From Prochlorococcus sp. AG-363-O16 (GTDB lineage Bacteria; Cyanobacteriota; Cyanobacteriia; PCC-6307; Cyanobiaceae): DNA of 64,000 bases. A program made the translations under genes and the position numbers. The notes below the pieces were generated by a model that made no database searches, was not told the origin of the DNA, and worked only from the letters and a program-made list of their open reading frames with translations. The first letter of the stretch is position 1, and the number at the start of each line of letters is the position of its first letter. This document shows, one piece after another, positions 1 through 64,000 of the stretch. The stretch lies in contig QCGA01000001.1 of NCBI GenBank assembly GCA_003280095.1, forward strand, positions 62,001-126,000, written 5' to 3'.

Positions 1-1
1 T

Positions 2-286
2 CTACGACTTCAAAAAGAAAGAATGCGAGAATATTTAGTAACTGACTTGTATAGCTATCACTGTGAATATGGACTTAATCACGAAAAGCTTAATTTATGC
101 AAGAATCCAACACCAATTTTACATCCAGGTCCAGTCAATAGAGGGATAGAGATGAGTAGCGCTCTTTTAGATGATCATTCTATATCTCTCGTAAACGAAC
201 AAGTTACCAACGGTATATCAATCCGGATGGCGCTGCTATACCTAATTGCCGCTAATGATCAATCAAACGATATCTTTGAAAGATAA
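2..286 (+). CDS. pyrB: aspartate carbamoyltransferase, C-terminal part (truncated by window start)
   Basis: Frame is open from position 2 (LRLQKERM...) and carries [15 protein letters not shown]...[15 protein letters not shown], typical of the PyrB C-terminus; the ATG at 23 is internal. Confidence 0.9.
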
Positions 287-349
287 AAATATCTGACAGC
301 GAAAATTTATCCCCAAGGAAATCAATTTTTGAAAAATCAAAGTTAATGG

Positions 350-730
350 TTATCCTCCAAGTAACTTAGACCCTTCTAGCAGCAATCCATAAAGCAATCC
401 GAATCTCGCAGAATCAAGAAGCTGACATGGCAAGTTACTTCGCGCAGACGATGACCAATTACCTCGAATCCGAACCATAAATTCTAAAAATAGAACTGTA
501 ACCAAAGCCCCTACTGGATCCATTAGTGCTAGAACACCACCGATCATGCCTATAGAACTACCAAGGAAAAATCCACTAAGCAAAATAATCGATAAAAGAG
601 AATATCTCCGCCAAGGGTTAACACCCCATCTCTCCAATCTTTCAAGAGCTTGACCAATACTCTGATTCAGTCGAGTGCCTTGCATTTTCCTATCCATGGG
701 AGAAAACTGATTTAAAAATACCCAAGTCAA
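350..730 (-). CDS. Ycf20/DUF565-like membrane protein
   Basis: LN.SIGQALERL...NPWRRYSLLSIILLSGFFLGSSIG pattern with TM segments. Confidence 0.7.
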   Translation of the reverse strand: MTWVFLNQFSPMDRKMQGTRLNQSIGQALERLERWGVNPWRRYSLLSIILLSGFFLGSSIGMIGGVLALMDPVGALVTVLFLEFMVRIRGNWSSSARSNLPCQLLDSARFGLLYGLLLEGSKLLGG

Positions 731-860
731 GAATTCAAACTTACACTGTAAAAATATACTAAGAACAGTTTAAATCAGAAAATTTTTTAATCTCTAATCT
801 AAGCAAAAAATTCCGTCAGTGAACCCTACAAAAATTCAATTATTTTCTACATATCAAGCA

Positions 861-1061
861 TTAACTAGGCTCTATTTTTGACTTGCGCGCCGCTTTTCCT
901 TCAAGTAGCTCTAACAAAGCCTCCATTTGTGCCATGACACCCCGCACCTCGCCAGCTTCTGGCAACATGCCATCTTCCAAGATGCCTGTATGCATCGCAC
1001 GCAGTTCTTGTCGGATGTAACGCAGGTGACTCACCACCTGTTCTCTTTTCGATTGTGACAT
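861..1061 (-). CDS. conserved hypothetical small protein
   Basis: 66-aa ORF, helical composition; competing overlapping ORFs look less protein-like. Confidence 0.5.
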   Translation of the reverse strand: MSQSKREQVVSHLRYIRQELRAMHTGILEDGMLPEAGEVRGVMAQMEALLELLEGKAARKSKIEPS

Positions 1062-1418
1062 CGAGGATAAACCCCTTCCTCATACTCTTATCACCAATAG
1101 TCTCTCACCTACGAGACTGGATGCTTGCTGTCAAGAGACCACATAAAGTAACTAAGACAAAAGTCAGCAAAGAAGTAGGTCTTACAGAAACCGTCGTAGG
1201 AACCGAAGCTGCAAGGGAAACCAATATGAGTGAACGCTTCTTATAAAGAAATTTAATCTGAGAGTTCATTTATAAAAGTCGTACCCAACCCAAAAGCTTG
1301 CTTGACCCAAAAAACTCCCAGGAAGAGATTCACAAAGATTCTTGTTCATCATTCAAAACAAGCAAAGAGAATTTATACGCCTCCAGCTTTAACTACAGGA
1401 AATTACGCATATCGAAAG

Positions 1419-1491
1419 TGGAGAATAGGGGATTCGAACCCCTGACCTCTGCGGTGCGATCACAGCGCTCTACCAACTGAGCTAATTCCCC
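1419..1491 (-). tRNA. tRNA-Ala(CGC)
   Basis: GGGGAATTAGCTCAGTTGGTAGAGCGCTGTGATCGCACCGCAGAGGTCAGGGGTTCGAATCCCCTATTCTCCA folds as a cloverleaf; G3:U70 pair in acceptor stem; anticodon CGC. Confidence 0.95.
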
Positions 1492-1571
1492 ATTGAGAAA
1501 CTAACCTGTAAAAACAACTTGCTTTTAGCAGGTTCAAGCAATTAATAGCAGACCTACCAAGTGAACGTTGC

Positions 1572-1784
1572 ATGGCTAAAAACCAAATAAATACAGAAAC
1601 AATCCAGACATTTAGTGAAACAGAAGTTGCTGCCCTCGCAAAACGTCTGGAAGATGATGAATACAACACTCCTTTTGATGGACTTGATGATTGGCATCTA
1701 CTAAGAGCAGTTGCTATTCACCGTCCAGAGCTTGTAAGGCCCTACCTTCACTTAATAGATCAGGAACCTTTTGATGAAGATTGA
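1572..1784 (+). CDS. DUF2555-like hypothetical protein
   Basis: 70-aa ORF (FSETEVAALAKRLEDDEYNTPFDGLDDWHLLRAVAI). Confidence 0.7.
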   Translation: MAKNQINTETIQTFSETEVAALAKRLEDDEYNTPFDGLDDWHLLRAVAIHRPELVRPYLHLIDQEPFDED

Positions 1785-3069
1785 GACGACTCTCCCTCTA
1801 AAAGGACGTCGTCTGCTAATAGCAGCATCGGGCAGCATTGCTGCCGTCAAAACCACCATTCTCGTAAGCAACCTGATCAAGGCAGGTGCTCAAGTTCAGT
1901 GTCTAGTTACTCCAAGCGCCTCAAAACTAGTAAGCCCTTTAGCCCTGGCAAACCTTAGTAGGAATCGTTGTTATCAAGATAAAGATCAATGGGATGCGAA
2001 TGAACCCAGACCATTACACATTGCCCTTGCTGAGTGGGCTGAAGTTGTTGTTATTGCACCAATGAGTGCATCAACGCTGGGTCGATGGATAAATGGATTA
2101 GGAGAAGGACTTCTCGCGAGTTTATTGCTTGCTTGTGAAAGGCCTGTGGTGGCAGCCGCAGCAATGAACACAGCAATGTGGAACAACCCAGGCGTAAAAA
2201 ACAATTGGGAACAGCTAAAAACAAATCAAAAGGTTTTAACTCTTGAACCAGAAGAAGGCTTATTGGCTTGCAATCGCATAGGAGATGGTCGAATGGTCCA
2301 TCCAGACCTAATAGAACTCGCAATTAATAGCGCTCTTATGCACTCAGACCGTACTGGTCACCTTAAAAGAGATTTTTCTGGACAAAAAATACTTGTAACT
2401 GCAGGACCCACTTTAGAAAGGCTCGACCAGGCAAGAAATATTAGTAATCGAAGCAGTGGGCTCATGGGAGTCCTTCTTGCCCAAGCTGCTCGCTTCAGGG
2501 GGGGAGATGTAGACCTTGTACATGGCCCGCTCTCAATCTCTAAGGGGTTGCTCGAAGGTTTAAAAAGCCATCAAATTTACAGCGCAGCAGAAATGCAAGT
2601 GCAAATTTCCGAGTTACAGCCTTTTGCCAAGGTAATTGCAATGACTGCTGCTGTTGCAGATATAAGAAGAAAAGGGCTTGATGAAATCAAAGACAAGATA
2701 AATAAAAGAGACCTGATTTCATCTCTAGGGAAAGAATTAGAACTTGTCCCCGACTTACTTGCCGAAATCGTTAAAAGGCGCTCTGCTAATCAGATCATTC
2801 TTGGATTTGCAGCCCTTACTGGAAATGATGCTGAGATACGAAAAATAGGAGAGCAGAAACGACAAATGAAAGGTTGTGACCTATTAATGGCGAACCCTAT
2901 TGACAAACCTGGGCAAGGATTTGAGACAAATACCAATGGTGGATGGTTGTTAGGGTTCAAAGGGAAGCCTCGTGAAATCCCAGTCACAACAAAGCTTGAC
3001 GTTGCTCATCAGCTGCTAGATGCCATTCACGAAATAACGATTAACAATTCTGGCTGCAACAGTTCGTGA
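1771..3069 (+). CDS. coaBC: bifunctional phosphopantothenoylcysteine decarboxylase/phosphopantothenate-cysteine ligase
   Basis: ITGSIAAVK-like N-terminus, PAMNTAMWNNP, ILVTAGPTLERLDQARNISNRSSG motif. Confidence 0.95.
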   Translation: MMKIETTLPLKGRRLLIAASGSIAAVKTTILVSNLIKAGAQVQCLVTPSASKLVSPLALANLSRNRCYQDKDQWDANEPRPLHIALAEWAEVVVIAPMSASTLGRWINGLGEGLLASLLLACERPVVAAAAMNTAMWNNPGVKNNWEQLKTNQKVLTLEPEEGLLACNRIGDGRMVHPDLIELAINSALMHSDRTGHLKRDFSGQKILVTAGPTLERLDQARNISNRSSGLMGVLLAQAARFRGGDVDLVHGPLSISKGLLEGLKSHQIYSAAEMQVQISELQPFAKVIAMTAAVADIRRKGLDEIKDKINKRDLISSLGKELELVPDLLAEIVKRRSANQIILGFAALTGNDAEIRKIGEQKRQMKGCDLLMANPIDKPGQGFETNTNGGWLLGFKGKPREIPVTTKLDVAHQLLDAIHEITINNSGCNSS

Positions 3070-3144
3070 TTCCTGGTCAGAGGTATTCCCTCACCGTGAA
3101 AGAATGGTCTTGTACGGTGCTTCCGTCAGTCGCTGGCGTGTTCA

Positions 3145-3702
3145 ATGGCCTCTCTAATTTCTTCCCTAAAACGGTCCCTGACAAGACTAATGATCTTGTT
3201 GCCAGTACTAGTGGGCCTAATTATCAGTCCCTTGCCGGTAAACGCCCTCTACCCAAGTGATTTCAACGACCAAACCGCAAAAGATCTCAATCCAGATCTT
3301 CATGGGCAAAACCTTCAAAAAAAGGAGTTTGTTAAATACTCCCTCTCAGGCTTTGATTTAAGCGAGGCAGACCTCAGTGGTTCTTTCTTCAGCGTCTCAA
3401 ACCTGAAAAATGCCAATCTGCGTGGTGCGAATCTGCAAGATGTGATCGCATATGCAACTCGCTTTGACAATGCAGACCTATCTGGTGCCAATCTGCGTGG
3501 TGCAGATCTTATGAAGAGTTTCTTCAATGGCGCAGTGATTGATGGCACGGACTTCAGTGACGCAGTCCTTGACAAGTCCCAACAAAAAGCTCTTTGCGAA
3601 AGAGCAAGTGGCATAACTTTTGACAGCCTTGACTGTGCAGGCTTGTCTGAGGGCTATGTTCCCGCTTCAGAATCAGCCAACAAGTTCAATCCTGGCAGTT
3701 AA
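3145..3702 (+). CDS. pentapeptide-repeat protein with signal peptide
   Basis: A(N/D)LxxA pentapeptide repeats: ANLRGANLQDV, ADLSGANLRGADL. Confidence 0.85.
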   Translation: MASLISSLKRSLTRLMILLPVLVGLIISPLPVNALYPSDFNDQTAKDLNPDLHGQNLQKKEFVKYSLSGFDLSEADLSGSFFSVSNLKNANLRGANLQDVIAYATRFDNADLSGANLRGADLMKSFFNGAVIDGTDFSDAVLDKSQQKALCERASGITFDSLDCAGLSEGYVPASESANKFNPGS

Positions 3703-3732
3703 GAACAAGGTCTAACAACCCAATCAGAGGTT

Positions 3733-3776
3733 AAGCCCAAGGGGCGGGATGGATATCCATCCCGCCCCTTGGGCTT
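3733..3776. terminator. perfect 44-nt palindrome, strong terminator hairpin
   Basis: AAGCCCAAGGGGCGGGATGGAT/ATCCATCCCGCCCCTTGGGCTT followed by a T-rich tract. Confidence 0.9.
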
Positions 3777-4091
3777 TTTAATTAGGTCGCAACAACTCAC
3801 CAAGAACAAATTTCACATGAATCGAGTGATAAAGAATTTCATTTTGTGGCCTTTAAAACCTTTTAAGAACGCACCAAATGTCTAGTTGTGCAACTTAGAC
3901 ATTTCAGAAAATTCACACCAAAAATAAACCCTCTGCTCATTGCGGACCTTCCAAACTCATTGTAGTGCAAGGGTTTAGAGCTAAATAACTACCGCAATTT
4001 TTAACTCTGAAACGATATTCGATAAGCGACGGGTTGTTGAGAGCTGCAAAAGGCTGGCCATATCACCCTTAAGCCCCCTGTAGGATCCGAC

Positions 4092-4949
4092 TTGCCCTGT
4101 TGGGCGGTTAGTACCGCAGTCATCTGGCCTTTCGGCTTATCTCCCATGCGATTTCGTCCTTTGCTGGCCTTGGTGCTGGCTTTCTGTATCACCTTTATAG
4201 CTGCCCCCAGCAGTGCTTATGCCGACTTTGTGCTTGGCAGTGAAAGGGGAAATTCACAATTTGGCGAAACAGTCAATACCGGCAAAGCCAACCTTTGTCC
4301 CACAGTTGCTCCTGGTTCCTCAGGATCCATCAGTCTTGGTAAAGGTGGCGGTCTTAAAGATATCTGCATGCACCCCACTGAGGTGTTTGTGAAAATTGCA
4401 GGATCAAAGCGTAAGAAAGCAGAATTCGCTCCTGCAAAAATCATCACTCCCTCCAACAACACAAGCGTTGACCAAATCTATGGAGACGTTTCAGGAGACA
4501 CCTTTACAGAAAAAGGTGGCATCGACTTTGCCTTAATTACTGTTTTAGCCCCTAATGGATTAGAAGTTCCATTCGTCTTCTCAGCCAAAGACTTGGTAAT
4601 GGAAGCAAGCAGTTCCTCTATTACAGCTGGAACTGAATTCAAAGGCAAAACACTTACACCCAACTATCGCACCGGCGATTTTCTAGACCCCAAGAGTCGT
4701 GCACTAAGTACAGGTGTTGACTATGCGCAAGGTCTAGTGGCTTTAGGTGGTGATGATGAAGAACTTGCAAGAGAAAACATCAAACGCGACGTAACTGGCC
4801 AGGGTGCAATTACCCTTTCAGTTGACAGTGTTCAAGGTGACGAATTCTCTGGCTCCTTTGTTGCAATCCAGCCATCCGACACTGACATGGGTTCTAAAGA
4901 CCCTCTAGAAGTCAAAATCGTTGGTGAGCTTTACGGTCGCAAAGGATGA
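4092..4949 (+). CDS. psbO: photosystem II manganese-stabilizing protein PsbO (start probably 4146)
   Basis: Signal peptide MRFRPLLALVLAFC then PsbO features (CPTVAPGSSGSI, GEFSGSFVAIQPSDTD, VKIVGELYGRK). Confidence 0.95.
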   Translation: MPCWAVSTAVIWPFGLSPMRFRPLLALVLAFCITFIAAPSSAYADFVLGSERGNSQFGETVNTGKANLCPTVAPGSSGSISLGKGGGLKDICMHPTEVFVKIAGSKRKKAEFAPAKIITPSNNTSVDQIYGDVSGDTFTEKGGIDFALITVLAPNGLEVPFVFSAKDLVMEASSSSITAGTEFKGKTLTPNYRTGDFLDPKSRALSTGVDYAQGLVALGGDDEELARENIKRDVTGQGAITLSVDSVQGDEFSGSFVAIQPSDTDMGSKDPLEVKIVGELYGRKG

Positions 4950-4991
4950 TCCCATAAGGGTGTCTGATCTAGGACCCTTAAATAGGAACAA

Positions 4992-5052
4992 CAATCCTTG
5001 AATTCACTCAAAAGGGGCCTAGTTGGCCCCTTTTGAGTGAATTCAAGGATTG
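4992..5052. terminator. long perfect hairpin (28-bp stem, 5-nt loop)
   Basis: CAATCCTTGAATTCACTCAAAAGGGGCC-TAGTT-GGCCCCTTTTGAGTGAATTCAAGGATTG. Confidence 0.85.
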
Positions 5053-5065
5053 AAATTTCCTACCC

Positions 5066-6268
5066 ATGAAGCCGTCATCTGGGAGAATTCTCGAACATAT
5101 GCCATTGACCATGACAAACAACAACCATTCAGGTCTTATTACTGCATATGGGGGAACCCTTGTTGACTTAATGGTTAGTGAAGACAAGAAAGAAGAAGTC
5201 AAAGCCTCTGCCAACAAACAAATCGAATGCTCGGACAGAAACGCATGTGATATTGAATTACTCGTAATTGGAGGGTTCTCTCCAGAACGAGGATTTATGC
5301 ACCAAGCTGATTACAACTCAGTGCTTCGAGAAAATAGAACCACTTCAGGATATTTATTTGGGCTGCCAATTGTTATGGACACTGATCGTGAAGATATAGG
5401 GATTGATGACAAAGTTTTACTCACTTACAAGGACCAAAACCTTGCTGTCCTTCAAGTAGAAGACAAATGGGAGCCAGACAAAGTTTTAGAAGCAAAGGCT
5501 TGTTATGGAACGACCTCTCTAGAGCATCCTGCAGTTCGAATGATTGCTTCCGAACGAAAACGCTACTACCTAGGAGGAAGTATTCAAGGCTTAAAACTTC
5601 CCTCTAGGATCTTTCCATGCAAAACTCCAGTCCAAGTAAGGGATGATCTACCACCAGGTGAAGATGTTGTGGCTTTTCAATGCCGTAATCCAATTCACAG
5701 AGCTCACTATGAGCTATTCACACGAGCACTAAAAGCAAGCAACGTAAGTAAAAATGCTGTGGTTCTAGTACACCCAACTTGCGGACCTACGCAACAAGAC
5801 GATATTCCAGGGCATATACGCTTTCAAACATACGAACGTCTTGCTGCTGAAGTAAACAACTCTTCAATTCGATGGGCCTACCTGCCATACGCAATGCACA
5901 TGGCAGGTCCTAGGGAAGCACTCCAGCACATGATTATTCGCCGAAATTATGGTTGTACACACTTCATCATTGGTCGCGACATGGCAGGCTGTAAATCCTC
6001 TTTAACTGGAGAAGACTTCTATGGACCCTATGACGCACAGAATTTTGCAAATGAATGTGCCTCAGAACTTGCAATGGAAACAGTCCCTTCTCTGAACCTC
6101 GTCTTCACGGAAGAAGAAGGTTACGTAACCGCAGAACATGCAGAGGCTCGTGGCCTTCATGTCAGAAAACTGAGCGGAACTCAATTCCGAAAAATGCTAA
6201 GAAGTGGTGAGGAGATTCCAGAATGGTTTGCTTTCCGAAGCGTAGTAGAAGTACTTAGGGCCTCCTAA
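5066..6268 (+). CDS. sat: ATP sulfurylase
   Basis: FQCRNPIHRAHYEL, HPTCGPTQQDDIP, HFIIGRDMAGCKSS motifs. Confidence 0.95.
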   Translation: MKPSSGRILEHMPLTMTNNNHSGLITAYGGTLVDLMVSEDKKEEVKASANKQIECSDRNACDIELLVIGGFSPERGFMHQADYNSVLRENRTTSGYLFGLPIVMDTDREDIGIDDKVLLTYKDQNLAVLQVEDKWEPDKVLEAKACYGTTSLEHPAVRMIASERKRYYLGGSIQGLKLPSRIFPCKTPVQVRDDLPPGEDVVAFQCRNPIHRAHYELFTRALKASNVSKNAVVLVHPTCGPTQQDDIPGHIRFQTYERLAAEVNNSSIRWAYLPYAMHMAGPREALQHMIIRRNYGCTHFIIGRDMAGCKSSLTGEDFYGPYDAQNFANECASELAMETVPSLNLVFTEEEGYVTAEHAEARGLHVRKLSGTQFRKMLRSGEEIPEWFAFRSVVEVLRAS

Positions 6269-6313
6269 GTCTCATAATCCTATTAACATTCCTTCACCCC
6301 AGAAAGAAGAACC

Positions 6314-8167
6314 TTGAACAAACGCTTGCGCAATGTAGGGCTTTACGTGCTCCTGGTCGTGGTTGTAATCGTTGTTGGGACGGCTTTCCTTGAAAAGCCC
6401 GACGCCTCAAACACTCCCAGAACACTTAGATACAGTGACTTCGTTGAAGCGGTCGAAGAGAACGAAGTAAGTCGAGTTTTAATTTCCCCTGACAAAGGCT
6501 CTGCTCAAGTCATAGAAAGCGACGGAAGGAGATCTGAGGTGAATCTGGCTCCTGATAAAGATCTTTATCAATTACTTACTAAGCACAATGTTGATATTGC
6601 AGTGCAACCAAATCGCACGCCCAGTCCATGGCAACAAGCTGCAAGCAGCTTGATCTTCCCAATACTGTTATTAGGTGGACTCTTCTTTCTTTTCCGACGT
6701 GCACAAGGTGGTAGTGGTGGTGGTGGCAATCCAGCAATGAATTTTGGCAAAAGTAAGGCCCGGTTACAGATGGAACCATCCACTCAAGTAACTTTTGCAG
6801 ATGTAGCAGGAATTGAAGGTGCGAAGCTAGAGCTAACTGAAGTAGTTGATTTTCTAAAAAGTCCTGATCGATTTACTGCCGTAGGAGCAAAAATTCCTAA
6901 AGGTGTCCTTTTAGTAGGACCTCCAGGAACTGGCAAAACCTTACTTGCGAAAGCAGTCGCAGGGGAAGCAGCCGTACCTTTCTTCTCGATCTCAGGTTCA
7001 GAATTTGTCGAAATGTTCGTTGGTGTAGGTGCAAGTCGGGTTAGGGATCTGTTTGAACAAGCCAAGAAAAATGCTCCTTGCATAGTTTTCATTGATGAAA
7101 TCGATGCTGTAGGGCGTCAACGTGGCGCAGGTCTTGGAGGCGGTAACGACGAAAGGGAACAAACACTGAATCAACTTTTAACTGAAATGGATGGTTTTGA
7201 AGGCAATACAGGCATCATCATCGTCGCTGCCACCAACAGACCAGATGTTCTTGATTCCGCTCTAATGCGTCCAGGACGCTTCGATAGACAAGTTGTTGTT
7301 GATAGACCCGATTACACAGGGCGACTTCAAATACTCAAAGTTCATGCACGCTCCAAGACACTTTCTAAAGATGTTGATCTTGATAAAGTGGCAAGAAGAA
7401 CACCAGGGTTTACAGGGGCTGATCTAGCAAACTTACTTAATGAGTCTGCAATTCTTGCTGCACGCCGTGAGCTAAAAGAAGTGAGCAATGACGAGATCAA
7501 TGAAGCTATTGAACGTGTAATGGCTGGTCCAGAGAAAAAAGACCGAGTTATGAGTGAACGACGCAAAAGACTAGTTGCATATCACGAATCAGGACATGCC
7601 CTGGTGGGAGCACTCATGCCTGACTATGACCCTGTCCAAAAAATATCTATCATTCCTCGTGGCCAAGCTGGAGGATTGACCTTCTTCACACCTAGCGAAG
7701 AGAGAATGGAATCTGGTTTGTATTCAAGGTCTTATCTACAAAACCAAATGGCAGTTGCTTTAGGCGGACGAGTCGCAGAAGAAATCGTATATGGTGAGGA
7801 CGAAGTTACAACTGGTGCATCTAACGACCTCAAGCAAGTTGCACAAGTTGCAAGACAAATGGTCACCCGGTTCGGGATGAGTGACAAGCTTGGGCCAGTG
7901 GCTTTAGGAAGATCACAGGGAGGAATGTTCCTTGGTCGCGATATCGCCTCTGAGAGAGATTTTTCTGAGGACACTGCAGCCACTATTGATGAAGAAGTGT
8001 CTTGTTTGGTAGCAGAGGCTTACAAACGTGCGACGAAAGTCCTCACTGAAAATCGATCTGTTCTTGATGAGCTAGCAGAAATGTTGGTAGACAAAGAAAC
8101 AGTTGACTCAGAAGAGCTTCAGGAGCTTCTTATTCGTCGCGAAGTGAAAGCGGCTGAATACGCCTAA
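6314..8167 (+). CDS. ftsH: ATP-dependent zinc metalloprotease FtsH
   Basis: Walker [19 protein letters not shown] zinc site. Confidence 0.97.
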
Positions 8168-8168
8168 T

Positions 8169-8873
8169 GTGAACACAGGCTCATCATGGAAAGAAAAAGA
8201 GAACGCATTAATAGCTTCTCTGAAATGTCAACCATTAGTAGCCTTAATACGCCCAAAACCAATAGATATAGAAAAAACGAGTTTCAATAATGAGTTCTTT
8301 CAACGCCTAGGGGCTTTAAATAAACTAGGTATTAAACATATTGAAATTGCATGGTGCTCTCACCCTAGATGGCCTCTTCTTATTGAGGAGACTCACAATC
8401 GATTCCCAAGCTTCAATCTTGGAGCAGCATCAGTAACTTCTTCAGAGGCATTGACATGTGTAGCGGAGCTTAAACTCAACTACGCAATGCTTCCTTTCTG
8501 GGATCCAGGCCTTCAACAACTTGCTCAAAATCTTGATCAACTCTTAATCCCTGGAGTCTTTACTCCTTCAGAGATTAAGCAAGCAGTCAATAGTGGGCAT
8601 CGTGTCGTTAAACTATTTCCTGCAAGTTGCCTTGGGATTGACTACATCTCACAAATCAAAACACCACTTAGTGAAATTCCATTCATTATTGCAGCAGGAG
8701 GTCTCTCTATTAAAGAGATCAATCCTTGGCTTAATGCAGGGTGTGACGCCATCACAATAGGTAAAAATCTAGTAAAGGATGGACAAATAGATAAAGCACT
8801 ACAAACATGGATAGAAGACACAAGAACACAACGTCATGTCAAAATAACGTCGACAGAAAACTTGGTTAATTGA
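8169..8873 (+). CDS. eda: KDPG/KHG aldolase family protein
   Basis: GAASVTSSEAL, IPGVFTPSEI, VKLFPASCLG, AAGGLS motifs. Confidence 0.85.
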   Translation: MNTGSSWKEKENALIASLKCQPLVALIRPKPIDIEKTSFNNEFFQRLGALNKLGIKHIEIAWCSHPRWPLLIEETHNRFPSFNLGAASVTSSEALTCVAELKLNYAMLPFWDPGLQQLAQNLDQLLIPGVFTPSEIKQAVNSGHRVVKLFPASCLGIDYISQIKTPLSEIPFIIAAGGLSIKEINPWLNAGCDAITIGKNLVKDGQIDKALQTWIEDTRTQRHVKITSTENLVN

Positions 8874-9183
8874 CCATTATCTATAGAGTTAAAAAAGCAC
8901 AACCTTCAAAAAACTCTCGGGGAAGGTATTCCATCCTCAATAGGACAACACAAGTTCCCTATCAAAAACCAACCAAGTAATAAATCAGGAAGAAGCAACC
9001 TTGTAAAAAGTTTCCAACAAAACAAATACTATAAAAAGATAGAGTCCAGCTATAAAATATAAAAAAGCTACTTTAGTGGATATATTAATATAGATATGTC
9101 GCCAATATATAGACAATCTTGCTGATAACTCAGCCAAAAAATAGACAAATCATTTTTTCACTACTCGAGCAAATCAAATATCT

Positions 9184-10272
9184 TTAAAACAGAGAACACT
9201 GCCCCTGCTGTCGTAACAAGTGATCAGCAAGTACAAGCGCAACCATAGCTTCCACCATTGGTACTGCTCGAGGAAGAACACACGGATCATGGCGGCCCTT
9301 GGCTGAAATAATCTGTGCATTACCTTGAGCATCCACACTATGTTGATCTTTACGGATAGTTGCCGTCGGCTTAAAAGCCACTCTAAGTAAAATAGGTTCG
9401 CCATTGCTAATACCACCCTGAATTCCACCGGAATTATTTGTAGCGGTCTTCAAACTTCCCGTAGGGGTGGGAATAAATGCATCATTATGTTCACTTCCAG
9501 TTAGCAAGGTTCCACCAAATCCAGAGCCAATTTCAAAACCTTTCGTTGCAGGCAAAGACATCAAAGCTTTAGCAAGATCCGCTTCAAGTTTGTCAAAAAC
9601 CGGCATTCCAAGACCTAATGGTGAATTACGAACCACGCACTCAATAACGCCTCCACAAGAATCACCCTCACGACTAATAGCTTCGATTCTTTCCTGCATA
9701 AGTGCTGCCACAGCTTGATCAGGACAACGCACAATATTTGCCTCGACATTATCCAGAGTAACGGCTACCGGATTTATCTCAGCCTCAATGGTGTGAATAC
9801 GTCTAACCCAGGCAATAATCTCAGTGTTATTAACCTTTGCAAGTAATTGCTTTGCAATCGCACCTGCAGCCACTCGCCCAATAGTTTCTCTTGCGGAAGC
9901 ACGACCACCACCACTGCGAGATTGAATCCCATACTTCAAATGATAAGTGGCGTCTGCATGGGAAGGTCTAAAAGCAACTTGCAAATCCTTATAATCTTCA
10001 GGTCTTTGGTCCTTATTCCTAACCATCATTGCAATAGGAGTACCAAGCGTCTTGTTTTCCATAAGACCACTAAGAATCTCTACCCGGTCATCTTCTTTCC
10101 TAGGAGTTGTAATTTTGCTTTGACCTGGTTTCCTTCTATCCAAATCTTCCTGTATTTTTTTTAAGTCAAGTTCAAGTCTAGGTGGACAACCTTCCAGAAT
10201 TACACCCACACCTCCCCCATGCGATTCGCCAAAGGTACTAATCTTGAAAACTTCGCCGAAACTACTTCCCAT
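9184..10272 (-). CDS. aroC: chorismate synthase
   Basis: [45 protein letters not shown]. Confidence 0.97.
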
Positions 10273-10580
10273 ACAAAACTCACTCTTTGTTAGAGGCTAA
10301 TAATTAATCAGCCTGTAGTCTTGATCGCCTTTGCAAGATCTAACTAAAAATAAAAAATACCACAATTTCTACCAATATCATTGAGGAGACAAAACCAATA
10401 ACCCAACGATAGTTCTTTTCGCTCAGATTGACCTATACGACTAACAAATTAGCCTAGAGATCACGTGAGTTCTATCCCTGAAAAGGTGACCTCAAAAGGT
10501 TTAAGGATCCTGATTACTCATGCACAACCAACCTTATCCTAGCGAGAAAGTATTGATTGTTTTTTTTGAACACCTAATCT

Positions 10581-10943
10581 ATGAAGGTACAAAGCCTTTA
10601 TTCAATGGCTAGGGACTTTCCAAGGATGCTTTCTTCCCTGGCAATAGGCGTAGGAGTTATCGCAATCATTGGCTGCACAAAGGTCCCACCCGTCTCAGAA
10701 CAAACCTCCTCAAATCAATCTGTATTAATTGAAAACATCGAAAATCGACTCAAACAACTAGAACTTCGAATGGGGAAGCAAAAGGCTTCCTCAGATTCTG
10801 ATAACAAAGCTCCTGCTGGCCCCATTAAGTCACTCACTTTCCGCAAGGGATCGGATGATGATCGACTGAGGATTTACTGGGCCGATGGAAGCAGTAGTGA
10901 CCTTCCTTGCACACAAGAGCAGGCAACACTTGCCTGTGGCTAA
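10581..10943 (+). CDS. hypothetical lipoprotein-like secreted protein
   Basis: Hydrophobic leader ending VIAIIGCTK (lipobox-like). Confidence 0.6.
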   Translation: MKVQSLYSMARDFPRMLSSLAIGVGVIAIIGCTKVPPVSEQTSSNQSVLIENIENRLKQLELRMGKQKASSDSDNKAPAGPIKSLTFRKGSDDDRLRIYWADGSSSDLPCTQEQATLACG

Positions 10944-11022
10944 ATCAATTGAGGGATTAGGCACTCACTGACCAACTAAACCTCTTAAAAATACATGGCT
11001 AAGTTCTTAAAACCATATACCC

Positions 11023-11985
11023 TTATGAGCAAACAATTGAACACAGAGAATTCTCCCAATCTTTATCTAGATTCCAGACCTCCCTCTTTGTCAGGCTCAT
11101 AGCAATATGCTTTTCACAATAAGCGGCTTCATTAATGAAGACAGGTGAAAATGAATCTTGCTCATCAAATTTCACCGGTTCATCATTAAATCCCATAAAT
11201 AAAGAATCGCCCTGCCGAATTGGTCTCCAATCTGAACCCTGACGCTCAGGGTGAATATACGAAGTAATATCTCCTTGCTTGTCACGAGGGAAATCAATAC
11301 TCTTCACATGTCTATGTACAACCAAGCAATCCGGGAATATTTGTCTTCCGTTTCGAACTGCTGCTATCAACTCAAAGCACGCAGAAAGTACTAATCGAGT
11401 TTGACTAATGATTCCACAATCCAAAACCATCTGTGGGACAGGTCCTATTTCAATCACTAAGCCACATGGCCATTGCTCAACCAGAAAGCCTTTTTCAGCC
11501 TGATCTCCTTCATGAAGATAAACAGGTAATCCGAGACATGACTGAAAAAGTGCAGCGAAAGCCAAATCACAATATCTCCTCCCATAAATAACAACACTGC
11601 TTCCCATAGCTGATGTTGTACTGTGAAAATCAATTGCCATGTTGCAAGGGCTCATTCCTCTAGGGCCATAAAGGTTCAACAACTCCCGTGCACGTAAAAC
11701 TTCTCGCAATGGTGAACTGGTCGACTCAAGAAGGTCAGGCCTAAAACATCGATTTAGATCCATATCAAGATATCTTTTGCAAACTGAAAGGGCCTCAGGG
11801 TTACCTAAAACCCTTTCTGTCTCAATACCATAAGTATCAATCAGACCAGACTCTTTAGACCATTGCTTGAAAAGCCAAGGTGCATTGACCTCATTACCAT
11901 GAGTTCCTGCTATCAAAAGCAACCGAGGACCACTCATCAATAATCCAACCCAATAACATATATAACCTGGCTGAAAATAATTCAA
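11023..11985 (-). CDS. aspartoacylase/succinylglutamate desuccinylase family
   Basis: AGTHGNEVNAPWL, DLNRCF, AIDFHSTTSAMG motifs. Confidence 0.85.
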   Translation of the reverse strand: MNYFQPGYICYWVGLLMSGPRLLLIAGTHGNEVNAPWLFKQWSKESGLIDTYGIETERVLGNPEALSVCKRYLDMDLNRCFRPDLLESTSSPLREVLRARELLNLYGPRGMSPCNMAIDFHSTTSAMGSSVVIYGRRYCDLAFAALFQSCLGLPVYLHEGDQAEKGFLVEQWPCGLVIEIGPVPQMVLDCGIISQTRLVLSACFELIAAVRNGRQIFPDCLVVHRHVKSIDFPRDKQGDITSYIHPERQGSDWRPIRQGDSLFMGFNDEPVKFDEQDSFSPVFINEAAYCEKHIAMSLTKREVWNLDKDWENSLCSIVCS

Positions 11986-11997
11986 AAAGGAATCCTT

Positions 11998-12990
11998 ATG
12001 TCAATACCTCCAGCCATAGTCACCTGCACAAGAGCCGCCTGGAGTTGGCAATGGCGTCAACTAATGAAAGGCCTTGCCCCGACAGATCCAAAAGGTAATT
12101 ATCGACGACCATCCAGTGACAAGCCACATGCCATCGGGCTCTCAAAAGAAGAGCTAATTGGTAGATCGGAAGATCAAAAGCCTCGCTTAATTGTAGGTAA
12201 AAGTTGTCCATGGGCCCATAGGACCTGGTTGGTCCATCAACTTCGTGGTCTAAGAAACAACCTTTCTCTCTTAGTAGTAAAGGCTGATCACAATTCAGGG
12301 AGGTGGAAACTTGAAGAAGAGTGGTTGGGGTGTAATTCTCTACTAGAGCTTTACCAATTGTGTGGAAGTCCTCCTAGCCACCGCGCAACAGTACCCGCTC
12401 TAATAGACCCTGGTTCTAGTCTTAATCGGAATCCAAGATTAATAGGGAATGAGAGTGCACAACTAGTCGAAGTACTCAATAGATGGCCAACCACAAGAGA
12501 AGCTCCCGATCTTGCCCCAGAGAGACTCAAAGAAGAGATAAATACCTGGCAGAAACTTCTTCAACCCACTGTCAACGATGGTGTCTACCGTTGCGGCTTT
12601 GCGAGAAACCAGAATGCCTATAACAAGGCCTGTGAAGATCTATTCAGTGCTCTTGAAGTAGTAGAACAAGCCCTATCAAAAAAAGGACCCTGGTTATGCG
12701 GTAGCCAGCTAACACTTGCTGACGTAAGACTTTTCCCAACACTTATAAGATGGGAAATGATCTACATGCCTCTATTTGGCTGTAGTCAAAAACCTCTATG
12801 GTCATTGCCTAAATTATGGGAATGGAGACAACGGTTCATGGCAATTCCATTGGTTGCTGAAACATGTGATTCAAAATGCTGGAGAGAAGACTATTTTGGG
12901 GCTCTATTCCCTCTTCGCCCTAGTGGCATTATTCCAGCAGGTCCAGAGCTATCCATGATAGTTAACGCAGTAGTCCCTCAAGTTCAATGA
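11998..12990 (+). CDS. glutathione S-transferase-like protein
   Basis: VGKSCPWAHRTWLV motif (glutathionyl-hydroquinone reductase type). Confidence 0.8.
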   Translation: MSIPPAIVTCTRAAWSWQWRQLMKGLAPTDPKGNYRRPSSDKPHAIGLSKEELIGRSEDQKPRLIVGKSCPWAHRTWLVHQLRGLRNNLSLLVVKADHNSGRWKLEEEWLGCNSLLELYQLCGSPPSHRATVPALIDPGSSLNRNPRLIGNESAQLVEVLNRWPTTREAPDLAPERLKEEINTWQKLLQPTVNDGVYRCGFARNQNAYNKACEDLFSALEVVEQALSKKGPWLCGSQLTLADVRLFPTLIRWEMIYMPLFGCSQKPLWSLPKLWEWRQRFMAIPLVAETCDSKCWREDYFGALFPLRPSGIIPAGPELSMIVNAVVPQVQ

Positions 12991-13661
12991 CCTTATCCAC
13001 AAGGAAAACTGAGTCAGTTCAAGCCAACTTCAAAGAACAAGAATTTGAAGGTATTTATGGAAATTACACAATCACTAATTCGGACTTCCTGGAAGTACAG
13101 CGATACCGATTTTCGCTTCTTTTGTGTGGGATCTCATTCACAAGTGGACTCTTTCATTGGATACTAAAGGGACCTACATGGGCATGGCTCTGGCTAATTC
13201 CATTAGCCATCAGTCTTGGACTGGCTCTCACCTGGATTCATATCTACTTGAGGCCACTACATAGAGCCTTGCAAATATTGTGGGGACTGGGATGTTTAGG
13301 TGCCGTAGTAGTAGCGAGCAAGACTGGAACACATTCAATGCTTCCTCAATTAGCAAAGAATCCATCCTCCATCCTTTTAATAGGTCCACTTTTCGCCGCA
13401 TTGACTGGGATAGGTTTTAAAGAATTTTTTTGTTTCCAAAGGCCAGAAGCTATAGGGGTAACCATTCTTTTACCTATTGGAATCCTTGGACATTTAAGTG
13501 GGATTTTTAGTGAGACAATAGTTATGACGATACTTATCTCATCTGGAATACTTTTAACTATTCTGGCTTATCGAAAATTTGGAATGGAAGCAGCTGCGGA
13601 TGTCGGTGACAAGAGTGTTTTTGATTATCTTGATAAAAATTCAAGAACAAGTGTTCTGTGA
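12987..13661 (+). CDS. DUF2301-like membrane protein
   Basis: Multiple TM segments; GIGFKEFFCFQRPEAI conserved segment. Confidence 0.7.
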   Translation: MTLSTRKTESVQANFKEQEFEGIYGNYTITNSDFLEVQRYRFSLLLCGISFTSGLFHWILKGPTWAWLWLIPLAISLGLALTWIHIYLRPLHRALQILWGLGCLGAVVVASKTGTHSMLPQLAKNPSSILLIGPLFAALTGIGFKEFFCFQRPEAIGVTILLPIGILGHLSGIFSETIVMTILISSGILLTILAYRKFGMEAAADVGDKSVFDYLDKNSRTSVL

Positions 13662-15598
13662 GTCTAATAACTCTTATTAATGCCTCAAAAGATTTCGGAA
13701 TTGATAATCTTTTTAGCAACCTAAACTTACACATTAAGAAAGGAGAGAAACTAGGGTTAATTGGTCCTAATGGATCCGGTAAATCCACACTATTGAAGGT
13801 TCTTGCTGGTATCGAACCTCTTAATCAAGGAACTCGACAGTGCTCACCACGAGTGACAATAAAAGCGGTCGAACAAGAAAGTCCTCTCCAAGAAAATCAA
13901 ACTGTTATAGAGGCAGTACTTTCAAGCTGTGGCAAGAAAAGAGAATTACTTTTAAGTTTCCAAAAACTCAGTAATCTAGTTGCCAATAATCCATCAAACG
14001 AAAGATTTTTATCTGAACTGGGGCAACTTAGTCAACTGATGGACAACAATCAGGCTTGGGCCCTTGAACAAGAATGCAAAGAAATTCTTTCTCGCCTTGG
14101 AATCACTGATCTACAAATCAAAGTAGGAGAGCTCTCGGGTGGTTATCGAAAACGAGTTGGCTTAGCCTCTGCATTGGTAGCCAAACCGGATGTACTCCTA
14201 CTTGATGAACCTACCAATCACCTTGATGCTAGTGCAGTGGAGTGGTTGCAATGCTGGTTAACCAATTACCGGGGTGCCTTAGTACTAGTTACTCATGATC
14301 GCTATGTACTGGATCAAGTTACGAATCATCTAATAGAAATATCTCTAGGCAAAGCTCAAAAATATGAAGGTAACTACAGCACCTTTCTTAAACAAAAAGC
14401 TCAAGAACAAGAAATAGAAACCCTGGCTTCAGCCAAATTTAAGAGTGCAATGCGAAGAGAATTAATCTGGCTACGTCAGGGACCAAAAGCTAGAAGCTCA
14501 AAACAAAAAGCACGTCTACAACGTATTGCAGAAATGTACAAAGAGCCGAAAAAAAGGCAATTAGGTCAATTAGAAATGACTACGGGTAGCCGACGACTTG
14601 GCAAACTCACCATCGAAGCAATAGGCTTAGGAATTACGACAGATGGGAATCTAAATAGTCCTCCGATACTAGAGAATTTCACCTACAATTTTGCCAGAGA
14701 AGACAGAGTTGGAATCATCGGACCCAATGGCAGTGGGAAATCAACACTTCTTGATCTAATTGCAGGGAAAAGAAAGCCGACCAGCGGAATCCTTCGCCTG
14801 GGTGAAACGGTAAACATTGGTTACTTAGATCAACACACCCAAGATTTCAATCTTGGGCAAGGACTTCAACGAAAAGTAATTGATTATGTAGAAGAAGCAG
14901 CAGCCTTGGTAAAGCTCAACGGAAAACAAATGACAGCTTCTCAACTTCTAGAAAATTTCTTATTCCCCGCCTCACAACAACATAGTCCTCTCAGCAAACT
15001 TTCAGGAGGAGAGAGAAGGAGGTTAACCCTTTGCAAAATGTTAATTCAAGCCCCAAATGTACTTTTATTAGACGAACCAACCAATGACCTCGACATCAAC
15101 ACATTAACCATACTTGAAGATTTTCTTGAAGACTTCCGAGGTTGTGTTGTTGTTGTATCTCATGATCGATATTTTCTTGATCGAACAGTGGATCGCATAT
15201 TCCACATTAAGAATAGGCAGTTAGAGCAATTTGAAGGTAACTACAGCGATTTCATTAACAAGCAACGCACCCAAGAAAAGCACAACAAAGGTAATGCTCT
15301 CCTACTAGAAAAAAAGGTAAACCTTCTTTCCCCAACTCAAAAAAATCAAGGTTCAAAACAGCAGAAAGAACCTATCAACAAAGTTAGATCTCGTCGGCTT
15401 AGTTTTAAAGAGCAACGTGAGCTATTGTCTATTGAACAAGATCTAACTCTCCTAGAAAAGAAGAAGAAAACCTTAGAAGAAATCTTGAATAAAGGGGAAA
15501 AGGACCTTCGGTTACCTAGCAAGCAACTCGCTGACCTGATAAAAACAATTGAAAGAATGGAAGACAGGTGGATTTACCTCAGTGAACTAAGTCCTTAG
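13658..15598 (+). CDS. ABC-F family ATP-binding protein
   Basis: Two ABC cassettes (GPNGSGKSTLL x2, LSGGYRKR, LSGGERRR, LLDEPTNDLD). Confidence 0.95.
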   Translation: MSLITLINASKDFGIDNLFSNLNLHIKKGEKLGLIGPNGSGKSTLLKVLAGIEPLNQGTRQCSPRVTIKAVEQESPLQENQTVIEAVLSSCGKKRELLLSFQKLSNLVANNPSNERFLSELGQLSQLMDNNQAWALEQECKEILSRLGITDLQIKVGELSGGYRKRVGLASALVAKPDVLLLDEPTNHLDASAVEWLQCWLTNYRGALVLVTHDRYVLDQVTNHLIEISLGKAQKYEGNYSTFLKQKAQEQEIETLASAKFKSAMRRELIWLRQGPKARSSKQKARLQRIAEMYKEPKKRQLGQLEMTTGSRRLGKLTIEAIGLGITTDGNLNSPPILENFTYNFAREDRVGIIGPNGSGKSTLLDLIAGKRKPTSGILRLGETVNIGYLDQHTQDFNLGQGLQRKVIDYVEEAAALVKLNGKQMTASQLLENFLFPASQQHSPLSKLSGGERRRLTLCKMLIQAPNVLLLDEPTNDLDINTLTILEDFLEDFRGCVVVVSHDRYFLDRTVDRIFHIKNRQLEQFEGNYSDFINKQRTQEKHNKGNALLLEKKVNLLSPTQKNQGSKQQKEPINKVRSRRLSFKEQRELLSIEQDLTLLEKKKKTLEEILNKGEKDLRLPSKQLADLIKTIERMEDRWIYLSELSP

Positions 15599-15939
15599 TC
15601 CTTCCTTCGATCGCCTTCTCAAAGGTAAAACACCCAACCAAAGCCACCAAAACCCTTACTACCTATATCACTTGCTCTTGCCAGAAAGACAAAAATCCTG
15701 ACCTTGGCGAGAGAAAACCATCATTCTCTAGATTTCAAGGAGAAATAATGCCTTGATATTTCCTCATCCAAACACGCCCCCTTGAAAGACCTGATTTTGG
15801 TAACTATCAATACCAAAACCTGAGAATAGTGTTGTAACGCAAACCAAGTGTCAAATACCCCCATGGCATAACAGGACAAGGGCTCTATTGTGTATTGGTC
15901 GAAAGATCCCGGCGCAGTTAACGAACCGATTCTGACTCC

Positions 15940-16158
15940 ATGAAAACAATCGACGAGCACATTCAAAAGGATCAATCAGAGATCCAATCCGCCAAGGCAC
16001 AAGGTGATGATGCCAAGGTTCGTCATCTCACTGAAGAGCTCCACTCACTTGAGGAATACAAGGAGCACCATCCTGACGACAAGCATGATCCAAATGCACT
16101 GGAATTGTTTTGCGATGCAAACCCTGACGAGCCAGAGTGCCTCGTATATGACGACTAG
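15940..16158 (+). CDS. cp12: CP12 Calvin-cycle regulatory protein
   Basis: C-terminus LELFCDANPDEPECLVYDD. Confidence 0.93.
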   Translation: MKTIDEHIQKDQSEIQSAKAQGDDAKVRHLTEELHSLEEYKEHHPDDKHDPNALELFCDANPDEPECLVYDD

Positions 16159-16175
16159 ACCTTGATTTCAACAAA

Positions 16176-16219
16176 AAGCCACAAGACTGAATTCCCCCCT
16201 CAGTCTTGTGACTTTTTGA
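16176..16219. terminator. hairpin terminator downstream of cp12
   Basis: Inverted repeat built from ...CACAAGACTGA / TCAGTCTTGTG...CTTTTTG. Confidence 0.75.
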
Positions 16220-16240
16220 TTCCTATTGACTGAAGGTAAT

Positions 16241-16465
16241 TTAAATATCTTCATTAAAATCAGAAGGACTACTGGTTAGAGAACAAACCACAGCCTCCTC
16301 TTTTTTTAACTTTCTCACTTCTGCAATTGGACGCCCCATTCTCAATAAAACATCAATCTCTTCACGAGTCTGACAACGTGCAATGGTATTTCCTTTCTTA
16401 TCGAAACAACTAAAAAATTGCATGGGTTTAATTGCTATAAGACAGTTATCGCTAAAGACTCTCAA
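16241..16465 (-). CDS. hypothetical protein
   Basis: 74-aa ORF with good protein-like composition. Confidence 0.6.
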   Translation of the reverse strand: MRVFSDNCLIAIKPMQFFSCFDKKGNTIARCQTREEIDVLLRMGRPIAEVRKLKKEEAVVCSLTSSPSDFNEDI

Positions 16466-16507
16466 ATAAACAAGCGGGTCTAATTAAAATTTTATCAAAA
16501 GTCGTCG

Positions 16508-17497
16508 TTATACCCCTAAAGCCATCCAAATCTTATCCAATAGATCTTCTAATCCAGAAGTCATCACAGCTGAAATCAAAATAACCTCAGCACCAACTAC
16601 TTTCTGTAAATCGCAAATAACTTCTTTCTGTTGACTCTTGTCCAACAATTCCTGTTTGTTGAGCACATATATCCTTGGTTTCTGCAATAAGCCATGACCA
16701 TAAGCCAACAATTCCTTCTCTACAATCAACAAATCCTTCACTGGGTCCTCCCTACCCGCATCAAGCAAATGAACTAGAAGTTTCGTACGTTGTATATGCC
16801 TTAGAAATTCATGCCCTAAACCTGCACCACCTGCCGCACCAGCAATCAAACCAGGGATATCAGCAAAAACAGTCCCATCTCCACTTGGCCTTCTAACAAC
16901 TCCCAAATTCGGCACTAAAGTTGTAAAAGGATAATCAGCAATTTTCGGGCGAGCCGCCGATAACACCGCTATTAAAGTACTTTTACCTGCATTTGGAAGT
17001 CCAATAATCCCTACCTCTGCAAGAAGTTTTAGTTCCAACTGTAAATCCCACTCTTCACCATCACGTCCCTCAGTAAATTTTTCTGGAGCACGATTACGAT
17101 TACTTAAATAATGAGCATTACCAAGACCACCTCTACCTCCAAAAGCAACTGTTAAGACCTGACCTGTTTTAATCAAATCCCCTAAAATAATTCCTGTGGA
17201 AACATGACGCACTTCCGTTCCACAGGGAACTTTGACAATTAAATCTTTACCTGAAGCGCCTGTACAACGATTAGGACCTCCTCTTTTACCATCAGTTGCG
17301 GTAAATACCCTTGAAAACTTGAAATCTAAAAGTGTCTGCAAATTTGCATCTGCCTCTAATATTATTTTCCCTCCTCTTCCACCATCACCACCAGAAGGCC
17401 CCCCAGCAGGAACATACTTTTCCCTCCTAAAGGTAGCTATTCCGTCTCCACCACGTCCAGCTTTGACTATGATTCGAGCTTGATCAATGAACTGCAC
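16508..17497 (-). CDS. obgE: GTPase Obg
   Basis: Glycine-rich Obg fold, [16 protein letters not shown]. Confidence 0.97.
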
Positions 17498-17676
17498 TGA
17501 GAGAAATGGGCTCTATACAATTACAATATTACTCTCAAATCTCACAAACCTTTCCATAACTAATGGTTCAATCAACAATTATATTAGTCTTCTAAATAAT
17601 TAAGAATAATTCGTCAAAATAGAATTCTTAATCAGTCTCCTATCTCAATAAAGATTGATTTATTATCAACATTAAA

Positions 17677-20100
17677 CTATTGCAACCAAACGACAGTACA
17701 ACCCACTCCTCCATCGGCCTGTTCAGCATCAACTACTTTCTCAACATAAGATACGCTATCCAACCATCGACGAATGCCTCGTTTCAGTCGACCTGTACCA
17801 ATACCATGAATAACCCAAATAGGTCCTGTAGCGGAGCGGAGGTTCTCCTCTAAAACGACCTCAGCCTCATCAACACGTAATCCTCGGACATCGATTGTAT
17901 TGCGGGATGTTCGCAGATGGGAACTTGGCCTTAAGAAAGAGGTTATCTGAACACTAACTTCAGCCTCTGGGAAAGTTGACTTGCGACCATCAAGACTTTC
18001 GACAGCAGACCAATCAACAGTACTTCTCAAAACACCACATCGAATAGTCAATTGTTTTCCATCGTCAGAAATAGCCATTACTTCAGCAGCCTTACCCAAG
18101 GCCAAAAGTCTTACTCTTTCACCTACTTTTGGACGCCAACTACTAATAGGATTACGTTCCCGTTCCAATAATGGTTGATGCTTATCAGAAATCCTTCGAA
18201 GTCTTTGCCCGATTGTACGTGCAGTATTGCCATCAGCACCATTATCTCTTAAACGACGAATCAACTTACTTACTTCTTTCTGACCCTCGCTAATAGATGA
18301 TTGGAGCTTTAAACGACCTTGTTCCTGAAGGTCTAAAGATTGCTTGCATTCTTGATCCCAACGTCGAAGTAATTCCTCATGAAGCAATTCTGTCCTAGCC
18401 AACAACGCAGCTGCCTCCTCTGCCGCAACCTGCTGACGCTCCCTTTGCTTTTCAAGACCAGAAATAACACTATTTACTTCATCCAATGATTTAGATCCTA
18501 AAAGTTCTTTTGCATTGCAAATAACCTCCTCAGCTAATCCCAGACGTTCGGCAATAGCAATTGCATTACTTTTGCCAGGGATTCCCCACTGCAACCTATA
18601 AGTAGGAGACATGGTCTCACTATCAAAAGTCACTGAAGCGTTCTCAAAACGATTATCGGTGTATTTAAGTGCCTTAAGTTCCCCAAAATGTGTTGTAGCA
18701 ATTGTAAGTCGAGTTTTCTCAGCAAAGGTTTTCAAAAGTGCTATAGCCAATGCAGAACCCTCGCTTGGATCAGTACCTGCGCCAACCTCATCTAATAAAA
18801 CAAGGGAAGTTCCAGAACTCTCCGAGAGTGAATCAATTATTCGGCTAATTCGCTTTATATGACCACTAAAAGTAGACAAATTCTGTTGCAAAGACTGCTC
18901 ATCTCCAATATCAGCAAGAACTTGAGAACACCAAGGTAACGTCGGACTTCCTTTGCAAGGAATCAGTAAACCAGCCCTAGCCATTAAAACAGCCAATCCT
19001 ATGCTTTTTAACGTCACCGTCTTGCCACCTGTATTGGGTCCAGTAATCGCTACCACTCTCACATCTGTAGGAACCTCAATACTGATTGGGATCACTGGCT
19101 CACTCTGTAAATCCCGCTGCTGCCAAACAAGCAATGGATGACGAAGCTCCTGAAAAACAAATGGTGAATCACAATCTAACTTCAGTTTTGCAGGAACCCC
19201 ACCCATCCATTTGCCATACCTAGCCCTCGCGAGAGCCAGGTCAAGTTGCAAAAGCACCTCACATACGTAATTAATTAATCGCCTTTTCTCAGCGACCATT
19301 AATGTCCAGCTTGTCAAAAGTCTCCGTTCTTCATTAACAATGGATGTCTTTAAAACGACTAACTGGTTACCTAATGAGATTATCGACTGCGGCTCGACAA
19401 AGACTGTATTCCCAGATGTCGAACTATCATGAACTAAGCCTGGGACGTTATAAGTAGCCGTTGCTTTAATTGCAATGACAGGTCTAGCATTACGCTCTGT
19501 GATCAAAGTATCTTGCAGAAAAGGTGCAAAATTTCTCAAAGATTCTTTAAGAAGGTCATGTCTTTCTGAGCTCAACTTTTTCCATTCAAGACGCAATCGC
19601 AAAAGTTTCTCACTAGCACGATCGGCAACTCTCCCACCTTCTTCAAGACCCGATTTAAGACAACGTTCCAATTCGGGAAGAATCTTGAGATCTCTCAATA
19701 AACATGAAATAGTTGGTGTCTGATCACTTTCATTGACTTGGCGACGGATACGTCGAGCCGCCGCCAATGTCTCAGCAACAGCTAACAATTCCTCACCAGA
19801 TAAAGCCCCTCCTTTTCCACAGCGATTAAGACTATCTTCAAGGTCATGAACACCATGAAAACTCAAACCACCCTCAATTAACTCATCCAAAGAAATCATT
19901 TCCAAAGTTTCTACTAAACGTCTACGACTTGTAGTCAAGTCAGTTGGAAGATCGTAATTTATACAATTAAGGTGGCCATTTCTGGTACTAGCAAACTCCG
20001 CAAGATGCTTACAAAGCCTTGGCCATTCAAGTAGCTCCAAGGTCTCCTGAATAATCGAATCAGACTGCAATAGACGTGCTCTTCCTTCAAAAGAGCTCAT
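17677..20100 (-). CDS. mutS2: MutS2 family protein with C-terminal Smr domain
   Basis: TGPNTGGKTVTLK Walker A, LLDEVGAGTDPSEGSAL, Smr motif DVRGLRVDEA...HGIGTGRLKRGIR. Confidence 0.95.
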   Translation of the reverse strand: MSSFEGRARLLQSDSIIQETLELLEWPRLCKHLAEFASTRNGHLNCINYDLPTDLTTSRRRLVETLEMISLDELIEGGLSFHGVHDLEDSLNRCGKGGALSGEELLAVAETLAAARRIRRQVNESDQTPTISCLLRDLKILPELERCLKSGLEEGGRVADRASEKLLRLRLEWKKLSSERHDLLKESLRNFAPFLQDTLITERNARPVIAIKATATYNVPGLVHDSSTSGNTVFVEPQSIISLGNQLVVLKTSIVNEERRLLTSWTLMVAEKRRLINYVCEVLLQLDLALARARYGKWMGGVPAKLKLDCDSPFVFQELRHPLLVWQQRDLQSEPVIPISIEVPTDVRVVAITGPNTGGKTVTLKSIGLAVLMARAGLLIPCKGSPTLPWCSQVLADIGDEQSLQQNLSTFSGHIKRISRIIDSLSESSGTSLVLLDEVGAGTDPSEGSALAIALLKTFAEKTRLTIATTHFGELKALKYTDNRFENASVTFDSETMSPTYRLQWGIPGKSNAIAIAERLGLAEEVICNAKELLGSKSLDEVNSVISGLEKQRERQQVAAEEAAALLARTELLHEELLRRWDQECKQSLDLQEQGRLKLQSSISEGQKEVSKLIRRLRDNGADGNTARTIGQRLRRISDKHQPLLERERNPISSWRPKVGERVRLLALGKAAEVMAISDDGKQLTIRCGVLRSTVDWSAVESLDGRKSTFPEAEVSVQITSFLRPSSHLRTSRNTIDVRGLRVDEAEVVLEENLRSATGPIWVIHGIGTGRLKRGIRRWLDSVSYVEKVVDAEQADGGVGCTVVWLQ

Positions 20101-20501
20101 TGCATGAGAGAGAAATGATTCTCCTGGTTAGTAGGAATACCTCCTGGAGGTTGATAAAGCATTTCCAACCAATTTCCTTCCGGATCTTTCAGATAAAAAG
20201 AAGCAGTTCCATCACGGTGATTGTGAACAGGGCCGACTTCTACTCCATTTGATTGCAACTTTCGGTGGAACTCATCTATCTCCTCTCTGTCATTGAAGTG
20301 AAATGCAAAATGTGGGCCTGCAGCTTTATAGTTTGGCCCCAAAAGCGCAAGGCCATCTCTACCAGGTCCTACCTCCAGATAACACCAATCTTGGTCTTGC
20401 CAGACCAATTGCATACCAAGACCTGTATAAAACTCTTTGGCCCGCGCCATGTCCTGTACTCTTATTGCTGTGTGACCAAGCCTTTTAACAGTTGCCATCA
20501 A
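20097..20501 (-). CDS. gloA: lactoylglutathione lyase (glyoxalase I)
   Basis: RLGHTAIRVQDMARAKEFYTGLGM, YLKDPEGNWLEML. Confidence 0.85.
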   Translation of the reverse strand: MMATVKRLGHTAIRVQDMARAKEFYTGLGMQLVWQDQDWCYLEVGPGRDGLALLGPNYKAAGPHFAFHFNDREEIDEFHRKLQSNGVEVGPVHNHRDGTASFYLKDPEGNWLEMLYQPPGGIPTNQENHFSLMQ

Positions 20502-20523
20502 GAGAGTTGCCTGAAAAAAATCG

Positions 20524-21525
20524 TTAGTCTTGCCTTAGCCATTCTGCTGCATCACAAGCATGATAAGTAAGAATCAAATCTGCTCCAGCTCGTTTAAAGC
20601 TAAGAAGAGTTTCTAAAACAACTGATTTCTCATCAATCCAACCCTTCTTTGCTGCTGCTTTAACCATTGCATACTCACCGCTAACGTTATAAGCAGCAAT
20701 TGGCAATTCTGATTCTTGTCTTAAACGATAAATAATATCTAAATAAGCTAGACCTGGCTTTACCATCAAGATGTCAGCCCCTTCCTGTTCGTCTAATTGC
20801 GCCTCCGTAATCGCCTCACGACTATTAGCTGGATCCATTTGATAAGTACTCTTATCTTTAGGAATTGGTTTATTGCTTAAATTCCGAGGCGCTGAATCCA
20901 AAGCTTCTCTAAAAGGTCCGTAATAAGCAGAAGAGTATTTCGCTGTATAACTGATGATCCCTACATGCTCAAAGCCTTCATCATCCAGTGCTTCCCGAAT
21001 TGCACCTACTCGACCATCCATCATGTCACTAGGTCCTATTAAATCCGCCCCAGCTTGAGCCTGCATCACCGCTTGAAGACAGAGCTGATGAATTGTCTCA
21101 TCATTGAGAACAACTCCTTCCGAACTAACAATTCCATCATGGCCGTCAGAAGAATACGGATCAAGCGCCACGTCTGTCATTACTGTCATATCAGGCAACT
21201 CACTCTTTAAATAACGAATAGCCCTAGGGATTAACCCATCTGGATTAAAACACTCTTTCCCATCTTCTGTTTTCAAATTGTCCGCAATCTTAGGGAATAA
21301 CACTACACAGCGAATACCTAACTCCCATGCTCTCTGAACCTCGCCCAGCAATTTTTCTAAAGTCCAACGATTTGCTCCTGGCATCGCTGAGATTGGCTCT
21401 ACATCAGAACCTTCATGAACAAACAATGGATAGATGAAATCAGCCGGACTGAGACTGACTTCTCTCACCATTTCTCTCAAAGCCAATGAGCGACGTAGAC
21501 GACGAGGTCGGTAAGTGAGATCCAT
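20524..21525 (-). CDS. hemB: delta-aminolevulinic acid dehydratase
   Basis: YRPRRLRRS, DVALDPYSSDGHDG, GADILMVKPGLAYLD. Confidence 0.97.
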   Translation of the reverse strand: MDLTYRPRRLRRSLALREMVREVSLSPADFIYPLFVHEGSDVEPISAMPGANRWTLEKLLGEVQRAWELGIRCVVLFPKIADNLKTEDGKECFNPDGLIPRAIRYLKSELPDMTVMTDVALDPYSSDGHDGIVSSEGVVLNDETIHQLCLQAVMQAQAGADLIGPSDMMDGRVGAIREALDDEGFEHVGIISYTAKYSSAYYGPFREALDSAPRNLSNKPIPKDKSTYQMDPANSREAITEAQLDEQEGADILMVKPGLAYLDIIYRLRQESELPIAAYNVSGEYAMVKAAAKKGWIDEKSVVLETLLSFKRAGADLILTYHACDAAEWLRQD

Positions 21526-21563
21526 AACGACGAGAAAGCTTTACAAGTGATGGTAGATCCGCC

Positions 21564-22520
21564 TCATAAACGAGCGGCCTCAAGCCAAGATTCTCGCGGA
21601 TCATTCGATCTAACCTCACGAAGTTGAGTAAAAAGCTGCTGTTCGTCAAAACTCCATTTTTCAGGAAATTTTATTTCTATCGTTAGGAACAAATCCCCTC
21701 TACCATCCCCAAAGGGCCATCCTTTACCCTTCAATCTCAAGCTTTTACCTGGTTGTGTTCCAGCAGGAATAGCCAATTCCGCTTCACCATCTGGTGTCAT
21801 AACTTTTACTGTTCCACCAAGTACGAGCTCATCTAAAGAGACAGGCAAAGTTGCTCTTAGATTCTCTTTATCAAGATTCCATATTGAGTGTGGTTGAACA
21901 TCCAAAATCAAATACAGATCACCTCTTCTCCCAGTTCCTGGTTGTAAATTCCCTTTCCCCCTCAGTCGAAGTTTTGAACCATTGGTGACACCTTTAGGGA
22001 TTCTGACCTGAACCCGCTCTTGATTTACAGAAAGAGTCCTCTCAGTTCCTCGAAAAGCTTCAGCGAAACCAATCTTCAATTTAATCTCGGCATCCAAGTT
22101 CAACGGGGTACGAGAGGATCCCGACCCAGCAGGGAATCCCGAACCCATACCACTAAAACCAGCTACTCCGTTCGAACTACCAAAGCGTCCTAAAAGATCA
22201 GTTATAAACTCATCGAAATTTCCATAATTTCCAAAATCAACATCGAATCCGGACCCGGCCGAACTTCTTCCTCCACTAGCTTCGGGCTGACTCCAATATC
22301 GACCAAACTGTTCATATCTAGTGCGTTTTTCCTTGTCAGAGAGAACTTCATACGCCTCACTAATCTCTTTAAACTTCGACTCGGCAGCTTTATCTCCTGG
22401 ATTTACATCAGGATGGTATTGCCTCGCCAACTTTCTAAAAGCACGCTTAATCAAATCGGAATCTGCATTTCGCTCCACCCCGAGAATCTTGAAATAATCC
22501 TTGTAGCCACTTGTGGGCAT
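21564..22520 (-). CDS. DnaJ/CbpA-like J-domain chaperone
   Basis: J-domain YKDYFKILGVERNADSDLIKRAFRKLARQYHPDVNPGD; DnaJ C-terminal beta domains. Confidence 0.92.
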   Translation of the reverse strand: MPTSGYKDYFKILGVERNADSDLIKRAFRKLARQYHPDVNPGDKAAESKFKEISEAYEVLSDKEKRTRYEQFGRYWSQPEASGGRSSAGSGFDVDFGNYGNFDEFITDLLGRFGSSNGVAGFSGMGSGFPAGSGSSRTPLNLDAEIKLKIGFAEAFRGTERTLSVNQERVQVRIPKGVTNGSKLRLRGKGNLQPGTGRRGDLYLILDVQPHSIWNLDKENLRATLPVSLDELVLGGTVKVMTPDGEAELAIPAGTQPGKSLRLKGKGWPFGDGRGDLFLTIEIKFPEKWSFDEQQLFTQLREVRSNDPRESWLEAARL

Positions 22521-22837
22521 AAATCCTCGGCCCCAAGATCAAACTTGCATTCAGTTTCCCAGTTCCACTGACTTCTGAGTGCAGCCAAACTGTAGTAAAG
22601 CCCGAACGTAGTCCGATTGCCTTCTCCAACAGTCAATAAGGACTGCCCAAAACTTCTTAAGCAAATAGCTAGGACTTCTTACCAACTTAATCCAGGATAT
22701 AAGTTCTTCTTATTAGTAGGCTCCTTCCTCCATGGGACACGCTTCTAAAGCATCAACCTGGAAATTGAAAGTGAAAAAATCAATCACAGCCAATCAAAAA
22801 GCTTCCCTTATGAATCCCCCAAAAGATACCCTGTTGG

Positions 22838-24568
22838 GTGTTGATGAGGAATGGAGCAATTCATTTGTCCTTGATATACGGTTTCAATCTACGCAACCTA
22901 AGAGGTGACTTACTTGGAGGCCTCACGGCTGCAGTAGTTGCACTTCCACTGGCTCTTGCTTTTGGCAATGCTGCACTAGGAGAAGGCGGTGCAATATATG
23001 GCCTTTATGGAGCAGTAGTAGTTGGTTTCATAGCGGCTTTATTCGGAGGCACGCCCGCTCAAGTTAGTGGGCCAACTGGTCCAATGAGCGTTACGGTCGC
23101 CGGGGTAATCGCAAGCCTTGCAGCTGCTGGCGTCTCCAGAGACTCATTACCTGGAGAAATTCTCCCACTTGTAATGGCTGCAGTCGTAATTGGCGGCCTG
23201 TTTCAAGTTTTGTTTGGTTTACTAAAACTTGGTAGATACATAACATTGGTGCCTTATTCCGTTATCTCAGGCTTCATGTCTGGGATCGGCGTAATTATTT
23301 TAGTGCTTCAGGTTGGGCCCTTACTTGGAATAAGTACTCGAGGAGGTGTCATAGAAACTCTGCAAACATTATTTTCCAACTTCCAACCAAATGGGACAGC
23401 AATAGGTGTCTCAATAATGACCCTTGCAATTGTGTTTCTTGCACCAAGAAGAATTACCAACTGGCTTCCTTCTCCATTACTTGCACTGCTAATAGTAACT
23501 CCCCTTTCATTATTCTTTTTTGGTGATCAAGTACCTCGAATAGGCTCCATTCCCGAAGGAGGGCTAAGATTTACCATGCCCATCTGGAATGAACATTTAA
23601 ATCTAATAATTAAAGCAGGCTTAGTTTTAGCAGTCCTAGGTGCAATTGACTCATTACTAACTTCTTTAGTTGCAGATAATATTTCACAAACTAGGCATAA
23701 TTCAGACAGAGAATTAATAGGTCAGGGACTAGGTAATACCTGTGCTGGATTACTTTCTGGACTCCCGGGGGCAGGCGCCACAATGCGAACAGTGATAAAC
23801 ATCAAATCAGGTGGAAAGACTCCCTTGTCGGGAATGGTTCATTCCCTTGTATTACTAATAGTTTTACTTGGAGCTGGAGGACTAGCTGAAAAAATTCCTA
23901 CTGCGTTGCTAGCAGGAATCCTTATTAAGGTCGGACTAGACATTATCGACTGGAGTTTCTTATTTAGAGCACATCGACTATCACTAAAAACAGCACTAGT
24001 GATGTATGGAGTGCTTTTAATGACAGTATTTTGGGACTTGATATGGGCTGTTCTTGTTGGTGTATTTGTAGCCAATCTATTAACTATAGAATCTCTGACA
24101 CAAGCACAATTAGAAGGCATGGATGCCGACAATCGTTTAATCGAAACAGAACAATCTGATACAGACTCACCTAAAAGTAACAAACAAATTGCGCTTAACT
24201 TAAATCAAGACGATTCATTATCAGACCAAGAACAATCATTATTGGATTCTTGCGGGGGAGAGGTAATGTTATTCCGACTGAGAGGCCCTCTCAGCTTTGG
24301 AGCTGCAAAAGGTATTAGTGATAGAATGGCTCTAATCCGCAATTACAAAGTTCTCATATTAGATATCACCGACGTACCACGCTTAGGGATAACTGCAACG
24401 CTTGCAATTGAACAAATGATACAAGAAGCTAGATCTAATGGAAGAACTGCATATGTCGCGGGAGCACAGGGAAAAGTCAAAGAAAGACTCTCCAGATTTG
24501 GAGTGGAAGGTATAGTTGCGACCCGAAAGGAAGCACTCCAATCTGCTTCCAATGCCTTACAAACATAG
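22838..24568 (+). CDS. SulP-family anion transporter with STAS domain (BicA-type)
   Basis: Many TM segments, GLTAAVVALPLALAFG, GPTGPM; C-terminal STAS. Confidence 0.9.
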   Translation: MLMRNGAIHLSLIYGFNLRNLRGDLLGGLTAAVVALPLALAFGNAALGEGGAIYGLYGAVVVGFIAALFGGTPAQVSGPTGPMSVTVAGVIASLAAAGVSRDSLPGEILPLVMAAVVIGGLFQVLFGLLKLGRYITLVPYSVISGFMSGIGVIILVLQVGPLLGISTRGGVIETLQTLFSNFQPNGTAIGVSIMTLAIVFLAPRRITNWLPSPLLALLIVTPLSLFFFGDQVPRIGSIPEGGLRFTMPIWNEHLNLIIKAGLVLAVLGAIDSLLTSLVADNISQTRHNSDRELIGQGLGNTCAGLLSGLPGAGATMRTVINIKSGGKTPLSGMVHSLVLLIVLLGAGGLAEKIPTALLAGILIKVGLDIIDWSFLFRAHRLSLKTALVMYGVLLMTVFWDLIWAVLVGVFVANLLTIESLTQAQLEGMDADNRLIETEQSDTDSPKSNKQIALNLNQDDSLSDQEQSLLDSCGGEVMLFRLRGPLSFGAAKGISDRMALIRNYKVLILDITDVPRLGITATLAIEQMIQEARSNGRTAYVAGAQGKVKERLSRFGVEGIVATRKEALQSASNALQT

Positions 24569-24666
24569 CCCATAAATTCATCAAATACACTCTCAACTCA
24601 TGCTTATCATGTTTGCATATCTAGTATTTAGAAACACTCCTAAACGAATTAAGGAGCTTATTTAAA

Positions 24667-25662
24667 ATGGAAACAAGTTTAATACTTCAAAATGTACTAA
24701 CTCCTCCAGTCCTATTCTTTTTTCTAGGGACCATTGCAGTTCTTGTTAGTTCAGATCTCGAGATTCCAGCACCATTGCCAAAGCTTTTTTCCTTATACTT
24801 ATTGCTTGCAATCGGATTCAAAGGTGGAGTTGAATTAGAAAGAAGTGGACTCTCAGTCCCAGTAATTGCAGTGATATCCGCAGCTATAATAATGTCTCTA
24901 TTGGTTCCTATAATATGTTTCCTAGTCTTAAGGATTAAATTTGACGTCTTTAATTCAGCTGCAATAGCAGCTGCTTATGGATCAATAAGTGCAGTCACCT
25001 TTTTATGTGCAGAGAGCTTCTTGGAGAATCAATCAATTCAATTTGATGGGTTTATGGTTGGCGCATTAGCCTTAATGGAATCACCCGCAATAATTGTAGG
25101 TCTTTTACTCGTAAAGTTGGCAGGACCCAAAAACCGTCCAAACTCAAAAGTAATACGTTTTAAAGCTATTTTGCATGAAGCCACACTCAATGGATCCGCA
25201 TATCTCCTCCTGGGAAGTTTAATTATTGGCTTCTTAACTGCTGCACACAATCCTGCAGGGATAGAAAAAATGCAACCTTTTACAGGTAAGCTTTTTTATG
25301 GGGCTGAATGTTTTTTCCTTCTAGACATGGGAATAGTCGCTGCCCAAAGACTGCCTAGCCTTCGCAAAGCAGGGTCATTTTTAATTGGCTTTGCAATCTT
25401 TATGCCTCTTTTTAATGCGTTTCTAGGCGTTTTCGTCGCCAAAGCACTAGAACTTGGGCCAGGGAATGCTCTTCTATTTGTAGTGCTCTGCGCAAGTGCT
25501 TCTTATCTCGCCGTCCCAGCAGCGATGCGTATGACAGTTCCCGAGGCCAAGTCAAGCTATTACATCTCAACAACTCTTGGACTGACCTTTCCGTTCAACA
25601 TAGTTGTAGGTATCCCGCTATATATGGGGTTAGTAAATCAAATGATTCCTGGAGCAACTTAA
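24667..25662 (+). CDS. sbtA: sodium-dependent bicarbonate transporter SbtA-like
   Basis: Multi-TM protein followed by an SbtB-like gene; AIGFKGGVEL, PAAMRMTVPEA. Confidence 0.9.
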   Translation: METSLILQNVLTPPVLFFFLGTIAVLVSSDLEIPAPLPKLFSLYLLLAIGFKGGVELERSGLSVPVIAVISAAIIMSLLVPIICFLVLRIKFDVFNSAAIAAAYGSISAVTFLCAESFLENQSIQFDGFMVGALALMESPAIIVGLLLVKLAGPKNRPNSKVIRFKAILHEATLNGSAYLLLGSLIIGFLTAAHNPAGIEKMQPFTGKLFYGAECFFLLDMGIVAAQRLPSLRKAGSFLIGFAIFMPLFNAFLGVFVAKALELGPGNALLFVVLCASASYLAVPAAMRMTVPEAKSSYYISTTLGLTFPFNIVVGIPLYMGLVNQMIPGAT

Positions 25663-25669
25663 ATAAACA

Positions 25670-25951
25670 ATGAAACGTCTAGATCTAATTTTTGGAGAGC
25701 GTGAACTAGATCCAATGCTCGAAATACTTGAAACTGCTCAAGTGCCTGGCTACACAGTCATGAAACACGTCACAGGAAGAGGACCCGAACGAGTTGTCTC
25801 GGAAGACATGGAATTTACCGGACTAGGAGCAAATGCTCACGTTATTGTATTTTGTGAAGAAGAACTAATTGACAAATTGAGAGAGAATATAAATTCAATT
25901 CTAGGCTATTACGGAGGAGTTGCTTATGTCTCAGAAGCAACTCCTTTGTAG
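25670..25951 (+). CDS. sbtB: SbtB-like PII family protein
   Basis: PII-like fold sequence, directly downstream of sbtA. Confidence 0.82.
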   Translation: MKRLDLIFGERELDPMLEILETAQVPGYTVMKHVTGRGPERVVSEDMEFTGLGANAHVIVFCEEELIDKLRENINSILGYYGGVAYVSEATPL

Positions 25952-26034
25952 ATAGCCTAAAGCAAGTAATTTTTAGAGGAACTTAATTCAAATACTATTT
26001 TTAATGCAATAACAACAAAAGATATTGAAGCATA

Positions 26035-27027
26035 TTATGAGTGAACCCAATCAACACGAATTGCTTTCCTACTATTCAAATAGCGATCAATTGCCATGGC
26101 GGCAATACAACCATCAGAAGCAGCGACCACAGCCTGTTTAAATGGTGTATTTCTTATGTCACCAATAGCCCAAACCCCTTCAGAAGTGGTTGCCATAAAA
26201 TCATCGACAACGATACCGCCATCTTCTTTCACAGCGATCTGTCCTCCAAGATAATCAGTAATAGGTTTAGAACCTGCCATATAAACAAACACACCCTCAA
26301 CTGGGATTAATTCTTCTGTCTCAGCACTCCGAGACTTCAGTTGTATACCTGTAACCCCAGAATCATTACCATCAATCTGGAGAAGTCTGGTCTTGCTCCA
26401 ATGTTTAACTTGAGGCTGATCAATCAAATCTTTAGCATGGAAATCATCATCCTTAGGATCATTGGAAGTGATCCAATGAACAGTTGAAGCAAATTTGGTT
26501 AAGACCTGTGCCTCCTCAATAGCCTCTTTATTGACACCAACAACAGCAACTTCCTTATCTCGATAGAAAGCTCCATCACATGTTGCGCAATAGCTCACTC
26601 CTCTTCCCAGAAATTCTGCTTCGCCCTTAAACGAGGCAGGGCGCCCCATAGCGCCAGTTGCCAGCACAAGAGCTCTCGCCTTAAACGTTCCTTCGGGTGT
26701 ATAAACAACCTTCCATTCACCAGTTACATCAACACCAAATACCTGAGCCCGACGGTAATCAGTTCCATACTCGATTGCTTGATCCCTCATCAACTTCAAC
26801 AAATCATCCCCACTCATCTCAGTCGAAACACCTGGATAATTTGCTATCTGATGGGTAATGGCCAATGCCCCAACGGAAGGGTTCTTATCAAGGATTATTG
26901 TCTTCAAATTGGCACGAGAACTATAAAGCGCACAAGTACAGCCCGCGGGCCCACCACCAATAATGACTAAATCAGATTCTATTGTTTCCAAGATTCCTTT
27001 ACCTCCTAAGGAGTAGGACAATATCAA
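26035..27027 (-). CDS. thioredoxin reductase-like flavoprotein
   Basis: GGGPAGCTCALYSSRANL, SYCATCDGAFY CxxC site, WAIGD. Confidence 0.92.
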   Translation of the reverse strand: MILSYSLGGKGILETIESDLVIIGGGPAGCTCALYSSRANLKTIILDKNPSVGALAITHQIANYPGVSTEMSGDDLLKLMRDQAIEYGTDYRRAQVFGVDVTGEWKVVYTPEGTFKARALVLATGAMGRPASFKGEAEFLGRGVSYCATCDGAFYRDKEVAVVGVNKEAIEEAQVLTKFASTVHWITSNDPKDDDFHAKDLIDQPQVKHWSKTRLLQIDGNDSGVTGIQLKSRSAETEELIPVEGVFVYMAGSKPITDYLGGQIAVKEDGGIVVDDFMATTSEGVWAIGDIRNTPFKQAVVAASDGCIAAMAIDRYLNSRKAIRVDWVHS

Positions 27028-27360
27028 TGTAAACAGAGTAGATGAGGATGGCAGACCTGCAGCAAACAGCTCTTATCAATCACCTAACTTGTGAGCTTCT
27101 ACTTTAGTGAGGAACCTGAGCGAATGAGGTAAAGAAGAGGAACTAAAAAACGTTGGTCAGGGAATCAAGGTTTTGAGCCATTGCAATGAAAAAGCCAATC
27201 AACATCTCTGACATCGCAATAGGATTCAATTTTAATCTTGGTAAAATCAACACCTGTGAAGGCTATAGAGGAAAAGTCGAATTTTTCTGATAAAAATTCT
27301 TGCTGGCTTCATTAATTCAAAAATTACACCAACAAGATATATGTACAATTAGTCTCCATA

Positions 27361-27504
27361 TCAACGATTTCTCTTGTTATTACTAGTTTTTTCGGAATCT
27401 TTCTTGATGTCTTCTCCTTCAATCCAAGATGAGAATAAAATTAACATCCCACCCAGAATCGGCACCCATACTGTTTCATAAAGCTTTTTCAGAAGATTAG
27501 CCAT
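27361..27504 (-). CDS. small predicted membrane protein (47 aa)
   Basis: MANLLKKLYETVWVPILGGMLILFSSWIEGEDIKKDSEKTSNNKRNR; not in the ORF track because of length. Confidence 0.5.
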   Translation of the reverse strand: MANLLKKLYETVWVPILGGMLILFSSWIEGEDIKKDSEKTSNNKRNR

Positions 27505-27556
27505 GCTACAGATCTATTAGTTAGGCCCAGTATATGCTTAGACAATTATTTAATAA

Positions 27557-28654
27557 CTAACATGAGTTCAATACTTTACGATAACAATTGACCCAGTTGG
27601 AAATATTTGTTTCTGGACTAAATCTTGATAAAAGTGAATCTCTATGCTTCTCCCACTTTCCAGTAAGACGAGAGTACTGATCAATACCTTCATTCAAAAG
27701 TAATGGAATATCCTCACCTAAAAGCATACATTTCCCAAGCTCTTGATAACTCGGGATTGGACTAGCTACTATCATGCAGCCTGCTTGCAATGCATCAACT
27801 GCCCTATTATGACTAGCAAATTTCTTGATATTTGATTTGGTATCTGATGGCAATAAAACTATATGTGCACTTTTTAATTCGAGTTCAAACTTATCCAACG
27901 ACCAATTCGAAAACCTATATTCCCAATTAGGAATTTTTTGGATTTGAATCTTTTCCAGAAATTTCTCTGACAGTTCTAAAGTCATCTCATCACCCATAAT
28001 AGTCAAGACAAATTTCATAAAGGGCTTCGATTTCTCAATAATTAAAGGCAGTTGCTTAAATAAATAAAATACATTAGTAATATGACCAAACCAGAAAATA
28101 TTACAGCAACCTCCAGGACTTAAAACACTAAAAGGTGATCGTCTTATGTAGCAAGGGTCCTCAATTATCATTGTTTTTGTTGTAGACAAAATCCACGAAC
28201 TTGCTTGACTTATTAAAGCCTTACTGGGGCAAACCACACAGTCCGCAAGTCCTAGCAAGTCTCTATATAATTCACTTGAATAGTCTTTAGAATAAAATGC
28301 ATTATTGTCACTGTATATAACTATGATAGGGACTCCTCTTCTTTTCAATCGTACTAAAGCAGACAGGTTGGCAATTGTTACACTTGGCTGTTCACTTTTA
28401 CTTGTTTTTAATTTACCTACCAAACATATTTTTGGGTTCTCAATCTTCTCCAAACAATCCGGCTCTTCTGCACGTAGAGCTAACACAAGGGGATTTAAAC
28501 CAAAGGATTTAGCTGCCAGGAAGGCTGGGAACAACTGAATTCTAGTGGAAGCTCGACTAGAAAATTCTTCTCTTTCGAAAAAGCTTGTAGCGTCAATTGG
28601 TCCTGTAATCGAAGGTATCAAAAATAATGCTGTTCCGATATTTTTATTGCGCAC
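27557..28654 (-). CDS. glycosyltransferase-like protein
   Basis: GT-B-like layout with C-terminal AVDALQAGCMIVASPIPSYQELG. Confidence 0.7.
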   Translation of the reverse strand: MRNKNIGTALFLIPSITGPIDATSFFEREEFSSRASTRIQLFPAFLAAKSFGLNPLVLALRAEEPDCLEKIENPKICLVGKLKTSKSEQPSVTIANLSALVRLKRRGVPIIVIYSDNNAFYSKDYSSELYRDLLGLADCVVCPSKALISQASSWILSTTKTMIIEDPCYIRRSPFSVLSPGGCCNIFWFGHITNVFYLFKQLPLIIEKSKPFMKFVLTIMGDEMTLELSEKFLEKIQIQKIPNWEYRFSNWSLDKFELELKSAHIVLLPSDTKSNIKKFASHNRAVDALQAGCMIVASPIPSYQELGKCMLLGEDIPLLLNEGIDQYSRLTGKWEKHRDSLLSRFSPETNISNWVNCYRKVLNSC

Positions 28655-28983
28655 TTGATAAGTTTTTCAAGTTATGAGTAGTGTAGTCCCTTTCGCATTA
28701 ATGGCAAACAAAGTTCGATTAGATTTGATAAAATGAAGAAAATCAATAGAAGTTTGGAGATATAAAATGGAATGAAGTTTCGACCCGGTTTAACCAAAGT
28801 CAAACGAAAAGATCTAAGGGCATAGGAGAGGGAAAGACTACTATTAAGGGCAAACATCCAATCTACCATTTTCTTATTACATCAAACATACATCAGATAA
28901 TCAGGAATAAATGCATAGGTTCATGAATGCTGAAGCATTAGATGTAATAGAGTTTCCATAAGATATACAGGCACCTAGAATTC

Positions 28984-30558
28984 ATGTTGTCACTTTCTCT
29001 ATACAACGGACACAATGCAGGTATATGCATCAGGAAAGACGAAGAGATAATACTTAATTGGGAACTAGAAAGATTTTCAAGGATTAAACATGATTTTGGT
29101 TTCAATCAAGACTTTTTTAATAAAAGTCTTTCATTGGTTAATATAACTATGGATGATATAGATGTAATCGTAACAAACAAGCAAGATTATTCACGCAAAC
29201 CGCCTTGGGAGGTGCCATCAACTTCAGAAGAATTATTTATCAAGTTCTCCATTAAGAATAAAGTTGCTTTCGCAATTAATCACCACCTGGCACATTGTAG
29301 CTCTACTTACTACACATCACCTTTTCAAGAGGCTGCAATTATCACACAGGACGGCGGAGGTGATAATGAAAACTTCTCATATGGTTATGGTAAAGATTCT
29401 AAAATAATTAAAATTGCTAAAGGTAAAGTAAAGAATATTGCCAGTTATTGGTCAGGAATAACCTTAAATAACTACAGAATGAAACGCCTCCATGCTTGGG
29501 ACCCTGGCTCAGGTGCTGGAAAAATAATGGCTCTTGCTGCTTATGGAAATTCTAATGCTCAATTGGAAGCCCTACTCGATAGAACGATGTCAGAAGGAAT
29601 TAAAGAAAAATATACTGACAAAGATTCCAAAGCATTTAATGATGATGAAGATCTGTCAGATGTTTCTTCTCAAAGGAGTAAAGATGTAGCGGCTGCGCTT
29701 CAACAAATAACAGAAAAAGAAATTGAATCAATATATGAGATGGTGTATGAAAAAATATCAAGTCGAAATCTATGTATAGCTGGTGGAATAGCACTTAATT
29801 GTGTTGCCAACACGCGAGTGAACTCGCAATTTACCAACTTGCACGTACCACCCTTCCCAAATGATACTGGCTTGGCTGCAGGAATGTCTCTATTTCACTG
29901 GCACCATATCCTTGGAAACCCCAAAAATTCTTCATACTTCTCTCCATACTTAGGGCCCACATACAGTGAGAAAGAAGTTCTCAATGCATTAGGAAAATAC
30001 AACTATTCATTTAAACCTTTGGCAATTGATGAAATGGTTGATTGTATTTGTAATGGTGAGATAATTTGCCTAGCCAAAGGTCGTAGTGAAAGTGGTCCAC
30101 GTGCACTGGGACATAGAAGTATTATCTGCTTGCCAAGTATTAAAGACGGAAGAGATATTCTAAATTTTAATATTAAACAGAGAGAATGGTATAGGCCCTA
30201 TGCTCCTATTATACTTGATAAATATGTTGATCTAATCCTCCAAGATTACTTAGCTGAATCACCTTACATGAGTACAAGCGGTGTAATAAGAGCAAATTGG
30301 AGGTCTAGATTAGCCGCTGTTAATCATATAGATAATTCCACAAGACCCCAGATAATTCATGAAGAACATGAACCATTTCTATATAAGCTAATCGAAAAGG
30401 TATATAAGCAGACTGGTATTCCTGTCATTTTGAATACCTCGTTTAACAAACAAGAGCCAATAGTTGAGACACCGGAGCAGTCCTTGGAAACCTTCGCTAA
30501 ATTCAAAGAGATCAAGTATTTAGTTTTACATGATTACATGGTGTACAAATCGGAGTGA
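28984..30558 (+). CDS. NodU/CmcH-family carbamoyltransferase
   Basis: HHLAHCSSTYYTSPFQEAAIITQDGGGD, NCVANTRV, GRSESGPRALGHRSIIC, LNTSFN motifs. Confidence 0.92.
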   Translation: MLSLSLYNGHNAGICIRKDEEIILNWELERFSRIKHDFGFNQDFFNKSLSLVNITMDDIDVIVTNKQDYSRKPPWEVPSTSEELFIKFSIKNKVAFAINHHLAHCSSTYYTSPFQEAAIITQDGGGDNENFSYGYGKDSKIIKIAKGKVKNIASYWSGITLNNYRMKRLHAWDPGSGAGKIMALAAYGNSNAQLEALLDRTMSEGIKEKYTDKDSKAFNDDEDLSDVSSQRSKDVAAALQQITEKEIESIYEMVYEKISSRNLCIAGGIALNCVANTRVNSQFTNLHVPPFPNDTGLAAGMSLFHWHHILGNPKNSSYFSPYLGPTYSEKEVLNALGKYNYSFKPLAIDEMVDCICNGEIICLAKGRSESGPRALGHRSIICLPSIKDGRDILNFNIKQREWYRPYAPIILDKYVDLILQDYLAESPYMSTSGVIRANWRSRLAAVNHIDNSTRPQIIHEEHEPFLYKLIEKVYKQTGIPVILNTSFNKQEPIVETPEQSLETFAKFKEIKYLVLHDYMVYKSE

Positions 30559-30619
30559 CTAAAAAATTAGAATTAAAAAGGATACTAGTCCTGATAATCA
30601 TAAGAACATAATATAAGCG

Positions 30620-32203
30620 ATGAAGAATTTAATGCTTCGGGGTAATTCAGCTAAGATGCAGGAATGCATTTTTAGCAATCCTACAATGGACTATGAAATA
30701 ACTGAAAAACTGAACTCAAAAGGAGATATTGAGCTTAAATTGGTTCATCGTGGCAATTCAGCGCATACAATTAAAATTAATTATTTTCAAGTAGTTGATT
30801 CTGAGGGAGAAGTAATTAAAAGAGTGCCTGTAGACAAAAAATTACTGTTGATTTTTAAAGAAAGGCTTAAGCGATACGATCCAAACCAAGCTATGAAGAT
30901 TCCTTCCGTAAAAAGAAAAGATAGCAATAGTTCTTTCTCATTGGCTATAGGAACCGAGGTTAATCCGAAATCTGATTTAATTAATGAAGTAATCCATAAG
31001 AGAACCAATCAGGAAACTAGTTTTACATCAACTGGAGAAAAACTAGCTTGGCACTATCCAATATTCAATAAACTGAAGACAACTGGGTATGGCTCTATTA
31101 TTCGTGCGACCCTAACGTTACATCAAAAATGTAGTTCTAGATGTTCATATTGTTCAACTATTGCAAGGAACAAATCAGATTCTATTAGTTTAGATGAAGC
31201 AAAAAGATTTGTAGAAAAGTTGTATACTGAGCAAGCAAACTACAATAAGCTTAATTTCACTGAATATAATGATCAATACAGAAATTTAACGGGTACAGAT
31301 ATTCGACTCAAAGGTGTTATTTTGTCTGGTGGTGGTCAGCCTAATTTATGGCCAAACTTTAGCGAGTTAGTTGAATGGTTATCGGGTCTTGATCTCGATA
31401 TTGGATTAATTACTAATGGGTTTCCAAAAAATATATCGGAAGAAATATACAATAGATTTAAATGGATTAGGATTTCCATTACACCCGAGGATGCCTCTCC
31501 CCACTATATAGATGGGAAATTCGAAAATCAGTATATTCCTCAAAGTATCATTTCCAATAACAGTTTGACAGTAGGTTATTCTTATGTATTTGGTGATTGG
31601 ACTAATGAGCAAATACTAACAAGGTTAAACAATTCTGCCTTGGAAAATAATTTCAACTACGTTCGTGTACTTACAGATTGTAATTTAACACGAAATAATC
31701 AAATAATATCTCATAATGAATTATCAAAATCTTTGCTAAATCTTGGACTTGTTAATTCCGATGGTTCTCCAACCAGCAAAGTATTTCATCAGTTGAAATA
31801 TCACTCTATAGAAAAAGAAGTACAGAGTATTTTCACAGAAGGTCAATGTCTATTGCAGAGTTACAATGTTTTCTGGGACACAACTGGACACGATGAACAA
31901 GGTTTTTCCTATTGTTATCCATGCGACTCAGTAACAGTACTGGCTGATGGAGATGAGATAATAAACCCTGAAGTGCCTTCCAGAAGATTTGATTCAAGAA
32001 AGTTTGGAACCTACCGTAATACTGAAGTAGAAAATCTATATAAAAAACCACTAAGAAATTTTTTCGATCCTAGGCAAACTTGTAAGTCTTGTTTATTTAC
32101 TAGAAATAATAAAATTATATCAGAACATATTACTAATAAATTCAATATGAAAGATTATTGGGACAAGAATTCTGACCAACCTCAACATTTGAATTTTCCA
32201 TAA
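30620..32203 (+). CDS. radical SAM protein with SPASM-like C-terminal cysteines
   Basis: CSSRCSYC (Cx3Cx2C), GGGQPNLWP, late cysteines YCYPC/CKSC. Confidence 0.85.
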   Translation: MKNLMLRGNSAKMQECIFSNPTMDYEITEKLNSKGDIELKLVHRGNSAHTIKINYFQVVDSEGEVIKRVPVDKKLLLIFKERLKRYDPNQAMKIPSVKRKDSNSSFSLAIGTEVNPKSDLINEVIHKRTNQETSFTSTGEKLAWHYPIFNKLKTTGYGSIIRATLTLHQKCSSRCSYCSTIARNKSDSISLDEAKRFVEKLYTEQANYNKLNFTEYNDQYRNLTGTDIRLKGVILSGGGQPNLWPNFSELVEWLSGLDLDIGLITNGFPKNISEEIYNRFKWIRISITPEDASPHYIDGKFENQYIPQSIISNNSLTVGYSYVFGDWTNEQILTRLNNSALENNFNYVRVLTDCNLTRNNQIISHNELSKSLLNLGLVNSDGSPTSKVFHQLKYHSIEKEVQSIFTEGQCLLQSYNVFWDTTGHDEQGFSYCYPCDSVTVLADGDEIINPEVPSRRFDSRKFGTYRNTEVENLYKKPLRNFFDPRQTCKSCLFTRNNKIISEHITNKFNMKDYWDKNSDQPQHLNFP

Positions 32204-32233
32204 ATATATTTATTTTGATTGTAGAGCTCATAT

Positions 32234-32866
32234 TTAATTTCCATATACCAGAAGATTGCCAAGAGAGTTTGCCTGTTGCCAACTCATTTTAAAAGGTCCT
32301 AAATCTGTCGTATAATTACATCGTTCAAAACCAGCCTTAATAAATCGATTTTGCCACCATTCCATAGATTCTCGAATATAGTGTGATTGATCAAGTTCAT
32401 AAGCTGAGATTAAATACTTACCATTTTCAGCTAAGGGAATAAGTGCAAAAATTGACTTACATTTTGATCTAAGTATATCCAACTGCTGATCAATTCCTTC
32501 ATATGGGATATGTTCCAAAACATCCTTACACAGTATTAGATCTGAACTTATGAAGTTATTCGAATATGGTTCAACACACTTGAGAAATTGAGTTATTTCA
32601 TGAGGGCTATTATCTACGGCATAACTTGATATATCAATACCATAAGCTTCAACCCCTAACAACCTTAATGCATAGACGAGATATCCTTTCGCACATCCAA
32701 AATCCATGATACTTTGACCTTTGTCTAATTGAGTGTAATTCAAAATATTATGTGCCAAAGGAATTGTAAGTTCAGGTATCCATCGATAATTTTGATATAA
32801 TGATTTTCCTGTCTGAGGGCCATTTTCAAAATAACTCTTGTCAAAGAATCTTTGATCAATATTCAT
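32234..32866 (-). CDS. SAM-dependent methyltransferase
   Basis: MDFGCAKGYLVYALRLLGVEAYGIDIS motif I/II; CKDVLEHI. Confidence 0.88.
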   Translation of the reverse strand: MNIDQRFFDKSYFENGPQTGKSLYQNYRWIPELTIPLAHNILNYTQLDKGQSIMDFGCAKGYLVYALRLLGVEAYGIDISSYAVDNSPHEITQFLKCVEPYSNNFISSDLILCKDVLEHIPYEGIDQQLDILRSKCKSIFALIPLAENGKYLISAYELDQSHYIRESMEWWQNRFIKAGFERCNYTTDLGPFKMSWQQANSLGNLLVYGN

Positions 32867-32927
32867 AATTGACGTTCAGATAATGAATATCTACTAACTT
32901 TTGATCGTATTATATCTCGATCTAAAT

Positions 32928-33758
32928 TTATTTCAAATAATTGGTTGTAATTTGCTTTAAAAAGGAGTTATCAATATTGAACTTTTCAGCTTGCGGGATC
33001 AAGTGAGTTGCTTTGGCTGCTATTTCCAAGTTTGTTGTAGCCTCGTTCCAATTCAACCATTTTTCTACGTACCAGGTTTGAGAAGGAATGGAGTCTTTGA
33101 TCGCCTCCGAAAAGTTTATTGCAGCTAAATGCTTATATAGCATAGTCTTAGGATTCAAACAGAATCCAAAATTATAATTTTGAATAATATTACTTTGAAA
33201 TTTAAGCTTTTCATTATAAGTACCAAATCCAGTGTGGAGGTTTTTAATATCCTTATACATCCAAACCATAGGGCCAATTCTATTTCGCTGAGGTACTCTC
33301 CAATTGAGATCTTTCCAGATTTCGATCTGAGTACAACCTAAACAAGGTAATTGTTTATTATTGTCTAATTGAAAAAATAGTTTCTTCAAATCACCTTTCT
33401 TGAAGACCATGTCAGGTTCTATAAACAATATTTTTTCAGGTATGATCGAAATTCTATCAACACAATATTCTAAGTATTTTTTATATTGGTTTAAGGGGGT
33501 ATTAACCTCTTTCCTAAAATAATCAACTTTGTGATTTGATGAATAGTATTTATCCATAAATGATTTGACATCCTCATGAAGAGCTGGCATAGTTATTGTT
33601 TTTCCTAAATATTTTACTGTCTCTTTTTTTACCCAAGGATCTAATGAATATATGACTACAACTAGATCTACTTCATCTATTATTGAGTCTATTGATTGTC
33701 TGAGAAAATCCAACCCATAATGAATCCTATAAATTGCGATATTTAGCGAATTAGTCAT
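32928..33758 (-). CDS. glycosyltransferase-like protein
   Basis: GT-A-like layout: ILFIEPDMVFKKGDL. Confidence 0.5.
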   Translation of the reverse strand: MTNSLNIAIYRIHYGLDFLRQSIDSIIDEVDLVVVIYSLDPWVKKETVKYLGKTITMPALHEDVKSFMDKYYSSNHKVDYFRKEVNTPLNQYKKYLEYCVDRISIIPEKILFIEPDMVFKKGDLKKLFFQLDNNKQLPCLGCTQIEIWKDLNWRVPQRNRIGPMVWMYKDIKNLHTGFGTYNEKLKFQSNIIQNYNFGFCLNPKTMLYKHLAAINFSEAIKDSIPSQTWYVEKWLNWNEATTNLEIAAKATHLIPQAEKFNIDNSFLKQITTNYLK

Positions 33759-33906
33759 CTTTTAGATTGAAGGATAAATCTCGTTAGGTTCTTGAAGTAT
33801 TAAGTCTAATAGTCTATCTAGATATGTTAGGTTCTCATTCTAATTAGAAACAGAATTTATAGAACCCGAAGAGTTTTAATTGTATCGATTATTTAATTAA
33901 GTACCT

Positions 33907-34647
33907 TTAACCTATTTGGCTATTCTTCAATCCTTTTAAGGGTGACATTTTGGCTAATAATTTTGCCGCAGCCTCTTTTCTCATGTATGCAGTATCGATG
34001 AATATCTTCCTATCTAAAATTAAAGTTTGACCTTCTGGTTTTAATCTTGCTCGATATGTTGTTTCATCAGCCTCCATCTTGGCTAATGTGTAATGCAAAT
34101 GTTCGTTAATTATATAAGGGATAAAATGTTCCCTCTTAATTTTGGAAGCTATATCGAAAATCCAAGTATCATTAAAAGCAAAATGAAAGTGGCCAGGAGT
34201 GAAATATCCTAGAGTCTCATACCATTCCTTTGAAACGATTGGGAAAGCACAATGATTTGGACCTTTATTTAGATCTTCAAACCACATGCAAAAGATTCTA
34301 TCTGGAAATTTTAATACCTCTAGTTCTAATAAATCATCCCATCCGACTGTCCTGTAAACCATGTCATCATTACCCATGATTAATATGTCTGCCTTATCCT
34401 CTATTGCCTTCTTGGCTATTACATTCCAAGATATTGATACAGACTGTGGCGGGCCAATAACTAGATGATTATTATCAGGGAATAAAATAGCCTCTTTTTT
34501 ATAGCTATTTATTTTAAGATCATCATTATCCACATATGTATAAGTCAATACTCTTGAAGTTTCATTTGCAAGTGAATGAACTGACTTAACAAAAGAACTT
34601 AATTTCTCTGGCCGGCCCCTTGAAGGAGTTAAAATGGCAATTCTCAT
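33907..34647 (-). CDS. glycosyltransferase-like protein
   Basis: AILTPSRGRPEKL N-terminus, ILIMGNDDMVYRT (DxD-like). Confidence 0.65.
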   Translation of the reverse strand: MRIAILTPSRGRPEKLSSFVKSVHSLANETSRVLTYTYVDNDDLKINSYKKEAILFPDNNHLVIGPPQSVSISWNVIAKKAIEDKADILIMGNDDMVYRTVGWDDLLELEVLKFPDRIFCMWFEDLNKGPNHCAFPIVSKEWYETLGYFTPGHFHFAFNDTWIFDIASKIKREHFIPYIINEHLHYTLAKMEADETTYRARLKPEGQTLILDRKIFIDTAYMRKEAAAKLLAKMSPLKGLKNSQIG

Positions 34648-34823
34648 AGCTAGGTTTTATTGTTCACGTAAAATGAATTTCAAATTTAAAACAATCATAT
34701 ATTAAACCACCTCACCCACTAAAAGCATAGAATAAGACTTGTATTTTTAGAAGCTATACAGATTTGGTTACTAACCAATCAGAGTCATTAGCTTAGGATG
34801 GTGAATGACTTGAGCGACTCGAA

Positions 34824-36059
34824 TTGATCAAGGTTGGCTTTATTGGTGTAGGAAAGCTTGGCAAGGATGCTGCTGAAGTAATTTCCGAGTTTTATGACGT
34901 CACTGGTTACGACATTAGACCCGTGGAAACTCCAATAAAAATGGAGGCCACCCTCTCAAAGTGTGTAAAAGGTAAAGATATTATATTTGTTGCTGTACCA
35001 ACTCCTCACCACCCTAATTACGATGGCCGATCTGCAACTAGCCATCTACCTCCAAGAGACTTTGACTATTCAATAGCCATTGATGTAATTAAGGAAATTG
35101 ATAAGAGAGTAGATAATGAATCTCTAATAGTTCTGATTTCAACAGTCTTACCTGGTACTGTTCGCCGAGATATATCTCCTTTGATAAAAAATTCTAGATT
35201 CATCTACAATCCTTACTTAATAGCTCAAGGAACCGTTAAATGGGATATGAAAAATCCAGAAATGATAATGATAGGTACTCAGGATGGATCCAAAACTGGC
35301 GATGCTGAATTACTATCTAATTTCTATCAACCAATTTTGGCTAAAAAAACTAGAGTTGAAATAGGAACTTGGGAAGAAGTTGAAAGCATGAAGATATTTT
35401 ACAACACTTTTATAACTGCCAAATTATGTTTAGTAAATATGATTCAAGACACTGCCATGTCTCTTGGCCATATGAACGTTGACAAAGTCACAGAAGCTTT
35501 AAAAAATTCTACCGATAGAATCATGGGTCCAAAATATATGAGCGCAGGCTTAGGTGATGGAGGTGGATGCCATCCAAGGGACAATATCGCATTGAGAGAA
35601 TTTTCAAGGCGTTACAACTTAGGTTATGATTTATTTGACTCTATTATGAAATCTAGAGAACAACAAGCCTTGAACATCGCAAAATTTATGCGAAAAATAG
35701 GGATTAGAACAGAAGAAACAATATGTATTTTAGGGTCAGGATTTAAGGCTGGAGTGAATCAGTTAGAAGGATCTCCTTCTTTACTTGTTGGGCATTACCT
35801 CGAACAATTAGGCTATAAAGTAGAGTATGATCTAATTCAATTAAGAAATGGAGAAGTTGTGGAGAATGAAAACATTTTGAACAATGAATTATTGACAGTA
35901 TTTTTGTTAGGGTGGCCTGAACATTTTCAGTCTTGGCCATTCCCACTAGGGTCCACGATAGTAGATGTATGGAGAAGTTTTAAACCAGTAAAAGGTCTAA
36001 AAGTCTATCATTATGGTAATACTAGAAACAATCAATCATGCTTGATTTCTGACAATTAA
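34824..36059 (+). CDS. UDP-glucose/GDP-mannose dehydrogenase family protein (TTG start)
   Basis: GFIGVGKLG Rossmann, VAVPTP, STVLPGT, catalytic-Cys motif GDGGGCHPRDN. Confidence 0.82.
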   Translation: MIKVGFIGVGKLGKDAAEVISEFYDVTGYDIRPVETPIKMEATLSKCVKGKDIIFVAVPTPHHPNYDGRSATSHLPPRDFDYSIAIDVIKEIDKRVDNESLIVLISTVLPGTVRRDISPLIKNSRFIYNPYLIAQGTVKWDMKNPEMIMIGTQDGSKTGDAELLSNFYQPILAKKTRVEIGTWEEVESMKIFYNTFITAKLCLVNMIQDTAMSLGHMNVDKVTEALKNSTDRIMGPKYMSAGLGDGGGCHPRDNIALREFSRRYNLGYDLFDSIMKSREQQALNIAKFMRKIGIRTEETICILGSGFKAGVNQLEGSPSLLVGHYLEQLGYKVEYDLIQLRNGEVVENENILNNELLTVFLLGWPEHFQSWPFPLGSTIVDVWRSFKPVKGLKVYHYGNTRNNQSCLISDN

Positions 36060-36060
36060 A

Positions 36061-36981
36061 TTATTTATTTAATCCTTTAGGTATAAACAGAAGAGGATTA
36101 CCTTCTTTCTTTAGATTGGCTATGGAAGATGTAGACAAGTCAATCCAATCAATTGATTTGAAAAATTTCTCATCTATCAAATTTTTAAGATCATTATATG
36201 CAAATAACAGGGACAATTGGTCTCCATAGTAAAAACTAAACAGTCTCCTATCAAGCGGTTCATTTGTATTTTCCTCAATTGAATAATACTTGAATAACCA
36301 TAAAAACAGCTGAGTCAACTCACAGGGTGCAAAGCATGAAAATCCAGCTTTAATTACTTTATGAGGAAAGGCCAATTTTATCCTGTCAGGTGACTTTAGA
36401 GTTGTACCTGATAAGGAGATTTTGAATTTATCTGGAATACTTGACGACATACTATCCCAAGATAGCAACATAGGGTGATTGCCATAAACTCTTTTAATCT
36501 CTGTATCAAAGTCTGCAAAAACAATCGTATCGAAATCCATAACATAAGCTGCATTATCTTTTATCAATGAACCTTGAGCCCAGCAATTAGTTAATTTCCA
36601 TATCTTAGAAAGTAAGATATATCTTGCAGACCTTATAAAGTTAATTTGATAATATTTAATTGTTTCTTCGCAATAATCTTGATTTTCCAACCAGGTGACA
36701 AGATCGCGAGATGAAAATCCAAAAAGAATGACCTTTCTAAGGTTATATTTATTCTTAAGTTCATCTAATTTATCATCAGAGAATCTGATGTGATTATTAT
36801 CAAAGAAAATCCCACAAAAATAAGGCAACTTGCTGTTTGACTTTTCGTAGTCAGTTAGATAATCGATGTTTTTCTTCAGGTAACAATAGTCGCATGTCGC
36901 TAGAATGAATCTATTCTTCTCACAACCTTCAGGAAAGGTATTCGGGAAATTTATAAATTCTGGGGAAATCTGATAATTCAA
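36061..36981 (-). CDS. hypothetical, possible nucleotide-diphospho-sugar transferase-like
   Basis: Long ORF in glycan cluster; VMDFDTIVFADFDTE. Confidence 0.5.
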   Translation of the reverse strand: MNYQISPEFINFPNTFPEGCEKNRFILATCDYCYLKKNIDYLTDYEKSNSKLPYFCGIFFDNNHIRFSDDKLDELKNKYNLRKVILFGFSSRDLVTWLENQDYCEETIKYYQINFIRSARYILLSKIWKLTNCWAQGSLIKDNAAYVMDFDTIVFADFDTEIKRVYGNHPMLLSWDSMSSSIPDKFKISLSGTTLKSPDRIKLAFPHKVIKAGFSCFAPCELTQLFLWLFKYYSIEENTNEPLDRRLFSFYYGDQLSLLFAYNDLKNLIDEKFFKSIDWIDLSTSSIANLKKEGNPLLFIPKGLNK

Positions 36982-37373
36982 GACTAAACTCCCTCAATAT
37001 AAAATCTATTCTTATAGCTATCTAAAATATTATCAGAGAACGTCTGAATGCACACATCAAAGATAGTGTAATTATTAATTATATTGTGCGCTGCAAATAA
37101 TCTATTCATAATTTACCTTGTTTGAGTCAATTAACGTATTTGTAAAATTACCAAGACTAAATTTTTCTGATCTCGGCTCTACACCATCAACAAATTAATG
37201 GCTTAGTTGCTGCAAGGTAACCTCAATAAAGAGAGTAGCAATCAGTCGAACATTAATAGGTTATGTGCTTTCAACCAATTTCGCAAACTTCTCCGCATAC
37301 TCCTTGTTCAATTCCCAAAGTGTCGTCCCGGGTCTAAATTCTTTCTTCCTAGTAGGGCCTTGACATCTAATCC

Positions 37374-37424
37374 CTTGCAATAAAAGAGGGGACCTTCCAA
37401 TCCCCATGAGTCATTTGGGTGATA
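37374..37424. repeat. att-like repeat, left (partial tmRNA terminator copy)
   Basis: Aligns without gaps to 56334-56384, 46/51 identical by eye. Confidence 0.88.
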
Positions 37425-37529
37425 CAGATGACTATGGATTAATCGTATCCTTGGATCTTGCTTATAAGCCCGTTATAGCAAAGAGTTTCTGAAAGCATTC
37501 GGTTGCCTGTTAAAGCTTGCGAAAGTATA

Positions 37530-37551
37530 TTTGTCCTAAAATTTGTCCTAA
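37530..37551. repeat. two TTTGTCCTAA iterons, 12-bp period
   Basis: TTTGTCCTAA at 37530 and 37542. Confidence 0.75.
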
Positions 37552-37554
37552 ATT

Positions 37555-38754
37555 GTGAGTTGGGAAGAAGGCTTTAAAAATGCTGTAAGACAGGGGAGAA
37601 GAGGATGGAATGTCGCGAATAACAATGGACGCATGCAGCTCAAGCTAAGAGGCAAGTTTCTTCCTCTTGCGCCACAAACAGCGAATCTTCCCTTTCCTTG
37701 GCATCCCAATAAACAGGCAGATGCTCTGTTGTTAATCAATAGGGTCTATGGGCCTGTTATGGATCGGAAGCAGTCTCTTAAACAAGCAATTATTGATGTA
37801 TTGGGGCAAAGCGATCAAAAAGCTCATTTGGTTCTGAAGGGATGGCCACAAATCGCTGAAAGTCTCAGGGTGCTTCGAATGGAAGGTGTGAATCAGATAC
37901 TGCCAACTACTTGGCGTGACAACTGGGAGCCTTATATCAATCACGCTTTAGAAGTTCTCGCAACTAGAAATCAGCCTTCAGATGGGCATGAGTTGCTTCA
38001 AAAGTGCTTGATGAACTGGCAAGGAAGACCCTCAAGTCGAGCTGCTTGTTGTCTGGCGCTTAAGAATTTCACCGAGCATGCGGTTGTGCGGCACAACATG
38101 CCCAGTAGTTGGCTTATTACTCAGACCAGCATCAAGGAATTAAGAGGACGGAAACCTGAGAAGCGTATTAAGGCAACTCTTACTGACTCTGAGTGCTTGG
38201 CTCTAATTGAAGGAATCAATAATCGCAATCCAGCTTGGGCAAATGTTTTGCGTTTAATGGTTCAATTTGGTTTAAGGCCTATTGAGTTGCAGTATTTGAC
38301 TCTGAGAGAAGACCACAATGGTGAGTCGCGTTTGTGGTGCTCATACAGGAAAGTTTCTGGTCCTAACAAGTGTGAGCCTCGGTTTTTGATGAGTTCTCCA
38401 TTGTTGGATTCACAAGGAGTGAAGGTTGAGTGGAACTTGATCTCCTCCTACCCATTGCTCGAATTACCTCTAGGAAAAGATGGAAATCGGAGAAAATTAA
38501 ATGGTCACTACGTTGAGGTCTTTCTGAAAACACAGCCTGAGTGGATCAAGCTCAAAAAAGAGTATGAGCAGCGGGGTGAGTGGTTGAGGCCTTATACCTT
38601 CAGGGATACATACAGCGTGCGTTGTCATCGGCTCCGATTTGAAACTGCTCAAATTTGCCGAGCGATGGGTCATGGTTTAGCAGCGCATAGCAGGGCTTAT
38701 CGATCAGCAACTGATCAGACCATGTTCGAAGCATTCGATCAGCTTTCTGCCTGA
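37555..38754 (+). CDS. tyrosine recombinase/integrase
   Basis: Catalytic-domain pattern: MVQFGLRPIELQYL, YTFRDTYSVR, RAMGHGLAAHSRAY. Confidence 0.9.
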   Translation: MSWEEGFKNAVRQGRRGWNVANNNGRMQLKLRGKFLPLAPQTANLPFPWHPNKQADALLLINRVYGPVMDRKQSLKQAIIDVLGQSDQKAHLVLKGWPQIAESLRVLRMEGVNQILPTTWRDNWEPYINHALEVLATRNQPSDGHELLQKCLMNWQGRPSSRAACCLALKNFTEHAVVRHNMPSSWLITQTSIKELRGRKPEKRIKATLTDSECLALIEGINNRNPAWANVLRLMVQFGLRPIELQYLTLREDHNGESRLWCSYRKVSGPNKCEPRFLMSSPLLDSQGVKVEWNLISSYPLLELPLGKDGNRRKLNGHYVEVFLKTQPEWIKLKKEYEQRGEWLRPYTFRDTYSVRCHRLRFETAQICRAMGHGLAAHSRAYRSATDQTMFEAFDQLSA

Positions 38755-39096
38755 AAGTGATATGACGATCAGAGTTTTAGAGCTAGCTGAGCAGCTCAAA
38801 GTTGGCATTAACCTATGAGATAAAAAACGCAAAATCTAGATTTTTATACATATTTGCTACCCAAGAAAGCTTGGGTGAAGTTTGGGTAAATCTCCACGAT
38901 TCGCTGAGAGTGGTTGCCATCACCTAAAGGTAACTTTTCATTAGTCAGTAGCTAGGTTCCTGTTGAGCCATGGGATCTCAGCGAAAATGGGTGGTTTGAA
39001 TAAACCTTCGAGACCAAAGCCTTAATCATTTCTATTCTTGCTCAGTTGACTTTTTTCTGCTTTTTGAAACCTGTAAATCTGAAATTGCAAGAAAAA

Positions 39097-39117
39097 GGGG
39101 CCCTCTTAGGCCCCTCT
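39097..39117. terminator. hairpin terminator
   Basis: AGGGGCC-CTCTTA-GGCCCCT. Confidence 0.7.
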
Positions 39118-39159
39118 AGACGTCTTTAGTGATCCCCATCACTCAGCTAATCGAAAGGA

Positions 39160-39453
39160 TTAAGTCTTAACAGCGCACTTTTCAGTCTCTTCAGTAGCGA
39201 GCGCAGCTTTTTTTTCTGCTGGGGCTAACGATTTGAGTTCTTCTTGAAGCTCATGCTCTCGCTCATCGATGATTTTGATACGAGACTGATAGTTCTCTTC
39301 CAGCATCTTGCGAGAAGCTTCAAGATTGTCGAGTTCCTCTTGCCGTTGCTTAAGCTTGATCTCTTCTAGTTGGCTATCAGAGACCACATAAACAGTCCTC
39401 ATTGGAGAAAAAAATGAGTCGGCAAGAACGGTACCGAATAAAGATGAATACAT
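39160..39453 (-). CDS. coiled-coil hypothetical protein (start may be internal Met)
   Basis: Heptad-like KLKQRQEELDNLEASRKMLEENYQSRIKIIDEREHELQEEL. Confidence 0.6.
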   Translation of the reverse strand: MYSSLFGTVLADSFFSPMRTVYVVSDSQLEEIKLKQRQEELDNLEASRKMLEENYQSRIKIIDEREHELQEELKSLAPAEKKAALATEETEKCAVKT

Positions 39454-39661
39454 GATGTTTTGTGCGGGAACACCATTACTTTGCCTCTAGTTTCAACAAG
39501 AACTAATGTTGTAAACCGAAGAAATCTATACGGTAAATATCACCTGATTCGGTTAATAATACTATAGATAGTAAGAACCGTAAAGCCTAAATGCTTGGGT
39601 AAAAACCCTATATGAAATTCACTTAAATGTGTTATAAATGAATTAGCCGAATAGGAGGATT

Positions 39662-39820
39662 ATGAAACTAAGAACTCCTTTTACTGTTGTTGCAAATCCA
39701 CTGAGAGATCTTGACCATATCCACGATTTTAATTACAAGTTACCCAATGAAAATGATTTTTGGGAGCAAGAATGTAAGCTTCACCCCACTAAATCTACTT
39801 GTAGACTTTATGAAGTGTAG
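39662..39820 (+). CDS. 52-aa protein with CP12-C-terminus-like motif
   Basis: MKLRTPFTVVANPLRDLDHIHDFNYKLPNENDFWEQECKLHPTKSTCRLYEV; Cx3Px4Cx2Y spacing equals host CP12 tail. Confidence 0.65.
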   Translation: MKLRTPFTVVANPLRDLDHIHDFNYKLPNENDFWEQECKLHPTKSTCRLYEV

Positions 39821-39849
39821 ACAGGATTCTTTGCCGTTATTTAGGAGAT

Positions 39850-40752
39850 TTGCATACAGAAGCTAAGCATGTGAAGTCTAGAGAAACTCTTAGGACCGAT
39901 GCACCTATTGACCATGCAGGCAAAGGAGAGAATTTTGCTCCTACTGATTTATTGGCTACAGCTGTAGGGACTTGTTTCCTTACAGTGATGGGAATCACTG
40001 CCAAAGAAAAAGGGTGGAAATTAGATGAAATAACAGTTGCAATTGATAAGAAGATGACAACTCAGGGTCCTCGCAAGATTAGATCTTTATTACTTCAAAT
40101 TGATATGCCAACTAATTTAGGAGCTGATCAATTAAAGGTCCTTCAAAAGGTAACGAAAGACTGTCCTGTTTTGAGAAACTTAAATGACTCAATAAAAATA
40201 AAAGTCAAGTGGAATCAATTAAAACAGAAAAAAAAGACTTCTCTGAATTTTGTCGCTACTAATGTCTTTCGTGAAACTCCTGATGTCACGTTCTTTGATG
40301 CAGTAGTCAACGGCTCTAATGGATCTGATGTGGTGATTCATCACGGAGCTGCAATTTCTCCTCCTAACGACAAAGAATTTGAGCAGTATTACGTTCATCA
40401 CCATCAGATTGATCACAACTTAGTTTTAGAAGGAAGCCGCACTTTTACTCTCCTCAACCCTGCATGGGATGAGCCTCATCACGTTATTTACCTCAATCCA
40501 AAAATGGGTGCTCTTCAAATACCTATTGGGACTTATCACCAATCTGTTTCAGGGACAGAGGGCAGCATGGTATTGAACCAAGCAGTAAGAGATAAGGATT
40601 TTGATCCAAGTAAGGAATTTATTCCTGTCAGTTTGCGGGATAGGACTGATTTGAGAAAAGCAAAAGCAGCTGAGCCTGTTTATTGGATTTGGGATGATGG
40701 AAGAATCAGAAGATTGAAAGTACGTCGTGCTAGCAAAGCTAATATTTTTTGA
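39850..40752 (+). CDS. OsmC-like domain fused to cupin domain
   Basis: OsmC: DAPIDHAGKGENFAPTDLLATAVGTCFLTVMGI; cupin: HHHQIDHNLVLEGSRTF...GALQIPIGTYHQSV; OsmC homology extends upstream of 39850. Confidence 0.8.
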   Translation: MHTEAKHVKSRETLRTDAPIDHAGKGENFAPTDLLATAVGTCFLTVMGITAKEKGWKLDEITVAIDKKMTTQGPRKIRSLLLQIDMPTNLGADQLKVLQKVTKDCPVLRNLNDSIKIKVKWNQLKQKKKTSLNFVATNVFRETPDVTFFDAVVNGSNGSDVVIHHGAAISPPNDKEFEQYYVHHHQIDHNLVLEGSRTFTLLNPAWDEPHHVIYLNPKMGALQIPIGTYHQSVSGTEGSMVLNQAVRDKDFDPSKEFIPVSLRDRTDLRKAKAAEPVYWIWDDGRIRRLKVRRASKANIF

Positions 40753-40849
40753 AAAAGAAACGCTGCTCCAAAAGTCCGTTAGATATTCCGTTTTCAAGGT
40801 GCGTATTCAAAGAGAGAAAGTATTGCTATCAAGCTAAGAGCAACCTGAA

Positions 40850-41173
40850 TTGATAATGCAGCACTATCTAATCGCGTGGGAATTTCCAACAGTTGAAGGT
40901 GCATGGTCTTCTTCTCCAGGCTTCGCCGACTACATCAACTCTGGTGCTCCTGGAGACAAGTTCGATGGCTTTGAGCTGAAGTATCGAGTTTGCGAACCCA
41001 TCAGCGGCAGCGGTGTTGCAATAGCAATAGCTACTGACATCGGTAAAGTCTGGGCCCATCTTGGACCTTGGATCAAGGAATACGGCATCCAGTTTGAGGT
41101 CACAGCTGTTGTATCAGATGCCGAATTTGCTGCCATGTGGCCAGGAGTTTCTGCTGCAGCATCTGTCGAATGA
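40850..41173 (+). CDS. DUF3303-like protein
   Basis: MQHYLIAWEFPTVEGA... with AAMWPG. Confidence 0.7.
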   Translation: MIMQHYLIAWEFPTVEGAWSSSPGFADYINSGAPGDKFDGFELKYRVCEPISGSGVAIAIATDIGKVWAHLGPWIKEYGIQFEVTAVVSDAEFAAMWPGVSAAASVE

Positions 41174-41582
41174 ATAGAGATAACCAAAGCGCCCTAAGTA
41201 GCTAGTCTCCAAGAGATTGACAGTCGACTTTCAAGGGGCCAACTAGGTCCCTTTTTAATCATGCCTATCAACAAACCAATTCCTGATTCTGTTATTCGCT
41301 TTTGGCAAAAGCAGTTTCAAAAGATCAGAGAAATCATCGTTAGACCTCCTAGTAAATAGAAAAGGACTTGTTGTTGTTTGATGGTTTTGATTAGTGCCTC
41401 TTTCCGAGCATTTAAAAACGGTGCCATCGCCACCCTCTGTAAGTCGCAATGATTAGCAATTTCATATCCCTCATTGCTACGCCTAAAAGGAGGGAAAGTT
41501 AGATTGTTCTGAGGTTAAAACTAAAACGGTTATCGTTTTCATTATTTGATAGATTTTCTCTTTACCTGTCATTGTTCCAAGA

Positions 41583-41687
41583 ATGAGTCAGACTTTGAAT
41601 TACACCCTCTATGACGTTGGCAGTGATAAAACGCACTTCCTTACCGCCGGCAGTCAAACCAAAACTAAAGGGATGGGATTCGCCTAA
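41583..41687 (+). CDS. candidate 34-aa small protein
   Basis: MSQTLNYTLYDVGSDKTHFLTAGSQTKTKGMGFA; palindrome 44 bp upstream. Confidence 0.3.
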   Translation: MSQTLNYTLYDVGSDKTHFLTAGSQTKTKGMGFA

Positions 41688-41720
41688 AAACCTTCCTTAT
41701 TTACCTAAGACCGACATTAC

Positions 41721-41755
41721 ATCAATAAAACTTGATTAAATCAACAATATTTGAT
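41721..41755. promoter_or_regulatory. two tandem ATCAA-N6-TTGAT operators (ArsR-type)
   Basis: Exact at 41721-41736 and 41740-41755. Confidence 0.75.
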
Positions 41756-41836
41756 TAGAGTAGGGAGGTCATACTTCTAGGTCAATGATCTTCGCAAAGA
41801 AGGCTTTCATTCAGTTATTAGTTTGAGTCTGTCGTA

Positions 41837-42013
41837 ATGAATAATAAATTCAAATATCTACAAGATCAAGATGTCCAAGCTCTTATACAAGCAATAGATA
41901 AAGCAGTCTTGCAATATTGTGATGAAAAGACTATCTCTGGTGAAACAGCTTGGGCTTTAATACAAGGATTAAGTGATGTACGTCTTGAGCAATTTCGAGA
42001 TTCAATTGATTGA
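41837..42013 (+). CDS. candidate 58-aa small acidic protein
   Basis: MNNKFKYLQDQDVQALIQAIDKAVLQYCDEKTISGETAWALIQGLSDVRLEQFRDSID; more protein-like than the antisense ORF 41866-42078. Confidence 0.6.
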   Translation: MNNKFKYLQDQDVQALIQAIDKAVLQYCDEKTISGETAWALIQGLSDVRLEQFRDSID

Positions 42014-42257
42014 TAAATATAGACAATTAGATTCTGAAAGAACAGTGCAGAAATATCTCTTTTATGTTGATGATTCAATGCTAACGGGAAATACCATTTC
42101 TGTTACTGTTCATAACACTTGTTCTATTGTTAATTCCTTGGGTGGTTGATGTAATAAGGGTACAGGTGCCCAACTTGTAAATAGGTAGGATTCGTTAACC
42201 AGCCATTGACTTATAATCCTAACTATAACCTCTAATCAAATTTAAATGGAGTGAGCA

Positions 42258-42584
42258 ATGAACATTAAGAAAGGGTTCCATGCCTATAAAAAATACTGGG
42301 AAGATCAAGCAAGTTTCATGGATAAATCTCCATGGAATCTGAAGAAGATCTTAAAACTAACTATCTCAAATGATGTTGATGGAAATTTGGAAGAACTTGA
42401 ATTTTCCAATCATTCCATTTCAAGAGAAGAGGGGCAATTAACCTTACGGGTAAATGTTCCTTACAACTACTTTGAACTTGATAGTTTTGAATTAAAAGCT
42501 ATTGAACTCCTTGGTATTGATAAAAATTGGTTAATAGATATGAGCTTAGAAGACTCTAGTTGTACCCATCAATTAACAAAGTAA
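42258..42584 (+). CDS. hypothetical protein
   Basis: 108-aa ORF. Confidence 0.6.
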   Translation: MNIKKGFHAYKKYWEDQASFMDKSPWNLKKILKLTISNDVDGNLEELEFSNHSISREEGQLTLRVNVPYNYFELDSFELKAIELLGIDKNWLIDMSLEDSSCTHQLTK

Positions 42585-42805
42585 AATGACTATTGAGTTA
42601 AATAGAAGTTCTTCTAGAATCTTGTGAATCACTGAGACATATTGCCACTAATTAGTATATTTACTTATCAATATGAACGGTTTTACTGATTGGGGTATCG
42701 TTCATTAGCGAGGGCAACAAGAACACCAATTAATGCCTTGAAGAAGACAATGTTGTTGATATTTTAAAGAGTTGATCAATTAAAGACAGATCCTATAAGT
42801 ACGGA

Positions 42806-43186
42806 TTAAGAACAAGGCTTTGCTGCATTCTTACAACTCTTTTTCAGATCAGCTATCCAATCTTCTAATAATTGCAACGCTTTTAGATCCAATTTGTAGT
42901 ACACCCAACGTCCGCTTTGACGGTCTGTAATTAATCCTGAATCTTTTAGAACCTTGAGATGAAATGAAAGGCGTGATTGCGCAAGACCTGTCTTTTCCAT
43001 CAGATCACAAACACAACACTCTCCTTCTGATAAAGATTGAATGACTTCCATACGAAGAGGATCGGCTAAGGCCTTGAGAAGCCCACTTGCTTGACTTGCC
43101 GCAAGCACATTTTTTTCAGCAATGACTGCTCTCATGAATCCAAATGATCTACAAAGGTTTTTGCTATCAATTTTTGAAGCAATCAC
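42806..43186 (-). CDS. arsR: ArsR/SmtB-family repressor
   Basis: ALADPLRMEVIQSLSEGECCVCDLMEKTGLAQSRLSFHLKVLKDSGLI; ECCVCDL metalloid-type cysteines. Confidence 0.9.
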   Translation of the reverse strand: MIASKIDSKNLCRSFGFMRAVIAEKNVLAASQASGLLKALADPLRMEVIQSLSEGECCVCDLMEKTGLAQSRLSFHLKVLKDSGLITDRQSGRWVYYKLDLKALQLLEDWIADLKKSCKNAAKPCS

Positions 43187-43198
43187 ACAATAGCTTGC

Positions 43199-43232
43199 AT
43201 CAAGCAGGGTTGATACATCAAAATAAATTGAT
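43199..43232. promoter_or_regulatory. two tandem ATCAA-N6-TTGAT operators between arsR and gap
   Basis: Exact at 43199-43214 and 43217-43232. Confidence 0.88.
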
Positions 43233-43295
43233 GCGTTCTAAGGTAGCTTTTCTTTCAAGCCCAGAGCGTTCTTTTTTTTACTGCTAGTTGGTTCA

Positions 43296-44324
43296 ATGCG
43301 CATTGGTATTAATGGTTTTGGTCGGATTGGCCGCTTAGTTTTTCGTGCCTTATGGGGTCGTTCCAATATTGAACTAGTTCATATCAATGACCCAGCAGGA
43401 GATGCTCCAACAGCAGCTCATCTACTGGAATTTGACTCCGTTCATGGTCGTTGGGACCAGCACATTGATTCCGACTTAAAAGGGATCAAGATTGATGGTC
43501 AATTTCTTAGCTACTCGCAAGAGAGTGCTCCCACTAATGTTCCATGGGAGCAAGCGGGTGTTGACTTTGTTCTGGAATGCAGTGGAAAGATAAAAACACC
43601 AGAACTATTAAACCCTTACTTTGATCAGTGTGGCATTAAAAGAGTTGTTGTTGCTTGTCCCGTGACAGGTGAAGTGGCAGGGACAGAAGCTCTAAATATC
43701 GTCTATGGAATCAACCATAATCTTTACGACCCTAAGATTCATCGACTAGTCACAGCTGCATCGTGTACAACCAATTGCTTGGCACCAGTTGTCAAAGTTG
43801 TCAATGAAAACTTTGGAATCATGCATGGAGCCATTACCACTCTTCATGACATCACCAATACACAGGTTCCAATTGACTCTTTTAAAAGCGACTTAAGGCG
43901 AGCACGCAGCAGTATTCAAAGCCTCATCCCCACTACAACTGGTTCGGCTAAAGCTATAGGAATGATTTTCCCCGAGCTTCAAGGCAAATTAAACGGACAT
44001 GCTGTACGTGTTCCACTGTTGAATGCATCCCTGACTGATGCCGTTTTCGAACTTGAGAGAAAGGTCTCAGTTCAAGATGTTAATGACGCTTTTCAACGTG
44101 CAGCGGAAGGAGACTTAAAAGGAATTCTTGGCTATGAAGAAAGGCCCTTAGTCTCCATTGACTACGTCAATGATTCACGCAGTTCAATTATTGATGCTTT
44201 GTCCACAATGGTTATAGATGGGAATCAATTAAAAGTTTTTGCCTGGTATGACAATGAATGGGGTTACAGCTGTCGTATGGCAGACCTAACTTCTTATGTC
44301 GTGAATCTAGATAGCAAAGGTTAA
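43296..44324 (+). CDS. gap: glyceraldehyde-3-phosphate dehydrogenase, ArsJ-associated
   Basis: [27 protein letters not shown] active site; next to arsJ-like MFS. Confidence 0.93.
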
Positions 44325-44335
44325 AAGATAACCAA

Positions 44336-45607
44336 ATGAAATTGTCGTCTCTGCAGCAATACGGGATCGTCACAGCCAACTATTGGGCGTTCACTCTTAC
44401 TGATGGCGCTCTGCGTATGTTGGTGGTCTTTCATTTCCATCAGCTTGGATATACAGCTTTAGAAATTGCCTTTCTTTTTCTCTTTTATGAGTTCTTTGGC
44501 ATCATTACCAATTTGTATGGCGGCTGGATTGGTGCTCGCTATGGCTTACGACTAACCCTATGGGCAGGAACTCTTCTGCAGATAGGTGCTCTACTGATGT
44601 TGGTTCCTGTTGCTGCTAGTTGGCCAAAGTTGTTAAGCGTTAGTTATGTCATGGTTGCGCAAGCAATCAGTGGGATCGCCAAAGACCTCAACAAAATGAG
44701 TGCAAAGAGTGCAATCAAAACAGTTGTTCCTGAAACGCCGGAAGAAGAACAGAAAGGTAAAAAGCAATTATTTAAATGGGTTGCGGTTCTAACAGGTTCC
44801 AAAAATGCTCTCAAGGGTGTGGGATTTTTTCTGGGTGGAGTTTTGCTGATTAGTTTTGGTTTCAATAAGGCCGTTGAGCTAATGGCGATTGGCTTGGCGT
44901 TGTCATTTCTTATGACATTGAGCTTGCCTGGTGATATTGGACGGATGAAGGAAAAACCAATATTTAAGGACCTTTTCTCCAAATCAAAAGGAATTAACAC
45001 TCTCTCGACTGCACGTTTCTTCCTCTTCGGAGCTAGAGATGTGTGGTTTGTCGTTGCATTACCTGTTTTTCTAGAGACATCTCTTAACTGGAACTTTTCA
45101 GAGATTGGAGCTTTTCTAGGACTATGGGTGATTGGTTACGGTTTTGTGCAGGCGTTAGCGCCCACTTTAAGGAATGCCTGGGGCAAAAAATCCAGTCCAG
45201 GAGTTTCCACAGTTAAGTTTTGGAGTGCTGTTCTTACTGCAATTCCTGGACTCATCGCTATTGCGTTGTGGAGGCAGAGTGATCCAGGCATTGCTATTAC
45301 CGCTGGCTTAATTGCTTTTGGAGTGGTTTTTGCAATGAACTCATCTATCCATTCCTACATGGTGTTGGCTTATACCGATGCAGACAGCGTGAGCCTGAAT
45401 GTTGGTTTCTATTACATGGCGAATGCAGCCGGCAGGCTTCTAGGAACATTACTTTCAGGAGCTTTATTTATGCTTGGAGAGAATGCAACTATAGGGATGC
45501 AACTTTGTTTATGGTGCTCCAGTTTACTCGTGCTCTTCTCATGGCTAAGCAGCTTACGTCTACCAGCATTAATTAACTCTGTATCGCTTAAAGGAAGTTC
45601 GCCATAA
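44336..45607 (+). CDS. arsJ: ArsJ-like organoarsenical efflux MFS permease
   Basis: MFS protein of expected length immediately 3' of gap in an arsR-linked locus (GYTALEIAFLFLFYEFFGIITNLYGGWIGARYGL). Confidence 0.85.
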   Translation: MKLSSLQQYGIVTANYWAFTLTDGALRMLVVFHFHQLGYTALEIAFLFLFYEFFGIITNLYGGWIGARYGLRLTLWAGTLLQIGALLMLVPVAASWPKLLSVSYVMVAQAISGIAKDLNKMSAKSAIKTVVPETPEEEQKGKKQLFKWVAVLTGSKNALKGVGFFLGGVLLISFGFNKAVELMAIGLALSFLMTLSLPGDIGRMKEKPIFKDLFSKSKGINTLSTARFFLFGARDVWFVVALPVFLETSLNWNFSEIGAFLGLWVIGYGFVQALAPTLRNAWGKKSSPGVSTVKFWSAVLTAIPGLIAIALWRQSDPGIAITAGLIAFGVVFAMNSSIHSYMVLAYTDADSVSLNVGFYYMANAAGRLLGTLLSGALFMLGENATIGMQLCLWCSSLLVLFSWLSSLRLPALINSVSLKGSSP

Positions 45608-45664
45608 GTCCAAAATCAAATGATTTGAACTCTATATTCTTAGCCTCTAACTCAACTTATTTGA

Positions 45665-46897
45665 ATGCAACCTTCATTCCCTGAGTTGATTAAAACCTTT
45701 CTAAAAATAGGACTTCTCGGATTTGGTGGTCCATATGCCCATATAGCAATACTGAAAGATGAGATTGTAAAACAGAGAAATTGGGTCTCCAATCAAGATT
45801 TTGAAGAAGGATTGGGTTTATGTGAGGTATTACCAGGTCCAGCCTCTAGTCAATTAGCGATCTATCTTGGGATGAAGATTCGTGGACAAGCAGGCGGCTT
45901 CATAAGTGGGATTTGTTTTCTGATTCCTGGCCTTCTAATTGTTCTACTATTGAGTCAACTATGGCGACAAGGACAGTCTATTGATAGCTTTGAAGACATT
46001 GTTTCCATTACTCAAGTAGTCGTTGCTTCAATTATATGGGCTTTTGCTTGGAGACTTCTTCAAAAGCGTTCTCATTTGTGGCAAATATCAATAGCAAGCT
46101 TTGTTCTCATAGGCACATTGATTGATCAATTTACGTCTATTCATTTACCTGTTATTATGCTTTTATTATTAGCAGGTCTGTTTAATTTATTTAGATATAA
46201 ATCTAAAAACTATATTGGACTTTTTATTTGGCCTTTAGGATTAGATCATATACATTTTGGTTCAAGTGTTATCTCACCCTTTAATCTTCTAACTATTTTA
46301 GTTTTAGGAGAAGAAAAAGAGGATGTTTTTATTATTCACTTGAAATTATTTTTACTTTTCCTTAAGGCAGGATTATTTGTATTTGGTGGAGGTCTGGTAA
46401 TTATTCCTTTATTACAAAATCAAATTATTGAGATGGGATGGCTAAATATTCAAGGTTTCCTTGATGGATTAGCAATAGGGCAATTATCTCCTGGACCTGT
46501 TGTACTTACAAGTGCATTTGTTGGCTATCAAGCTGGATGGAATGAAGGAGGATTGCTTTTGGCACTCTCTTTAGCAGTAACAGCAACTTTTGGAATCTTC
46601 TTGCCAAGTTTCATTTTTGTTCTTATTGGTACACCTTTTCTTGAGGGTTTAAAAAGAAAAGTAAGCGTGAATATCTTTCTAAATGGTATCCTTTCTGGCT
46701 TGCCAGGTGCAATCATTGGAGCAGCAATACCTATGACTTCGATTGCATTGGAAGTAAATAGTATGATTGAATTAATACCCAGATTATTGTTATTAATGAT
46801 CACAATTTTACTGATAATCACTAATAAAGTAAAACCATTTCAATTGATCGCTACAACTATTGGAGTTGGTTTGGTTGGCACAATTCTCCCAAAATAA
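45665..46897 (+). CDS. chrA: ChrA chromate-transporter family (two-domain)
   Basis: FLKIGLLGFGGPYAHIA and second-half FLKAGLFVFGGGLVIIPLL, LPGPASSQLA, LSPGPVVLTSAF. Confidence 0.9.
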   Translation: MQPSFPELIKTFLKIGLLGFGGPYAHIAILKDEIVKQRNWVSNQDFEEGLGLCEVLPGPASSQLAIYLGMKIRGQAGGFISGICFLIPGLLIVLLLSQLWRQGQSIDSFEDIVSITQVVVASIIWAFAWRLLQKRSHLWQISIASFVLIGTLIDQFTSIHLPVIMLLLLAGLFNLFRYKSKNYIGLFIWPLGLDHIHFGSSVISPFNLLTILVLGEEKEDVFIIHLKLFLLFLKAGLFVFGGGLVIIPLLQNQIIEMGWLNIQGFLDGLAIGQLSPGPVVLTSAFVGYQAGWNEGGLLLALSLAVTATFGIFLPSFIFVLIGTPFLEGLKRKVSVNIFLNGILSGLPGAIIGAAIPMTSIALEVNSMIELIPRLLLLMITILLIITNKVKPFQLIATTIGVGLVGTILPK

Positions 46898-46918
46898 GCC
46901 TTAAATATGACCAATAAA

Positions 46919-46941
46919 AAGAGGGGTCAAGGACCCCTCTT
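46919..46941. terminator. bidirectional hairpin between chrA and pstS
   Basis: AAGAGGGGTC-AAG-GACCCCTCTT. Confidence 0.85.
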
Positions 46942-46974
46942 AAGGTTATTGGGGATGAATGGTCCTCCTTTAGA

Positions 46975-48006
46975 TCAGTTTCCAATCCTCTTTACGGCAG
47001 CACGTGCCTTGTTAAGGATGTCACCCTTCAGAGGCACAAAGCCAAGTGTAGGGGCTTTGTTTTGAGCCTTATCACTAAGCAAGTAGTTTAAGGACTCTTG
47101 TATGGCTTTTGTTTTAGAGCCGTTACCGGTCTCATAGGCCAAGATCCAAGTAAGCGTTGCAATGGGGTAGGCGCCACGAGCAGTTGGATTTGGATTTTTA
47201 CCTGCAAGATTTCGATCCAATCTGATTCCGTTTAGAGCAGCAGCACCTGCTTTTGTACTTGGCTTCAAGAATTCACCTGAAAGGTTTTGAAGAGCTGCAG
47301 CTCTTACCTCTCCTCTTATGTAGGACTGGTTGACGTAACCAATTGCACCAGGTGTATTTCGGATAATTCCAGCAACACCAGCGTTGCCTTTGCCACCTAT
47401 ACCTGCTGGCCACTTCACTGATTTACCAGTACCTAGAGACCATTCACCGGAGTCATTTGAGAAAGCTTCCATTGAATTGGTGAAAGCTTTGGTCGTTCCT
47501 GAGCCATCAGACCTATGAGCCCAGGTGAGCTTTCCTGAAGAGCAACCTAGCTCGCTCCAGTCTGTGATTTTGCCCATTGCGACCCTGACTGCTTGCTTTT
47601 GAGTCAGCTTGAGATCACAACCAGGCTTGTTGTATCCGAAAGCAATGGTTCCACCCACCATTGGGATTTGAACCAATCCTCGAGTGACTTTGGCGATGTC
47701 TTTGGCTTTCATCGGGTCATCCGAGGCTCCAAAGTCAACGGTTTGATCAATAAATGCTTTACGCCCAGATCCAGACCCAACGGCTTGGTAGTTAACCTGT
47801 GGCCCTCCAGATTTAGCGAGATCAGAGAACCATCGGGTGTAGATCTTTGCGGGGAAAGATGCTCCAGCACCACTTAGGCGCACACCGGAGGTTGAATCAG
47901 TTGATCCACATGCAACAATACCAACCCCAAGGGTGGCAATAGAAACGAGGGAAGTCACCTTCCTTGCGAAGGTCATGGAAGCGATAAGAAATCGGCCCTC
48001 ATACAT
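46975..48006 (-). CDS. pstS: phosphate ABC transporter substrate-binding protein PstS
   Basis: LSGAGASFPAKIYTRWF, VGSGSGRKAF, FGASDDPM, RSDGSGTTKAFT. Confidence 0.95.
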   Translation of the reverse strand: MYEGRFLIASMTFARKVTSLVSIATLGVGIVACGSTDSTSGVRLSGAGASFPAKIYTRWFSDLAKSGGPQVNYQAVGSGSGRKAFIDQTVDFGASDDPMKAKDIAKVTRGLVQIPMVGGTIAFGYNKPGCDLKLTQKQAVRVAMGKITDWSELGCSSGKLTWAHRSDGSGTTKAFTNSMEAFSNDSGEWSLGTGKSVKWPAGIGGKGNAGVAGIIRNTPGAIGYVNQSYIRGEVRAAALQNLSGEFLKPSTKAGAAALNGIRLDRNLAGKNPNPTARGAYPIATLTWILAYETGNGSKTKAIQESLNYLLSDKAQNKAPTLGFVPLKGDILNKARAAVKRIGN

Positions 48007-48008
48007 TA

Positions 48009-48153
48009 ATCAAAAAACCTTGATAAGATCAAGTAATCTTGATTTGTGGCTTACAGAGTGCTAGCAAAAGAAGCTCCTAAAAGCCTGCAATCGCTAAGAA
48101 GTCAGGTGCTAGAGCCGTCTCAGAAGGTTAAGGATAGATCAAGAAATGTTGAT
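48009..48153. promoter_or_regulatory. three ATCAA-N6-TTGAT operators between pstS and the response regulator
   Basis: Exact at 48009-48024, 48028-48043, 48138-48153. Confidence 0.78.
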
Positions 48154-48164
48154 GGTTTGCTGAT

Positions 48165-48974
48165 ATGGGGCTCTCTTGCCATCCAAATCAGTCAAATTAT
48201 GCACGATTCCGAAATGATTGGAACTCAAAAGTGAAGACTCTCTCTTCCGTTTCTTCAGACATTAAAGAACCTAGACTTCTTCTAGTTGAAACTGACAATA
48301 ACCTCTGTCAAGCCTCGATCACTATTTTGAAAAAAGTAGGCTTTAGGGTTGTGACATGCAATACAGGAAAGGAAGCTCTAAACGCTCTAAATAATCGTCA
48401 AATCTCAAATCCTTTTGATTTAGTCGTGCTCTCTCACGAGTTGCCAGATATAAAAGGGCTAGGAGTCTGTCAAGAGTTACGTGACAAAAGCAACAACATC
48501 CCCATACTTTTAATCAGCAATTGCGGCCACGAATCTGATCGAGTCCTGGGGTTAGAGATAGGAGCTGATGACTATTTAGTAAAGCCTTATGGGGGGCGTG
48601 AATTAGCTGCTAGATGCAAAGCTCTTTTTAGAAGAGTAGAAAAATCAAATCAAAGGGTTAATAGCAAGAAAACATTGAGTGGGGGAGATATTTCTATTGA
48701 CCTCGAGCAATACTCTGTCATTAAAAATGGGCTACCACTAAAGCTTGCTCCAAAAGCATACAAACTTCTCAAATACCTAATGAGCTATCCAGACAAAGTT
48801 CACTCGAGAGACGAGATTCTTGAAGCAGTCTGGCCGAATAATCTGGAGATAGATCATAAGACTATTGATGTTCATATTCGTTGGTTACGCGAAAAGGTTG
48901 AAGACGATACTTCAGTCCCTAGATATATACATACAGTAAGGGGATTCGGTTATATGTTTGCTTATAGCTCATAG
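48165..48974 (+). CDS. OmpR/PhoB-type regulator with degenerate receiver (true start perhaps GTG 48231)
   Basis: C-terminal winged helix (KAYKLLKYLMSYPDKVHSRDEILEAVWPNN..DVHIRWLREKVE..YIHTVRGFGYMF); receiver has LVVLSHELPD. Confidence 0.88.
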   Translation: MGLSCHPNQSNYARFRNDWNSKVKTLSSVSSDIKEPRLLLVETDNNLCQASITILKKVGFRVVTCNTGKEALNALNNRQISNPFDLVVLSHELPDIKGLGVCQELRDKSNNIPILLISNCGHESDRVLGLEIGADDYLVKPYGGRELAARCKALFRRVEKSNQRVNSKKTLSGGDISIDLEQYSVIKNGLPLKLAPKAYKLLKYLMSYPDKVHSRDEILEAVWPNNLEIDHKTIDVHIRWLREKVEDDTSVPRYIHTVRGFGYMFAYSS

Positions 48975-49433
48975 AAGTAGTCAATCAGATCTTTCCTTGT
49001 AAGGATCAAATAGTGATTGTATGGATAATAAATTTAAAATTAATTTGCAATTTTTTGTATGTACTTTTAAGCCTTAAGTAATTAATTTTTCCTTTCATTT
49101 CTATTCAAGTAAGATTCAGATATTTTTATAATTTTAGAAGTTTTGCTAGCTACTTGATTAAACCATTAAGATTCAATGTAATTACTGCAGAGAGTTGACT
49201 AATTTGAAATGCTAATTCTCTCTAAAGTATCTAAGACAAATTATGATTTAATAGTAGTAATTCTACTGCAGCAAGAATTATAAATTAATAAGTATATTGG
49301 ATTCTTATATCTCCTATATTTTTTATTGTAAAGCAACTATAATTACCCCTTTCTAATTGTTTCTTAGCATGTGGTGATATGATGATGAAAAGAAAAGATT
49401 GAATTTTTATAGAGCCTACTAGGTAAGTGTAAT

Positions 49434-49751
49434 TTAAAAAGAAATACATGCTTGGGTTGAAGCAGCATTGGCTGATTTCTTATTACTGATTGCAATGCAG
49501 CCAATCTCAGAAAGAGGAAGACCTGCACCAAGGCAAGCCAAAGTGGACAAAACATATCTACGATCTCCTGTTTCAAAAGTAATAGAAGCAGCTGTATGAG
49601 TTCCAAATATTGTGATCATAAGCCCAAGAATTTTGCATGATTCCCCAACAAGTGACTTAGTAGATTTAAGATTCAAAATATCATTTATCAATGCTTCAAA
49701 CTCTTCCTTGAAACTTAAACGATCACTATCAGATTCTTGTTGTAAAATCAT
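49434..49751 (-). CDS. hypothetical protein
   Basis: 105-aa ORF. Confidence 0.55.
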   Translation of the reverse strand: MILQQESDSDRLSFKEEFEALINDILNLKSTKSLVGESCKILGLMITIFGTHTAASITFETGDRRYVLSTLACLGAGLPLSEIGCIAISNKKSANAASTQACISF

Positions 49752-49944
49752 AATTAAGTGATCAACTGCTAAAAATGTAACTGGATCCCACTCCCCAGTA
49801 GTAACTTACTGTTGTGTGAGGACAATAAAGTTGAATCTGGGGAGGTTGCATGTGGGATAGCAGCAATCCCACATAATTATTTTATTGCTCAATTATCTCA
49901 GTGCATGTCATTCAGGATACCAGTGATTCAATTGAATTAATTAG

Positions 49945-50565
49945 TCACAAAAGTATTATATTTTTTTTACTATTAATCCTTAAGAATCTCTGCTTCTTAA
50001 GTAAACCCATGATACGTGTAATAGTAACTCTTGTCGTGCCTAAAGCATTTGCTAAATCTTGGTGTGTTAATCGAAAATTAATAACAATTCCATCTTCAGA
50101 AACTTGTCCATAGTCTTTGGAAATTGATTTCAAAAACTCTTTAATGCGTTCTTCTATTAGATTTAAACCAAATAAACTAAGAAATATCTCTGATTGTTTA
50201 TGACGTTCAGAAACTCCTTTTAAAACTGCTAATGCTAATGAAGGAGAAGATTCAATTTCAAGGCCATCAAAACATTGGAGATCACAGTCTGAAAGAGCTT
50301 TAACTTGGTAAGGAAGAACCTTAGTAAGAGAATTACCGAATATCTCATTTGGACCAACTAAGCCAAGAAGTTGTTGGTCTCCATGCATTGTTATAGATTC
50401 AAGCTTAACCATTCCCCTTATTACCATCCAATACTGATCCTTATTAAGAACAATGATGCTCCCTCGTTTTTTGTGAATAAGTTGACGATTTTGATAGTTT
50501 TCCTCTAGACAATTCCTGAACTTAAGGCTTGGGAGGAGTTGGTCGGGCGATTCAATCGGAGGCAC
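49945..50565 (-). CDS. CRP/FNR-family regulator (PtrA-like)
   Basis: Effector domain plus HTH RLTHQDLANALGTTRVTITRIMGLLKKQRFL. Confidence 0.85.
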   Translation of the reverse strand: MPPIESPDQLLPSLKFRNCLEENYQNRQLIHKKRGSIIVLNKDQYWMVIRGMVKLESITMHGDQQLLGLVGPNEIFGNSLTKVLPYQVKALSDCDLQCFDGLEIESSPSLALAVLKGVSERHKQSEIFLSLFGLNLIEERIKEFLKSISKDYGQVSEDGIVINFRLTHQDLANALGTTRVTITRIMGLLKKQRFLRINSKKNIILL

Positions 50566-50594
50566 GTGGATCGATTAACGCTATCAAAGTATAC

Positions 50595-50610
50595 ATCAAA
50601 AAGACTTGAT
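50595..50610. promoter_or_regulatory. ATCAA-N6-TTGAT operator 30 bp upstream of the CRP-family gene
   Basis: ATCAAAAAGACTTGAT. Confidence 0.65.
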
Positions 50611-50795
50611 GCGTCTACAGGTAAGTCTGTTATTTATAGGGTTATCATTCGTTTAAGGACAGGTTATTAAAAAATTAACATGTATGCTTTTAAGCCTTAT
50701 GGTGTTGCAGATGACATTCAATATTTAGAGGCTAAGTAAAAATATGCTAGTGGGAATCTACCCACTCATTTAATAATTCCGTGTGAGGAATCTCA

Positions 50796-52325
50796 ATGAA
50801 ACTTTTCCAGCGATTACTGGTAGCACCTGCTGCCTTGGGCCTTTTGGCTCCTATGGCTGCAACAGCTGCTGATCTTGATCTCAAAGGTGTTTCTGATTAT
50901 TCGCGTAGTAGCAAGCAAATCACAAGCATCTCCCAGTTCTCTGATGTTCGCCCAACCGATTGGGCTTATCAAGCTCTTTCAAGCTTGGTTGAGCGTTATG
51001 GGTGCGTAAGCGCAACCTCTAATGGAAGTTTTGAGGGCAATCGCCCGATGACTCGTTTTGAGGCTGCTGCCCTTTTAAACGCTTGTTTAGATAGCGTTTC
51101 AGAAATTACTGATTCTGAACGTCGTCTCCTTAAAGAATTTGCTCCAGAAATCGCCATTATTAGAGGTCGTGTAGACAGTCTTGAGGCAAAAGTTGGTGTA
51201 TTTGGTGCTTCTCAGTTCTCTACAACTACCAAACTGACTGGTAAGACTGAATTTGTGATGGGTGGTGTTGATAGAGACAATGCTACTGATACAGCTACTA
51301 CACTTAATTACAGCACACGTTTTGATGTGAAAACCAGTTTCACGGGTGAGGATCTTCTATATACAAGGATTAAAGCAGGTAATTTTGATAACTCCGCATT
51401 TGCCAGCAAGAACTATGGGGCATATTTAGGCGCTACTCACAAGAGTGCAGATGCTCTTGAGGTTGACAAAATTTGGTATAGATCCCCAGTTGGTGACAAC
51501 ATCACCGCATGGGTAGGTCCAGCGATCGAAAGTGATCATATGCTGGCAAGTAAGCCATCTATTTATAAGAGTATCCTTAAGGACTTCGGCAAAGGTGGTG
51601 CTGCAGGTGCTTATGGAGTAAGTACTGGGGGGGGCTTTGGTGTCGCTTGGACTCAATCTGTAGATGATAGTTCTACACCTAGATTCGCTATTAGCTCTAA
51701 CTACGTCTCCTCAGGAGCTTCCAGTGCTTCTGATGGTAAAGGAATGTTGACTGACAACCAGTCAAAGTGGCTTAACAAAATTGAGTATGGCTCAAAACGT
51801 TGGCAAGTTTCATTAGGTATTGCAAAAGAGATGTGTGACTCAGTTGACGGGACTGAATCATGTAAAGGCTGGACTAGTTATTACGGAACTGAGAAAGGCA
51901 AAGCAGCCGGTACTGGAAATGCCACCAGTTATTCTGCAAGAGCCTATTGGAAACCAGAAGATACAGGTGCCATTCCATCTGTCCAAATTGGCTATGACAT
52001 ACGTCAAATTGATGATGACGGAGCATCTGGTTCCGTTGAAGAGCAAACAGGCTGGATGGTTGGATTGACATGGAAGGATGCCTTCATCGATGGCAATAAA
52101 CTTGGTATGGCTTACGGACAACGTATGCATGCCAGTGAGATTGTTGGTGGTACAACTGATCCTGCAGAGGACAACTATCTTTGGGAGGTTTACTATTCCC
52201 ACAAAATATCTGACAACGTAAGTGTAACTCCAGCCATTTTCGGCGGAGAGGACACCTACAACGGTGCCTCAGATGGTAGTGATGACATCTTGGGAGCAAT
52301 CGTTAAAACCACCTTCAAGTTCTAA
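50796..52325 (+). CDS. SLH-domain porin (Som/PhoE-like)
   Basis: Signal peptide, SLH motif FSDVRPTDWAYQALSSLVERYGCV, beta-barrel C-terminus ending TTFKF. Confidence 0.9.
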   Translation: MKLFQRLLVAPAALGLLAPMAATAADLDLKGVSDYSRSSKQITSISQFSDVRPTDWAYQALSSLVERYGCVSATSNGSFEGNRPMTRFEAAALLNACLDSVSEITDSERRLLKEFAPEIAIIRGRVDSLEAKVGVFGASQFSTTTKLTGKTEFVMGGVDRDNATDTATTLNYSTRFDVKTSFTGEDLLYTRIKAGNFDNSAFASKNYGAYLGATHKSADALEVDKIWYRSPVGDNITAWVGPAIESDHMLASKPSIYKSILKDFGKGGAAGAYGVSTGGGFGVAWTQSVDDSSTPRFAISSNYVSSGASSASDGKGMLTDNQSKWLNKIEYGSKRWQVSLGIAKEMCDSVDGTESCKGWTSYYGTEKGKAAGTGNATSYSARAYWKPEDTGAIPSVQIGYDIRQIDDDGASGSVEEQTGWMVGLTWKDAFIDGNKLGMAYGQRMHASEIVGGTTDPAEDNYLWEVYYSHKISDNVSVTPAIFGGEDTYNGASDGSDDILGAIVKTTFKF

Positions 52326-52387
52326 TTCTGTAACTTTATTTCTGCGATACAAAGCATCGCCTACTTCACACAAGAAAAGAAATTAGA

Positions 52388-52412
52388 AGCCCTTCATAAT
52401 GAAGGGCTTTTT
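52388..52412. terminator. porin terminator
   Basis: GAAGCCCTTCATAATGAAGGGCTTTTTTT. Confidence 0.9.
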
Positions 52413-52777
52413 TTATTTCTCCATCAAAAATCTTTGGCTGGTGCTCTAGATGACATGCGGGTTAGGTCATCTCCGATTAAAAGTAATCATTGTGCTTCTA
52501 ATCACTTCACCACACATGCTTACAAGGATGAGTGCATGATTTTGGATTTTTCATTACTGTTCATCACATTGATAGCTTTTGCAGCAGTAATGTTTATCAG
52601 AATAAGTTTGTTGGTTTACTCAAAGAACTATCCTTCTTCTTCTGATAAAAGGATGATCTCCGTAGATGCAGCAATCATGGACTAGTTTTAAATGATCTGC
52701 ATAAAAGAAATAGATATATATAGGTATAGAGGAAATGGGTTTGCCCAGAATAGGTGAGGTACCTGAGGCAGAAATCT

Positions 52778-52975
52778 TCAAGGCGCGATGAGATGAATGG
52801 TCGTGATGATGCTGAGCAATAGAAAGAGTGTTTTCTGTTTGCCCTTGAGGTCTTTGATTATTGCGTCTTGCTGATCGACTAACTCGCAAGCAGCGGTAAT
52901 CACCTCGTCCTTACGGGACGTTTCAGTGATGTTAATTAGATTGGAAAAAGACTGCTTATGTCGATGGAGTGCCAA
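52778..52975 (-). CDS. hypothetical small membrane protein
   Basis: 65-aa ORF with C-terminal hydrophobic helix. Confidence 0.4.
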   Translation of the reverse strand: MALHRHKQSFSNLINITETSRKDEVITAACELVDQQDAIIKDLKGKQKTLFLLLSIITTIHLIAP

Positions 52976-53203
52976 GCACTGCGCTGTCGACCTCCTTATT
53001 TTATGCGCCGTTTACTGCTTGCACCATTAATACTTGCGCTTGCTTCCCCTGCTCAAGCTCATCTAAAAGGAATTTACAAGACCCAAAATGAAGCTCGCCA
53101 ACAGTCAGTTAAATTGCAATGCGAGGGTATTCACAAGAATGGAGACTATTGGATGCCTTGTGCTAATGAAAAAGAGCTACACAAAGCACTTAGAGCAAGA
53201 TAA
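52958..53203 (+). CDS. secreted DUF3721-like protein (start likely 53003)
   Basis: Signal peptide MRRLLLAPLILALASPAQA, then QCEGIHKNGDYWMPC. Confidence 0.65.
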   Translation: MSMECQALRCRPPYFMRRLLLAPLILALASPAQAHLKGIYKTQNEARQQSVKLQCEGIHKNGDYWMPCANEKELHKALRAR

Positions 53204-53205
53204 AC

Positions 53206-53481
53206 ATGAGAGAAGCCTCACCAGTAAGTCGTTTTTGGCATAGGAGAATTGCTTTTTTTCTAGCCATTCCACTCTTATTAACAATTCTAAGTGGATCGAT
53301 CTATTCAATTCTTTTAACAGTTGGCATAGATGCTTTTTGGTTAATTAAATTACACACTGGGAATTTTGGAGTAATTAATTTACAGTCCGTATATTCACCA
53401 TTGATCGGCATATTTACCTTGATGCTTCTTTTAACAGGTGTTTCGTTGTTGAGACTTCCTCAAGGAAAGGGTCCTTCCTAG
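53206..53481 (+). CDS. PepSY-associated-TM-like small membrane protein
   Basis: RFWHRRIAFFLAIPLLLTILSGSIYS and second TM. Confidence 0.6.
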   Translation: MREASPVSRFWHRRIAFFLAIPLLLTILSGSIYSILLTVGIDAFWLIKLHTGNFGVINLQSVYSPLIGIFTLMLLLTGVSLLRLPQGKGPS

Positions 53482-53601
53482 GAATTTGATTGTGGGTCAT
53501 CCGAAGGGTCGGAATTTTCCTAGCGTCGAGAGGTCGAAGTAGAGACACCTCCTAGCGTCCCTTAACAACTCAGAAGTTGTGATAGCAAGGATTTAGCTGT
53601 T

Positions 53602-53883
53602 TTAGGGATTAACTATTTTTGTCTTTGCAAGGCGTTCTGCCTCTTGCTCTATATAGACATCAGGATCGAAATCAATGATCGTTTGCAGTCCTCGCCATTG
53701 AGTGTTGTGCATGATGTGCTGCGCCAGAGATAACTTTCCTGTGGGTTTCATATTGAGGTAAAGCTTCCCTTGTACAGCTTCTAAGTACTCGTCTAAAACA
53801 CCGAGATCTTTCATCTTGTATAGCTGTGATCGGCTGGAATAACCCAAAAACCTGGCCGCCTCTGTGAAGGTGCAAAGCATCAT
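53602..53883 (-). CDS. small DNA-binding/excisionase-like protein
   Basis: CTFTEAARFLGYSSRSQLYKMKDLGVLDEYL helix-turn-helix-like. Confidence 0.6.
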   Translation of the reverse strand: MMLCTFTEAARFLGYSSRSQLYKMKDLGVLDEYLEAVQGKLYLNMKPTGKLSLAQHIMHNTQWRGLQTIIDFDPDVYIEQEAERLAKTKIVNP

Positions 53884-54080
53884 TTAAGTCGATTTAATTA
53901 ATTGCAGTGAATTCAGGTTAATTCGCCTCAATCCTTTTTATAAATAGTTTCTCGCTTGATCATGCCTGTTTGTCTCTAATTATTTTTGCTGTCTCTGGTT
54001 AATAAAAGAGGCCCGAATACACCCGCATACTTTTCGCCAGTAAGGACCCAAGAGAAAGTTGGTATACCCCCTATATGCAC

Positions 54081-55334
54081 TCATGTAGGAAAACCTCGTT
54101 TTCTGCGATAAACCCATAACGGCCTACCTCCTACTGCAAGACCTAATTTTTGTTGTTTACGCTCAATTTCATCTTCCACAAAAAGATCTACTAAGACTCT
54201 TCGTGTGTGTTCCGGGCTCTTGTGGAAGTGAGTAGCAATCTCATTGATTGATCTCCATTGATCAGATTCAGATAGATATTCCTTTGCATATGTCTTCAAA
54301 TCTTTCCTTTCAGATGGAGGTAACTCATCCCCACCAGCACTCTTAAATGTCCAAGTGAGATCTTCTTGATTGCCGGTGAGACTCCATGTAGTTCCCACTT
54401 CGCAATTTCGTGCCTTATCTAAACAGGACAAAACAAACTTGAACTCTCTTGGACTGGATTGAGGCTGTCGCCAAATAGCCCAAACGTCAGACACTGCACC
54501 AGCTTGAGAACCAGCGCCTAATACATCGTGCATAGTCACGCCATTTCGCGATTGGTTTCTATCAAGCTTTCGTAAGTGGGAAGTGATTACAACCAGAATG
54601 TTTTTGCGGCTTGCTAGTTGATTTAGGGCATACAAAGGATGAGCAAACTCAGGATCTTTCATGGAGATTCCTTGGTTTCCTAAAAGCGTTGTCACGCTGT
54701 CCAACATCACGACGCCGTAGTTGCCTCGATCAATCGTTTGTTCAAGGCGTTGAAGATCAAGAGTGTTCCAACCGTCTTCACCAAAGACAAAGTCAAAAGC
54801 ATCAGGATCTAAACCCATCAATTTGCATTTACGCCAACAGTCGTTTTTGGGTTCATCGGCTTGGACATATAAGACCTTCTTTTTCTTTGTTTCTAATTGC
54901 CCAATCCCTTCGTCGTTTTTTAAGAAGGGTTCACCCTTACTAATGGACGAAGCTAGTGAATAAAGGAAGGTTGTTTTGCCTGTGCCTACATCAGCAGACA
55001 ACATCACAGTTGCACCTTGAGCCCCAAATGAGTCAACAATCCATTGAGCTTTTTCCCTTGACTGAAGCAGCTCTCCTACTGAAATAGGTTTTCCTACATA
55101 CGCGTGTATAGGGGTTGGTGGTTTCTCTACACGTTTCCCTACATGCTTTCCTATACGCATGGGGATAGGGACTGTTTCCTTTTCCTCTCGTTCTCGTTTT
55201 CTTAGAGCAACCTTTAAATCAGTTTCGTAGTCATACCCATCTACTTGCTTACTGTCTCGTGAAAGCTCACCTAGCAAGACAAGACGTTCAAATGCTCCTT
55301 GTTGATCTTCAAACATCGAACGGCCTCCAAACAT
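54081..55334 (-). CDS. RecA/RepA-like AAA ATPase
   Basis: LSADVGTGKTTFLYSLA Walker A, VVMLDSVTTLL Walker B, LGAGSQAGAVSDVWAIWR; C-terminal winged-helix-like segment. Confidence 0.85.
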   Translation of the reverse strand: MFGGRSMFEDQQGAFERLVLLGELSRDSKQVDGYDYETDLKVALRKREREEKETVPIPMRIGKHVGKRVEKPPTPIHAYVGKPISVGELLQSREKAQWIVDSFGAQGATVMLSADVGTGKTTFLYSLASSISKGEPFLKNDEGIGQLETKKKKVLYVQADEPKNDCWRKCKLMGLDPDAFDFVFGEDGWNTLDLQRLEQTIDRGNYGVVMLDSVTTLLGNQGISMKDPEFAHPLYALNQLASRKNILVVITSHLRKLDRNQSRNGVTMHDVLGAGSQAGAVSDVWAIWRQPQSSPREFKFVLSCLDKARNCEVGTTWSLTGNQEDLTWTFKSAGGDELPPSERKDLKTYAKEYLSESDQWRSINEIATHFHKSPEHTRRVLVDLFVEDEIERKQQKLGLAVGGRPLWVYRRKRGFPT

Positions 55335-55578
55335 GGACCTGTTCGTAGAGGGTTAGATCACGTTGTTGAGCCAGAATATTAATGGCACTAAGCAGAGCTA
55401 ATAGTTCAAAAAGTGGCTTCTCGTTGTCATAGACAACTCGCGGATCCTCTGGCATTTCATTCGACCAATTCAGATCGAAAGAAGACGTCTCAAAAGACTT
55501 TGATTTGGATGTCTCACCCATTAGATTGGCTTTAACTTGAGTCTCTTGAGCCGCCGCGGGAACGGTGGCTTTTTTCAT
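55309..55578 (-). CDS. hypothetical protein of replication module
   Basis: 89-aa ORF overlapping the ATPase start. Confidence 0.5.
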   Translation of the reverse strand: MKKATVPAAAQETQVKANLMGETSKSKSFETSSFDLNWSNEMPEDPRVVYDNEKPLFELLALLSAINILAQQRDLTLYEQVHVWRPFDV

Positions 55579-55579
55579 G

Positions 55580-55846
55580 TCAGGCCCTCTTCAAAAGAAC
55601 TTTTGCTTTGCCTGAATAGGTTTCCATTTCGTAACTCGGTAGTCGTCTAAAACCTGTGAAAGCAGCTTCGGTTTTGGCTTGATGCCATTGCAAAGTGCCA
55701 TTGCTGGTTATTCCTCCCCAGCGAAAATCAATCCCCTCTCGAAATGGAGAGAGTTTGCTTCTGCGCAATTTCAGAATTGTTTGTGGATGGACGCCAAGGT
55801 GCTCGGCCATTGCAGCCGTGCTGACCCACTCTTTTTTTGTGTTCAT
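55580..55846 (-). CDS. HTH DNA-binding (excisionase-like) protein
   Basis: EWVSTAAMAEHLGVHPQTILKLRRSKLSPF. Confidence 0.75.
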   Translation of the reverse strand: MNTKKEWVSTAAMAEHLGVHPQTILKLRRSKLSPFREGIDFRWGGITSNGTLQWHQAKTEAAFTGFRRLPSYEMETYSGKAKVLLKRA

Positions 55847-55850
55847 CTAT

Positions 55851-56162
55851 TTAATTCTCGGTTTGTCCTAAAAATTTTTTCTGAGAAGCTTCAACACCGA
55901 TCTCAGGATCAACCCAAAACGCACCAGAAACTGTCGTGAAGTAATCACGCTCCATGGCTTCTGGAGCCAGAGCAAAAGTGGCTGCTCGCTTTTCAGGAGT
56001 CCAGCTTGAGTCGACTAAATTTTGTTCCCCTAATGAAACTCTGGCTATACCTTTTTTGATTTGTTTTGGTCGATCAGCGTATTTATCGATCGATCGAGAC
56101 TTGCCTTTTTTTGTCGGCATGAAAAAACCTCCTTGGATTGTTGGAGGCTTGGTTCTCTGCAT
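55851..56162 (-). CDS. hypothetical protein of the right-end module
   Basis: ORF upstream of the HTH gene; likely start MPTKKGKSRS. Confidence 0.5.
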   Translation of the reverse strand: MQRTKPPTIQGGFFMPTKKGKSRSIDKYADRPKQIKKGIARVSLGEQNLVDSSWTPEKRAATFALAPEAMERDYFTTVSGAFWVDPEIGVEASQKKFLGQTEN

Positions 56163-56269
56163 AGCGCCCTCAATTTGGAGAGTGCCACTCGGTCAAGCTT
56201 TAACAGCTTAATGCTTTTAATCAGTTTCGCAAACTTTCGGACGCTATCTATAGAGTAGTTATCCTAAGA

Positions 56270-56291
56270 TTTGTCCTAAGTTTTGTCCTAA
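56270..56291. repeat. two TTTGTCCTAA iterons, 12-bp period, plus degenerate TATCCTAAG just upstream
   Basis: TTTGTCCTAA at 56270 and 56282. Confidence 0.75.
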
Positions 56292-56333
56292 ACCTATCAT
56301 TATGCTTTTAGTCAGGAATTTAAAACTCCTTCT

Positions 56334-56384
56334 CTTGCAATTAAAGAGGGGGCCTTCCAGCCCCGATGAGTCATTTGGGTGATA
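56334..56384. repeat. att-like repeat, right (within tmRNA coding-piece 3' end)
   Basis: Aligns without gaps to 37374-37424; contains the tmRNA terminator hairpin. Confidence 0.88.
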
Positions 56385-56538
56385 AGGCTGACTTGACCCC
56401 ATCTCCCTCTATGGGTCAGGCAGCAACAGGGGCTGTCTGACGGGAGAAACGAACGATTTTGTTCGCTGTTACGGGTTTGCTCTTACCGAGCAGGCTTCAG
56501 TCACCCTCCTTATGCCTCGTCGAAACCATTGCAGCCCC
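56345..56538 (-). ncRNA. ssrA: tmRNA coding piece (5' half of mature RNA) of permuted two-piece ssrA; tag (A)ANKIVRFSRQTAPVAA
   Basis: GGGGCTGCAATGGTTTCGACG 5' end at 56538; tag ORF 56466-56416 ends TGA; terminal hairpin GGGGCTGGAAGGCCCC. Confidence 0.93.
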
Positions 56539-56558
56539 AAAACTAATAAAATAAAAAG

Positions 56559-56620
56559 TGGAGCTGAGCGGAATCGAACCGCTGTCCGGGACACTGGTGT
56601 GGATCACCTAGTCCACCAAA
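56559..56620 (-). ncRNA. ssrA: tmRNA acceptor piece (tRNA-like 3' half) of permuted ssrA
   Basis: GGACAGCGGTTCGATTCCGCTCAGCTCCA located 5' of the coding piece on the minus strand, 20-nt spacer. Confidence 0.93.
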
Positions 56621-56725
56621 AGATGGACTCTTTAATTCTTGCAGGATTTATGAAAATATGTACAGCAATCTATCGAAATTAGACCAGAGAATAAAACATA
56701 ATTTCCAAAGGAAGGGCCTAAATAG

Positions 56726-57853
56726 ATGAAAGGGATAGCTGTCCTACCACAAGGGTTAGAAGAAGAAGGAGCTAGTGAGCTATCTAATCTTGGAGCAAAA
56801 GAAGTAATTCCTCTAAAAAGGTGTGCATCATTTAAGGCTGATATTAGCTGTTTATACAGGCTTTATCTTAATGCTCGCATGCCTTTTAGCATTTTGCGAG
56901 AGATAGCAAAATTCAATTGTAAAGGACCCAAAAGTTTATATAGAGAAGTTCAACATGCTTTCGATTGGGAAACATGGTTGCATCCCAGTATGAGCTTGCG
57001 AGTTGATGTATCTGGAACGAGTCAAGGGCTAACTCATAGTCACTTCACCGCACTCCAAGTAAAGAATGCAATCATAGACCTACAGATGGATTTATGGGGA
57101 GACAGATCAAATATCGATCTTATAAATCCCGATCTATGTATTCATCTTCATTTAAATCAAGAAATAGCAGTATTAAGTCTCAATGGAACCGCAAGCAGCA
57201 TGCATCGTAGAGGTTATAGGTCCGCTGTCGGAAAGGCACCACTTAAAGAAAATATTGCTACTGGTCTCATCCGCATTACTGGATGGGATGGATCAACTCC
57301 ACTCATTGACCCCTTATGTGGTTCTGGAACACTCCTAATTGAAGCAGTAAATCTTGTTCTTAATATTCCACCAAGTATCCACCATCAGTTCATTGTGGAA
57401 AATTGGTCAGACTTCGATTCTATGATTTGGAAAAAGGAAAAAGATTACATCAAAAAAAAGCAAAATCAGAAGAGAAAAGATCTTCCTTTGATCCTTGGTT
57501 GCGAAAAATCAAACAATACATATATGCAAGCAAGTGCGAATATCAATTCAGCAAATTTGGAAAGTCATATCAAAATTAATAATGGGTATTTTCAAGATTT
57601 AAAACTACCTAAATCGCCAGGATTAATTATCTGTAATCCTCCTTATGGGAAAAGGATTAGTTCAGAAGAATCCCTTCCTAAACTTTACGAGGAACTTGGT
57701 CGCTTCCTTAAACAAAAGGCATCTGGATGGGAGCTTTGGCTCCTAAGCGGCAACCCTTCACTAACGAAATCACTAAGGATGAAATGCAGTCGTCGTATAC
57801 CCATCAGCAACGGGGGTATTGATTGTCGATGGTTGAAATACGAAATCCACTAA
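56726..57853 (+). CDS. 23S rRNA methyltransferase, RlmKL/THUMP type
   Basis: LIDPLCGSGTLLIEAV, LIICNPPYGKR motifs. Confidence 0.88.
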   Translation: MKGIAVLPQGLEEEGASELSNLGAKEVIPLKRCASFKADISCLYRLYLNARMPFSILREIAKFNCKGPKSLYREVQHAFDWETWLHPSMSLRVDVSGTSQGLTHSHFTALQVKNAIIDLQMDLWGDRSNIDLINPDLCIHLHLNQEIAVLSLNGTASSMHRRGYRSAVGKAPLKENIATGLIRITGWDGSTPLIDPLCGSGTLLIEAVNLVLNIPPSIHHQFIVENWSDFDSMIWKKEKDYIKKKQNQKRKDLPLILGCEKSNNTYMQASANINSANLESHIKINNGYFQDLKLPKSPGLIICNPPYGKRISSEESLPKLYEELGRFLKQKASGWELWLLSGNPSLTKSLRMKCSRRIPISNGGIDCRWLKYEIH

Positions 57854-57856
57854 AAA

Positions 57857-58243
57857 TTATGATTTGCCAAAAACTGCCTTAGTTGTCCTTGCAAGTCCTT
57901 CAAATGTCTCTGGCAAGTAGGGTCCTTTTGCTAGTTGACCGCCAATTCTGAGGCTGACTCCGGCAAAGAACATATTAATAATTGCCATTACTAAAGAAGC
58001 AAAAAGTAAATCCCAACCCCAGTTTTCCTGCATCCACAACACCAACGCAACTTCAACACCTATTAAGGCCATCAACATTAAAGAGCCGCCCATTGCAAGA
58101 AATATCCCCCCACTTATCAAGCGACGTTTCTCTCGATCTGCTTCCTGTAAGGCAATTCGTACATGCAAGTCCATTACTGATCCTGCAATTGCCGTCACTC
58201 TTGCGGCTGCACCTAATCCACTAGAACGTTGAAATTCACTCAT
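57857..58243 (-). CDS. phage-holin-family-like (Hol_3_6) membrane protein
   Basis: Two TM segments; ADREKRRLISGGIFLAMGGSLMLMALIGVEVALV. Confidence 0.55.
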   Translation of the reverse strand: MSEFQRSSGLGAAARVTAIAGSVMDLHVRIALQEADREKRRLISGGIFLAMGGSLMLMALIGVEVALVLWMQENWGWDLLFASLVMAIINMFFAGVSLRIGGQLAKGPYLPETFEGLARTTKAVFGKS

Positions 58244-58710
58244 GACCTATGTCGCCCCCCAGAGAGAAGGAGCCCTAGCAACAATCCAACGCCTGCTGCT
58301 ACTCCAATCGAAAGCAAGGGTCTATTACGCACAGGCTTCTCAATTTGAGGTCGCAGCGTACTATTCAGTTCATCGAGCAGCTCTTCAAGTTGTTTCTCAA
58401 GCGGTTCTAAACTTTCAGCGAGGTCCCTGGTCTTATCACCAGCAGCACTTAGCAGTTCTTCAAGTTGTTCTCGAACTCCATAAGTGGAGTTACTTGATGA
58501 GTGCTGAGAGATGACCTTGGCAACCTCATCAAGACTCCCTTTTGTCGCTTCTAGAGTTTGCCTCGCAACTTCAGGCCATCGTTCCTGAATCTTTGGGAGA
58601 AGGCTCTCAAAGCGATCACTGAAATTTTTCTCTGAGGAATCCGACGGAGGGTGAGGGGCAGTCTCAACTTGCGCCTGAGGTTCACCGGATGAGGAATATG
58701 AGGATTCCAT
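58240..58710 (-). CDS. hypothetical protein, DUF883-like
   Basis: Helical region then RNRPLLSIGVAAGVGLLLGLLLSGGR. Confidence 0.6.
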   Translation of the reverse strand: MESSYSSSGEPQAQVETAPHPPSDSSEKNFSDRFESLLPKIQERWPEVARQTLEATKGSLDEVAKVISQHSSSNSTYGVREQLEELLSAAGDKTRDLAESLEPLEKQLEELLDELNSTLRPQIEKPVRNRPLLSIGVAAGVGLLLGLLLSGGRHRS

Positions 58711-58931
58711 TTAATCCAGACTGTTAACCAAAGACTAGTTATACCTTCGCATCAGCGAAACCCCCTAAGACTTAAAGAAGAAGGATCATTTAAAGATTCT
58801 CAGAGCAGCATCCATCTAATTCGGGCCTAAGCCTTTAGGAGTCAATGTATAACCATCGTGGCCTTTGATTACATTTGTCGACAAGGAAATACTTATAGTG
58901 CTAGACGTCTTCAGTCTTCTTCCGATCCATC

Positions 58932-59069
58932 ATGGACGTCGGCTTGTCCGCTCTCTGGTTTGCATCCGCAGTTCTGCCTAACACCAATCAACAGATGGGG
59001 GTAGCAGTAGCTGGCGCTGCAGGGCTTCTTTTCATAGCTCTTTATTTCACAAGGCCCTACAACGAGTAA
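58932..59069 (+). CDS. small single-TM protein (45 aa)
   Basis: MDVGLSALWFASAVLPNTNQQMGVAVAGAAGLLFIALYFTRPYNE; terminator follows. Confidence 0.6.
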   Translation: MDVGLSALWFASAVLPNTNQQMGVAVAGAAGLLFIALYFTRPYNE

Positions 59070-59123
59070 CCCAAGCTCCCAATTGCTTGGATTTCACAAT
59101 TTAGCGGTCTTCTCCCAAAGAGC

Positions 59124-59148
59124 ATGAGCCTCCCATAAAGAGGCTCAT
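59124..59148. terminator. hairpin terminator
   Basis: ATGAGCCTC-CCATAAA-GAGGCTCAT. Confidence 0.8.
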
Positions 59149-59248
59149 TTCTTGTTTCCGAAATTTCTCGGTTACTTCATTTCCGTGCGTCTTTGTAGAA
59201 GCACTATCTTGAAGAAATTAAGCAGTCTAGTTCTAAGGGAATCTCAAG

Positions 59249-59485
59249 GTGCCACTAAACGAGCCAATTAAACCAACAATAAACTCTCAATTTGAGAAGG
59301 AAAAGTTAAGTCGTACAATTCAGGAATGCAATGACATTAATACTCTTAAAGGGATAGCAATCAATTTATTAGAGCTTCACCAAAAGAAAAGTGCCATAGC
59401 GATCTGGGCAACCAAAAGAGCTGCTGAAGCCGAAAAAAGGGCCATGAAAGCAGAGCTAAACTTAAAAAAAATAATGTCCAACTGA
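59249..59485 (+). CDS. hypothetical protein
   Basis: 78-aa ORF with Lys/Ala-rich helix. Confidence 0.55.
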   Translation: MPLNEPIKPTINSQFEKEKLSRTIQECNDINTLKGIAINLLELHQKKSAIAIWATKRAAEAEKRAMKAELNLKKIMSN

Positions 59486-59648
59486 TCAACTAGTCAGTTC
59501 ACTCAGACAAGGAGAAAAGACAATATTAAATATGTTTAGATGATTAGTATTCTCCTTTAATTAATTATCTAGTTCGGCACTAGATTGATACCAACACATA
59601 AATAACCAGAATTATTAAAATTAGACTGTAATACCCTAGGCAAAAGTT

Positions 59649-60029
59649 TTGAATTCCATAAGCAGAAATAAGCGATGGGTTTTACTAGAGCATTTCAACG
59701 ACCCTCTTTGCCTAAAAGGTAACCACTTTGATTTGCTCTTGGAAGGAATTCATGGGTGCCACTCTTGGCGTCTAGAAGCTATACCGGTTTTAAATGGACC
59801 ATGGATCACAGCTACACCAACAGCAATTCACAAGTTGTCCTGGCTTGACAAAAAAGAATCTGAAGTCTCAGGAGGCAGAGGGTGGGCTAAAAGAATCAAA
59901 GCCGGACATTTCCAAGGGAGCGCTGAAACGCGTGAAGGGAGATTCTTAGAAATAGAACTAGTCGAAGGAGACATGAACGGGGTCTTGGAGATAAAAGAAA
60001 GAGTTTGCCGCCTGAAATCTCAGCATTAA
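59649..60029 (+). CDS. hypothetical protein
   Basis: 126-aa ORF: WVLLEHFNDPLCLKGNHFDLLLEG. Confidence 0.7.
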   Translation: MNSISRNKRWVLLEHFNDPLCLKGNHFDLLLEGIHGCHSWRLEAIPVLNGPWITATPTAIHKLSWLDKKESEVSGGRGWAKRIKAGHFQGSAETREGRFLEIELVEGDMNGVLEIKERVCRLKSQH

Positions 60030-60093
60030 GAAAATATATTGCACAGTTTTCCAGCTCGACTTGAGGTTTCTGAAGGCTCCGCTAACTTCATGA

Positions 60094-63000
60094 TTGTTCT
60101 GTTCCCGTGCCCTTTTGGTTCACATCAATCAAGTAGGGCTAGTAAATTTCAAGTCTTTCGGGGGGGCGATGACCATCCCCCTCGATTCTGGTTTTACTGT
60201 CGTAACTGGGCCTAACGGCTCGGGCAAAAGTAATATTCTCGATGGAGTGCTCTTCTGCCTAGGACTAGCTAATAGCAAGGGAATGCGAGCAGATAGGCTT
60301 CCAGATCTAGTGAACAGCCGCCTCCTAAAAGCAGGGAAATCCGCAGAAACTTCAGTAAGTGTTCGCTTTGATCTAAATGACTGGGAACCAGACCCAGCGG
60401 AAGAAGGCTTAGAAGCTCCTGAAGAAGGTCCATGGATAAAGCCAGGCCAGAAAGAATGGATCGTTACTCGTCGGCTTCGCGTGATGCCAGGCGGCTCATA
60501 TAGTTCAAGCTATGCAGCTGATGGAGAAAACTGCAACTTGCAGCAGCTCCAAACACAACTAAGAAGATTAAGGATCGATCCTGAAGGTAGCAATGTAGTA
60601 ATGCAAGGAGATGTTACCCGGATAGTTTCAATGAGCAATCGAGAGCGTCGCTCTCTGATAGATGAACTAGCAGGAGTAGGACTCTTTGACCGACGAATAG
60701 AGCAAACACGCTCAAAATTAGAAGATGTAAGTGATAGACAAGAACGCTGCAGAATCGTTGAACAGGAGCTCTTAGCTTCAAAGCATCGCCTTGAACGAGA
60801 TTGCTCGAAAGCTCGTACATATCAACAATTAAAAACAAAATTACAAACCGGTCGTCAACAAGAACTAGTTCTTAACTATGAATCAGTAAAACAAAATTTA
60901 CAAGACCTAGAAACTCAACATCAACAACTTGGTGAAAAAGAAATACAAGATTTAGAAAACTTATCTAAAACCGAAAAAGAACTAAGCAATTCCACAAATC
61001 AATTAAAGTTACTTCAAGAAAATGTCAAGGAATTAGGAGAAGATCAACTAATTAATGTGCAAGCAAAACTGGCAGGTTTAGAGACACAAGATCATGAACT
61101 AGAAAAACAAGCCACTCGCCATCGCGATGAAGGTGAACAACTAAAGAAATTACGCGAAGAAATTATTCTAAGAAGACAAACACTACAGTTAGATGTAAAT
61201 AATCAACAAGATAATACTCTTAGAAATTCAATTGAAGAAGCAGAAATAGTCTATAACAATGCACACTCTTCCGTTGCTATATCTCGAAGAAGGCTCGCTG
61301 ATGCCGCAGGACGATCAGGTGCTTGGTTAGAACAACAAAATGAGCTAAGAACCCAAAGGAATAGGATTCAAGAAAAGATTGAACCTCTGAAACAAGAGCA
61401 ACAACGATTAGAAGAAAGAATTCTCCTCGACAAATCAAGACAAGAAGACCTAGAGTCCGATCTAAACCGTGACAATGAAGAAAACAGGCAATTTAACAAG
61501 GAGATCAATAAATTAGAAGCCGAGTGGGTAAGGCTACTTAATGATGTTGAATCTCATAGGAAGAAAGTAAATGAAGCAACAGATTCTCTTTCTGTCCAAC
61601 AAAGGACACGTAAACGGCTAGAGCAAGAGCAAACGAACCTTGAGAGAGATATTGCTCGTCTAGATAGTAGAAGAGAAGCTTTATGCGAAAGCAGAGGTAC
61701 AGGCGCCTTAAAACTTTTACTGGAGGCCGGATTAGATGGAATTCATGGACCTGTGGCTCAATTAGGAGAAGTCGCAGAGCATCTAAGGCTTGCTCTAGAA
61801 GTCGCGGCAGGAGGTCGCATGGGGCAAGTAGTAGTAGATGATGACAAGATTGCTGCTAAAGCTATCGAAGTATTGAAACTTCGTCGTGCTGGTCGCCTCA
61901 CGTTCCTTCCCTTAAACCGAATCAAACCCTCTAAATCAATACATAATCCCGCACTTGCGAAAGGAACGACAAATAGCGATGGTTTACTAGGAAAAGCTGT
62001 GGAACTAATTAGATATGAAGATATTTATAAAGATGTTTTTGCATATGTCTTTGGAGAAACTTTAGTCTTCAAAACATTAAGTTCAGCACGAATACATTTA
62101 GGTCGGACTCGTGCTGTAACACTCGATGGAGAGCTGCTCGAGAAAAGTGGGGCAATGACCGGAGGTAGTTTTTCAGGAAGAAGCAACAATTTGAGCTTTG
62201 GACGAAGCATCGATAGAGATGAAGCTGAACCCTTAAGAGAAAGGCTTTTGGAACTTGGTGAAGCCCTTATCTATTGCAAAAAGCAGGAAAATCAATATAT
62301 AAAATATCTTGATTCAGCAAACCTTGACCTTAGGAAATTAGAACAAAGACAAGCAGCTTTAGACGCAAAAAGGACTACTGCTCGCAAATCAAATTCACCA
62401 CTCATAGAGCGACAACAAAAACTGTGTAACCGTCTAAATAATGTAAAAGGAAGTCAGAAAGATCATCGGGAAAAACTTTCCACTATTGCAAAAGAACTTG
62501 AACCTCTTATTAAAGAATGCGAAAAACTGGAAAAGAATAATAAAGAAACGGAAAGTGGAGATTCAAAAATCTGGAATAGATTACAGGTCGAACTAGAAGC
62601 CTCCGAGGAAAGATTACTCAAAGCCACTGAAAACCGTGAACAATTACTCAAAGAACAACAAAAACAACAACTTATGGTCCAAAGACTTAATGACCAAAAA
62701 GAATCTTTGCTTTCGGAAGAGAAGAGACTACAAAAATCAGTAGAAACGTTATCCCAAGCTCATCAACAATGGCGAGAGCAACAACAAGACATATCCAATC
62801 AAAGAGAAACACTAGAGAGAAAGAATGAAGAACTTCAGGCTCGCTTAGGTACAGAACGACGAGCAAGGGACGCCGCAGAGGCAGAATTGGCGAATCAAAG
62901 ACAGAAGCTTCAACAATCACAATGGGAACTAGAGCGACTTCGTCAAGATCGTGAGTCAATCACTGAGGAACTGCGAAATGGTAAGAACAGACTCAAGGAA

Positions 63001-63705
63001 CTTAAGAACAATCTTCCAAATCCAGCTCCTGATATCCCTGAAGAAGTAAGAAATGCAGGTTTAGAAGCACTTCAAGGCGAATTACTAAAAATCCAACAGA
63101 GTATGGAAGCGCTGGAACCAGTCAATATGTTGGCGTTGGAAGAACTTGAACAACTTGAGATACGACTCCAAGACTTGATCAGCAAACTGGAGGTTTTGAA
63201 TGAGGAAAGATCCGAACTCCTTTTAAGAATCGAAACAGTGGCGACTCTCCGTCAAGAAGCCTTTATGGAAGCTTTTAAAGCAGTGGATATACATTTCCGC
63301 GAAATTTTTGCAAGACTTTCTGATGGCGATGGGCACCTTCAACTTGATAATTCAGAAGACCCTCTTGAGGGAGGCCTAACCCTAGTAGCCCATCCCAAAG
63401 GAAAAACTGTCAGACGACTCGCAGCAATGTCTGGAGGAGAAAAATCTCTCACTGCTTTAAGTTTTCTTTTTGCACTCCAACGTTTTCGTCCCTCACCTTT
63501 TTATGCACTCGATGAAGTTGATAGCTTCCTAGACGGAGTAAATGTTGAAAGACTATCTGCACTAATTGCTCAACAAGCTAAGGAAGCACAGTTTTTGGTT
63601 GTAAGTCACCGCAGACCAATGATTAGTGCATCTAGTAGAACCATTGGTGTCACTCAAGCCAGGGGTTCCCATACCCAGGTTGTAGGCCTACCAGATGCAG
63701 CCTAA
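60094..63705 (+). CDS. smc: chromosome segregation protein SMC
   Basis: GPNGSGKSNILDG, long coiled coils, hinge, MSGGEKSLTALSFLFALQ, ALDEVDSFLD. Confidence 0.96.
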   Translation: MFCSRALLVHINQVGLVNFKSFGGAMTIPLDSGFTVVTGPNGSGKSNILDGVLFCLGLANSKGMRADRLPDLVNSRLLKAGKSAETSVSVRFDLNDWEPDPAEEGLEAPEEGPWIKPGQKEWIVTRRLRVMPGGSYSSSYAADGENCNLQQLQTQLRRLRIDPEGSNVVMQGDVTRIVSMSNRERRSLIDELAGVGLFDRRIEQTRSKLEDVSDRQERCRIVEQELLASKHRLERDCSKARTYQQLKTKLQTGRQQELVLNYESVKQNLQDLETQHQQLGEKEIQDLENLSKTEKELSNSTNQLKLLQENVKELGEDQLINVQAKLAGLETQDHELEKQATRHRDEGEQLKKLREEIILRRQTLQLDVNNQQDNTLRNSIEEAEIVYNNAHSSVAISRRRLADAAGRSGAWLEQQNELRTQRNRIQEKIEPLKQEQQRLEERILLDKSRQEDLESDLNRDNEENRQFNKEINKLEAEWVRLLNDVESHRKKVNEATDSLSVQQRTRKRLEQEQTNLERDIARLDSRREALCESRGTGALKLLLEAGLDGIHGPVAQLGEVAEHLRLALEVAAGGRMGQVVVDDDKIAAKAIEVLKLRRAGRLTFLPLNRIKPSKSIHNPALAKGTTNSDGLLGKAVELIRYEDIYKDVFAYVFGETLVFKTLSSARIHLGRTRAVTLDGELLEKSGAMTGGSFSGRSNNLSFGRSIDRDEAEPLRERLLELGEALIYCKKQENQYIKYLDSANLDLRKLEQRQAALDAKRTTARKSNSPLIERQQKLCNRLNNVKGSQKDHREKLSTIAKELEPLIKECEKLEKNNKETESGDSKIWNRLQVELEASEERLLKATENREQLLKEQQKQQLMVQRLNDQKESLLSEEKRLQKSVETLSQAHQQWREQQQDISNQRETLERKNEELQARLGTERRARDAAEAELANQRQKLQQSQWELERLRQDRESITEELRNGKNRLKELKNNLPNPAPDIPEEVRNAGLEALQGELLKIQQSMEALEPVNMLALEELEQLEIRLQDLISKLEVLNEERSELLLRIETVATLRQEAFMEAFKAVDIHFREIFARLSDGDGHLQLDNSEDPLEGGLTLVAHPKGKTVRRLAAMSGGEKSLTALSFLFALQRFRPSPFYALDEVDSFLDGVNVERLSALIAQQAKEAQFLVVSHRRPMISASSRTIGVTQARGSHTQVVGLPDAA

Positions 63706-63768
63706 ATTGGTACCTTTTCAGCTCTTGAGTCAAAATAGCTTGATGCGTCGACGATTTAGGTCCAAAGT

Positions 63769-64000
63769 TTGACAAATACCGAATTCCCAAACGATCCCCC
63801 TTCCACAGTTCCCAGTGATCGTCTCTGGCTACGAGCAGAGCTTATGGGCACACAAGTAATAACAAGAGACACCGGAAGAAGACTTGGGGTAGTTGGAGAA
63901 GTCATTGTTGATATAGACCGCAGAGAAGTTGTAGCTCTTGGTCTAAGGGACAATCCACTTACTCGATTTCTTCCTGGTCTCCCTCGTTGGATGCCTCTTG
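63769..64000 (+). CDS. PRC-barrel-like protein (truncated by window end)
   Basis: TTG-start frame: LWLRAELMGTQVITRDTGRRLGVVGEVIVDIDRREVVALGLRDNPLTRFLPGLPRWMPL. Confidence 0.7.
   Translation, partial: MTNTEFPNDPPSTVPSDRLWLRAELMGTQVITRDTGRRLGVVGEVIVDIDRREVVALGLRDNPLTRFLPGLPRWMPL

Follow-up and report, generated by a model that had tools for sequence, protein, structure and literature searches.

The window examined here, a 64,000-nucleotide stretch of the Prochlorococcus sp. AG-363-O16 genome, contains an unlisted 52-residue open reading frame (ORF) that is a real, conserved gene and whose product, MKLRTPFTVVANPLRDLDHIHDFNYKLPNENDFWEQECKLHPTKSTCRLYEV, ends in a cysteine loop resembling that of CP12, which switches the Calvin cycle off in the dark. 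On the strength of sequence comparisons, the product is proposed to be a tail-only, CP12-like microprotein that acts on host Gap2 in a redox-dependent way, a reading given a probability of about 0.5 and in which the GAPDH step is one that we infer. The tail, CKLHPTKSTCRLYEV, reads C-x3-P-x4-C-x2-Y-x2-COOH. The initial annotation had described its spacing as the same as that of the host CP12 tail, and the translated ORF confirms an exact match to CP12 that extends to the distance from the C-terminus. Only two window frames of at least 40 aa carry the motif at their C-terminus, this ORF and the host CP12, and none of 300 random windows generated under a dinucleotide model carries one. An AGGAGG sequence lies a few bases 5' of the ATG.

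Table 1. Features of the window and the evidence bearing on them.
Feature	Position	Strand	Evidence or remark
Host CP12, comparison protein, tail FCDANPDEPECLVYDD	15940..16158	+	PF02672, E=2.8e-18
Divergent 97-aa ORF	39160..39453	-	Lies upstream of the peptide at most loci
Shine-Dalgarno region AATAGGAGGATT	39651..39661	+	Immediately 5' of the ATG; kept in OsmC-linked copies
Putative tail-only CP12-like microprotein, 52 aa, subfamily A	39662..39820	+	AGGAGG site, homologues, dN/dS
CP12-like C-terminal tail, 21 residues, DFWEQECKLHPTKSTCRLYEV	39755..39817	+	C-x3-P-x4-C invariant, Y near-invariant
OsmC-like gene with a fused cupin-like part	39816..40752	+	PF02566, E=4.6e-15; beside the peptide in 33/34 loci
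ArsJ-associated GAPDH, judged not the partner	43296..44324	+	NF033735, 549.5 bits; without the CP12-binding Arg

A second copy in the source genome shares 69% identity with the 52-aa peptide. The initial annotation would have lost its footing had the peptide not been conserved in related strains or had its homologues lacked the two cysteines; homologues are present in 22 of 60 relatives (E<=0.01), and Cys38, Pro42 and Cys47 are invariant in both peptide alignments (A1 and A3). According to public records, the carriers are Prochlorococcus single-cell genomes and one Synechococcaceae MAG. Median dN/dS is 0.21 among host copies and about 0.08 among phage copies, and the peptide is under purifying selection. 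The peptide matches no Pfam or NCBIfam model (no Pfam match at E<=10) and no family for it was found in PHROGs; by Pfam, it is not a CP12. An AlphaFold model built from 30 sequences is poor (mean pLDDT 62.7, with a low-confidence helix at residues 30–40), and a Foldseek search with it returned no PDB fold match. A chance ORF bearing a chance motif would likewise be short, unlisted and without a family model, but this explanation is contradicted by the dN/dS values, the phage homologues and the conservation, the last of which refutes it outright; its probability is negligible.

The case for CP12 likeness is made at the level of the family. A 21-column profile, A2, was built from the tails of the subfamily A peptides alone, with no CP12 included. 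Aligned to a CP12 alignment with hhalign, it gives a probability of 87% in exact register, and its score of 26.1 beats all 400 column shuffles (maximum 19.6). A phmmer search of 177,635 PDB sequences with a sister tail returned six distinct matches, all of them CP12 and all in register (3b1j, 3zdf, 6kez, 3qv1, 6gfo and 2lj9; E 0.12–3.5). When a CP12-only tail profile is run on 8,803 frames, the family ranks directly behind true CP12 (best E 4.7e-5), and its members rise further once phage CP12 tails are added to the profile. Conversely, in several genomes without the family, A2 matches true CP12 tails in register, though below threshold (e.g. G010:C1:604631 and G037:C120). Intermediate tails occur in phage proteins whose N-termini differ (PSSM2_066, ACG-2014f gp032 and S-RIM44), and phage tails such as CDNHPDADECKVYDD bridge the peptide family and CP12; PSSM2_066 lies above the Pfam CP12 cut-off, its tail alone giving E=9.8e-7.

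Comparisons that start from the single peptide yield no significant match. BLASTP against the host CP12 gives no signal (E=21), and the peptide alone is not significant against the CP12 tail profile (E about 3–5), so the likeness is claimed for the family only. Of 30 subfamily A members, the Pfam CP12 model picks up 4 (best E=0.0027), below the Pfam gathering score; the profile search that the initial annotation called for thus touches the subfamily and leaves the 52-aa peptide itself unmatched. Its description of a mini CP12-like protein stands for the tail, which keeps the Cys pair and resembles CP12 beyond chance at family level, and does not stand for the peptide taken by itself. Neither phmmer of the peptide nor hmmsearch of A2 produced anything useful against the PDB, and the match of one sister protein (L134) to designed TPR repeats in the phmmer search of the PDB was judged spurious. 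Full-length profiles (A3 vs A4) do not outscore the best of 400 shuffles; the N-terminal part is therefore not claimed to be CP12-like.

The family shares with CP12 (PF02672, including the cyanobacterial CP12-C types and cyanophage CP12) the C-x3-P-x4-C-x2-Y-x2 loop at the extreme C-terminus, and both are small Cys-pair proteins carried by cyanophages. It differs in lacking the CP12 N-terminal half and the AWD_VEE core, in having His and Thr/Ser in place of two near-invariant CP12 residues, the Asn preceding the Pro and the Glu preceding the second Cys, and in falling below the Pfam cut-off. The core is absent from 30/30 subfamily A members and missing from the host picocyanobacterial CP12 too; likewise, the N-terminal Cys pair is absent from both, and the C-terminal CxxxPxxxxC pair required of CP12 is present in subfamily A. 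The GapB C-terminal extension and the CP12-like tail of ADK3 also place a CP12 tail on a different protein body, but theirs are large enzymes whereas the bodies of this family are 25–60 residues long and of several unrelated types. With tail homology to the CP12 C-terminus found at family level, the family would be placed in the same CP12-tail-bearing class as GapB and ADK3, whose CxxxPxxxxC ends, like that of CP12, are reported to bind GAPDH (PMC9406205). The T4-GC63 cluster (P-SSM2 PSSM2_066; phrog_2603), already labelled CP12 (PMC3037559), similarly joins a CP12 tail to an unrelated N-terminus; unlike the present family, its tail keeps the CP12-type acidic residues, and its N-terminus does not resemble MKLxTPF. 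CP12 tails on other proteins are thus already known, and the tail-only picocyanobacterial and phage set would be a new variation on this theme, without being a CP12 or categorically new; no description of these proteins was found in a partial coverage of the literature.

Within the source's family, A2 matches occur in 66 of 161 genomes (E<=1e-4), with a maximum of five per genome; none were found outside that family when 292 genomes sampled across the phylum were searched. At E<=1e-3, 134 small-ORF matches representing 132 distinct proteins were retrieved with their loci. The proteins are 44–80 residues long and consist of a short, variable N-terminal part followed by the CP12-type Cys loop. 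Clustering of the pre-tail parts yields at least five groups with unrelated N-termini, so that the same tail is borne by unrelated bodies. The largest group combines MKLxTPF.. with the B type, MKLTTTFxIL..; the others comprise YYGDSIGLAPI, two Synechococcus-type groups, MKLFNQF and several singletons. The YYGD[SA]IGLAPI body is strongly conserved in its group (loci L126, L129, L131, L132 and L320), and A-type and B-type proteins lie 1–2 kb apart in several genomes (L099, L101 and L108). The extreme ends of the tails vary: the peptide ends in Y-E-V, most host copies have E or D as the last or penultimate residue, and phage copies end in C-D, with a Cys at the penultimate position.

The survey of cyanophages found relatives in P-TIM68 and on about 40 IMG/VR contigs. 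The peptide, first described as travelling with an element, is not element-specific. P-TIM68 gp144 is 56% identical to the peptide and is encoded between Hsp20 (PF00011) and DNA polymerase, in a phage that also encodes a separate true CP12. Of the 52 loci from the IMG/VR scan, about 40 encode full-length forms that include the tail (44–51 aa), and hsp20 is close to the peptide gene in nearly all. For the B- and C-type proteins no phage homologue of their own was found, and their clear cyanophage matches are only to the P-TIM68 peptide. In P-SSM2-type phages, an unannotated 30–32-aa ORF overlaps or follows hsp20 and keeps the N-terminal part, with MKLTSPFSIIKNAISDLKR, but not the tail (L149 3001–3096; L196–L202).

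It is plausible that oxidation of the Cys pair would close the tail into a loop, as in CP12, GapB and ADK3, and that the closed tail would enter the active site of the host photosynthetic Gap2 rather than that of the arsenic GAPDH carried as cargo. Its penultimate Glu, provided by the Y-E-V terminus, would reach the Arg of Gap2 SDRNP, and the tail would inhibit Gap2 or compete with CP12 until released by thioredoxin. The N-terminal part, in place of the PRK-binding half of CP12, may recruit another partner. A GAPDH Arg (R77 for GapB, R82 in Chlamydomonas) meets a Glu at the last or penultimate position of the tail (PMC4436894), and host Gap2 (G000:C16) has the tail-binding Arg within SDRNPLNLPW. 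The OsmC-linked copies occur in a peroxide/thiol context, which would fit a redox-controlled role. More tentatively, and with the odds against it, the several tail-only CP12 mimics per genome in picocyanobacteria and their phages could serve as redox-gated adaptors whose swappable N-termini bring partners to the Gap2 active site or which compete with CP12 for it.

The initial annotation had linked the peptide to a different enzyme, picturing a mini-CP12 that travels with the element and regulates its own GAPDH. The two genes do lie within 4 kb of each other in the window and in a few relatives; however, the cargo enzyme is of the ArsJ-associated type (NF033735 cut-off, 450 bits), its neighbours are ArsJ and an ArsR-type regulator, and it is an arsenate/arsenic-detoxification enzyme. 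It has SQESAP aligned where Gap2 has SDRNPL, and the Arg that holds CP12 and GapB tails is therefore absent. Linkage is also rare: of 34 loci, only about 6 have Ars genes less than 5 kb from the peptide, against 33 with OsmC adjacent, and peptide alleles vary while the Ars genes are 100% identical. The link to the cargo GAPDH is accordingly set aside as very improbable. A broader objection is that the tail may be a generic picocyanobacterial C-terminal motif for some other thiol partner (thioredoxin, a metal, a protease or a localisation function), with a convergent likeness to CP12. The replaced acidic residues, the many unrelated N-termini and the extra Cys of phage tails favour convergence, for which a profile as short as 21 columns also leaves room, but the spacing to the C-terminus is that of CP12, the PDB matches of the sister tail are to CP12 only, and phage tails bridge the two families, so this reading is considered rather unlikely.

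The neighbouring gene offers another explanation for the tail: the peptide could assist the OsmC/cupin protein as its redox or assembly partner, or could be a leader ORF needed for the OsmC start, with the tail serving OsmC and not GAPDH. OsmC follows directly 3' of the peptide at constant spacing, in the -1 frame relative to it in all 33 loci with a readable OsmC start region. The peptide ends GTG TAG or GTG TAA (33/33 readable loci), and, overlapping this stop (GTGTAG), the OsmC frame reads GTA in place of the ATG of unlinked homologues (33/33 readable; window 39814–39852; L204–L237). A canonical start (ATG/GTG/TTG) beside the OsmC N-terminus is missing in nearly all readable loci, and with this overlap OsmC translation probably depends on the peptide. 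The codons from GTA to RYLG are conserved at the protein level (pN 0.095, pS 0.52), which indicates that translation would begin at GTA or upstream. This points either to initiation at an unusual GUA codon or to a -1 frameshift that fuses OsmC to the peptide. A tail dedicated to OsmC nevertheless seems unlikely: phage copies follow hsp20 rather than osmC, OsmC does not adjoin other host copies that bear this tail, and locus L209 retains an intact peptide beside a broken OsmC.

The tail-only microprotein acting on Gap2 is the preferred reading. Weighing against it are the non-significant CP12 match of the peptide by itself, the His and Thr/Ser substitutions, the penultimate Cys of phage copies, the poor structural model and the phages that keep the N-terminal part alone. 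If this reading is correct, Prochlorococcus and Synechococcus, the most abundant phototrophs of the ocean, and their cyanophages would carry a second, unannotated CP12-tailed set, adding new players to the control of carbon flux in ocean phototrophs, and the CP12 tail would be a module that can move between proteins in both bacteria and viruses. Phage CP12 itself is believed to reroute the carbon flow of infected hosts. The family peptides are small enough for synthesis and direct trial on Gap2.

Two further observations concern the locus. Divergence peaks locally at the peptide gene (window 39611–39820 vs loci L218, L222 and L212). At L218, identity to the window is 97–100% for the integrase, OsmC and GAPDH and 71–87% for the peptide, as if its allele had been exchanged by recombination. 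A tmRNA gene at 56325–56648 adjoins minus-strand element-like genes at 53602–56162 and marks a possible integration site.
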